Shown piece by piece: positions 1-35,196 of a stretch of DNA of 35,196 bases (position 1 is the stretch's first letter; the number at the start of each line of letters is the position of its first letter). A program made the translations under genes and the position numbers. Source of the stretch: a virus. The stretch covers positions 1 through 35,196 of the IMG/VR virus record IMGVR_UViG_3300032820_000046. One strand, written 5' to 3'. The notes beneath the pieces were generated by a model. The model saw only the letters and a program-made list of their open reading frames with translations. It had not been told where the DNA came from and ran no database searches.

Positions 1-96
1 ATTTATAAAATTACTTAAAATTATACAACTAATAAAAACTGCTAAAGAAACCCCTATTAAAATTGCTGCTATTGCTGCTAATTTGAGTTTGTTCAT
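1..96 (-). CDS. Partial duplicate of the 33-aa membrane peptide gene
   Basis: This is the left-end copy of the gene complete at 35064-35165. It has the ATG (94-96) but runs off the contig edge before the last Gln codon and the stop. It is present twice only because of the end overlap and should not be counted as a second gene. Its start overlaps the stop of the lipoprotein gene at 93-518 as ATGA. Confidence 0.85.
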   Translation of the reverse strand, partial: MNKLKLAAIAAILIGVSLAVFISCIILSNFIN

Positions 97-127
97 TCTT
101 TTATAAAGTCTTTAGTTTGTCCTGTTG
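1..127. repeat. Terminal direct repeat, left copy
   Basis: The first 127 bases are identical to 35070-35196. A repeat of exactly 127 bp at contig ends is the usual signature of a de Bruijn assembler closing a circular or circularly permuted molecule with k=127. It is less likely to be a packaged terminal repeat. The unique genome is then 35,069 bp, and genes at the ends must be read across the join. Confidence 0.97.
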
Positions 128-518
128 CACCTATTGCATATTCTGTTACTCTTAACGTACTATCATTAACTAAATAACCTTTATACCTTTGGCTCATTAA
201 TGTTGCTCCAGTATCAAAGTAATTACTATCAATTGATGCGGACCTAGAATTTATTAGTTGGACCATACCAGAACTTAGGTATTGATTTAATGTAAATGAT
301 ATATTTGTTTGTGTTTGGGTATGCATATCTATTTCCAGGTGTGTAGTAATTCCAGTTGTTTGATCTGCTACCCAGTTATAACAATTATAAGTTCCTTCAA
401 GGTTATACACTATTGTATGTGTGTTGGTTGTTGGTTGTGTTACTTGTGGTGCTGGTAGGCTTTCTTCTTGAGTACAAGAAAATGTTATTATTCCTAGTAT
501 TAGTATTAGTTTTTTCAT
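93..518 (-). CDS. Predicted phage-encoded lipoprotein
   Basis: 141 aa. The N-terminus MKKLILILGIITFSC is a short positive and hydrophobic signal ending in a lipobox-like FSC, so signal peptidase II cleavage and lipidation at Cys15 is expected, placing the protein in the host envelope. The mature part is Thr/Gln-rich, then a small region that could be beta-rich, with no family I recognise. The stop overlaps the start of the next membrane peptide gene (ATGA), which suggests translational coupling. Phage lipoproteins are often superinfection-exclusion or envelope-modifying factors; that role is inference here. Family unknown, secretion call fairly secure. Confidence 0.75.
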   Translation of the reverse strand: MKKLILILGIITFSCTQEESLPAPQVTQPTTNTHTIVYNLEGTYNCYNWVADQTTGITTHLEIDMHTQTQTNISFTLNQYLSSGMVQLINSRSASIDSNYFDTGATLMSQRYKGYLVNDSTLRVTEYAIGATGQTKDFIKE

Positions 519-535
519 AGTATTAAATTTAGTTA

Positions 536-691
536 TTATATTATTGTTAGTTCTTTAACTTTCTTGTAAGCTAATCCAATTGTCTTAAACCTATAACTTC
601 CCGTTTTAGTTTTATTGCAATATTTTGAGCAGTTTTTTATTACATAATTACCATTCAATACTGCTATGTAGTATATTAAATTATTTTTCAT
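536..691 (-). CDS. Small hypothetical protein (51 aa)
   Basis: Open frame of 51 codons filling most of the gap between the lipoprotein gene and the RusA gene. It starts MKNNLIYYIAVLNGNYVIKN and is Lys/Tyr-rich with two cysteines four residues apart (CSKYC). The start follows an A-rich leader like those of its neighbours, and the gap to the next ORF (17 bp) fits the operon packing. No domain is recognisable; a small DNA- or protein-binding accessory peptide is possible. Coding is supported by position and codon usage only. Confidence 0.55.
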   Translation of the reverse strand: MKNNLIYYIAVLNGNYVIKNCSKYCNKTKTGSYRFKTIGLAYKKVKELTII

Positions 692-725
692 TTTAAATTT
701 TTTATTTTCAGTTTATAAAATACTT

Positions 726-1055
726 TTAATCCTTTTTTAATTCTGTAATTGTAAACTCAACAAACTCATTACCTTTTTTAACTTTTACCCTCTTAACATT
801 CATTTCGAATATCAATTTATCATTAAATCCATATTCTTTTGATAATATATCTTGAAATGGTTTAACTGGATTATCAATATCACTGGAAGCACTACTGAAC
901 CCAAAAGTGTAAAACACTTTGTAAGGAGGGTTAGGTATCTTTAGTGATCCTAATAAGAATCTAACATCTTTTTCGTATTTCTTATACTCATCAGTTTTAA
1001 ACCGCCTCCCCTTCCAGCATTTATTAACTGATAATGGTTTAATGTCTATTTTCAT
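726..1055 (-). CDS. rusA: RusA-family Holliday junction resolvase
   Basis: 109 aa, close to the usual 110-140 aa. RusA enzymes are dimeric, metal-dependent endonucleases that cut Holliday junctions symmetrically; in phages they resolve recombination intermediates before packaging. The family signature is visible: an Asp-x-Asp pair (D59, D61) in SDIDNPVKPFQDIL and a third acidic site at FNDK (about D79), matching the catalytic triad pattern of E. coli RusA. The N-terminus has the expected 'plSvNkcw' strand. The start overlaps the upstream HNH gene's stop by four bases. It probably works with the Rad52-type annealing protein at 8925-9395. Confidence 0.88.
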   Translation of the reverse strand: MKIDIKPLSVNKCWKGRRFKTDEYKKYEKDVRFLLGSLKIPNPPYKVFYTFGFSSASSDIDNPVKPFQDILSKEYGFNDKLIFEMNVKRVKVKKGNEFVEFTITELKKD

Positions 1056-1297
1056 AAATTAGTTTTGTGTATTTCCCTGGCTTTATTATTAAACTCTATA
1101 CTTGAATGGCATTTTACATGGCAACTTCTGCAAACTGCTATTAAATTTTCAATATAATCTTTTGTTTTACTGCCTCCCATTCCTTTAGCTGTTAAGTGGT
1201 GAATGTCAACAGCAACAGAACTACATACTTCGCAAAGTATTATATCTTGCTCAATATAATCATAATAATTAAAATAAACTTTTTTATACTTTTTCAT
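1052..1297 (-). CDS. HNH endonuclease
   Basis: 81 aa compact HNH nuclease. Visible are a zinc-binding CxxC (C22, C25), the HNH core beginning DIHH (D31, H33, H34), the Asn of ENL (N51), and a second CxxCH (C56, C59, H60) with H64. This is the beta-beta-alpha-metal fold of small phage HNH proteins, many of which sit near terminase genes and assist packaging. Across the circular join this gene is about 1.3 kb from the terminase genes, so a packaging role is possible, as is homing or recombination. It overlaps rusA by 4 bp. Confidence 0.88.
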   Translation of the reverse strand: MKKYKKVYFNYYDYIEQDIILCEVCSSVAVDIHHLTAKGMGGSKTKDYIENLIAVCRSCHVKCHSSIEFNNKAREIHKTNL

Positions 1298-1306
1298 CTA
1301 GCCATG

Positions 1307-1348
1307 TTAAAAAGGTAAATTATTATGTCTTATTCCTTTTATTGCCAT
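1307..1348 (-). CDS. Possible 13-aa leader peptide with strong Shine-Dalgarno
   Basis: Mini-ORF MAIKGIRHNNLPF, stop at 1307-1309, nine bases before the HNH start codon. It has a textbook GGAGG (1356-1360) seven bases upstream of its ATG, which is rare in this genome. The same frame stays open upstream for about 20 more codons without a standard start, so this may be the tail of a decayed longer gene. It could be a leader peptide coupling translation into the HNH gene. Coding is not proven. Confidence 0.3.
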   Translation of the reverse strand: MAIKGIRHNNLPF

Positions 1349-1407
1349 TAATTGACCTCCAATATTAATTTTTAGATAAGCGTTTGATTTTCTTATTCCG
1401 TTTGGGC

Positions 1408-1623
1408 TTAATTATGTGTACATATTCCTAAATCATATTCTTCACCGCATTTAGGGCAAGGCATATAAATCTTACCTATTTTATCATTTAATTTCTCAAA
1501 TGTAAACGGTAATTTATGCCTATTATTTATTTTAAACTCTCCACCACATTTAGCACAAATTATCCCAGTAGAATGAGAAACAAATCTTTTCTCGTTCATT
1601 TTTAATATTTCCTCTGATTTCAT
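1408..1623 (-). CDS. Small zinc-ribbon protein
   Basis: 71 aa with two CxxC knuckles: CAKCGGEF near residue 23 and CPKCGEEYDL near residue 56, a four-Cys zinc ribbon as in many small phage and transcription-associated proteins. It probably binds DNA, RNA or protein through a structural zinc; no catalytic residues are seen. The leader before the ATG is nearly identical to the leader of the gene at 2221-2460 (one mismatch in 22 bases). The gene is preceded by an attC-like hairpin and is one unit of the cassette-like region. Confidence 0.6.
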   Translation of the reverse strand: MKSEEILKMNEKRFVSHSTGIICAKCGGEFKINNRHKLPFTFEKLNDKIGKIYMPCPKCGEEYDLGICTHN

Positions 1624-1642
1624 AAATTATTATTTAGATTAA
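1621..1642 (-). promoter_or_regulatory. Duplicated leader/start region, copy 1
   Basis: Twenty-two bases ending in the ATG of the zinc-ribbon gene match 2458-2479, ahead of another small gene, with one mismatch. The shared A/T-rich block probably carries the ribosome-recruiting region and suggests a common origin of the two gene starts. Confidence 0.55.
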
Positions 1643-1646
1643 CTAA

Positions 1647-1701
1647 GCCTAACATCATGTAACCAAGCATTAAAACGCTTGTTACACCTACCGTTAGTTG
1701 C
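1647..1701 (-). repeat. attC-like imperfect hairpin
   Basis: Seen on the plus strand in order: GCCTAAC (1647-1653), unpaired ATCAT, GTAACCAAGC (1659-1668), loop ATTAAAAC, GCTTGTTAC (1677-1685), unpaired ACCTACC, GTTAGTTGC (1693-1701). The outer CTAAC pairs with GTTAG. The inner arms pair over nine bases with one extra C bulged on one side. This copies the integron attC layout (RYYYAAC, spacer, arm with extrahelical base, loop, arm, spacer, GTT) at the right length, about 55 bp. It lies directly after the stop of the lipoprotein gene 1704-1919, as a cassette attC would. No integrase gene is present. Confidence 0.5.
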
Positions 1702-1703
1702 AA

Positions 1704-1919
1704 TTATTTTTTGCTTCGTTCTATACAGTATTTACAATTTCCTTTATGTGCCATTTTTCTAAATCCAATCACATATTCGCAACTGTCATATTCTACTACT
1801 TGCCATTGTTCAACTTCTTTTACTCTCATTTTTTGCTCGTGTTCTGAACAACCACAAAAAAGAAAAGCAACTAATAAAGTATATAATGTATAGCTAATAA
1901 GTGTTTTAAATCTTTTCAT
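1704..1919 (-). CDS. Small predicted lipoprotein
   Basis: 71 aa. Residues 1-24 form a signal with two basic residues, a hydrophobic stretch and a lipobox-like FCGC, so Cys24 is the likely lipidated residue. The short mature part has two further Cys near its C-terminus (GNCKYC), possibly a metal or disulfide pair. No family recognised. It lies between an attC-like hairpin (3' side) and hairpin repeat copy 1 (5' side), so it looks like a mobile accessory unit. An envelope role such as exclusion is inference. Confidence 0.6.
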   Translation of the reverse strand: MKRFKTLISYTLYTLLVAFLFCGCSEHEQKMRVKEVEQWQVVEYDSCEYVIGFRKMAHKGNCKYCIERSKK

Positions 1920-1956
1920 TTGTTTATCTATTAAGTTATTAATTTATTTTAGTGTC

Positions 1957-1978
1957 AACGCACCATACAAGGAGCGTT
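1957..1978 (-). repeat. Hairpin repeat, copy 1 of 3
   Basis: AACGC-A-CC-ATACAA-GG-A-GCGTT on the plus strand: five plus two base pairs around one A/A mismatch, with loop ATACAA. Related elements with the same loop and core occur at 3155-3177 and 3419-3440. This copy stands about 37 bp upstream of the 1704-1919 gene; I could not find a convincing long-range partner arm for it. Confidence 0.65.
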
Positions 1979-1997
1979 ATACAAGCTGTAATAAGTA

Positions 1998-2081
1998 ATA
2001 GAGGGTAGGACTCGAACCTACGCTATGACCAACCTATGTTTCAAGGATTCGATACCAACTTCTCATTACAGCAACCTCTAC
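1998..2081 (-). tRNA. tRNA-like element, probably degenerate
   Basis: Read on the minus strand, 84 nt: a 7-bp acceptor-like stem (2075-2081 with 1998-2004, one G-U) and a perfect T-arm with a 5-bp GTAGG/CCTAC stem and loop TTCGAGT. A D-loop-like AGTTGGTA is also present. The anticodon arm does not fold canonically: the best stem around CCTTGAAACATAGG leaves an oversized loop, with GAA at the expected place. There is no encoded CCA. A decayed class II-size tRNA, a tRNA mimic, or a captured attachment-site fragment are the alternatives. Confidence 0.35.
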
Positions 2082-2123
2082 TACTATTACAATATCATTA
2101 AAAAGCCCGTTCTAAAAGTAGCC

Positions 2124-2184
2124 ACGTAGGAAAGGCTTTCTAATATACTAAGGCTTTAAATAAATTTTTTGTGATTTCCTACGT
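2124..2184. repeat. 10-bp inverted repeat in the non-coding region
   Basis: ACGTAGGAAA at 2124-2133 and its exact complement TTTCCTACGT at 2175-2184, separated by 41 bases. The right arm also sits inside GTGA...TCAC (2171-2187). It lies just downstream of the promoter at 2197-2227, so it may fold at the 5' end of the transcript or serve as an operator. Confidence 0.6.
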
Positions 2185-2196
2185 CACTTAAGACTT

Positions 2197-2227
2197 CAAA
2201 TATAGTTATTTATTTATAACCTACAAA
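2197..2227 (-). promoter_or_regulatory. Bacteroidota-type promoter
   Basis: On the minus strand TTTG (2224-2227), 19 bases, then TATATTTG (2197-2204). This matches the Bacteroidota sigma factor consensus TTTG-N19-TAnnTTTG with ideal spacing. Expected start of transcription is near 2190, so it drives the non-coding region and perhaps the genes at 1919 and below. Confidence 0.7.
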
Positions 2228-2460
2228 CTTTTTATTTGTTTTTTTAATTCTTTATTTTCTTTATACAATTCTATTATCTTTTCTCTCATGTGTCTGAAAC
2301 ATTTTACAGTTACATGAAATTGATTCATTTTTTCTAAATATTTATTATCACCTGTTTCAGAAAACTTTATTTTGTATAATTCTGATTGACCAGTCAAGAA
2401 AGTGTCATTAATCAACATTCCTAAATAATCACTTTTTCCGTTATTCTTTATCTTTGCCAT
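2221..2460 (-). CDS. Small hypothetical protein (79 aa)
   Basis: 79 aa, charged, mostly helical in appearance, with a C-terminal basic-acidic stretch (REKIIELYKENKELKKQIKSL region) that looks like a short coiled coil, suggesting dimerisation. No family recognised. The start lies in the duplicated leader shared with the zinc-ribbon gene. The stop region overlaps the -33 box of the promoter at 2197-2227. Confidence 0.55.
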   Translation of the reverse strand: MAKIKNNGKSDYLGMLINDTFLTGQSELYKIKFSETGDNKYLEKMNQFHVTVKCFRHMREKIIELYKENKELKKQIKSL

Positions 2461-2479
2461 AATTTATTATTTAGATTAA
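2458..2479 (-). promoter_or_regulatory. Duplicated leader/start region, copy 2
   Basis: Twenty-two bases, ending in the ATG of the 79-aa gene, match 1621-1642 with one mismatch. See copy 1. Confidence 0.55.
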
Positions 2480-2593
2480 TCGGTATTCCTGTTTTATTTA
2501 TTTGTGCAACATAAATACCCTTTACTTATAAGTGCTTAAACAATTATGTTACACATTAGTGTTTTATATCCCGTTGTTGTAAGTAATATAAAA
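2480..2593. other. Structured intergenic spacer
   Basis: No ORF. It carries several short palindromes on the plus strand (ACTTATAAGT, AACAATTATGTT, ACACATTAGTGT) between GCAAC and GTTGT ends. It may be a further, more decayed spacer of the attC-like type, but pairing is too weak to call. Confidence 0.35.
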
Positions 2594-2776
2594 TTAGCAA
2601 CCTATACACTTTTCTCCAATCGCTATTGCAAAGGCTAATCTTAGGCAAATAAAAATAAGTATTGCCATTATAATTTTAAACATACTCACAACACCACATA
2701 AACGTAATAAAACGCTTCCTATTGGCTTGTAATTTAATTGCTTCATAATTTCTGTGTATTTGTTATTATGCTTCAT
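2594..2776 (-). CDS. Small single-TM membrane peptide
   Basis: 60 aa. A polar N-terminus of about 15 residues precedes a long hydrophobic region (about residues 22-53, VLLRLCGVVSMFKIIMAILI and onward), giving one or two membrane helices, and a Cys-x-x-Cys end (CIGC). No family recognised. It lies in the cassette-like region between two unknown genes. A membrane-acting accessory or toxin-like peptide is possible but not shown. Confidence 0.5.
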   Translation of the reverse strand: MKHNNKYTEIMKQLNYKPIGSVLLRLCGVVSMFKIIMAILIFICLRLAFAIAIGEKCIGC

Positions 2777-2823
2777 AATTCAAAGGTTTTACTACGTTTA
2801 TCTGCAATACGTTGTGTGCAATG

Positions 2824-3081
2824 CTACCAATCACCACAATCCATTCTCTCTACGCTTGTTTGTGCAACTATTTGGTAATGCTCAAAATCAATGTTGTTTG
2901 AATGAGGTGCGTCATCGACATTCATTACATTTATGTTCCCGTGTGCGGATACATATATACAATAATCCATATCTACTATTTCTTTACACGCTTTAGCAAT
3001 CCTATTTAAAGCTGACCTTAGTTTTTTCTCATGAGTAGGGTGTTTTAATAGTTCCTTGTTTTCTATACTCGCTTTTATCAT
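2824..3081 (-). CDS. Hypothetical protein (85 aa)
   Basis: 85 aa soluble protein. The first 40 residues are basic and helical, the rest mixed with several His and Asp residues (YVSAHGNINVMNVDDAPHSN). No motif I can assign. The stop is followed by a small hairpin (GCATTGC-ACACAAC-GTATTGC) and the start is preceded by the long hairpin at 3128-3177. An orphan unit of the cassette-like array. Confidence 0.55.
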   Translation of the reverse strand: MIKASIENKELLKHPTHEKKLRSALNRIAKACKEIVDMDYCIYVSAHGNINVMNVDDAPHSNNIDFEHYQIVAQTSVERMDCGDW

Positions 3082-3127
3082 TTTAATTTATTTTATCTGT
3101 TAAAATTCCGCACATACACACAACAAT

Positions 3128-3177
3128 TTGTATAGTGCATAGTTCGTTCCTCACAACGACACCATACAAGGGGCGTT
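3128..3177 (-). repeat. attC-like hairpin with hairpin repeat copy 2
   Basis: Plus-strand arms TTGTATAGTG (3128-3137) and CACCATACAA (3160-3169) pair over 10 bases with one G-T. Inside them TCGTT (3144-3148) pairs with AACGA (3155-3159) around a six-base loop, leaving six bases unpaired on one side. The ends are AAC (3122-3124) and GTT (3175-3177). It follows the stop codon of the gene at 3176-3376 directly, even sharing the TAA. The right arm contains repeat copy 2 (AACGACACCATACAAGGGGCGTT). Confidence 0.55.
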
Positions 3178-3376
3178 AGCGGTTATTGCTAGAATACATA
3201 AGGGAAAACTCCCACTCTTTTACACATCCTAGCACATCACAGCCTTTTTTGTTTAACATTTCATTGTTTTCTTTACACCATTCTGCAAATTCCATCACTG
3301 CACTAATTGGCTGCAACAAACCGCTAACATTTTGTATAGCACATTGCTTTTCGTTTTTGTCGTTAATATTTTTCAT
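3176..3376 (-). CDS. Hypothetical protein (66 aa, start uncertain)
   Basis: From the ATG at 3376 it encodes 66 aa (MKNINDKNEKQ...). A longer frame to a TTG at 3448 only translates the hairpin repeat, so I reject that start. An internal ATG at about 3297 (MEFAEWCKENNEML...) would give a 39-aa product that begins after the inner arm of the hairpin at 3332-3440. If that hairpin is a true attC-like site, the shorter product is the cassette gene. Cys-rich C-terminal part, no family recognised. Confidence 0.4.
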   Translation of the reverse strand: MKNINDKNEKQCAIQNVSGLLQPISAVMEFAEWCKENNEMLNKKGCDVLGCVKEWEFSLMYSSNNR

Positions 3377-3440
3377 AATATGATAATCAAGTTGTTTTGT
3401 TGTTAATCCGTGATAGGCAACGCGCCATACAAGGGGCGTT
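3332..3440 (-). repeat. Long-range attC-like hairpin with repeat copy 3
   Basis: TTGTATAGCACATTG (3332-3346) pairs with CAACGCGCCATACAA (3418-3432) along all 15 positions, three of them G-T. The outer ends are AAC (3326-3328) with spacer ATT, and spacer GGGGC with GTT (3438-3440). The same end and spacer pattern is seen at 3128-3177. The 71-base loop holds the ATG at 3374-3376. In RNA the stem would enclose the start codon; in DNA it resembles a long attC with a large terminal loop. Confidence 0.55.
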
Positions 3441-3444
3441 GTAG

Positions 3445-3711
3445 TCAATTAAAATTATCTATTTGTTGTTGTAAAAAATCATCATCTATATCAGGCGATA
3501 ACCCTTGCTTGACTAAATATTTGTAGAACAATTTTAACTGTTCGCTTTGCCCTACAACATTAAATAAAGAACATATTTCATCTGCTACTTTTTCAATGTC
3601 GTTTGTCGTGTATCTAACTGCCGTTAGTAATTCAATAATTCGTTTTCTATTTTCCATACGTTCTTTATTTTTAGCGTTAAAATGGTGCTCCTTCATATTG
3701 TCCAAATTCAT
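3445..3711 (-). CDS. Hypothetical protein (88 aa, start uncertain)
   Basis: 88 aa from the first ATG, overlapping the helicase gene's end by 35 bp. Starts at 3696 (83 aa) or 3657 (MENRKRIIELL, 70 aa, no overlap, A-rich leader) are also plausible. The conserved-looking part (IIELLTAVRYTTNDIEKVADEIC) is a helical, possibly HTH-like segment, with an acidic C-terminus. It is probably the last gene of the replication operon. Function unknown. Confidence 0.6.
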   Translation of the reverse strand: MNLDNMKEHHFNAKNKERMENRKRIIELLTAVRYTTNDIEKVADEICSLFNVVGQSEQLKLFYKYLVKQGLSPDIDDDFLQQQIDNFN

Positions 3712-4600
3712 CAGACTTAGGCAAAGGTTTTAATTCTAAATCATTTTTTTTAGTTTGGTTTAATATATTTTGACCATCCATTGTAAAACCTAAACCGCTA
3801 TTAAATTCAAAATCTAATGGATCGTCTATTGCGGAAACTTCACCCCCCGTTTCAGTATCTTTTACTTTTCTTACATAGAGTTCAGTAGTATATTTTCTTA
3901 ATGGATGTCCTAACAATCTATGAAGTGTTATAAAATCATGCGGTCTATTGCCCCATGGCTGTCCTCCTTCGCTTTCACTTTTTCTAGGTGGCATATTATA
4001 ACCAGCATATTCATGTCCCTCTGGATATAATCTCCTTGAAGCCTCACTTGTTACATGAGTATTTACATAAACAGAAATATCTTTACTCATGCAAAAGTTT
4101 ATACATTCATTCAAAAATTGATAATTTGCTGAATGAGTAAACTCTCTATCTAGTCCAGTAAAAGGATCAATTAAACAGCCATCATAATTACCGTCATCAA
4201 ATATTTTTAATAGCTCTTTAGATTTGTAAAAGTTTTTATTATCTACAAAATCAAACCATTCAGAGATTATTAATTCTACTTTAAAAACTTCGCTTAATTC
4301 CATGTCTTGCAATCTTTGTCCAGTATAAAATTGTATTAATTGCCTTACTAATTGACCAGCTTTATTTTCTCCAGAATAAATACACCATTTTAAATTATGT
4401 TTTCTTGATAAAGTTAAAAAATACCACAAAATCCAAATTGTTTTTCCTACGTTATCTAAACCGTTTATAATTGTTAGTTGACCTTTTTTAAATCTTATTC
4501 CATCATCTAACTTTGCTAATCCAGTATCTAAACCTTTTGATATTCTTCCAGCATGATAATCCTGTAAATATTGATTTATTTCGTTTTGATTAGTTATCAT
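3677..4600 (-). CDS. DnaB-like / RecA-fold replicative ATPase
   Basis: 307 aa single P-loop domain. Walker A GLDNVGKT at residues 47-54, Walker B with a hydrophobic strand ending in Asp at about 145 (YDGCLIDPF), and a sensor-like VNTHVTSEASRR region near residue 178 typical of SF4 (DnaB/Twinkle-type) helicase C-domains and related ATPases. The N-terminal primase-binding domain of full DnaB (about 450 aa) is missing. The end (about 280-307) is polar and acidic. Likely the phage replicative helicase or helicase-like motor acting at the fork; downstream of the DUF6291 gene, a usual helicase-loader position. A dedicated primase is not seen, so the host DnaG may serve. Confidence 0.8.
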   Translation of the reverse strand: MITNQNEINQYLQDYHAGRISKGLDTGLAKLDDGIRFKKGQLTIINGLDNVGKTIWILWYFLTLSRKHNLKWCIYSGENKAGQLVRQLIQFYTGQRLQDMELSEVFKVELIISEWFDFVDNKNFYKSKELLKIFDDGNYDGCLIDPFTGLDREFTHSANYQFLNECINFCMSKDISVYVNTHVTSEASRRLYPEGHEYAGYNMPPRKSESEGGQPWGNRPHDFITLHRLLGHPLRKYTTELYVRKVKDTETGGEVSAIDDPLDFEFNSGLGFTMDGQNILNQTKKNDLELKPLPKSDEFGQYEGAPF

Positions 4601-4643
4601 AATTTTTTATTTATAACAATTGTTAAATTTTACATCTTAAAAG

Positions 4644-4931
4644 CTAGTAACCTCTTAATTTAGTAAACTCATCCCAAGTTTTTTTTCCAGCTCGTGGTAT
4701 TCTAGCAAACTGTTTCCAAGTCAAATTTTCTATAAAAGAGGTTTTGTTGAGTTCGTATTCCCACCAATATAACCTTTTTATTGCGTATTTTAATCTACTA
4801 CTGCAATCTTGTAATTTATCCCATTCCAACAAAGGAGTTTTTTTACTTTCATTGTCTTTATTAAAAAATATTTGCTTGTGATAAGCCTCCACAATATCTA
4901 ATGATTTGTTATATTCTTCTCTTGTTATCAT
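4644..4931 (-). CDS. Hypothetical protein with HhH-like C-terminus
   Basis: 95 aa from the ATG at 4931; a GTG at 4955 would add eight residues and overlap the upstream gene. The leader AATTATGATAAC is shared with the helicase gene start. The C-terminal 30 residues (TWKQFARIPRAGKKTWDEF) resemble the helix-hairpin-helix of the RNA polymerase alpha C-terminal domain, so weak nucleic-acid binding is possible. It lies between the replication protein and the helicase. No firm family. Confidence 0.6.
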   Translation of the reverse strand: MITREEYNKSLDIVEAYHKQIFFNKDNESKKTPLLEWDKLQDCSSRLKYAIKRLYWWEYELNKTSFIENLTWKQFARIPRAGKKTWDEFTKLRGY

Positions 4932-4942
4932 AATTTTTAATT

Positions 4943-5572
4943 TTATATTGCCCACCCTCTATTTATTTTTTGTTTTTTAGTTAATAAGGGTTTTTGTTCT
5001 ATTTGTAGATACTTATCAAAGTTTTCAGGCTTTAAAAAGTGTTTAGGAATTATTTGATTAGATTCATTAGCCCATTTATCATTACAAAGGTTATGAAATG
5101 CTTTCCCAAAGTCTTCTCCTTTGTATCGGTTTGTAAGTATTTCTAAATAGTTTTTATCTACACTGCTTAAGTAATTACTGTTAGATGGTTTTTGTAGTAG
5201 TTTAGTTCTTGAATCATTAAACCAAGATAAAAATTGTTCGGGTGAGAATACGCCTTGTACTTTCCCTTTCTCTTCTACTTCTACTTGTACTTGTTCGGTA
5301 GGGGTGTTTTCTACCCTTTCAGACCCCCCTACAGTAGGGGCTAATTTTACCCCTGTTTTATCTTCATAACCCTTTACCTGACTATCAATTGAATTTACTT
5401 GACTTATCCAAGCAAACTTTGCCAACCCTTTTAGGTCAGTTGGATTAATTCCTAAAAACTGTTTATCTAGTAATGCTTCGATAAATGCTAATTTATCATC
5501 ATTTTCAAGTTCATTAAAAACATCGTAATAACTTCTAAAAAAATTAAATCCTTTTCTTTTGGTTTTCTTCAT
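4943..5572 (-). CDS. DUF6291-like replication protein
   Basis: 209 aa. Residues 1-75 (KGFNFFRSYYDVFNELENDD and the following AFIEALLDKQFLG) match the pattern of DUF6291, found in phages of Bacteroidota and Firmicutes at the helicase-loader or initiator position. A Val/Glu/Gln linker (about 85-105) leads to a C-terminal helical region. By position it may bind the origin or load the helicase encoded just downstream. The name is from memory of the family motif; the function is inference. Confidence 0.65.
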   Translation of the reverse strand: MKKTKRKGFNFFRSYYDVFNELENDDKLAFIEALLDKQFLGINPTDLKGLAKFAWISQVNSIDSQVKGYEDKTGVKLAPTVGGSERVENTPTEQVQVEVEEKGKVQGVFSPEQFLSWFNDSRTKLLQKPSNSNYLSSVDKNYLEILTNRYKGEDFGKAFHNLCNDKWANESNQIIPKHFLKPENFDKYLQIEQKPLLTKKQKINRGWAI

Positions 5573-5574
5573 GG

Positions 5575-6252
5575 CTAACGTTTTTTTAATTGTTCGTCAA
5601 TCCATTTAGGTCTTTGGCTTATGTCTGTATTTACTAGATATCCCCCATAATCACCATTAAAATGTTTTTTCTTAGTAAGTTCATTAGAGCATCCCAGAAA
5701 CGTAATTAATTTAGCCTCTAATTCCAAAGCTTCTAATTCAGTTAAATTATCTATCAATATATTAGCACATGATTTAATGTCAAACCCTAATTGCTCCAAT
5801 GATTGTAATTTATTTATATGAACCCTGTTTCTTTTTTTAGAATACAATCTATCTCCAGTTCCTTTACCTATGTAAAATGGTCTACCTATGAAAGATAATT
5901 TATTCTCTCCATTTCTATAACAGTCATTTTGTAGGTTGGGTGCAGAATGATAGTACACATAAAATTTTCTTTCATTACTATAATTTCCATTAAACAGATA
6001 AGACCAATCACTTTCTATTATATCAAATAAGGCACTTTCTGACTTTTTCCTAAATAATTCAAATCTAGATTTTTTAAATTTTTCAAGCGACAATGTATTG
6101 GTAACATATGAACTTCTCTTCTTAAATTGTTTGGAATTTCTTTTAACTTCTGAAAATATACCTCTTTCTTTTAGGCATATAATCGAGTTAATATAAACCT
6201 TTGTTAAGGCTTGGTTATCTAAGGTTGATAACTCTGATTTTATGTTTTTCAT
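5575..6252 (-). CDS. GIY-YIG family endonuclease
   Basis: 225 aa. The nuclease core starts with FYVYYH (about 97-102), followed by PFYIGKGTGDR (125-135), the GIY...YIG pair plus the catalytic Arg, and a Glu in ELEAKLI (about 177-183), then a Gly-rich NGDYGG loop near 199. The first 90 residues are basic and may bind DNA. Such proteins are free-standing homing or defence-type nucleases in phages. Two bases separate it from the replication gene downstream, and a terminator-like hairpin stands right before its start, so expression may be kept low or delayed. Confidence 0.85.
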   Translation of the reverse strand: MKNIKSELSTLDNQALTKVYINSIICLKERGIFSEVKRNSKQFKKRSSYVTNTLSLEKFKKSRFELFRKKSESALFDIIESDWSYLFNGNYSNERKFYVYYHSAPNLQNDCYRNGENKLSFIGRPFYIGKGTGDRLYSKKRNRVHINKLQSLEQLGFDIKSCANILIDNLTELEALELEAKLITFLGCSNELTKKKHFNGDYGGYLVNTDISQRPKWIDEQLKKR

Positions 6253-6302
6253 AAAAAAAATACCTAAAGCGTTCGATAATGCAGTATCTACTAACTTTAG
6301 GT
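6253..6302 (-). terminator. Terminator-like hairpin upstream of the GIY-YIG gene
   Basis: ACCTAAAG (6262-6269) and CTTTAGGT (6295-6302) form a perfect 8-bp stem with a 25-base loop. On the minus strand it is followed at once by a run of eight T (6253-6260) and then the start codon. It could end transcripts coming from the DUF3127 gene or act as an attenuator; the large loop weakens a strict terminator call. Confidence 0.55.
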
Positions 6303-6389
6303 CTTAAATATTTTGTTACTATCTGCATATAGTTATATTTTTTATGTTGAACAAAGCCGCTAAACTTAGACACACAACAAATGTACTAA
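6303..6389. other. Intergenic spacer with possible weak promoter
   Basis: No ORF. On the minus strand TACATTTG (6378-6385) fits the -7 box TAnnTTTG, but no TTTG is found 19 bases upstream, so a promoter for the GIY-YIG gene is only possible. The tract ACACACAACAA here also occurs near 3120 in the cassette-like region. Confidence 0.3.
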
Positions 6390-6737
6390 TTAAAACGGTA
6401 AATCATCATTTTCAGTATCACTATTATTTAATTCTGGAGAAACTTTTTCTTCACTTGCTTTAAACACTTTCCAAGCATCTAAATTGTGGTAATATTTACC
6501 ATTAAATTCCCTACTAGATACGTTAAAACTAACCTCAACCTCTTGACCTACCTTATTATACTTGTTAAAGTTTTCTACTTTTTCAGTTCCAAATAGGCTA
6601 AAACAAACTTCTGGATTATATTGGCTTCCAGTATCAATAACAAAGTTTTGTTTTTGCCATTCTTTACCAGCTTTTGAAGTTCCTTTTTCTACTTCTAAAA
6701 TCTTTACTATTTTCCCTTTAATTTTTAAATCACTCAT
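6390..6737 (-). CDS. DUF3127 single-strand-binding-like protein
   Basis: 115 aa. The N-terminal 95 residues match the DUF3127 pattern (IKGKIVKILEVEKGTSKAGKEW, then the F-S-L-F strand and NVSSREFNGKYY), an OB-fold-like family common in Bacteroidota phages and conjugative elements. The C-terminus ends in an acidic tail with DDLPF, like the protein-interaction tip of SSB (usually DDDIPF). It probably coats single-stranded DNA and recruits replication or recombination partners such as the Rad52-type protein. Length is typical. Confidence 0.85.
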   Translation of the reverse strand: MSDLKIKGKIVKILEVEKGTSKAGKEWQKQNFVIDTGSQYNPEVCFSLFGTEKVENFNKYNKVGQEVEVSFNVSSREFNGKYYHNLDAWKVFKASEEKVSPELNNSDTENDDLPF

Positions 6738-6739
6738 AA

Positions 6740-6865
6740 TTATTTATTTAATTGTTCTAAATATTTTTCAAAAGACTTTATTCCGTTTTTATTATTTCTT
6801 TGTAATTTATAATCTTTCCAAAGAATGCATTTTTGTTTTCTTGTGTAGGTCTTGCTTACTTTCAT
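6740..6865 (-). CDS. Small basic protein (41 aa)
   Basis: 41 aa, about a third Lys/Arg: MKVSKTYTRKQKCILWKDYK and a helical end EKYLEQLNK. It fits exactly between the DnaA-like gene (3-bp gap) and the DUF3127 gene, and its start has the usual A/T leader AATTAAATT. Probably a nucleic-acid-binding accessory peptide; function unknown. Confidence 0.6.
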   Translation of the reverse strand: MKVSKTYTRKQKCILWKDYKLQRNNKNGIKSFEKYLEQLNK

Positions 6866-6868
6866 AAT

Positions 6869-7225
6869 TTAATTGTATTTAATTGTTTCTATATTTACTA
6901 AATTGTTAATTTGTTTTCTAAATATTTTATCAAACCTCATAAAACCCTCTATTTTATTTGCACCGCTTAAAATAGTCGCATGGTTTTTATTAAATATTTT
7001 AGCAACTTCTGTAGATGTCATTTTATAACATTTATGAAATATGTAATATAAAGTATTTCTAGCATCTACTATTTTCCTTAGTCGGCTTTTACTCATTAAT
7101 TCATCTAAAGTAATACCGTAATAATTGCAAACCTTTAAAATTGTAGAATCTTTATCTATATCTTTCTCAACAATTTTTGTTATTAAAACTTCTGGAGCAG
7201 ACCAGTAACTCATTTCTTTAATCAT
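6869..7225 (-). CDS. DnaA domain-IV-like DNA-binding protein
   Basis: 118 aa. Residues about 48-110 look like the DnaA C-terminal domain: DARNTLYYIFHKCYKMTSTE then VAKIFNKNHATILSGANKIE, where the NHATILSG segment corresponds to the DnaA signature DHTTVLHA that reads the DnaA box. There is no AAA+ ATPase part. In phages and plasmids such proteins may bind DnaA-box-like sites at an origin or act as regulators. The start overlaps the upstream HTH gene by four bases (ATGA). Confidence 0.8.
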   Translation of the reverse strand: MIKEMSYWSAPEVLITKIVEKDIDKDSTILKVCNYYGITLDELMSKSRLRKIVDARNTLYYIFHKCYKMTSTEVAKIFNKNHATILSGANKIEGFMRFDKIFRKQINNLVNIETIKYN

Positions 7226-7512
7226 CCTACAAATTTATAAATTGAATAACTTGAAGTATTACCGTATTTATTAGTAAACTTCTTTAATGTGCTTTCTATC
7301 TTACAACCCTCTTTTCTTAATTGGTAAACCTTATCAGCTAATCGAGTTATATTATACATCTTAATCGCTTCAAAACTTGTAATAGTTCTGTAAGTAATTA
7401 AATGTAATAGCACTTCTTCTTTTTGTGTTTTTGGTATCATTTTTTTTATTTTAAATTCATTATCAATATATTCCATTTCATCTACCAGACCAAATATGTT
7501 ATATTGTTTCAT
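7222..7512 (-). CDS. Winged-helix HTH protein (HTH_39-like)
   Basis: 96 aa. From residue 25 (MIPKTQKEEVLLHLITYRTI) to the end it has the layout of the phage helix-turn-helix family HTH_39: a first helix, 'ITSFEAI' turn and recognition helix 'ITRLADKVYQLRKEG', then two strands forming a wing ending in SYSIYKF. It probably binds DNA as a regulator or replication accessory. It overlaps the neighbours on both sides by four bases, so it is co-translated with the DnaA-like gene. Confidence 0.75.
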   Translation of the reverse strand: MKQYNIFGLVDEMEYIDNEFKIKKMIPKTQKEEVLLHLITYRTITSFEAIKMYNITRLADKVYQLRKEGCKIESTLKKFTNKYGNTSSYSIYKFVG

Positions 7513-7670
7513 TTTTTTAATCCGTTATCAATAATTGTTATAATTACACTATCCTCAGCATGTGTATCTAATAATTGACTTTTTAACATCCTTAAAGTGT
7601 ACTCTAAACCTGCTATCCTTTCGTTTTGTAGGGTTATTTCTGTTACTAAAATTTCTATTGTTGCATCCAT
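7509..7670 (-). CDS. Small coiled-coil protein (53 aa)
   Basis: 53 aa: MDATIEILVTEITLQNERIA and onward through GLEYTLRMLKSQLL, an amphipathic heptad-like helix, probably a dimer. It is the first gene after the promoter-operator at 7700-7730, starting about 30 bp downstream of the -7 box, and its stop overlaps the HTH gene's ATG (ATGA). Function unknown; small helical first genes of early operons are often regulators. Confidence 0.7.
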   Translation of the reverse strand: MDATIEILVTEITLQNERIAGLEYTLRMLKSQLLDTHAEDSVIITIIDNGLKK

Positions 7671-7699
7671 ATCTATTGTTTTTAATTGTTAATACTTTG

Positions 7700-7730
7700 T
7701 AAATGTAATACATTTGTAATACAATACAAA
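7700..7730 (-). promoter_or_regulatory. Early promoter with operator pair 1
   Basis: On the minus strand TTTG (7727-7730), 19 bases, TACATTTA (7700-7707): the Bacteroidota layout with one mismatch in the -7 box. Between and over the boxes lie two direct repeats TGTAATACA (7704-7712 and 7715-7723), 11 bp apart. The same pair occurs at 10098-10117. Binding there would occlude RNA polymerase, so this is a likely operator. Confidence 0.65.
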
Positions 7731-7746
7731 GAAAGTTTAATTATTT

Positions 7747-8160
7747 TTAATAAAAATTTTCTATATTTTCTTTAACCATCTGATTATCAAACTTAAAAAT
7801 ATATTCAACGGCATCTAAAAAACGCTGAAATAAATCTTCAAAATCTTCTTGATTCATTTTTGCAAAACTTATACTCTTTGCTTCATAACATAATATTCCT
7901 AAATGATTTGTGTATGTTTCGTAATACCCAGCTTTTTTAGTTAGTTCTTTTCTTAAATGGTCTATGTTATTATAAATCTCTTGATTCTCAAAAACTAAAT
8001 TTATTAGAGCAAAGAATTTTTTATGAAAACCTATATTTCTAGGTTGCTTAATATCACAACTAACAATAGCACCTACTTTAATTTTTTTTAAAGAATCATA
8101 ATCTGAATTATTAGCAGGCAAATAAGATCCGTTACCCTGTTTAACTAAAAAAACTTTCAT
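7747..8160 (-). CDS. DUF1367-family phage protein
   Basis: 137 aa. The segment VSCDIKQPRNIGFHKKFFAL followed by a helical FENQEIY stretch is the DUF1367 hallmark. The family is found in the recombination or nin-type region of many phages; its biochemical role is not established, but its position next to annealing proteins suggests DNA recombination. Here it lies two genes away from promoter 7700-7730 and below the Rad52-type gene in the same transcript. Length is slightly shorter than usual (150-200 aa). Confidence 0.7.
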   Translation of the reverse strand: MKVFLVKQGNGSYLPANNSDYDSLKKIKVGAIVSCDIKQPRNIGFHKKFFALINLVFENQEIYNNIDHLRKELTKKAGYYETYTNHLGILCYEAKSISFAKMNQEDFEDLFQRFLDAVEYIFKFDNQMVKENIENFY

Positions 8161-8162
8161 AT

Positions 8163-8441
8163 CTAATTTAATTTAGTTTGTAATTCCATTAATTCAGCAT
8201 CTTCTAATTTTGCTTTTCTGCTACTGCTAAACCTATTTATTATTTCATTTTGTTTAATACTTATTATAGAGTAATATAAAAGCCTTTCAGATTGGTAAAC
8301 GTGTAAACTATCAGTTCTTTTGTTTGAGGCTCTTAAATCGCAATTAAAACGCTCTAATTCTCTTCTCTGTTTAGTTTCGTATAAGCAGTATAAAATTAAC
8401 ACGCCTATAATTAAAACTAATATTTCTTTATTTGCTTTCAT
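8163..8441 (-). CDS. Membrane-anchored small protein (92 aa)
   Basis: 92 aa. A short basic N-terminus is followed by one membrane helix (about 7-22, ILVLIIGVLILYCLY) and a charged, helical cytoplasmic or periplasmic part that may be a coiled coil. It resembles an inner-membrane spanin in layout but lies in the replication block far from the lysis genes, so I do not assign that. Overlaps the next upstream gene by 4 bp (ATGA). Confidence 0.6.
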   Translation of the reverse strand: MKANKEILVLIIGVLILYCLYETKQRRELERFNCDLRASNKRTDSLHVYQSERLLYYSIISIKQNEIINRFSSSRKAKLEDAELMELQTKLN

Positions 8442-8680
8442 GAGTTGTTTTTTGTATAATTATTCATCAACTCCCTAAGAACTAAAGAAGGATTTAAACC
8501 ATCTCTTTTGCATGTTAATTGAAAATCCATAACATCACCTTGTTTAGCTCTATAACTTACTGTTGTTTCAAGCCCTCTATGTTTTTGCACGTTTTCTAAA
8601 TGATCTTGGTTTATTCCTTTTCCTATTTCTTCTGGCAGTTTATTTCCTTTTGCATCAGATTTTTTAAATTTATTTTTCAT
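8438..8680 (-). CDS. Hypothetical protein, possible ribbon-helix-helix
   Basis: 80 aa. The first 40 residues are polar and likely unstructured. The last 40 (VMDFQLTCKRDGLNPSLVLR region) have the strand-helix-turn-helix rhythm of ribbon-helix-helix regulators, with an alternating strand then 'GLNPSLVLRELM'. If correct it is a small dimeric DNA-binding repressor, a candidate for the TGTAATACA operators. The start and the neighbour's stop overlap as TAATG. Moderately uncertain. Confidence 0.6.
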   Translation of the reverse strand: MKNKFKKSDAKGNKLPEEIGKGINQDHLENVQKHRGLETTVSYRAKQGDVMDFQLTCKRDGLNPSLVLRELMNNYTKNNS

Positions 8681-8922
8681 TATTTATGGTTTTTATCAAA
8701 TTCGTAATTTCTTAATTCTTTTTTTGCTTTACTTACTTTTTTAACTAAATTAATATAGTTTTCATCTTCTTCTAATTCCTTGTTTTTTTGTCTAACTTCA
8801 TTTAAAACAATTTGTTCCTTTAGTTCAAAATCAATACCGTTGTAAATTTCTTTAGCCATAAAACAATTACACCACTCCTCGTTGTGCCTTAACTCTTCAA
8901 AAAATTCTTTTGATCCTTTCAT
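8680..8922 (-). CDS. Hypothetical protein (80 aa)
   Basis: 80 aa, strongly charged (Glu/Lys/Asn), likely all-helical, with a coiled-coil-like second half (NKELEEDENYINLVKKVSKA). Cys pair in the first third (CNC). It lies between the Rad52-type gene (2-bp gap) and the RHH-like gene (1-bp overlap), so it is co-translated with the recombination genes. No family recognised. Confidence 0.6.
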   Translation of the reverse strand: MKGSKEFFEELRHNEEWCNCFMAKEIYNGIDFELKEQIVLNEVRQKNKELEEDENYINLVKKVSKAKKELRNYEFDKNHK

Positions 8923-8924
8923 AT

Positions 8925-9395
8925 CTATTTACTTAATTGATTACACCATTTTGTTATACCATCTCCATAAACAAAACCTTGTTTACTTTCTGAATATGGA
9001 ATATATTTTGGATTACCTTTATAATCTTTTCCTTTCTCTTTTACTGGTAACTTTATAATAGTTTTAGAATATAAAAACCTACCTACACCCCACATAACCG
9101 CTGCACGTTTAAAAGCATCAGAAGCTTCTCCTTTTTGTTTTTCAACATTTGATTCAGTTCCGCAATCTTCTTTCCATACCCAAGAACCATGCTTATCTAA
9201 TATCGCAATAGAACAAAATAAATTTCCTTTGTGTTCTGAATATCTACATTGCCAATTTTGAGGACCACAAACTTCATCAAGTAAATCTTGAACATCTCTA
9301 GCATCAATATAAGCAACACAACTTGCCCCGTATTGATTTGCACTTTGCACCCTCCATTTAAAGGGTATTTCTTTTTTTAAATCTTCTAAATTCAT
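8925..9395 (-). CDS. Rad52/22-type single-strand annealing protein
   Basis: 156 aa, close to the length of the isolated annealing domain. Visible family pattern: PFKWRVQSAN, YIDARDVQDLLDEVCGPQNW (about 29-48), then WKEDCGT and the GEASDAFKRAAVMWGVGRFL helix (89-108), which together define the Rad52_Rad22 / DdrA superfamily. Such proteins form rings that anneal complementary single strands and drive phage recombination, usually with an exonuclease (none seen here) and an SSB (the DUF3127 protein is the candidate). RusA downstream would resolve the products. Confidence 0.88.
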   Translation of the reverse strand: MNLEDLKKEIPFKWRVQSANQYGASCVAYIDARDVQDLLDEVCGPQNWQCRYSEHKGNLFCSIAILDKHGSWVWKEDCGTESNVEKQKGEASDAFKRAAVMWGVGRFLYSKTIIKLPVKEKGKDYKGNPKYIPYSESKQGFVYGDGITKWCNQLSK

Positions 9396-9400
9396 ATCTA

Positions 9401-9745
9401 TTATTTTTTAATTGTTAATTCTTTTTTTGTTAATGCGTAGTAAAGGTTTTGCAATTCGTGGACGTATTTAACTTCAGCTTCTAAATCATAACTTTTCCAA
9501 ACACCTTCTTTTAATTTAATCCATCCATTTAAAAAACGATAACCATAACCATTAGTCCATCTATACCCAAACTTAACCAACCATTCTTCTGTAAGTGGTA
9601 TTGGCTTATATTTTCCGTTTACAACAAAACTTCCAGTCGTTAATTCTCGGCAATCAAAATGATTTTTATGTATAAATTCAACCTCCACTAAATAATCATA
9701 ATCAGTTAAAAGTAAATTCCCTATTCTTAATTCTTTTGCTTCCAT
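9401..9745 (-). CDS. Conserved Bacteroidota phage protein of unknown function
   Basis: 114 aa. The start MEAKELRIGNLLL, the middle PIPLTEEWLVKFGY and the end VKYVHELQNLYYALT form a pattern I associate with a very common, uncharacterised protein of Bacteroidota phages and prophages. It looks like a small beta-rich domain followed by a helix. It is second in the operon from the 10082-10117 promoter. No biochemical role is known to me. Confidence 0.7.
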   Translation of the reverse strand: MEAKELRIGNLLLTDYDYLVEVEFIHKNHFDCRELTTGSFVVNGKYKPIPLTEEWLVKFGYRWTNGYGYRFLNGWIKLKEGVWKSYDLEAEVKYVHELQNLYYALTKKELTIKK

Positions 9746-9746
9746 C

Positions 9747-10058
9747 TTAATTATTATTTAATTCATCACTTAATAAATCAATTAGCTTAAATTCTACTAA
9801 CTCTTTAATCTTTTTTAACTCTCTATCATTTATAGAAATCTCATTTTCTTGACTATCATAAGTTTTAAAATCCCAAAAGTTTAAATTAGTAGGTGCTAAA
9901 ATCTCCTTGCAGTTAGTTTCTTCTTCTTCTTCTTCAATCGTTTCTTCATTATAACTAAAATCACTTTTAACAATAAAACCCTCTGAAAATAAACCGTCAA
10001 ATACAGCGGTTAAAGTGTTGCTTTCTAAATCTAAATTTTCTATTTCTAATAATTCCAT
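9747..10058 (-). CDS. Acidic hypothetical protein (103 aa), first gene of the replication operon
   Basis: 103 aa with a run of glutamates near residue 42 (EEEEEE-type tract) and an overall acidic charge; the rest is mixed. No family recognised. It starts about 24 bp downstream of the -7 box at 10082-10089, so it is the first and probably early-expressed gene. Acidic small proteins in this position may act as DNA mimics or host-takeover factors; this is speculation. Confidence 0.6.
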   Translation of the reverse strand: MELLEIENLDLESNTLTAVFDGLFSEGFIVKSDFSYNEETIEEEEEETNCKEILAPTNLNFWDFKTYDSQENEISINDRELKKIKELVEFKLIDLLSDELNNN

Positions 10059-10081
10059 CTTTTTAAGTTTTGATTACCATA

Positions 10082-10117
10082 CAAATATACATAAAAATGT
10101 AATACAAATGTAATACA
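10082..10117 (-). promoter_or_regulatory. Early promoter with operator pair 2
   Basis: TATATTTG (10082-10089, minus strand) is a perfect -7 box; a TTTG occurs at 10105-10108 with a shorter 15-base spacer. Two TGTAATACA repeats (10098-10106, 10109-10117), again 11 bp apart and followed by AAT, overlap the -33 area. Matches 7704-7723 closely, so one regulator probably controls both early transcripts. Confidence 0.65.
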
Positions 10118-10143
10118 ATGTAAAAAAGTTTAAAATAAATAAA

Positions 10144-10171
10144 AAAACCTCCCAAATTAATGAAAGGTTTT
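10144..10171 (-). terminator. Terminator at the end of the late operon
   Basis: AAAACCT (10144-10150) pairs with AGGTTTT (10165-10171) around a 14-base loop, flanked by A runs on both sides, so it has a T-tract on either strand. It lies just after the holin gene and before the early promoter, separating late from early transcription. Confidence 0.65.
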
Positions 10172-10189
10172 AAAAAAATATGAAAATAG

Positions 10190-10210
10190 AAAGTACAAAT
10201 ATAGTACTTT
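10190..10210 (-). promoter_or_regulatory. Palindrome enclosing a -7-type box
   Basis: AAAGTAC (10190-10196) and GTACTTT (10204-10210) flank AAATATA; the minus strand reads TATATTTG (10196-10203) across the centre. It overlaps the last codon of the holin gene. No -33 box is present at the ideal distance. It may be an operator-promoter or part of the late terminator. Confidence 0.45.
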
Positions 10211-10655
10211 ATTTTACTTTGTGACTGTCTCCATAGAAAAAATTCATCATAACACCAACAACACTACCAAGTAAGAACCCTAGTATAATGTCGGCAATCT
10301 TATCATTATGAACTGGTGTGAATGTAGCAAGAAAAAAATAAGCAGCCGCAATTAAACTCCAAAACGTAGATAAATAATATAAAAACCTTTTAGAAAACTT
10401 ATCGTTTTGCTTCAATGCTTCTTTTTGCAGTGATCTAGCATCTTTAACATTCTCTAAATCTAATTCTAATAGTCTTAACGCCTCTACTTTTTCATTCACT
10501 GTTAACTTATCATCTTTTTGAATTAAGTTCTTTACAATCCCTAAAGCACCATTAGAGGGCAAAACATCTCCAACAACATCAATAATATTAGGGGCAACAT
10601 TTTGCAAAAAAGCACCTACCATTGTTTTACCGTTTTTTTCTTTAAACTTTCCCAT
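10209..10655 (-). CDS. Holin of the 3TM-type superfamily
   Basis: 148 aa. The first 85 residues are amphipathic helices (VGAFLQNVAPNIIDVVGDVL, then a charged helix VEALRLLELDLE). Two clear membrane helices follow: about 91-112 (YYLSTFWSLIAAAYFFLATF) and 119-141 (IADIILGFLLGSVVGVMMNF). This is the layout of Holin_3TMs proteins, which open the inner membrane at a set time so that the endolysin reaches the wall. The endolysin gene is directly upstream in the transcript, overlapping by one base (TAATG-type), forming the lysis cassette. Confidence 0.75.
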   Translation of the reverse strand: MGKFKEKNGKTMVGAFLQNVAPNIIDVVGDVLPSNGALGIVKNLIQKDDKLTVNEKVEALRLLELDLENVKDARSLQKEALKQNDKFSKRFLYYLSTFWSLIAAAYFFLATFTPVHNDKIADIILGFLLGSVVGVMMNFFYGDSHKVK

Positions 10656-11116
10656 TACATTGATTTATATTTAGTTTTACCGCTTTGTCTATAAGCCTTT
10701 AGTATTTGATTTCTGTTAGGTCTTTTTGTTGTATAAGAAACATGAACCCAATCAGGCTTTTCATCTGTTCCAAATTCCCAAATTAATTGATCAAAATCTA
10801 AATTATCTTTTATGTAATTAAATATTTCAGTATTTGAAGCCGCTCCATTTTTATTGTCATTATCTAAATCTAACGCCTCACCTTTACTATGTTGGCTTTT
10901 TCTACTACCTCCTATAGCTTTGTTTAAAGCATCTGAACGATAGCCACTAGAAACATAAATAACACCTAGATCATCACGTAAAGGCTGGAAAATATCTTTA
11001 GCAACATCTTCTAAACTTTCTAAATGATCGTTATTAGGGCTATTATCAATACCTTTTCTAATTGCATTATTCGACTTAACAACCTCGCTTAAACTTAAAT
11101 TTTTTGATAGCTTCAT
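10655..11116 (-). CDS. M15-family peptidase endolysin
   Basis: 153 aa. Zinc-peptidase M15 signature: SSGYRSDALNKAIGG, then H76-x6-D83 in QHSKGEALDLD, and the third ligand H125 in WVHVSY. The family cleaves peptide bonds in peptidoglycan stem peptides (D-Ala-D-Ala or L-Ala-D-Glu type). No signal peptide, so release through the holin is expected. The length equals other single-domain phage M15 endolysins, with no separate wall-binding domain. Confidence 0.88.
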   Translation of the reverse strand: MKLSKNLSLSEVVKSNNAIRKGIDNSPNNDHLESLEDVAKDIFQPLRDDLGVIYVSSGYRSDALNKAIGGSRKSQHSKGEALDLDNDNKNGAASNTEIFNYIKDNLDFDQLIWEFGTDEKPDWVHVSYTTKRPNRNQILKAYRQSGKTKYKSM

Positions 11117-11118
11117 TT

Positions 11119-11316
11119 TTAAACTTTTGATTCTTGAATTTTTTTAGCAGGCTCCTTTATAGATTTTACTTTTAAAGATAGATTTAATAATTTACCCAAA
11201 AGTTCCCTCCCTTGATGCCTTTCGTTTTCATCTTGTATTTTAGGTAGTTGAGCGCTTACTGTACTAATCATTAAATCTACACTTTGAGTTAATAGTATTT
11301 TATCCTCGCTTGTCAT
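11119..11316 (-). CDS. Small hypothetical protein (65 aa)
   Basis: 65 aa, helical with a Leu-rich middle (GRELLGKLLNLSLKVKS) and a basic end. It sits two bases upstream of the endolysin gene in the same transcript. Could be a lysis accessory or a minor tail component; no membrane helix is visible. Function unknown. Confidence 0.6.
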   Translation of the reverse strand: MTSEDKILLTQSVDLMISTVSAQLPKIQDENERHQGRELLGKLLNLSLKVKSIKEPAKKIQESKV

Positions 11317-11361
11317 ATCCTTATATTTTATAGTTAAGGAACAAATCTAATAAAAAAATAT

Positions 11362-11736
11362 TTAAGGGTAAACAATTTCTGTTTTTCCTGCACCAACACC
11401 AGAAAAATCTTCATCTCCATTTTCTATATGAGTTGCAAGCAAGCCTAGTAAACCATCTACAGATGTTAGGCTTTGAATGTCTACATCACCATTAAGATAA
11501 CCAACATTGTACTCTACCATTTCACCACTAAATACAGGTTGACTATTTTCTTCTTTATAGGTTTCTAAATTCTTGTAAATTTTAACATCAAAAGAAATAG
11601 GGTAAATTACCCTGTCAAAAACGCCTTCATTGTAAACCTTGCGAGGGTCTAAAAAATGAGGTTTTACACTAAGTATTGAACCTGTTGAAATTGTTAACCC
11701 GCTTTTTGTGTGAGTTGTTGCGTTAATTTGTATCAT
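11362..11736 (-). CDS. Hypothetical structural protein (124 aa)
   Basis: 124 aa, beta-rich by composition (alternating polar and hydrophobic, many Val/Ile/Tyr/Gly), without signal or membrane segment. It follows the fibre gene at 11762-13003 in transcription order with a short gap. Position suggests a baseplate or fibre-associated protein, or a fibre chaperone. No family recognised. Confidence 0.55.
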   Translation of the reverse strand: MIQINATTHTKSGLTISTGSILSVKPHFLDPRKVYNEGVFDRVIYPISFDVKIYKNLETYKEENSQPVFSGEMVEYNVGYLNGDVDIQSLTSVDGLLGLLATHIENGDEDFSGVGAGKTEIVYP

Positions 11737-11761
11737 AATTATTTTATTTATTTATTGTTTT

Positions 11762-13003
11762 TTAAACTATATTAACGACTCCCGAGTTATTCCACATCGC
11801 TCCAGTAGGTAGTCCAGCCGAAGAGGTTGGCATGTTAGGAGACATTATCAACCCATTATCTATAAAAATTGCTTGATTTTCATCCCCTCCTTCAGCATTA
11901 AACCATCCTGCACGAACAATTCCATTCCCAGTTGTTGTTGTTGTAAAAGAGCCTATTAAACTTGATTTAATACCCGTTTTAATTTCAGTTGCACCAGCAA
12001 GATCAACATCATGAACACCATAGTTATCAAGTATATCAATAACTATAGGGCTTATTGCAATATCAGCCCCCCCTTTATCAAGATTTATCTGTAACAATGT
12101 ATCTAGCGAAGTGTTAACAGTGTTTATCCCCATTCTAGTAAATGGAGAAGAATTTCCAAGATTAGCGTCAAAAGACAAATAACTCGTTCCTGATGGATTC
12201 GGAGAATTTCTTATTGAACTAAAATTATAATCGACAAAGTAAGTGTTTAAATTCTGAGTTCCTAAATCAGCCCCTAAACCAGTATTGAAATTGTTTATAT
12301 CTATTCCGCCACCACTATTTATTGCTATCCAGTCGCCTAAATTGTTCGAGAATTTAACAGCTTCATCCGTGCCATTAAAGGCAAAATTCTGTGTTAACAC
12401 CCTGAATTTTTCTGTGCCAATTGCCGTACTAGTTCCAACCCCTACAAAGCCATTATCTAAAATAGTCATTAAGTCACTTCCAACACTGTTTTGAGCTAGG
12501 AAATTAGTCGTTGCAACCGTTGAGCCTGATCCTTTTACGTGTAGTGTTGAGGTTGCAGTTCCATGACCTACGGCAACCTTTCCATCAATAGCATTAAAAA
12601 AAGTACCTAATCCTGGCCCTATGTCAAAGTTTTGTAATTCAAGAAATGCCGATTGCAATAATTGGTTAAACCCTAACTGACCCCTTTCAGAACTTGAAAA
12701 TTCAATAATAAAACCATAACTATCGGATTCTCCCGTGTGATCTATTTTAATATCCCCATCATTCCACTTAGTATAAGCTCCACTTGCTGTTAAAGTTCTA
12801 TCTGCTAATATTGTATCATCAGCAGTATAAATACTATTAGAACTTACATTCGCAGATACGTAAGCAAGAAAATCAGACACCGTAATTTTTGCCGATTCGT
12901 ATGAGGTTCCAGAGTCTTCCGTTGAGTCAAAGTCCAGTAAATCATCATCTTGAATAGTGAGGTCTGTTCTTGTTTTAGAGTATTGGTTTATTTGAAGTGC
13001 CAT
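11762..13003 (-). CDS. Tail fibre / appendage protein
   Basis: 413 aa, rich in Gly/Asn/Ser/Thr with repeats of the type 'VGVGT-STA' and 'GTATSTLHVKGSG' that read like short beta-helix or intramolecular-chaperone-linked fibre segments. The N-terminus (MALQINQYSKTRTDLTIQDD) would attach to the baseplate. The C-terminal end 'GAMWNNSGVVNIV' is a motif commonly seen at the tips of phage fibres. Probably a receptor-binding or fibre-tip protein. Assignment is by composition and position, not by a firm domain. Confidence 0.6.
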   Translation of the reverse strand: MALQINQYSKTRTDLTIQDDDLLDFDSTEDSGTSYESAKITVSDFLAYVSANVSSNSIYTADDTILADRTLTASGAYTKWNDGDIKIDHTGESDSYGFIIEFSSSERGQLGFNQLLQSAFLELQNFDIGPGLGTFFNAIDGKVAVGHGTATSTLHVKGSGSTVATTNFLAQNSVGSDLMTILDNGFVGVGTSTAIGTEKFRVLTQNFAFNGTDEAVKFSNNLGDWIAINSGGGIDINNFNTGLGADLGTQNLNTYFVDYNFSSIRNSPNPSGTSYLSFDANLGNSSPFTRMGINTVNTSLDTLLQINLDKGGADIAISPIVIDILDNYGVHDVDLAGATEIKTGIKSSLIGSFTTTTTGNGIVRAGWFNAEGGDENQAIFIDNGLIMSPNMPTSSAGLPTGAMWNNSGVVNIV

Positions 13004-13006
13004 AGT

Positions 13007-13933
13007 TTAAAAATTTCTTTTAATGAAGTAGTCATTGCTATCTACAAAGTTAATATTATAAAGTTTATCAGGGTGACCAAACGTATCTCTTTTTTCTAAA
13101 TCTTTGGGAAGTACGCTAATTCTTCTCCAAACATTTTCTGCATAGATATTATAGTCTGTTATTAATATTTCGTTGGCTAACATTTTATTGTAAATCAAAA
13201 CATTTACAACCTCCCAACTTATTTTTTTCGTTATTAAAGTCCATTCTCTAGACATCTTATCTTGAATCTGTCTTTTTTTCCTTGTTTCAGTAACATATCT
13301 ATCCTCTTCATAGATAGGCTTTGGATTTCCAAATGTTGCAGGAATACGAACCGAACCATACCAATTAAGACCAGTGAAATCAAATTGATTACCAATTATA
13401 TTTCCGTTTTGAGTACTCTCAATCCTTACTGTCTGATTAGCTATTATAGGATTAAATTGACAAAGGTTAAAATACCTACTTTCAAAAGTTGAAGTATTAC
13501 CCAAAATGTTTAATTCTGCTTTCACTTGATATTCTCCCCATCCATAAAGACCTTGAACTAAATTCCAATCAATTAAATATCCTTTGAATAATTGTTGCTC
13601 ACTACTTCCAGTAAACGAAGGAAAATAAGTACCTTCATTAGAAGTATTTAAGTCAGCAACCTTTACCCCATCTAAATATAATTCCATGTCTACAGTGTCT
13701 ACTGCAGTAATCCTTTTAAATAGAAATTCGCTTTTATCATTCTTCCAGAAATCATCTGGACTTGCAGGGTCTGCAAAAACCTTTTCAGAAAATGTACATT
13801 GTATAAAATCACAGATACAAAACTCTGCAATAGGTTCGTCTACAGGAGTTGGCAAACTTGGACCTAATATTTTACAAGCGTTACCACTTTGGTAATTATA
13901 GGGGTTTGTATTTGGTAAAGTCTCTATTATCAT
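13007..13933 (-). CDS. Putative baseplate / tail-tip protein
   Basis: 308 aa beta-rich protein with several Cys near the N-terminus (CKILGP, CICDFIQC). The last 100 residues are charged and repetitive in aromatic residues. It lies between two fibre-like genes downstream of the tape measure. Conserved-looking Bacteroidota phage tail protein, but I cannot assign a named family; distal baseplate or fibre-connector role is inferred from synteny. Confidence 0.55.
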   Translation of the reverse strand: MIIETLPNTNPYNYQSGNACKILGPSLPTPVDEPIAEFCICDFIQCTFSEKVFADPASPDDFWKNDKSEFLFKRITAVDTVDMELYLDGVKVADLNTSNEGTYFPSFTGSSEQQLFKGYLIDWNLVQGLYGWGEYQVKAELNILGNTSTFESRYFNLCQFNPIIANQTVRIESTQNGNIIGNQFDFTGLNWYGSVRIPATFGNPKPIYEEDRYVTETRKKRQIQDKMSREWTLITKKISWEVVNVLIYNKMLANEILITDYNIYAENVWRRISVLPKDLEKRDTFGHPDKLYNINFVDSNDYFIKRNF

Positions 13934-13936
13934 AAT

Positions 13937-16402
13937 TTAAGGTGCTACTGTTTTTGTTGTTACCGTTCCACTTGTATCTTTAGAAATTCCACTTGGAGAA
14001 GTTGCCTTCCCTTCTGATGGTGCTACATCATGTTGTATTCTTGAACTCAAATTGTAATTAGTTCCCGAAGTAACCAAACTACCATCAATTAAACATTCCA
14101 TTACTACATTTCCACCAACTAAAGTAACATCTAATAAAGTTCCAACACTAGGTTTTAATAGTTGTTGTCCAGTCGATAGAGGTAGATTAAGACTTGACAT
14201 TTCTGTTATCTCGTAACTAGGCTGGTTTGTTATTTCTATTCTATTGATCCCCCAAATATCAGCAAGACTTGTTATTGGAGCATTAATACTAGTCCAAGTA
14301 CATCTAAACAAAGTATCAATTCCACTTAATACAGAACCGTTTAATGGTGTCATGTTTATTGCATCAAAAGTTTCTATTTCACAACTCCAAACAGGGGTTA
14401 CTAATCCATCTTTTTCATAATCGTAAACCGTTATATTAGGACTAAGAAATAAATAATCTGTTGCACCTGAAACGCCCAACGGAGAAGTTCCAGAAATATT
14501 ACTAAATATTGCCAATCTAATTTCATAATTATTAAGCAAAGAGTAATTTGAAGCCTTATCATTAAAGTTGTTATTCGGTTCTGATGGATCAAAAAATATT
14601 GTATCTGTTGCATTATTTACTACCCAGTCTTGCCAGCTAATCTTTTGGGCAAATCTACCTGAATACTTTTGTAATCCTGCTGTTTGAGTTCCTATATTAA
14701 TTATAACATCGTTAAATTGATCCCCACTTTCTAAAATATAATTTCTTGTTGTGTTTGCTGTTATTTGCTGAACACCTCCCGAAACTACAGATGTAGCAGG
14801 ACTAAAAGAATAGCTGTCTAATTCCCAAAATTGATTAGTTATAGTATTGTATGCTACAATTTTAAACTCCAAAGAGTTCATTACTGCTGATAAATTTAGA
14901 TTTAAATCAAATTCAAAATCCACAACCAAACCATCTTCATTCCAACTAACCATATTACTAAAACCAGCCCCAAGCCCTATTTGCTGATTATGGGGGTAAA
15001 TTTGATTTTTAGTAACATGCATTAAATCTGAAATATCTGGACTCTGATCATACAGTTCTACATCAGCTAATAACATTACCCTGTCTGAACCTGTATTTGT
15101 TAAACTAACATCTCCCACTTGAACACCAATAGCAAAATAAATTGGAGAAGTATTAAATTTTGAAGATAAAAAAGCCTTTTGAGTTGATGTATATTCCACA
15201 TCAAACATCATTGTAAGGGTAGAACCAATTGGAGTAAATACTATGATATTAGAAATAAGACCTTCAACACCTACACCTCCACTCCCTCCTGAAACTTGAA
15301 AAGCATTATCATAGAAAAAGTTGTCTTGAACATTAGAAAGTGTTGTGTTTGTGTATTCGTTTTGTTCTGGTAAGTAAGAAATAAAAGCCCCTAATTTATC
15401 ACCTACAACAAAACTTCTGTTAAGTGCTTCTACCTGTACTGTTACCGTTGTTTTTGTACCTATCAATAAACCACTAGCGGTGTTTCCTGTTGCTTGTTCT
15501 TTATATGATATTGAGTTTATTTTATAGTCTACATTAAAACCGTTAAAATTTTCATCATACCAAGCAACCGCTCCAAGCATATTATCTACTAAAATAGATT
15601 TTGCAGTGTTTGGATTTGATAGTGAACTCCTAAACTCTGGATTATAAACATAGTTTAGTGTATTACTACCGCTTAATATTTGAGGTGGAATACCTGTCTG
15701 TAGGTTTGGTAACTCACCATCTAAATAATACGGGTTTACCATAAATTCATGCTCAATTTCAAACCTTTGAACATCATAACTAGGATTACTTAAAAACCTA
15801 GCTTTTGCACTTCCAGTAATCCAGTCATCAAAAACACCTAATTTCTGCAAAGGAACAAAAGCCGTACTTCTAACACCTCCCCCTGTATCAAGACCAATTC
15901 CTCCTGAATAATAACCTTGTGTATTTTGTGAAATCTTAGATAAATTATTGTAAGATTCTCCCGTAGTATTTAGTCCAAACTCATAAACTAGAGCCTCCAA
16001 AGATGTTAAACCAATTAAAGCAGCATTTGCAGAATCTGTAATTGATCCAGAACTTAATGTATAATAAATTTCTAATTCACTTTGGCTAATTGCAGTTATT
16101 GTAATATAAGCTGTAACTATTCCGTTTTGACTCCAAGCACAATAATCACCAACACTAAAACCATCAACAACCCAACTGCCAGTGTTTTTACTTATTGTAC
16201 CAAGCAATACATCAGCACTCCAAAGCTCACTTGCGGTAACACTCCCATTCCATCGAACATCAATCTGAGTTACTACTTTTACTTTTTCCATTATAGAACC
16301 GCTAAGATTCAAAGCAAAATCAGTAGGATTTGAGGCGAAACCTACTCCATTTTTATACTCGTTAAACCATTTTTGATTCGCTACCGTTACAGTAATTGCC
16401 AT
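13937..16402 (-). CDS. Large tail protein, putative receptor-binding or fibre protein
   Basis: 821 aa, among the longest genes. Strongly beta-rich with many Gly, Asn, Ser, Thr and Val; no catalytic motif, signal or transmembrane segment seen. Internal segments repeat the style 'SG-W-x-x-D' and 'NTxTN', typical of phage tail spikes and fibres. The gene starts with a TAATG overlap on the neighbour's stop. Position after the tail hub protein suggests a central fibre or receptor-binding protein. Host range is likely set here and in the neighbours. Confidence 0.6.
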   Translation of the reverse strand: MAITVTVANQKWFNEYKNGVGFASNPTDFALNLSGSIMEKVKVVTQIDVRWNGSVTASELWSADVLLGTISKNTGSWVVDGFSVGDYCAWSQNGIVTAYITITAISQSELEIYYTLSSGSITDSANAALIGLTSLEALVYEFGLNTTGESYNNLSKISQNTQGYYSGGIGLDTGGGVRSTAFVPLQKLGVFDDWITGSAKARFLSNPSYDVQRFEIEHEFMVNPYYLDGELPNLQTGIPPQILSGSNTLNYVYNPEFRSSLSNPNTAKSILVDNMLGAVAWYDENFNGFNVDYKINSISYKEQATGNTASGLLIGTKTTVTVQVEALNRSFVVGDKLGAFISYLPEQNEYTNTTLSNVQDNFFYDNAFQVSGGSGGVGVEGLISNIIVFTPIGSTLTMMFDVEYTSTQKAFLSSKFNTSPIYFAIGVQVGDVSLTNTGSDRVMLLADVELYDQSPDISDLMHVTKNQIYPHNQQIGLGAGFSNMVSWNEDGLVVDFEFDLNLNLSAVMNSLEFKIVAYNTITNQFWELDSYSFSPATSVVSGGVQQITANTTRNYILESGDQFNDVIINIGTQTAGLQKYSGRFAQKISWQDWVVNNATDTIFFDPSEPNNNFNDKASNYSLLNNYEIRLAIFSNISGTSPLGVSGATDYLFLSPNITVYDYEKDGLVTPVWSCEIETFDAINMTPLNGSVLSGIDTLFRCTWTSINAPITSLADIWGINRIEITNQPSYEITEMSSLNLPLSTGQQLLKPSVGTLLDVTLVGGNVVMECLIDGSLVTSGTNYNLSSRIQHDVAPSEGKATSPSGISKDTSGTVTTKTVAP

Positions 16403-16614
16403 TATTGATATTTTTTAAATTGTTGCTTAAATTGCTCAGCACTCATCTCTCCAGAAGCAACCTTATTTAAACTGTCTTTAAGAAAATCTTTTTGCTCTCC
16501 ATTTTCTAGGCTGTTTATTCCATTACTTGCATTGTTTATTAACTCGGATTTAATATCCCTTAAACCGCTTTTAAATTGATTTAATGTTTCTAGTAATTTC
16601 TTATGCGTTTCCAT
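16402..16614 (-). CDS. Small helical protein (70 aa)
   Basis: 70 aa, all-helical by composition (METHKKLLETLNQFKSGLRD and a Lys/Gln-rich end QFKQQFKKYQ). It is squeezed between the tail-hub gene (1-bp gap) and the large fibre gene (1-bp overlap), so it is translated with them. Possibly a chaperone or scaffold for one of the large tail proteins. Unknown family. Confidence 0.6.
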   Translation of the reverse strand: METHKKLLETLNQFKSGLRDIKSELINNASNGINSLENGEQKDFLKDSLNKVASGEMSAEQFKQQFKKYQ

Positions 16615-16615
16615 C

Positions 16616-18388
16616 CTATGAAGGGTTTATATAAGTTTCTGATAAGTTATATGTATAAGGTTCTCGTACCCAAAAATCTATAATGGCTTTATCTCTTCCA
16701 ATTGTCCATTCAAATTTAATAATTTTTGCTTGTTTTCCCTTAAAGTAAAAGTAACTATTTATTGTTAATTTTTTATAGTCCTCAAATCCAAATGGTATAC
16801 TTACTCCTTTATAGTAAGTTTTTTGCCCTTGAAAATTATTTAAAACAAAACTCTTTTCAGAATGATAAAGGTCGTATAGTATCTTAGCGTTCCACTTATC
16901 TCTATAATCTACAGGCAACTTACTACCTCCACCAGTATAAACTAATTTAGGTACTGTGTGCCAATTTGTAGACTGTTTTAATACTCCTACTCGACCTTTA
17001 ATCTGTTGTGTGAAGTTAGTAGGTTTGCCAAAAAAATCTGTTAAATCATCAACAACCCCAGCAACCTCTTTTAAGAATTTTTCTAAAGCATTTAATTCAT
17101 TCTTTCTTGATGGTAAAGCAGTTTCAAAATTAACCTCTTCTAATCCCTTTAATAAAACAGCTCTTTTTCTTATAGTAGTTAATTGTGTTGTTCTAATTTC
17201 GTAAGCAGTACCTAAATAATTATCAATAGTCCATTCATCTTGTTGGTCTATTCTAAATGTTAATAATCTTTCTGGCTTAATTTCTTCCGTATTATATTGC
17301 TTCGTGTCTAAAAGAACATCGGGTAAACTCCATGTTGACTGTTGCAACCAATAAGGATCATTTCTACTTCTAAAATGAACCTCACCATTTACTATTGTAA
17401 ATTTTGCGTTAAATAAATCTTTGGCAATGGTAAATAATTCATTACACTTATAACCATAATCAAAAACATTTGGGATACCGCTTTGCGTTCCTTTAGTAAC
17501 TGAAATAAAACCTGCCAAAGTTTTTTCATCTGTATTGGGATTACTAGGTAGAAATAACACTTCATCTAAAAAGTTTATCGGAGAAACAAACCCATATCCA
17601 AAATGAGTACAAACCGACTTTAATAATGTTCTTAGTGGAATCGCTAAATGATCACGCTTTCTAGGTAATAGGGTTTCAAATAAAGTTTTTGACAGTTCAA
17701 CAACCGCTAAAGCTAGAATAGCCACATACGCCAATATTAAAATAGCTTTTAAAATTGTCATAACAACAACCCCTAAAGCAGTGCTACCAGTACCAATAAA
17801 TAGAGATAGCCCAACTACATCAGCAATAGCATTAGCAAGTTTTTCAACTCCCTCTGCTAATTCTTTAACCATTAAATAAAGAACAACAGAACTCATTAGA
17901 ATTTCAAACATATTAAATTTCTTCTCTACCAAGTAAGGAACTTTTACATAGTCTGCAGAAGTTATTACCCCAATGCTTTCTAAATATCCGTAAGTTATAC
18001 CCTCTACTTGTTCAAAAAAGTTATCTAAACTATCATCTTTTATTACACTAACATCAACTTTTCCATCTTGTGGAAAGTCTTTATATCCATTTGTAAAGTC
18101 TAAAAAGGCTTTAAAATCTTCTTCTACTTGTTGATTATTAAATAAAGTCAACTGAAAAGGCATCCCCTCAAATATTCCTACTCCATTTGATAAGCCGTCA
18201 GAAATCCATTTATTGATTGAATCCCTAGATTCTAAAGGAAAAGAAAACTCTTCAATAGCTAAACTTGGTTGTATAGAATTGTTTTGATAATCGGCAACTA
18301 TCTTAATGTCCTCCCATTCTAAAGGTGCGTTTTGTTTAACACCATCTAGTAAAAACCTTGCTTCTGAATTTATGGATAAATCGCTCAT
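16616..18388 (-). CDS. Tail-tip / baseplate hub-like protein with membrane-like segment
   Basis: 590 aa. By position right after the tape measure it should be the distal tail or hub protein. The first 150 residues and the last 350 look soluble and beta-rich, the latter resembling the baseplate-hub style of Bacteroidota phages. Residues about 160-240 are very hydrophobic (SSVVLYLMVKEL; VVGLSLFIGTG; TILKAILILAYVAILALAVV), giving two to three potential membrane helices, unusual for a virion tail protein. This segment may insert into the host membrane during DNA injection. Four-base overlap with the tape-measure gene (ATGA). Confidence 0.65.
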   Translation of the reverse strand: MSDLSINSEARFLLDGVKQNAPLEWEDIKIVADYQNNSIQPSLAIEEFSFPLESRDSINKWISDGLSNGVGIFEGMPFQLTLFNNQQVEEDFKAFLDFTNGYKDFPQDGKVDVSVIKDDSLDNFFEQVEGITYGYLESIGVITSADYVKVPYLVEKKFNMFEILMSSVVLYLMVKELAEGVEKLANAIADVVGLSLFIGTGSTALGVVVMTILKAILILAYVAILALAVVELSKTLFETLLPRKRDHLAIPLRTLLKSVCTHFGYGFVSPINFLDEVLFLPSNPNTDEKTLAGFISVTKGTQSGIPNVFDYGYKCNELFTIAKDLFNAKFTIVNGEVHFRSRNDPYWLQQSTWSLPDVLLDTKQYNTEEIKPERLLTFRIDQQDEWTIDNYLGTAYEIRTTQLTTIRKRAVLLKGLEEVNFETALPSRKNELNALEKFLKEVAGVVDDLTDFFGKPTNFTQQIKGRVGVLKQSTNWHTVPKLVYTGGGSKLPVDYRDKWNAKILYDLYHSEKSFVLNNFQGQKTYYKGVSIPFGFEDYKKLTINSYFYFKGKQAKIIKFEWTIGRDKAIIDFWVREPYTYNLSETYINPS

Positions 18389-21069
18389 TTATGTAATTTA
18401 CTTCGTTCAGTTATTTTTTTGTTGCCTTTCCTTGAAACTAAATTAATAAAACCTCTTACCTCATCAATATTAACAGTTCCCTCAGGAATATCAATTCCTT
18501 TTATACTTTGATTTAATTGGTTTAATTTACTTACAATTTGAGAGCTATTGCCCATTCCGTTTAAAGCAAAAGAATTAGTATTAATTAAATCATTTGATTT
18601 GTCGTATTTCATAATATCGGTTAAAACCCCGTTATCGTACATTTTTACAATGTCTTTCATTTCTTCACGACTTCTAAACCCTACTTCACCCCTATCTTTT
18701 TTACTCCATACTTGTTCATTAGGATGCAATATCCAAGCCTTACCCCCTTTACTATCTAAATCCCCACGACCACCAGTATCATCTACACCATCAAAAGCAG
18801 TTAAACCACCTGCAAGGGCTTTTAAAACACTTACATCTGCTATTGTTTTGGCTAAATCCCCATCATTACTATTGAAAGAAGATAAAACAGCAAAGAAAGC
18901 CTTTGTTCTTTCTTGGTTTTTTCGTGTTCTTTCACGTTCCCTTTCTAATTCAGCTTCTTTTTTCTGCTCAAATGCTAAACTTTCTTGTGCATCTAATTGA
19001 CCTTCATTTGCTTTTGATCTTAATTGGTCTATTCTTTCCCCTGTTTTTTCTATAGAAGCTCCGATTGATTCCAACCTTTTTTCAAAACCTTTATTTATTA
19101 AGTCATTTAATACTTCAATTGATTTGCTAACTATCTCTTTTCTTTCTTCATTGGATTTTTTTTCTAATTCTTCTTGCTCCTTGTTGTTTTCTTCAGCCTC
19201 AGTCAATAATAAATCGTTCAACTCTTTTCTCAACCTTAATTCTTCAATAGAACCTTCTTTTACATTGTCAAGCCTTCTTTGTATATTAGATTTTTCATTT
19301 TCAAACCTATCCTTTTCCAAGTCTTCTATAGCTTGGTTGCTTTGATCTATACTATCAACAGATTGTTTGCCTAATGCCTCTTCTTGTGCTAAAATATCAG
19401 CCCTTAAATCAAGACTTTCTTGTTCTGATTCATTTAAGTCTTGCTGTGCCTCTTCTAAATCTTGAATAACAATCCTTCTTTCTCTTATTACTTCTAAAGT
19501 TCTAGTATTTATTATTTCTGATTGTTCTAGTAATTGTATTTGTTTTGCAAGTTCTGTAGCATCTAATAATAATAAATCATCTATATTTAAACCTGCCGCT
19601 GATAATTCCGCTAAAACTTCTTTTTGACCTCTAAAACTTTCCTCTGCTAATCTATTAGTCTTTTCTAATAAAGCAGCCCTAGTTTCTAAAGTTTCCTTTT
19701 CGTTTGCTATTATTCTTTCATTTATGGTTTTTTGATTATCAAATCCGTCTATTAAAATATCTAAATCTATCTCTAATCTATCTTGTTTTACTTGTCTTAA
19801 CTCTTTTTCGTTCTCTAATACTTCGTTTTTTAGTTCGTTTTCAGCATCAATTAAAGCCCTTATTGCTTGTGTTTCTTGGTCTAATAACTCAACTCCTGCT
19901 CCACCAGCTAAATTAGCGATCCTAACTCTTTCTTGCGTTATTTCTAGTTCTTCTTTGGCTAACTTTACATTTATATTAGCTCTTTTTACCTGTAAATCTT
20001 GACCTTTTAATATTGCGTTAGATATTTCATTAAAAGACCTTGTTGAATCTCCAGCTATTATTGCTTGTTGCTCAATTAATCCGTTTAATTTACTTAATCG
20101 AACCTCTAAAGGTCTTGACGCTTTTTCAAACTCAATTATTCTTTTTGTTAATGCTTCCTGTGAATCAGCAGACTGTTTAACCTTATCACCGAAATCAGTA
20201 GTTGCTTCATCAGTTCTTTTAAATTGATCCTCTTGTTCTGTTAATGAATCTATTAAGCCTTCTCCACCTTGAACGGATTGCACAACCGCCTTACCATAAT
20301 CAAACAAATCTAGAGCAGTTCCAGCAACTACATTTTTAACTTGATCGAATACCCCACCAAGTTTTGATGTTACTTCCCTTACATTTTCACTACCCTCAAC
20401 AGTGTCATTTAAAGACCCGCTAACCCCATCAGAAGCAGCTTTTATAGATAAGAATCCCGCAGCTAATTTTGCAGCCGATTTTGCAGCAGCTCCAAATGTT
20501 TCTGGGTAATTACCTACATTTCTTTGGAATTGTCCAGCAGATTCATCAACATCTTTTAACTCCTTATCTAGTTTTTTAATCTCTCTAAGTAGTTTTTTAG
20601 ATTCTTTTGTTGCTTTGCCTTCTTCAACTACTAAAGACTTATATTGCTTTCTTAAAAGATTTAATCTTTTACTTTGTTTTTGATAGGCATCTGTTAAGCC
20701 TAAAGACTCTTTTGCAGCTTCTTTATTAAGTTTGTTTTGCTCTTGTAATAATACCTTTAATTCAGTATTTATTTTAGCATCTTCATTTTTTGCTTGTGCT
20801 AATCTATTTTCTAACTTTAATTTTTCTTTTAAAATTGCAGTAGATTCCTGTTCTGCTTTATTTAAGGTTTCAACCGCCTGATTAATGTTCTTTAAGCTCT
20901 TAAAAGTTTTACCGTCTTCTTTATTTAAAACTTCTTTTTGTGCCTTAGACAAATCTATTAAAGACTTGTTTAAATCATCAATAACACCTATTAAATCTTC
21001 AACATCTTTTTGAGTTTTGCTAAAGGCATCCTTTGCAAATAAATCTTTATTTTCAATTTTATCAGCCAT
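18385..21069 (-). CDS. Tail tape measure protein
   Basis: 894 aa. The first 180 residues and about 310-760 are long Lys/Glu/Leu/Gln helical coiled coils. Residues about 192-215 (FGAAAKSAAKLAAGFLSIKA) form a hydrophobic Ala-rich segment typical of tape measures, and the C-terminus has a Gly-rich link then a globular part. At about 1.5 angstrom per residue the helix implies a tail near 130 nm, a siphovirus length. It sets the tail length and is ejected with the DNA. Confidence 0.85.
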   Translation of the reverse strand: MADKIENKDLFAKDAFSKTQKDVEDLIGVIDDLNKSLIDLSKAQKEVLNKEDGKTFKSLKNINQAVETLNKAEQESTAILKEKLKLENRLAQAKNEDAKINTELKVLLQEQNKLNKEAAKESLGLTDAYQKQSKRLNLLRKQYKSLVVEEGKATKESKKLLREIKKLDKELKDVDESAGQFQRNVGNYPETFGAAAKSAAKLAAGFLSIKAASDGVSGSLNDTVEGSENVREVTSKLGGVFDQVKNVVAGTALDLFDYGKAVVQSVQGGEGLIDSLTEQEDQFKRTDEATTDFGDKVKQSADSQEALTKRIIEFEKASRPLEVRLSKLNGLIEQQAIIAGDSTRSFNEISNAILKGQDLQVKRANINVKLAKEELEITQERVRIANLAGGAGVELLDQETQAIRALIDAENELKNEVLENEKELRQVKQDRLEIDLDILIDGFDNQKTINERIIANEKETLETRAALLEKTNRLAEESFRGQKEVLAELSAAGLNIDDLLLLDATELAKQIQLLEQSEIINTRTLEVIRERRIVIQDLEEAQQDLNESEQESLDLRADILAQEEALGKQSVDSIDQSNQAIEDLEKDRFENEKSNIQRRLDNVKEGSIEELRLRKELNDLLLTEAEENNKEQEELEKKSNEERKEIVSKSIEVLNDLINKGFEKRLESIGASIEKTGERIDQLRSKANEGQLDAQESLAFEQKKEAELERERERTRKNQERTKAFFAVLSSFNSNDGDLAKTIADVSVLKALAGGLTAFDGVDDTGGRGDLDSKGGKAWILHPNEQVWSKKDRGEVGFRSREEMKDIVKMYDNGVLTDIMKYDKSNDLINTNSFALNGMGNSSQIVSKLNQLNQSIKGIDIPEGTVNIDEVRGFINLVSRKGNKKITERSKLHK

Positions 21070-21511
21070 TTACAATATTGTTTATGTAAGAGTAGTAAGC
21101 AACAACAGTAAGTTCTTTAGATTTCGACAGCAAATCAAACCCATAATATTTACTAATACGAGCTAAATTCATATTCAATGAAGCTGGTTTTTTCTCTCCT
21201 AAAGAATTTATTTGCATTTTTTCTCTCTCTATTTTTATTAAAGTTTTAAAATGTTTTTGACCAGTTATAACTAGATCAGCTTGTAAATTTGCTATTTTCT
21301 TTTTTATATTAATATGAGCTAAATAATCATCAGACAACCCAAACTCTTTTATGTATTGTTCGTATATACTTTCCCAGCATTTATGTAAAGTATTATAAAT
21401 TTTGTCGTTTACTTTAGTTTTGCTAATCAACAAAAGATTATAATTACCCGTTTCATGAATATCAAACCATATTTTTACTGGCAAATCTTCTATGTTTTTA
21501 TAGTATTTCAT
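21062..21511 (-). CDS. Putative tail assembly chaperone (149 aa)
   Basis: 149 aa soluble helical protein directly before the tape measure gene, overlapping its start by 8 bp and overlapping the upstream gene by 14 bp. In siphophages this place holds the tail assembly chaperone(s), so that role is inferred. I looked for a slippery heptamer in the overlap and saw none, so programmed frameshifting is not supported. No motif recognised. Confidence 0.5.
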   Translation of the reverse strand: MKYYKNIEDLPVKIWFDIHETGNYNLLLISKTKVNDKIYNTLHKCWESIYEQYIKEFGLSDDYLAHINIKKKIANLQADLVITGQKHFKTLIKIEREKMQINSLGEKKPASLNMNLARISKYYGFDLLSKSKELTVVAYYSYINNIVNG

Positions 21512-21956
21512 TTAACACTTCTAATGTTTTTTCTTTATAGACAACTCTAAGTATTTGTAAATTAGTTTCATTTAATCCAACAATATCAGCACCAAAATCA
21601 TCATAAAGGTTACTATCTTCTTTAATTGGGTTCGCTTTTATAGTAAACCCACCCCTATAAGGGACAACATTAAACGAACTGTAAAACTCTCCAGTGTCTT
21701 TTAAAGTAATTCTATTAGTTGGCTGCCCTCTCTTCTTCTTTTGTTCAACTGTAAATGGAGAATAAGAACCCAAACTATCGCCTAAACTATCCTCTCCTAA
21801 TTCAAATAACTGAGAAGTCTTTTCTCCTTGTGTATTTAATCTAATTACTAAGTCCTTAACCTCTTTTTCGCTCGCTATTTTAAAAGCAACTTCATTTAAT
21901 TTCAAGTCCGCAACGCTTTGCAATTTATCTATCAATGAATTAAAGAATTTAGCCAT
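21498..21956 (-). CDS. Putative tail completion / virion morphogenesis protein
   Basis: 152 aa. The centre GSYSPFTVEQKKKRGQPTNR followed by ITLKDTGEFYSSF matches the pattern of small HK97 gp10-like or virion-morphogenesis proteins of Bacteroidota phages (a 'tail-terminator or neck' type fold). It is the first gene after the terminator at 21975-21998. A TAAATTTG box (21961-21968) sits immediately before the ATG, so a near-leaderless transcript is possible but the -33 box is missing. Confidence 0.5.
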   Translation of the reverse strand: MAKFFNSLIDKLQSVADLKLNEVAFKIASEKEVKDLVIRLNTQGEKTSQLFELGEDSLGDSLGSYSPFTVEQKKKRGQPTNRITLKDTGEFYSSFNVVPYRGGFTIKANPIKEDSNLYDDFGADIVGLNETNLQILRVVYKEKTLEVLNEIL

Positions 21957-21974
21957 AATACAAATTTAACAAAA

Positions 21975-21998
21975 AAGGGAGGGTTTTAAACCTCCCTT
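21975..21998 (-). terminator. Rho-independent terminator after the major tail protein
   Basis: AAGGGAGG (21975-21982) pairs perfectly with CCTCCCTT (21991-21998) around an 8-base loop. On the minus strand it is followed by TTTTTT (21971-21976). A strong intrinsic terminator placed just after the small gene 22004-22201, so the highly expressed major tail protein transcript stops before the tape measure operon. Confidence 0.85.
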
Positions 21999-22003
21999 CA
22001 ATA

Positions 22004-22201
22004 TTAATCTTGACTTTTTTTGCTCTTTGGCTTCTTAATCCTTGTATTAGGTTTAATTTGCTTCCATGCTTCATCTAAATCAATTGTTAACTTTCCTTTA
22101 TACAGTTTCTTAAACTCATCTTTTGTCATTCCTTCAAAAGAATTTTTATTAAATTCTGTATTACCGATTTTAATGATCTGTTTTAAGTTTAAATTTTCCA
22201 T
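22004..22201 (-). CDS. Small basic hypothetical protein (65 aa)
   Basis: 65 aa, Lys-rich, ending in KKPKSKKSQD. The first 45 residues contain a conserved-looking fold (GNTEFNKNSFEGMTKDEFKK). It follows the major tail protein gene by 4 bp and stops just before the terminator. The pair major structural protein plus small Lys-rich gene plus terminator is mirrored at 29870-30131. Unknown function. Confidence 0.6.
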   Translation of the reverse strand: MENLNLKQIIKIGNTEFNKNSFEGMTKDEFKKLYKGKLTIDLDEAWKQIKPNTRIKKPKSKKSQD

Positions 22202-22205
22202 AATA

Positions 22206-23150
22206 TTAAGGTATTGTAACAGTGAATTTTGCTAAGTCAAAGTTTTTAGTCAATGGACTAACAGATGTATTAGTAACTATTAACACATCTCCACTAGTTT
22301 GAGTAGGCACGACAAAAGTATAAAGTCCTTCTGTAATGCCCGATTCAGTTACTGAAGTAATAACTACCGCAGCACTAGTTGTATCATTAAATACCTCAAA
22401 GTCTGCTAATCCTAAACCTTCTGCAGCAATCGGAGAAGTAACACCACCAAAAGGAGTGTTTAATTGAACATCAAATCCAGTAACAGAAACATTTGCAGGA
22501 GTTCCAGCATTTACATCTACTAAACCACCAGCACTAATTAAGTTAGCTGTAATTTCTCCAGCCTCAATCATTCTTAAATTTGCATCATTCTCTAACTGAG
22601 AAATAATAAAAGAAATAGAATCCTTTTGTTTTGCTGTATCAGTTCCTTTAATTAAAGCTGGTGAAAAACTTTCATCTTGCAACAAGATAGGGTCTAAAAA
22701 CCCGTCTCTATTTTGCTTTCCGATTAAGTTACCAGCCTTATCAATAAAGAATACTCCAATAGTTAAACATCTCCATTTTTGTAAGTTTCCTAACAATACT
22801 GGATCACCTTTCACTATTAACCCTGTAAAAGCTCTTGCCCCTTCTTGGATAAATACACTTGATGTATCTTCAAAAGTTTCTGTAATATCTTCTGCTCTTT
22901 CGTCTGTAATATTTTTCAGCTCTGGAGTTGGATACCATCTAGTTTTTCCATTTACATCTTTAATTCTTGCATCTAAGTAAGTTTGATCTAAAATACCACC
23001 AGTTAAAGAAGCTAATTCAACACCGTTAACACTTCCATCTGGTTTATAATACTCTACTAAGATGGCTTTTTTTGTTACGTCAAACACAGGAAAGCAACTT
23101 GGTCTACCCAAATTACCTCCACCAGTTCCACAAGCACATAATACTGCCAT
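22206..23150 (-). CDS. Major tail protein (tail tube)
   Basis: 314 aa from the ATG at 23150; a TTG at 23159 would add three residues. The first 200 residues look like a tail-tube domain (Gly-rich CACGTGGGNLGRPSC start, then alternating strands). From about 215 a Thr/Val/Gly/Ser-rich segment (NVSVTGFDVQLNTPFGGVTS and on) resembles an added Ig-like surface domain seen on some major tail proteins. Immediately before a terminator, as expected for a very abundant structural product. Assignment is by synteny and composition. Confidence 0.7.
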   Translation of the reverse strand: MAVLCACGTGGGNLGRPSCFPVFDVTKKAILVEYYKPDGSVNGVELASLTGGILDQTYLDARIKDVNGKTRWYPTPELKNITDERAEDITETFEDTSSVFIQEGARAFTGLIVKGDPVLLGNLQKWRCLTIGVFFIDKAGNLIGKQNRDGFLDPILLQDESFSPALIKGTDTAKQKDSISFIISQLENDANLRMIEAGEITANLISAGGLVDVNAGTPANVSVTGFDVQLNTPFGGVTSPIAAEGLGLADFEVFNDTTSAAVVITSVTESGITEGLYTFVVPTQTSGDVLIVTNTSVSPLTKNFDLAKFTVTIP

Positions 23151-23168
23151 TTTTTTCAATTTTTAAGT

Positions 23169-23882
23169 TTAACAAGGGCAACATACCCCTGATTTTAATA
23201 TCGGTAAATCAATTCTAAGTTCAACACCGCTTAATTTGTCGTTAAATATCCTTTCAGTATGCCCACCTTTTGAGGGTACATAAACTCCAAATTTAGCATG
23301 GTTAATTGCTCTATAAGAATCAATATCACCTATCATAACACTTTCGTTCAAGTGTGCGATAAACTTGTATAACAAATTTCGCATCGGCTTAATAGAAAAT
23401 TCATAATGTTCGTTAGTATTCCAATTGTTTTCGTCTGTTTCCGATAAGAAATAAAGCCTTAATTGGCTGTTTCTATCTACTCTAGCATCAAAAACATTGT
23501 TAAAATCATCTTCTAATATCTCCAATAAAAAAGCCATCGGAAACTTATCAGAACTTAATTCTTTTCTTGCTAGTTCTTCTTTGGTTGCTATTACAGTTCC
23601 ATGATAGTATTTAAGGCTATCTAGGGTTATTTCTGTAACCGTTGGGACTATATTACCCTTTATAGTGAATCGCTCATTAAAAACAAAGTCTTTACCTATC
23701 TCATTTAATACTTTATAATTAACTCCAGCGATTTCAAACTCATAACATGGGAATAAATAACCAGTATTGCAAGTTTCAATAGTATAAGTGCTATCTCCAT
23801 TGTCAACAATAGACTTGAATTTCACTATAATATCTAATTGAGATATTAATTCCTCTACTATGTCTACCGTTTCCTTAATCAT
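23169..23882 (-). CDS. Putative head-tail joining / tail protein (237 aa)
   Basis: 237 aa, mixed alpha/beta, ending in a Cys-rich tail (GVCCPC). It is directly upstream of the major tail protein gene, the usual place for tail terminator or neck proteins. The segment DENNWNTNEHYEFSIKPMRN is a conserved-looking part. No named family; function inferred from position. Confidence 0.55.
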   Translation of the reverse strand: MIKETVDIVEELISQLDIIVKFKSIVDNGDSTYTIETCNTGYLFPCYEFEIAGVNYKVLNEIGKDFVFNERFTIKGNIVPTVTEITLDSLKYYHGTVIATKEELARKELSSDKFPMAFLLEILEDDFNNVFDARVDRNSQLRLYFLSETDENNWNTNEHYEFSIKPMRNLLYKFIAHLNESVMIGDIDSYRAINHAKFGVYVPSKGGHTERIFNDKLSGVELRIDLPILKSGVCCPC

Positions 23883-23896
23883 AATTACAAAAATAC

Positions 23897-24190
23897 TTAT
23901 TTTTTATTTACAATTTTCTTTATATATTTTTCCTTCCAGTACTCAGCCCACCTTTTTTCATTGTTTACCTTATCTGTATAATATTCTTTCATAAACTCCA
24001 CCTTATACATGGCTTCATTATTGTACTTACCCCATAAATCACGCTGCTCCCCAACAACCTGCTCCTGTTTTGTTACTACTGTTTTAACTTCCGCAGCAAG
24101 GTTGATATGTCCGTAAAATACATAAGCTGTCAAAGAACCAACAACAGCCATAACCATTGTTTTACCATCAAGTATGTTATCTATTGACAT
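23897..24190 (-). CDS. Single-TM membrane protein (97 aa)
   Basis: 97 aa. N-terminal membrane helix about residues 11-28 (TMVMAVVGSLTAYVFYG), then a charged helical part rich in Lys/Glu/Tyr/Trp (coiled-coil-like). Part of the four-gene membrane island between the fibre block and the tail genes. No family recognised; possibly a spanin-like or exclusion protein. Confidence 0.6.
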   Translation of the reverse strand: MSIDNILDGKTMVMAVVGSLTAYVFYGHINLAAEVKTVVTKQEQVVGEQRDLWGKYNNEAMYKVEFMKEYYTDKVNNEKRWAEYWKEKYIKKIVNKK

Positions 24191-24198
24191 ATTTTAAC

Positions 24199-24561
24199 TT
24201 ATCTTTTTTTCCATTTATAATAAAATAACCAACCTATTCTAACACCTATAAACATTAAAACACTTCTAGTTTTTGGAGTTTTAAAAATCTTTAAATTTCT
24301 TCTAAACTCTCTATCAATGTCTATACCTCCACCCTCTACTAACCATCTAAAGTCATGTATTAAGCATGGTGGATATGGATGATGTTTGTCTTGAATAACA
24401 TTACACCCATTATAATCTTCCATTGGATTCCATCTAATATCAAAGATTATCTTTTTTAGTTCACTAATTAAATCCTCACCACCATATTCAATACATTGTT
24501 TTTCACAATGATTAAACAATTCTTCTCTAGTCCAAAATTTATACGGCTTGTAATCTTTCAT
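24199..24561 (-). CDS. Putative phospholipase A2-like protein
   Basis: 120 aa. The segment PPCLIHDFRW (C66-x-x-H69-D70) is the CxxHD motif of secreted phospholipase A2 enzymes (C-x-x-H-D-x-x-Y), and upstream NGCNVIQDKH gives a further Cys and acidic residues that could bind calcium. The C-terminus is basic and hydrophobic (VLMFIGVRIGWLFYYKWKK), perhaps a membrane anchor. If real, it would hydrolyse host lipids, or be a pilot enzyme acting at entry. The match is short, so this is a lead, not an assignment. Overlaps the next gene by 4 bp. Confidence 0.4.
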   Translation of the reverse strand: MKDYKPYKFWTREELFNHCEKQCIEYGGEDLISELKKIIFDIRWNPMEDYNGCNVIQDKHHPYPPCLIHDFRWLVEGGGIDIDREFRRNLKIFKTPKTRSVLMFIGVRIGWLFYYKWKKR

Positions 24562-24953
24562 TTTTTATTTCTCCTTTTGTTCATGCTTAACTCTTCTACT
24601 ATGAATTTATTTTCACTTTTTAGGTTTAGAATGTCCAATTCGTTTTTGTTTGTTTTTATTTCTACATTTCTAATATACTTATTTAGCCCTCTATACATAT
24701 CTTTAACCTCCTTAAATATGTCTTTTTGAAATTCATCATTTCTTTCTGACATTTGCATAAAGTCCTCGCTAGTCTTTGCTTTATGCTCTATTATTAGAGT
24801 ATAATTCTTATGCATGTCAGTTATTATTTGCTCCTGACTACTGTTTAACTTTTTAAACCAATAGGAAAGTAAAAACCCTAATGCTAGAATAATAATAGCT
24901 ATAAAACCACCTATGCAAGATATTATAATAGCTGTTTGAGTTCCATCTTCCAT
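24558..24953 (-). CDS. Membrane-anchored coiled-coil protein (131 aa)
   Basis: 131 aa. One membrane helix about 8-32 (AIIISCIGGFIAIIILALGF) with a short acidic N-terminus, then a long helical coiled-coil-like region of charged residues. Preceded by an AGGAGG Shine-Dalgarno nine bases before the ATG, rare in this phage. Its ATG abuts the stop of the gene at 24954. Part of the membrane island; spanin-like or signalling role is speculative. Confidence 0.6.
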   Translation of the reverse strand: MEDGTQTAIIISCIGGFIAIIILALGFLLSYWFKKLNSSQEQIITDMHKNYTLIIEHKAKTSEDFMQMSERNDEFQKDIFKEVKDMYRGLNKYIRNVEIKTNKNELDILNLKSENKFIVEELSMNKRRNKK

Positions 24954-25580
24954 TTAAAACAACCTCCTGCAATTAAAGGTTAATAAATTGTATTTCTTAT
25001 CTTTTATTTCTTCAAATCTACTTAAAAACAAATCTGGATTTATGTCTGTTGTTTTTATTATGTCGGTTTTCTTTAAAACGGTTTCGCATAATATAGGGGT
25101 TTTAGTACCTCTTTTAAACCTTATTGTTTTATCATTATAAGTATAACGAACTGAGCATTTAGGGCTTAAAGATGTTGCAGCTCCAAAAAGGGTTAATAAT
25201 TCGTCTGGCTTACTATAAATGGCTTGTATTTTATTCCTATTGTAGTTATCGCTTTTCATTTTCTCCCATTTATAGCGGTTTCTAAATATTGCAAAATACA
25301 TAATTATAGACAAACTAATTAATGTAAAAATATCAAATAAATTAATATTTGTTTTATTAAAAAATAACATATTAATGTTATTAAAATAATCATATCCTAA
25401 TAAATTTAACAGTCCAAAACCAATAAATAAATTAAGCATATTTTTTTCACTATTTTTAAAAACATAAACAGCCAAAGAAATCATTATAATAGAATCAATA
25501 ACCCAATAAAGGCTATTACTATCAAAATACTCTGGAAGGTATCTCATTAATAAAAACAATATGAAAAATAATCTTAACAT
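24954..25580 (-). CDS. Multi-pass membrane protein with possible papain-like tail
   Basis: 208 aa. Four hydrophobic stretches in the first 100 residues (about 1-15, 24-42, 50-64, 82-98) followed by a soluble part of about 110 residues ending YNLLTFNCRRLF. That 'NLLT-NC' ending resembles NlpC/LRAT-like cysteine hydrolase segments, which place a catalytic Cys near such a motif, but the needed His is not evident. Start overlaps the upstream 51-aa gene (TAATG). Probably an envelope-acting accessory protein. Confidence 0.5.
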   Translation of the reverse strand: MLRLFFILFLLMRYLPEYFDSNSLYWVIDSIIMISLAVYVFKNSEKNMLNLFIGFGLLNLLGYDYFNNINMLFFNKTNINLFDIFTLISLSIIMYFAIFRNRYKWEKMKSDNYNRNKIQAIYSKPDELLTLFGAATSLSPKCSVRYTYNDKTIRFKRGTKTPILCETVLKKTDIIKTTDINPDLFLSRFEEIKDKKYNLLTFNCRRLF

Positions 25581-25735
25581 TATCCTTGGTTAGGTCTTTC
25601 TTTTGGTCTACCACTTATCCATTCATTAATTTTTTTAGCTTCTTCTTCAAAAACAGATTCAATAGCTTTGATAGTTTCTTGATCTTCTGTTTCTCTCATT
25701 ACCTTTAATAGCTTCCTTACTTGTACTTCATTCAT
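25580..25735 (-). CDS. Small helical protein (51 aa)
   Basis: 51 aa: MNEVQVRKLLKVMRETEDQE and on, an acidic and helical peptide ending in GRPKERPNQG. It fits the gap between the fibre block and the membrane island, with a one-base-type overlap (TAATG) onto the membrane gene. A/T-rich leader AATAATTATG as elsewhere. Unknown function. Confidence 0.55.
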   Translation of the reverse strand: MNEVQVRKLLKVMRETEDQETIKAIESVFEEEAKKINEWISGRPKERPNQG

Positions 25736-25740
25736 AATTA

Positions 25741-26148
25741 TTAATTTAAATAGTTAGTTATATCGTTTAATATTTGGTCGTGTATTACTTGAGTATATCC
25801 GTTATCAATATCATCTTGAGTAATAGTATTTAATTCATTTTCTAATAAAAATTTAGCACTATCGAAATTTCCATCTTCTAACCTTAATAATAATTGAGTT
25901 AATTTATTATAAAGATAATTTACATTAGCATCTGTTAAAGTTCCATCTCGATATAGCAAACCAAAACTACCCACCTTAAAACTAGAAACATAATCCCTCC
26001 CTAATTGTTTCATCTTATTGTTTAGTTTTAAATACAACTCAGACAATTCCGTCTGGTTTGTTATCTCGCTAAAACCTACAGGCTGAGTTTCACTATAAAC
26101 TATAGATGGTATTGGCTCGTTATCTTCTTTATAAAATTTCTTTTCCAT
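25741..26148 (-). CDS. Hypothetical protein (135 aa)
   Basis: 135 aa from the ATG at 26148, three bases after the upstream stop; a TTG at 26175 would add nine residues and overlap the fibre gene. Helical, with an acidic second half (LLRLEDGNFDSAKFLLENEL). By position directly after the fibre gene it could be a fibre assembly chaperone or capping protein. No family recognised. Confidence 0.55.
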   Translation of the reverse strand: MEKKFYKEDNEPIPSIVYSETQPVGFSEITNQTELSELYLKLNNKMKQLGRDYVSSFKVGSFGLLYRDGTLTDANVNYLYNKLTQLLLRLEDGNFDSAKFLLENELNTITQDDIDNGYTQVIHDQILNDITNYLN

Positions 26149-26150
26149 TT

Positions 26151-27605
26151 CTAATAATATGAATATGTTGTCCAACGATTAATGTCATGGTTGTATATAA
26201 ATTGTGCAGACCCCCCTTTGTTTAAATCAAAATCACTTTCATCTGCTAAAAGCATTCTGTTTGCTGCTGTGCTTGCGGAGTCATTATCTTTAAACTTTAA
26301 TTTCTTATCCGTGCCAGAATTTATAATCGCAACTATTCTATTAACACCAGCAGGCGGAGCAACCATGCCAGTAAAATCTCTGTCATGAGCATCGGGATCG
26401 ATAAAGTGAACATTTGACGTTCCTAAATTATAGTTATCAATATCTACTGATCCTCCTCCCGTTTCGGTGTAGTTTGTTATTTGACTGCTAGGCATCTGAG
26501 TAATTCCCGTAGCATGAGCGTAGTTTCCTATCTCAATACTGGTAACATTCCCTCCTTCATCAACAACAGGAACGCCTCCTAAAATATCTATAATATCTGT
26601 AAGCGTTCCAATAGTAACACCATCTTTTTTGACAACAATATTAGAACCCGTACCCGTATCTCCTTTTTCTCCTTTTACACCTTGTAGTTTTATGCCCCAA
26701 AAATAAGATTCAGAACCTATAAATGTTGAATCCCATGTGGATGGGTTTGATGTTTCATGAGATATTTGAATCTCTATTTCTTGACCTGAACTTAGTTTAA
26801 CTGGTTGAAAGCTAAAATCGAAAGTCCAAAAATCAGATGCACTACCAGCATTCCTAATATATCCACTTGCTAAATTCCAATCTTGCAAAGTGCCATCTAT
26901 TATTAATTTTACAGTAGGCTGTGTTCTTTGGTCGGATCCGTTAAATATCCTAATATTGCCAGCAAATAAATAAGTACTAGTATCATTTATTTCTATAATA
27001 GTATTATTTGTAGTATTGCTATGTGTAAATGCAGAGTCTTTCTCTTCTTCTGAGTCCCACTCTATAGTGTAAGGTGAAGTTCTGGTAAAAACTTGACTGT
27101 CATCTGTACTTGTTAGAACTATTATAGGCAAAGGCTCTGATGTTCCACTTGCGGCTACTTCTTCCCATCCTAAATCCTTTCTTGCGTACTGTTTACCATC
27201 ACTTGGAGCTTCGGGAAATGAAACCTTTGCATTATTAGAAGTTATATTACTCGCTTGTGTTGGCGTTATAGTTGTAGTATTACCCTCTAACACTTCTCCA
27301 GGGCTAGTACCAAAATCTTTATTAAATGCTGTGTTCTTTGTAAAAGTGTCCTCTTTACCTGTTTGTAAGGTGGTTATATCGTTTGCATTTGTAGTTATTT
27401 GTGCTAAATCTGCTGATGTAGAAAATTTATTTACACCCTCTGGAATATCATCGGTATCTTCAAAACTTGCTTGTTTAAAAGTTCCATTAACATAAATAAC
27501 AGCCTGTTGTAAAGTAGTGTTAACAATTAAACTACGTTCATCTGGTGACGTTATAGCTGTAATCTCTGCTTGTGTTAAGCCCTGTATTATGTCTTGTATC
27601 TCCAT
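26151..27605 (-). CDS. Fibre protein with collagen-like segment
   Basis: 484 aa, Thr/Ser/Asn/Asp-rich, with a Gly-X-Y tract GVKGEKGDTGTG (about residues 312-323) typical of trimeric phage fibres. An N-terminal helical part of about 70 residues (ADLAQITTNANDITTLQTG) suggests a trimeric coiled-coil stalk. The C-terminal domain (GINRIVAIINSG style, DRDFTG) is a plausible receptor-binding head. One of four consecutive structural genes between capsid connectors and tail genes, so head or neck fibre is as possible as tail fibre. Confidence 0.6.
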   Translation of the reverse strand: MEIQDIIQGLTQAEITAITSPDERSLIVNTTLQQAVIYVNGTFKQASFEDTDDIPEGVNKFSTSADLAQITTNANDITTLQTGKEDTFTKNTAFNKDFGTSPGEVLEGNTTTITPTQASNITSNNAKVSFPEAPSDGKQYARKDLGWEEVAASGTSEPLPIIVLTSTDDSQVFTRTSPYTIEWDSEEEKDSAFTHSNTTNNTIIEINDTSTYLFAGNIRIFNGSDQRTQPTVKLIIDGTLQDWNLASGYIRNAGSASDFWTFDFSFQPVKLSSGQEIEIQISHETSNPSTWDSTFIGSESYFWGIKLQGVKGEKGDTGTGSNIVVKKDGVTIGTLTDIIDILGGVPVVDEGGNVTSIEIGNYAHATGITQMPSSQITNYTETGGGSVDIDNYNLGTSNVHFIDPDAHDRDFTGMVAPPAGVNRIVAIINSGTDKKLKFKDNDSASTAANRMLLADESDFDLNKGGSAQFIYNHDINRWTTYSYY

Positions 27606-28688
27606 TTATATTACTAATCTAAATAAACCATCTGCAATATTGCCATTTCTACTAACTTCAATAGTATTTATTCCAGTTCTTTCTACTCTAAAACCAATAG
27701 TCCTACCATCTGACAACCTAAATACTTCTGGTTTTAAGTCCAAAGTTCCTAAATTATGTGTAATCGTGAAAGTTGTTCTACCTCCTGCGAAAACCCTAGA
27801 TACTGAACTTTCAGCACTATCTAAATCCACATTAAACGACAAAGACGGTGTAATATCACTCAATAAAGCAATAGTACCACTAGCATCTTGAAAAGTTTGT
27901 GTTAATCCGTTTGAGGTAGGGTTTGCAGTAAATATTATTTCATTAGCTCCGTTTTGAAGCTGGTAACCAGTAGTAGCCTGCATTGTTAAAAATCCAGATA
28001 TAGAACATCCAGTACTTATAGCAGTAAATCCATTATTTGTACTATGATGTCTTATTGATACCTGCGAAGTACCTTTAATACCAACAACTCCATTGTTAGT
28101 TCCTCCAGTAGAAACATCTATTCCAGTATTAATATCATTTTCTAAATATAATGCCGTAACAGAATAAGGTACGCCTGGATATTTAACCACAATAGCACCT
28201 CTTGCTTGAGGTGAAGCATATGGTCCTGGTCCTGGATCTAAAACTATATTGTTACTTCCTGTTTCATCTCCTACAGATAAAACATCTGATAAACTTTGAG
28301 CAGTAGTATATCCAGCATCATTAACTAATTCACTTACGTTATCACCGCTTTGTAAGGCACTATCTGCTTTAGCCTTTACATCGTCTAAATCAATAGCAGC
28401 AGTAACAGTGATTAAATCTGTTTTACCTTCTATTCCTTTTACCCTGCTTGCTAATTCATCTAATGCATCTTGAACATTTGCAGGAGTACCATCCCAATCA
28501 GTTGGAACAGTTAATGTATAACCTATACCACTTGCAACGTTAGAACCGCCAACAACAATTAATGTATTAGTGTCATCGTAAGCCTTCAATTTATCATCTA
28601 AACTATCCACAAAGAAATCAAACCTACCTAGTGTAGAACTCGCTAATGCTTGTGCTTGTGTTACTGCTATTTGGCTTAAAATACTCAT
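27606..28688 (-). CDS. Fibre / appendage protein (360 aa)
   Basis: 360 aa. Starts with a helical stretch (QAQALASSTLGRFDFFVDSL), then an Ala/Asp-rich coiled-coil-like middle (DVKAKADSALQSGDNVSELV) and a C-terminal beta-rich half with Gly/Ser/Thr repeats. The C-terminal 'FTITHNLGTLDLKPEVF' segment is often seen at phage fibre tips. It directly adjoins the next fibre gene. Function by composition and position only. Confidence 0.6.
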   Translation of the reverse strand: MSILSQIAVTQAQALASSTLGRFDFFVDSLDDKLKAYDDTNTLIVVGGSNVASGIGYTLTVPTDWDGTPANVQDALDELASRVKGIEGKTDLITVTAAIDLDDVKAKADSALQSGDNVSELVNDAGYTTAQSLSDVLSVGDETGSNNIVLDPGPGPYASPQARGAIVVKYPGVPYSVTALYLENDINTGIDVSTGGTNNGVVGIKGTSQVSIRHHSTNNGFTAISTGCSISGFLTMQATTGYQLQNGANEIIFTANPTSNGLTQTFQDASGTIALLSDITPSLSFNVDLDSAESSVSRVFAGGRTTFTITHNLGTLDLKPEVFRLSDGRTIGFRVERTGINTIEVSRNGNIADGLFRLVI

Positions 28689-29020
28689 AATCCGTTTTTA
28701 ATTATTCCATTATTCAAAAGTACACCATCATTTTGAATTATCCCATTATAAACAACTAATCTTCCACCGCTATCTATTGTCATTATCGCTCCAGTATCTA
28801 AAATAAAACCACAAGCAATAAAATATTCAAAACAATCTTGGACAGTTATATTATCTCCATTCTTTAAATGGTACTTGATTCCGTTTGAATTACCACCCCC
28901 ACCACTGGCACTAATCTCTAAAGTACAATTATTTAATTTAGTAATAGTAATATTATTACCAGCCTTTAGAATGTTATCTAAATCACAAGCATCAAAACTA
29001 TCAAAATCATAAGTCTTCAT
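28685..29020 (-). CDS. Small fibre-like structural protein (111 aa)
   Basis: 111 aa. Strand-turn pattern with a Gly-rich loop (SASGGGGNSNG) and a C-terminal region of short beta repeats (LLNNGIIKNG, VYNGIIQNDGV) that looks like a left-handed or triangular beta-helix rung. Overlaps both neighbours by four bases, so it is co-translated with the fibre genes. Possibly a fibre-tip adaptor or head decoration protein. Confidence 0.55.
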   Translation of the reverse strand: MKTYDFDSFDACDLDNILKAGNNITITKLNNCTLEISASGGGGNSNGIKYHLKNGDNITVQDCFEYFIACGFILDTGAIMTIDSGGRLVVYNGIIQNDGVLLNNGIIKNGL

Positions 29021-29373
29021 GTATAATCTTTATAACTTAAAATTACACTAATTGTTCCAGTTGTGTTACCGTTTGGTTCAATTCTTATTCTAAACCAGTT
29101 AGCCAAAAATTGTTTGCTTCTTATATTAACCTCGCTAGTTGTAATATCAAAAGTTCCAGTATCATCACATTTGAAAGGAACAACATTCCAATCTGTTGGT
29201 TCTGGTAAGCATTTACCACCGTTAAAACCTTCTTCAATAAACAACTGAGGTATTCCATCCAAGCCAACTGAATCAATTCTTAAAACCCACTCGGTATGCC
29301 TTTCTAAATTCTTTGCATCGCTTATTTGCTGAACACTCGCATCAACACTATCTAACAATGTAAAGTTTCTCAT
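29017..29373 (-). CDS. Structural protein in the fibre block (118 aa)
   Basis: 118 aa from the ATG at 29373; this ATG overlaps the upstream stop (ATGA), and a TTG at 29382 is a weaker start. Beta-rich composition with no membrane segment. It lies between the head-tail connector gene and the fibre genes, so neck, decoration or fibre-base protein are options. No family recognised. Confidence 0.55.
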   Translation of the reverse strand: MRNFTLLDSVDASVQQISDAKNLERHTEWVLRIDSVGLDGIPQLFIEEGFNGGKCLPEPTDWNVVPFKCDDTGTFDITTSEVNIRSKQFLANWFRIRIEPNGNTTGTISVILSYKDYT

Positions 29374-29870
29374 ATTCCACAAGTATTTTCAATTAGCTGT
29401 ATGTTTTCCTCTGGATAATCTTCAATATTATCACAAATATACCATTGTATGGAATGCGAATTATCAACAGCTTGGTTATAAACTTGAACAATGTTACCCA
29501 TAAATTTAGCATTAACACCTAATTCTACGCTATTTGTAACAGTACCTCCAGCAGTGTTTTCTGTTTGCGTTTCCCTTACGTAATGAAAGTATATGAATTG
29601 TACTAACATATTTCTAATACCACCACTAAAAACAACACAACTACCATTGTCAACATCAAAAGAATTGAATATACTTAAGAATCTTGCAGTTTGTGGTACT
29701 TGTGGATCAGTTGCAGTTAAATCAGATATTAAAAGAGTGTATAATTCAGCACCTAATAACCTAACTAAATAATAATGTTCATACTTTTCAATATAAAAAT
29801 CTAATTGATCATAGCACGTTTTGGATACGTTATATTCTCCTTTGAAATCTGTTTTAACAACTATACTCAT
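29370..29870 (-). CDS. Head-tail connector (DUF6712-like)
   Basis: 166 aa. Segments TCYDQLDFYIEKYEHYYLVR and GGIRNMLVQFIYFHYVRETQ match the helical pattern I associate with DUF6712-type adaptor proteins of Bacteroidota siphophages, which sit under the portal like HK97 gp6 or SPP1 gp15. It follows the capsid gene and one small gene, the expected place. The last third may extend into the neck. Confidence 0.7.
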   Translation of the reverse strand: MSIVVKTDFKGEYNVSKTCYDQLDFYIEKYEHYYLVRLLGAELYTLLISDLTATDPQVPQTARFLSIFNSFDVDNGSCVVFSGGIRNMLVQFIYFHYVRETQTENTAGGTVTNSVELGVNAKFMGNIVQVYNQAVDNSHSIQWYICDNIEDYPEENIQLIENTCGI

Positions 29871-30064
29871 TACTTAAGTTTTGCAGCACCTTTATTAATT
29901 AATGCTATTGCCATTTCTTTAGTTACATTGTACTTTTCACCCTTAACCATGTGTTTACCATCTAAAGCAATAATATCTACTCTATCGGCTAATTTAGAAA
30001 GGTCTACTTTCTTTTTGACTGGCTTCTTTTTTACTTCTTTGTTTTTTAGTTCTTTTTTTTCCAT
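29870..30064 (-). CDS. Small Lys-rich protein (64 aa)
   Basis: 64 aa. The first 20 residues are almost all Lys/Glu/Asn (MEKKELKNKEVKKKPVKKKV), followed by a compact domain with GKHMVKGEKYNV and a helix EMAIALINKGAAKL. Small basic proteins here in related phages often are head-tail joining or decoration factors. It lies 23 bp after the terminator of the capsid gene and overlaps the connector gene start by one base. Confidence 0.6.
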   Translation of the reverse strand: MEKKELKNKEVKKKPVKKKVDLSKLADRVDIIALDGKHMVKGEKYNVTKEMAIALINKGAAKLK

Positions 30065-30087
30065 AGTATTGGCTTTTACCTATAAAA

Positions 30088-30109
30088 CCCCCCTACTTTA
30101 ATAGGGAGG
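30088..30109 (-). terminator. Rho-independent terminator after the major capsid gene
   Basis: CCCCCCTA (30088-30095) pairs with TAGGGAGG (30102-30109) around a 6-base loop, one G-T included, and on the minus strand TTTTAT follows (30082-30087). It limits transcription after the capsid gene, so the strongest transcript ends here. Confidence 0.8.
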
Positions 30110-30131
30110 TCTTAACTAGGATATTAGTATA

Positions 30132-31412
30132 TTAAGGAGTTTCTAATGCAGCTTTATCAGTTGCGAACACACCTGTAATGAATGCTGGTCTTCTGTTAGT
30201 TTTAACTAAACATAAACCTCTCCATTCTGCTAATACAGTAACTAAGTTTTTAGTGAAATCATCTGAATCACGTCCAACTTCAATGTTCATCTCTCCTTTA
30301 TCGTAAACAGTTGCAGAAGCAAAGTTCCCAATTAAGTATTCCCCATCAGTCACTAAAGTTGTTGGTACTAAAACAACACCATCCAAAGATAATTGACCAG
30401 CAACCATTGCTAATCTATCAATATAACGTCTATCAGTTGTAGAAGTCTTAATTAACTTTAAAGTTGTTATTGTGTTAGGGTGAACAAAAGCATAATCAGC
30501 ATCATCTTGTTCAGCTACTTGAATTTGATTCATTGCAACAGTTAAAACATCAGCCTCATTTGCATTGTCAACAGTTCCAGCGAAAGAACCAGCAGCAAAT
30601 GCAGTTGCAACAGTTTTAATCCCGTTTAAGTTAGAACCTACGTTATCACCTTCGTAAACTTGTGATTCAACATCTTTCAATAACTCTCTCATTAACTCAT
30701 TGTTAATTTCAGCAGTCATAAAAGAAATATCGTTAACCATTTCTTCAGATACTTTGATAAATGCAGTTCTTTTCTTAACAGATTCAGAAACAACAATCAA
30801 ATCAAAATCAATTTGGTTTTTCAATTCACCTTCAGCAGTTCCACCAGCAGCACCATCTTTGTTTGCTTGTGATACCCAAGAAATAACATTAGATTCAGCA
30901 GTTCCACGAGTAACTACATCTAACATTCTTACTCTTCTTGAAGCAATTGCATCCATTCCCGAAAGTCTTTGCTCAACTGGTACATTTCCACCACTTACAT
31001 TTGATGAAATTAACATCGTTCCAGCAGCTTTGAAGTTTAATGTAGCACTTCTATCACCTTTAATTTTTAATAAAGATTCTTTGTTTGCTTCTAATCCTTT
31101 TTGAATTGAATTAACAACACCTAATCCATCAACTTTTTCTTGTTCAGAAAGTTTCTTGATCATTAAACCATGTTGTTTCAAAGTTTCATTTAATGCCTTT
31201 GCTTGTGCAATTTGGTTTTCAGTAATTTCTTTTTTCAAAGATTTAATTACCTCTGCATTATCTTCTTTACCTTTTTCAATTAACTCAGTTAAAAGAGTTG
31301 CGTTTTTTTCGTTATACTCATTGTACAATCCAGCCATTTCTTCTGCTGATTTAGCAGTAAATTGCTCTTTGTTTATTCCTTTTTCAGTAAGGAAATTTTC
31401 AAATTTATTCAT
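30132..31412 (-). CDS. HK97-fold major capsid protein
   Basis: 426 aa. The first ~110 residues are a helical, charged scaffold-like delta domain with coiled-coil pattern (NEKNATLLTELIEKGKEDNA), expected to be removed by the prohead protease. From about 130 the HK97-type core follows: GTMLISSNVSGGNVPVEQRL, IDFDLIVVSESVKKRTAFIK with the E-loop, the A-domain region YAFVHPNTITTLKLIKT, and a C-terminal end near GVFATDKAALETP. It forms the icosahedral shell. Followed by a strong terminator. Confidence 0.9.
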   Translation of the reverse strand: MNKFENFLTEKGINKEQFTAKSAEEMAGLYNEYNEKNATLLTELIEKGKEDNAEVIKSLKKEITENQIAQAKALNETLKQHGLMIKKLSEQEKVDGLGVVNSIQKGLEANKESLLKIKGDRSATLNFKAAGTMLISSNVSGGNVPVEQRLSGMDAIASRRVRMLDVVTRGTAESNVISWVSQANKDGAAGGTAEGELKNQIDFDLIVVSESVKKRTAFIKVSEEMVNDISFMTAEINNELMRELLKDVESQVYEGDNVGSNLNGIKTVATAFAAGSFAGTVDNANEADVLTVAMNQIQVAEQDDADYAFVHPNTITTLKLIKTSTTDRRYIDRLAMVAGQLSLDGVVLVPTTLVTDGEYLIGNFASATVYDKGEMNIEVGRDSDDFTKNLVTVLAEWRGLCLVKTNRRPAFITGVFATDKAALETP

Positions 31413-31427
31413 TTCTTTAGTTTTAAA

Positions 31428-32147
31428 TTATTTTAATAAGTTTAAATAAAATTCTTTGTTGTCTTTCGACTTAGGCTCTGGAGTTACTTTCGTAGGCTCT
31501 TTTGTTCTAAGTGAATTAATAACATCATTATATTTGGTTTGGCATACTCTTAAATTCATTTCAATTGCTTCTAATCTATCATCCGTTCCCTTTCCGTTCT
31601 TTAAAGCGTTGGTTAATCCGTTCATTTTCTTGTTTAACTTATATAAATAGTCCTCGCTATTTCCTTTTGATACGCTAAATAAAGGCGTTTCACTATTCGC
31701 TCCAAATGTTACTGCTGATCCTTCCCACAAAATAACCTCTTTTAGTATTTGCGTTCCGTCTTCTCGTATCTCAATCTTATCATTTATAGTTTGAAACCCT
31801 ATACTATGTTCGGTAATAATACCATCTTGATAATCTAAAAAAGCATCATTGCCCTTTGTTGAACGTGATAACTCTGCATAGGCTAATAAATAATCTGGTG
31901 TTTCTTCCAACTGTTTAAAAACACCTATTTGATGTTCAAAGTCATGATACCTTAAAAACTTAATCTTTCTGTTGCTTTGACTTTCTGGTCCTCGTTCTTG
32001 AATAGATTTAGTAAATGCACCCTTTACAATAATATCTCCATCACTATCAACATTGTTAAACTTTGATAAAGCAATTTTAACACGTCTACCAGCAGGATCA
32101 ATATCCTTTACTTGTAAATCTATATTTTTGGTTTTAAATAGGTTCAT
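31428..32147 (-). CDS. HK97-family prohead protease
   Basis: 239 aa. Family pattern (Peptidase U35): VKIALSKFNNVDSDGDIIVK, catalytic His at about H68 in RYHDFEHQIGVF, catalytic Ser at S115 in TEHSIGF, then a conserved ILWEGSAVTFGANSETPLF end. It cuts the delta domain of the capsid protein during maturation and then itself. The last 60 residues are a polar linker. Position between portal and capsid genes is canonical. Confidence 0.9.
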   Translation of the reverse strand: MNLFKTKNIDLQVKDIDPAGRRVKIALSKFNNVDSDGDIIVKGAFTKSIQERGPESQSNRKIKFLRYHDFEHQIGVFKQLEETPDYLLAYAELSRSTKGNDAFLDYQDGIITEHSIGFQTINDKIEIREDGTQILKEVILWEGSAVTFGANSETPLFSVSKGNSEDYLYKLNKKMNGLTNALKNGKGTDDRLEAIEMNLRVCQTKYNDVINSLRTKEPTKVTPEPKSKDNKEFYLNLLK

Positions 32148-32158
32148 TTGTTTAATTT

Positions 32159-33586
32159 TTATATTCCTAATACTTGTATTGCGGTTTGTCTATCAAACCC
32201 GTATATTTCTATTAATGTCGCAATTGCAGAAGATTCAGAAGTAATTCCATTTGCAACTTGTGTTTGAATTGCCAATATGCCTTGAACACCACCAACCGAA
32301 CCTCTTAATCTTGCTTGTGCTTCTGCATTTTCGTTTTGGGCTTCTGAACTACCTAATAAATTATCATTATTAATTGTAACTTCTGGAACAAATAATGAAC
32401 TTAAAAATTCATCACTTACTTTATAATTGTCTTTAATTAATATGTTTTTAGATTCTTCTGGTATTGGCATATTTAATACCACATTGATTCCATCCATAAC
32501 AATCTTATCCTTTTCGGCTTCTTGTTTTTTATCTTTCTGTAACGCCTCCACATAACTAAAATCTTTTCTCATTCTATAATTACCATCTGGGTAATGGTTC
32601 TTTACAATATAATTATTATGCTTTGCTGCAATCTTATCTGCTAAAGGCATAATAGCATTTGTATAAAGTGCTTTTTCAGCTTCTAATCTATTATTAAAAG
32701 TCTTATTTGCTGGATCATTAAATAAACTACTATCTAATCCAAACACATTACACATTGCACGTAATGAAATAACACCTTGTTCTATAAGCTGTAAGTCAGT
32801 TGCACTCATAGCCATAGGGATATACTTCAAATCCTTGTTGGTTACACCAACACCTCCATACTTATCAGTCCCAGCAATACGTTTATTTAAACTGCTTTGC
32901 ATTTCTCGTGCTTCATCAGCTTTCATAGGTCTATTAGATTGGTCAGTTATTAATCCTGCCATCCCCCTATTTTGAAATAAGTGAGCCGAAGCATCCCACC
33001 TATCATTACCTACTTGAACTACATTAGCAGCAACTTGAAAAACAGATAAGCCTTTATAACTATCTTCAATACTTTGATAAGATGGGTTAAAAAATCTTAA
33101 GTGTTCAATTTCTTCTTGTGTATAAACACGTTTAGTCTTACCAATATCAAATTGATATTTAATGTTAGGTAAAAAGAAATCTTGATTAGTTTGTATTTCT
33201 ACATGATTACTTGGTAAAACATCTAATTCAGCTATTTTGCCGTTTAATGTTTCTCCATAAAGATAAGAGTTACCATTGCATAAAAGATAAGTTAGCAGCA
33301 TTTCATCAATGTCTGCAAATGTATATCCTTTGTTTTGGTTTGGGTTTTCTAATAGTTCATGAATTGTTGTGTCTTCTACCTTTTCCCATTCACCATCAAC
33401 TTGCCTTTCAACAATCCAATTACAGGAAGTAAAAACATTTACAATCTTGGTTACAACTGCATAAGCATCAACATTCCTTTCGTAGGACTGTTCAATTAGA
33501 TTGTCTTGCCTTGCATTGTACTTATCGAATAAACGTATTAAATCGTTACGCTTATCGAGTTTAAACACTCTTTGTAGTAAATTCAT
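32159..33586 (-). CDS. Portal protein (HK97 family)
   Basis: 475 aa, usual size. HK97-type portal pattern: helical wing (QSYERNVDAYAVVTKIVNVF), clip region around YLLCNGNSYLYGE, stem and crown helices, and the tail end EAEKALYTNAIMPLADKI. A dodecamer at one vertex serves as the DNA channel and docks the terminase. Gln/Asn-rich end (NENAEAQARLRGSVGGVQG) may contact the head interior. Separated from the terminase gene by 84 bp without an ORF, holding a short GTCG...CGAC hairpin. Confidence 0.88.
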   Translation of the reverse strand: MNLLQRVFKLDKRNDLIRLFDKYNARQDNLIEQSYERNVDAYAVVTKIVNVFTSCNWIVERQVDGEWEKVEDTTIHELLENPNQNKGYTFADIDEMLLTYLLCNGNSYLYGETLNGKIAELDVLPSNHVEIQTNQDFFLPNIKYQFDIGKTKRVYTQEEIEHLRFFNPSYQSIEDSYKGLSVFQVAANVVQVGNDRWDASAHLFQNRGMAGLITDQSNRPMKADEAREMQSSLNKRIAGTDKYGGVGVTNKDLKYIPMAMSATDLQLIEQGVISLRAMCNVFGLDSSLFNDPANKTFNNRLEAEKALYTNAIMPLADKIAAKHNNYIVKNHYPDGNYRMRKDFSYVEALQKDKKQEAEKDKIVMDGINVVLNMPIPEESKNILIKDNYKVSDEFLSSLFVPEVTINNDNLLGSSEAQNENAEAQARLRGSVGGVQGILAIQTQVANGITSESSAIATLIEIYGFDRQTAIQVLGI

Positions 33587-33670
33587 TCAATTAAATTAGG
33601 GTCGAACTTAAACGACAATTAATTTATTTAACAAAAATAATCAATATTTATTTAATAATTAAAAAAAATT

Positions 33671-34789
33671 TTATACAAAATATGCTTTTGTTTCTCCACT
33701 TATTTCATCATAAGCATATCTTGCTGCATCTATTGCATGATTATGGTCGTCTACTGGCTTATTTACTTTGTCATGCCAACGGTAATTACTTAACTCTTTT
33801 TTAATGTTGATAGAATATCTATCTATTACAATTGTGTAATCTTGCATTTGGGTAATTCCGTTCATAATTGAATCTCTACCTTTGATACAAGGGTAAACCC
33901 TATGCCCTAGTTCTTGTAGTTCGGCTATTAAACGAGGTTCTGCATTATCTGCTATTACCGTATCTTCTGGATTTATTTGTTCAGTTAACATATCGCTAAT
34001 CTGTTTAGTACTCATTCCTTTGGAGTAACAATACTCTTTTAAATATAAGTTCTTTTTGTCTTTAGCAACTTTCACCAATGTAGTAGGATCATTAACATAT
34101 CCAAAATCCATTCCATAAACATAAGGCAAACTATCATCAAACTTTCCTATCTCCCAATTCTCAAATATAACTCCAACTGGTTTTGTACGTTCTCCAGTTC
34201 CATAAATGGACCACCAATAGTTATTATTCTTTTTGCTCTCAATATCTCTTATTTGGTCTGGTGTTAAATATGGATTATCTTTATACGTTGTAATTAATGG
34301 TGGGTATTGTTCTATGTATTTATCTAACCAATGTTCAGTCGGCATTGCTGGATTGTAATCCATTATAATCTTATGCCTTGTACGTGGAAATAATTGATCT
34401 ATTGTTTCTTCATCCAATTGGTTACTTTCATTTATCCAAAGGAAATCCCTAGCCCTACCATGAATCTTTGCAGGATCATCAGCACCATAATAATTAATTA
34501 GGTTGCCGTTTAGGTTATAAATATGATCAGTTTTGTTGTGGTTTGCTGGGTGGTATAGATTATGATTAACTAATACCTGTTTAAAATCCTTCCATACAGT
34601 AGATTTAAGAGCGGTAAAAGTATCTCTTACTATGTCTATCTCTAAACCGTTGTAGTTCTCACACAACCACACAAAGAAGTAAATAGTGCTGAATGTTTTG
34701 CCTGACCTTGTACCACCTTGTAAAAGCGTTATTCTTTGATTTGGAACGCTATTTTTTAAGAATGTATAGTTTGGGTTTGCTTTATTCAT
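33671..34789 (-). CDS. terL: Terminase large subunit
   Basis: 372 aa, short but complete. ATPase motifs: Walker A GGTRSGKT (25-32), Walker B FLWINE (116-121) with coupling residues NPAMP. Nuclease (RNase H-like) motifs: GMDFGYVNDPT with D228, then IADNAE with D281, and a C-terminal DHNHAIDAARYA acidic patch. This motor pumps DNA into the head and cuts it. Overlaps the small terminase gene by 8 bp. The packaging mode is not readable from the sequence; the circular contig fits headful or cos. Confidence 0.92.
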   Translation of the reverse strand: MNKANPNYTFLKNSVPNQRITLLQGGTRSGKTFSTIYFFVWLCENYNGLEIDIVRDTFTALKSTVWKDFKQVLVNHNLYHPANHNKTDHIYNLNGNLINYYGADDPAKIHGRARDFLWINESNQLDEETIDQLFPRTRHKIIMDYNPAMPTEHWLDKYIEQYPPLITTYKDNPYLTPDQIRDIESKKNNNYWWSIYGTGERTKPVGVIFENWEIGKFDDSLPYVYGMDFGYVNDPTTLVKVAKDKKNLYLKEYCYSKGMSTKQISDMLTEQINPEDTVIADNAEPRLIAELQELGHRVYPCIKGRDSIMNGITQMQDYTIVIDRYSINIKKELSNYRWHDKVNKPVDDHNHAIDAARYAYDEISGETKAYFV

Positions 34790-35048
34790 CTAGCCATTCT
34801 GGGAAGTTCTTATTAACGTCCATTTTAATGTCCTTAGTTTCCTTTGGTTTGCCTAAAGAATATTCTAATAACAATTTACTTGCAGAAATATCTTCTTCAT
34901 TAATTGCTTTACCTAAAAGCATCTTTAATATTTTCTCCAATTCTTCTGCTGTAATAACATCATTAACAACATCTTTATAAGGGTTTTTACGCTTGTCAAA
35001 TCCTTTTGCCTTAGTGCTATTACCTCCGTTGTTTTTCCTTTTGTCCAT
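34782..35048 (-). CDS. Putative terminase small subunit
   Basis: 88 aa from the ATG at 35048; a TTG at 35063 would add five residues. Basic N-terminus (MDKRKNNGGNSTKAKG), then a helical part (ITAEELEKILKMLLGKAINE, ASKLLLEYSLGKPKE) that resembles DUF5681-like or small-terminase oligomerisation helices, ending in an acidic WLDE. It recognises the packaging site and loads TerL. Assignment by position before terL; family membership moderate. Confidence 0.7.
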   Translation of the reverse strand: MDKRKNNGGNSTKAKGFDKRKNPYKDVVNDVITAEELEKILKMLLGKAINEEDISASKLLLEYSLGKPKETKDIKMDVNKNFPEWLDE

Positions 35049-35063
35049 ATCAATACAAATCAA

Positions 35064-35165
35064 CTATTGATTTATAAAATTACTTAAAATTATACAACTA
35101 ATAAAAACTGCTAAAGAAACCCCTATTAAAATTGCTGCTATTGCTGCTAATTTGAGTTTGTTCAT
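35064..35165 (-). CDS. 33-aa single-TM membrane peptide
   Basis: Complete gene only visible across the contig ends: MNKLKLAAIAAILIGVSLAV plus ISCIILSNFINQ, stop TAG at 35064-35066. One membrane helix (about 6-29), no other domain. Its ATG overlaps the lipoprotein stop (ATGA), and it ends 15 bases before the small-terminase ATG. A membrane micropeptide paired with a lipoprotein; role unknown. Confidence 0.6.
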   Translation of the reverse strand: MNKLKLAAIAAILIGVSLAVFISCIILSNFINQ

Positions 35166-35196
35166 TCTTTTATAAAGTCTTTAGTTTGTCCTGTTG
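35070..35196. repeat. Terminal direct repeat, right copy
   Basis: Identical to 1-127. See the left copy. It carries the start of the 33-aa peptide gene and the last codons of the lipoprotein gene. Confidence 0.97.
35162..35196 (-). CDS. Partial duplicate: C-terminal end of the lipoprotein gene
   Basis: The last codons and stop (…QTKDFIKE) of the gene at 93-518, present again because of the end overlap. It is cut by the contig edge and should not be counted as a separate gene. Confidence 0.8.
   Translation of the reverse strand, partial: TGQTKDFIKE

Follow-up and report, generated by a model that had tools for sequence, protein, structure and literature searches.

The window, i.e. the whole stretch of DNA analysed here (35,196 bases), is the virus record IMGVR_UViG_3300032820_000046 of IMG/VR, and the hosts of this virus are Bacteroidota-type bacteria. 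All its main genes are carried by the minus strand: a terminase related to those of Bacteroides and Flavobacterium phages is followed by structural genes, and then by a replication module coding for Rad52-type annealase, DnaA-C-like, DUF3127, DUF6291, DnaB-like helicase, RusA and HNH proteins. The interval studied lies behind the helicase; its neighbours are a gene of 79 aa (2221-2460) and a gene of 71 aa (1704-1919), the latter lipoprotein-like. As the original prediction had stated, it is free of ORFs (none of at least 50 aa between 1919 and 2221) and is served by a promoter of the Bacteroidota type (2197..2227, minus strand), with a -33 TTTG at 2224-2227, a spacer N19 and a -7 TATATTTG at 2197-2204; the RNA is expected to start near 2190.

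That prediction had assigned the promoter to a single tRNA-like RNA. Comparison with other phages indicates that two elements had thereby been fused: the interval appears to hold two separate minus-strand non-coding RNAs, element A (2193-2097) and element B (2081-1997), and the product nearest the promoter would be A, not B. The ~95 nt behind the promoter form a separate conserved RNA, and the promoter does not belong simply to the tRNA-like RNA, since a terminator-like element intervenes.

Relatives of the window were collected via the helicase. The 79-aa gene gave no confirmed match when used as a probe and was later found by blastn against the relatives: the matches in L004 and L014 span it, continue to position 2100 and end there. 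Over element A and its promoter, their identity to the window is 98.5% and 91%, respectively. Element B is missing from the records of all 12 relatives. Directly behind B lies an inverted-repeat element, CAACGCACCATACAAGGAGCGTT (1956..1981, no strand assigned), which belongs to neither A nor B. As AACGNNCCATACAAGGNGCGTT, it is present in three window copies located between small genes (1957-1978, 3156-3177 and 3419-3440), none being expected by chance, and has near matches in L019 and L038; it is possibly a cassette boundary or a mobile element, the small genes of this region being variable.

Structure and distribution of element A

Element A (2097..2193, minus strand, ~95 nt) has the features of a kissing-hairpin leader RNA and is kept in L004, L014, L005, L021, L023, L037 and many further phages. 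Behind the promoter TATATTTG come hairpin H1 (GUGA[CGUAGGAAA]UCAC, 2171..2187), a linker and hairpin H2 (AGCC[UUUCCUACGU]GGCU, 2120..2137), with an outer stem, S3, drawn around H2 and leading into a U-run, all on the minus strand. The 5' strand of S3 is AAAGCCU (2151..2157); its 3' strand, GGGCUUU, makes with the U-run a terminator-like end (2100..2108), read from the sequence and arranged alike in the homologues. In the window the H1 and H2 loops are perfectly complementary over 9-10 bp, and a kiss of 7-11 nt is perfect in 25 of 25. The original prediction had missed the loop-loop pairing; its suggestion of a pseudoknotted regulatory RNA fits element A (2193-2097), which is not the part that had been meant.

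Compensatory changes across the relatives are found in H1, H2 and S3, all 4 pairs of H1 (16 sequences) and all 5 pairs of H2 being changed on both sides. The 16-sequence alignment contains 37 double-change cells versus 10.9 ± 2.7 after shuffling (0 of 500 shuffles were as high), and moving the partner by one column makes pairing fall from 90% to less than 46%. For S3, the mean duplex energy is -14.5 kcal/mol with the phage's own tail versus -9.7 with tails swapped between phages; the own tail of the window ranks only 6th among the tails. A plain MFE fold of the window element gives one long S2 helix, no better than shuffles (z -0.7); for P12002L and L006, a computation that leaves out the kiss yields precisely H1 and S3[H2]. 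At element A, no Rfam family was matched at the gathering score, be it in the window, the relatives or the other carriers. What the computation shows for element A is its structure, conservation, promoter and position.

Beyond L004 and L014, more distant copies are those of L005, L021, L023 and L037, and many others came from scanning viral contigs with a pattern. The pattern enforced the loop core GTAGRAA/TTYCTAC, and not the stems, so that loop-core conservation among its hits is biased; loop variants obtained without the pattern (L005, L023, the second L129 copy and P12002L) also self-match. Overall, the architecture recurs with unrelated, self-matching loops in ~20 distinct sequences, two cultured phages included. 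A descriptor of the architecture (H1, a kiss of at least 7, H2, S3 and a T-rich end, with TAnnTTTG as sole sequence motif) gave 11 hits on relatives fetched by protein, some of them redundant and two families probably due to chance, versus none on the reversed sequence and a total of 12 over 10 Markov replicates. On a larger set of 1.16 Mb, partly gathered by the loop-sequence pattern, 26 families were found versus 1, and on 620 kb of cultured phages there were three promoter-bearing hits for 0.6 expected. L006/L007 brought a new loop, AACGA[AUUGCAG]UCGUU, with a 14-bp S3. Two copies are present in each of L093, L112 and L129; their loops differ, and every copy matches itself. Members recognized by architecture only, with new loops and outside the covariance models, were seen at L006 4025-4140, L018 3931, L022 3697, L112 9167 and L093 1106.

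A few candidates were set aside. The Phocaeicola BM127P1 architecture hit is unconvincing (chance expectation in that set, ~0.6), and the scan hits in L013, L068/L071, L095, L119 and L140 are inside genes and look like chance. The human-gut record MT835858 (L138) has one half-similar stretch, in which no kissing partner was recognized by eye. The exact pattern, a search confined to its own loop sequence, had no match in bacterial genomes, and a scan with the helicase alignment brought no relative. When element A members were compared by blastn with collections of phages and plasmids, the matches stayed at chance level.

The two cultured phages are convincing as genuine carriers by position. 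In Polaribacter phage P12002L, matched by model R1 (E 0.001), element A fills the gap before an annotated replication protein, replication initiation O-like according to PHROGs, and only 5 nt separate the end of the U-run from the ATG. In Flavobacterium phage 11b it occupies the gap before PHG11b_62/63, PHG11b_63 being a DUF6291 protein. TATATTTG (or TAnnTTTG) precedes nearly every homologue, those of P12002L and 11b likewise. Outside the window, element A lies between genes, on their coding strand, and the next gene usually starts at most 45 nt behind; what commonly follows is a gene for a 66-76 aa protein, then one for a replication initiator or a DUF6291 protein, and then one for a DnaB-like or primase-helicase protein. 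In the window itself, it lies behind the helicase gene and ahead of B and the small lipoprotein-like gene.

Possible functions of element A

The most likely function of element A is that of a cis-acting leader or attenuator. Transcription would begin a few nucleotides upstream of it, and H1 would be the first to fold; the linker and the 5' strand of S3 would emerge next, then H2 would fold and its loop would kiss the H1 loop, and S3 would close around H2 ahead of the U-run. The kiss would decide whether S3 forms, and element A would act on the downstream genes, for the most part operons of replication initiators and helicases, as a transcription attenuator or as a leader that controls translation. 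That it regulates, upon which signal and in which direction, and whether the kiss and S3 cooperate or oppose each other, is inference.

The position of a leader, with a promoter before and a start codon close behind, is found in most homologues, and S3 with its U-run supplies the terminator stem and U-run of an attenuator. A terminator with a long linker and with H2 inside is unusual and counts against an attenuator. Where the gap to the next gene is 5-45 nt, it lacks room for another Bacteroidota promoter, so that downstream expression must cross element A, as expected of a leader. This argument is weaker in the window, L004 and L005, where 117-178 nt separate element A from the next gene (178 nt in the window).

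The same spacing bears on another reading, rather unlikely in our view, in which element A is a free-standing small RNA acting in trans and the neighbourhood of replication genes is merely convenient. It does have its own promoter and a terminator-like end, and there is space for a second promoter behind it in the window, L004, L005 and L093; however, most phages have their next ATG 5-45 nt behind the U-run, which leaves no space for a promoter. The loops, moreover, differ between the copies of one phage while each copy matches itself, which favours pairing in cis over action in trans and also disfavours a single protein-binding motif. It is quite improbable that element A is instead part of the phage replication origin, as an initiator RNA or a DNA-level inverted repeat, and no regulator. 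It does adjoin O-like/DnaD-like initiator and DnaB genes, but L093, L112 and L129 have two copies with different loops, one of which stands before a homing-endonuclease-like gene, and three covarying stems with a U-run suit an RNA better than a protein site.

The tRNA-like element B

Element B (1997..2081, minus strand, 85 nt) contains the parts on which the original prediction was built. The 7-bp acceptor-like stem is present, with GUAGAGG (2075..2081) as 5' strand pairing with CCUCUAU (2004-1998) and one G.U pair, and so is the perfect T-arm, GUAGG[UUCGAGU]CCUAC (2005..2021), which gives B a 7-bp acceptor and a 5-bp T-arm with a UUCRANY loop. Between them, the core TAATGAGAAGTTGGTATCGAATCCTT (2043..2068) includes a D-loop-like AGUUGGUA. 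The acceptor can be extended to ~16 bp with one bulge, and no CCA is encoded. The RF00005 model scores 23.1 bits, below its cut-off of 29, with E = 3.4e-4 for this genome (lax threshold), a value that places the kinship with tRNA above chance; its alignment skips the anticodon arm, leaving 31 nt unaligned, and an anticodon stem-loop with a 7-nt loop is not found.

The 11-bp helix that had been put forward as competing with this fold (2072-2062 with 1995-1985) does exist, with one G.U pair. As a key feature it is rejected, since a helix of at least 11 bp is found in 76 of 1000 Markov/dinucleotide shuffles of the 101-nt stretch (7.6%) and it is not kept, by eye, in the homologue L146.

Scanning for the core of B brought up L146, L147, L148 and L150, four contigs that represent a single phage type, a T4-like phage with a gp32-type single-strand DNA-binding protein, a tail tube, a baseplate hub and a DNA end protector. 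The 26 nt of the core are identical in L146, where the acceptor is AACACUG/CAGUGUU, fully paired and likewise continuing beyond 7 bp, and the T-arm is GUUGG[UUCGAGU]CCAAC: both stems are compensated. L146 does not retain the helix in the middle of B. For an 18-mer the chance expectation in such a collection is ~1, and L149 looks like that one; the 26-nt block with the arms in place is no chance match. The exact T-arm/acceptor motif had no match in viral contigs, and support for B comes from one independent homologue, no further occurrences having been found. B would be a tRNA-like RNA that lacks a regular anticodon arm, and it recurs in an unrelated phage.

The likeliest reading, proposed from sequence, is that B is a phage tRNA mimic, in which acceptor, D-loop-like core, T-arm and acceptor follow in canonical order and the anticodon arm has been replaced. 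The original prediction had named mimicry among its options, and the compensatory changes in the T4-like phage strengthen it. The RNA would be made by readthrough from the promoter of A, or from a separate unseen promoter; a role as anti-nuclease decoy is speculation. That B was once a tRNA gene and is now decaying, or that it goes back to a tRNA fragment acquired by recombination, we consider unlikely. Its tRNA score is sub-threshold and phages often carry degenerate tRNA-like genes, but the T4-like phage keeps the 26-nt core, and its acceptor and T stems differ from those of B yet stay paired, which argues that B is no chance fold and probably no decayed tRNA. It is far less probable still that B is a bacterial Y RNA of the YrlA class, binding Ro60: tRNA mimicry with a replaced anticodon arm is what characterizes YrlA too, but RF02553 matches only the T-arm of B (model 31-47; 9.5 bits versus a cut-off of 69), and neither the window nor the L146 records have a TROVE protein (PF05731) to serve as partner. 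An ordinary tRNA, which had not been expected, is rejected (no ARAGORN call, nothing at the Rfam gathering score and no high-scoring ordinary tRNA model), as are a tmRNA (none called by ARAGORN) and an attP site originating in the 3' end of a tRNA (B has the two strands of the acceptor, and they pair); among the window proteins that were scanned, no integrase was recognized.

Side observations concern other RNAs. In L146, the T4-like phage, two more apparently structured non-coding stretches lie at 180-480, immediately ahead of its tRNA-like RNA; one is closed by TTTACTGGGT/ACCCAGTAAA, and neither has a match in Rfam. The 'tRNA-OTHER' of Polaribacter phage Danklef_1 (L151 169-226; MT732458.1 43546-43603) is tRNA-like and 58 nt long; it has an acceptor, a D-arm and a T-arm, and the anticodon arm is wholly missing. 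Enterococcus phages VRE9_1 and EF1 (L155 and L158, ~150-227) carry a tRNA-like element, annotated pseudo or unannotated, with weak matches to model R2 (25.9 and 23.8 bits). One of the carriers of element A has, in addition, an ordinary tRNA-Thr(TGT) of 53.6 bits (L130 1983-2053, minus strand).

Significance and comparison with known RNAs

Element A appears to be a previously uncatalogued leader RNA, found elsewhere directly before phage replication genes; nothing relevant on such an RNA in these phages was found in the part of the literature covered. For the interval as a whole, we lean slightly towards A as a leader or attenuator (or a translation-controlling leader) together with B as a phage tRNA mimic. 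We are more hesitant about the joint proposal of two new classes: in A, a regulatory RNA of phages, a kiss within one molecule between freely variable, self-matching loops, every copy in a genome with a pair of its own, would gate termination before replication operons, and B would be a tRNA mimic common to unrelated phages. If true, Bacteroidota phages would control replication genes with a compact RNA device whose specificity resides in interchangeable loop pairs; the device would be tractable in the cultured phages P12002L and 11b, and early-gene regulation in a very common, poorly studied phage group would become directly testable. B would add a conserved non-YrlA case to the tRNA-like RNAs of phages, with decoy, RNA-enzyme handle and anti-defence as candidate roles.

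B shares with tRNA (RF00005) an acceptor stem, a T-arm and a D-loop-like AGUUGGUA, and differs from it by lacking the anticodon arm, by the 53 nt that separate its acceptor from its T-stem and by a score below cut-off. Like YrlA (RF02553), it is a small RNA with a tRNA-like domain; unlike it, it keeps the canonical arm order, the match being through the T-arm only.

For element A, three systems come to mind. The put RNA of HK022, a two-hairpin RNA with which an early transcript begins, suppresses termination without loop-loop pairing. A resembles it as a promoter-proximal two-hairpin phage RNA, but put is an anti-termination element with no kiss, whereas A kisses and ends in a terminator-like stem. 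The purine riboswitch has two hairpins joined by loop-loop pairing, and a switching stem precedes its terminator, which is also the layout of A; however, its P1 encloses both hairpins while S3 encloses H2 only, and A has a kiss of 7-11 bp, variable in sequence, and no conserved ligand pocket that we could see. The pT181 attenuator belongs to a plasmid and controls a replication initiator gene. Attenuators of this type are 5' leaders with a terminator under the control of a kissing hairpin, in trans (PMC4878617). Leader hairpins, loop-loop kissing, an intrinsic terminator (terminator-like in A) and a replication initiator gene are common to both; the kiss of pT181 is with an antisense RNA in trans, whereas A has both loops in one RNA. 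For A neither an antisense promoter has been demonstrated nor an anti-terminator identified, and its regulatory role is putative. By analogy, the pT181 attenuator would nonetheless be the nearest known logic to that of element A.
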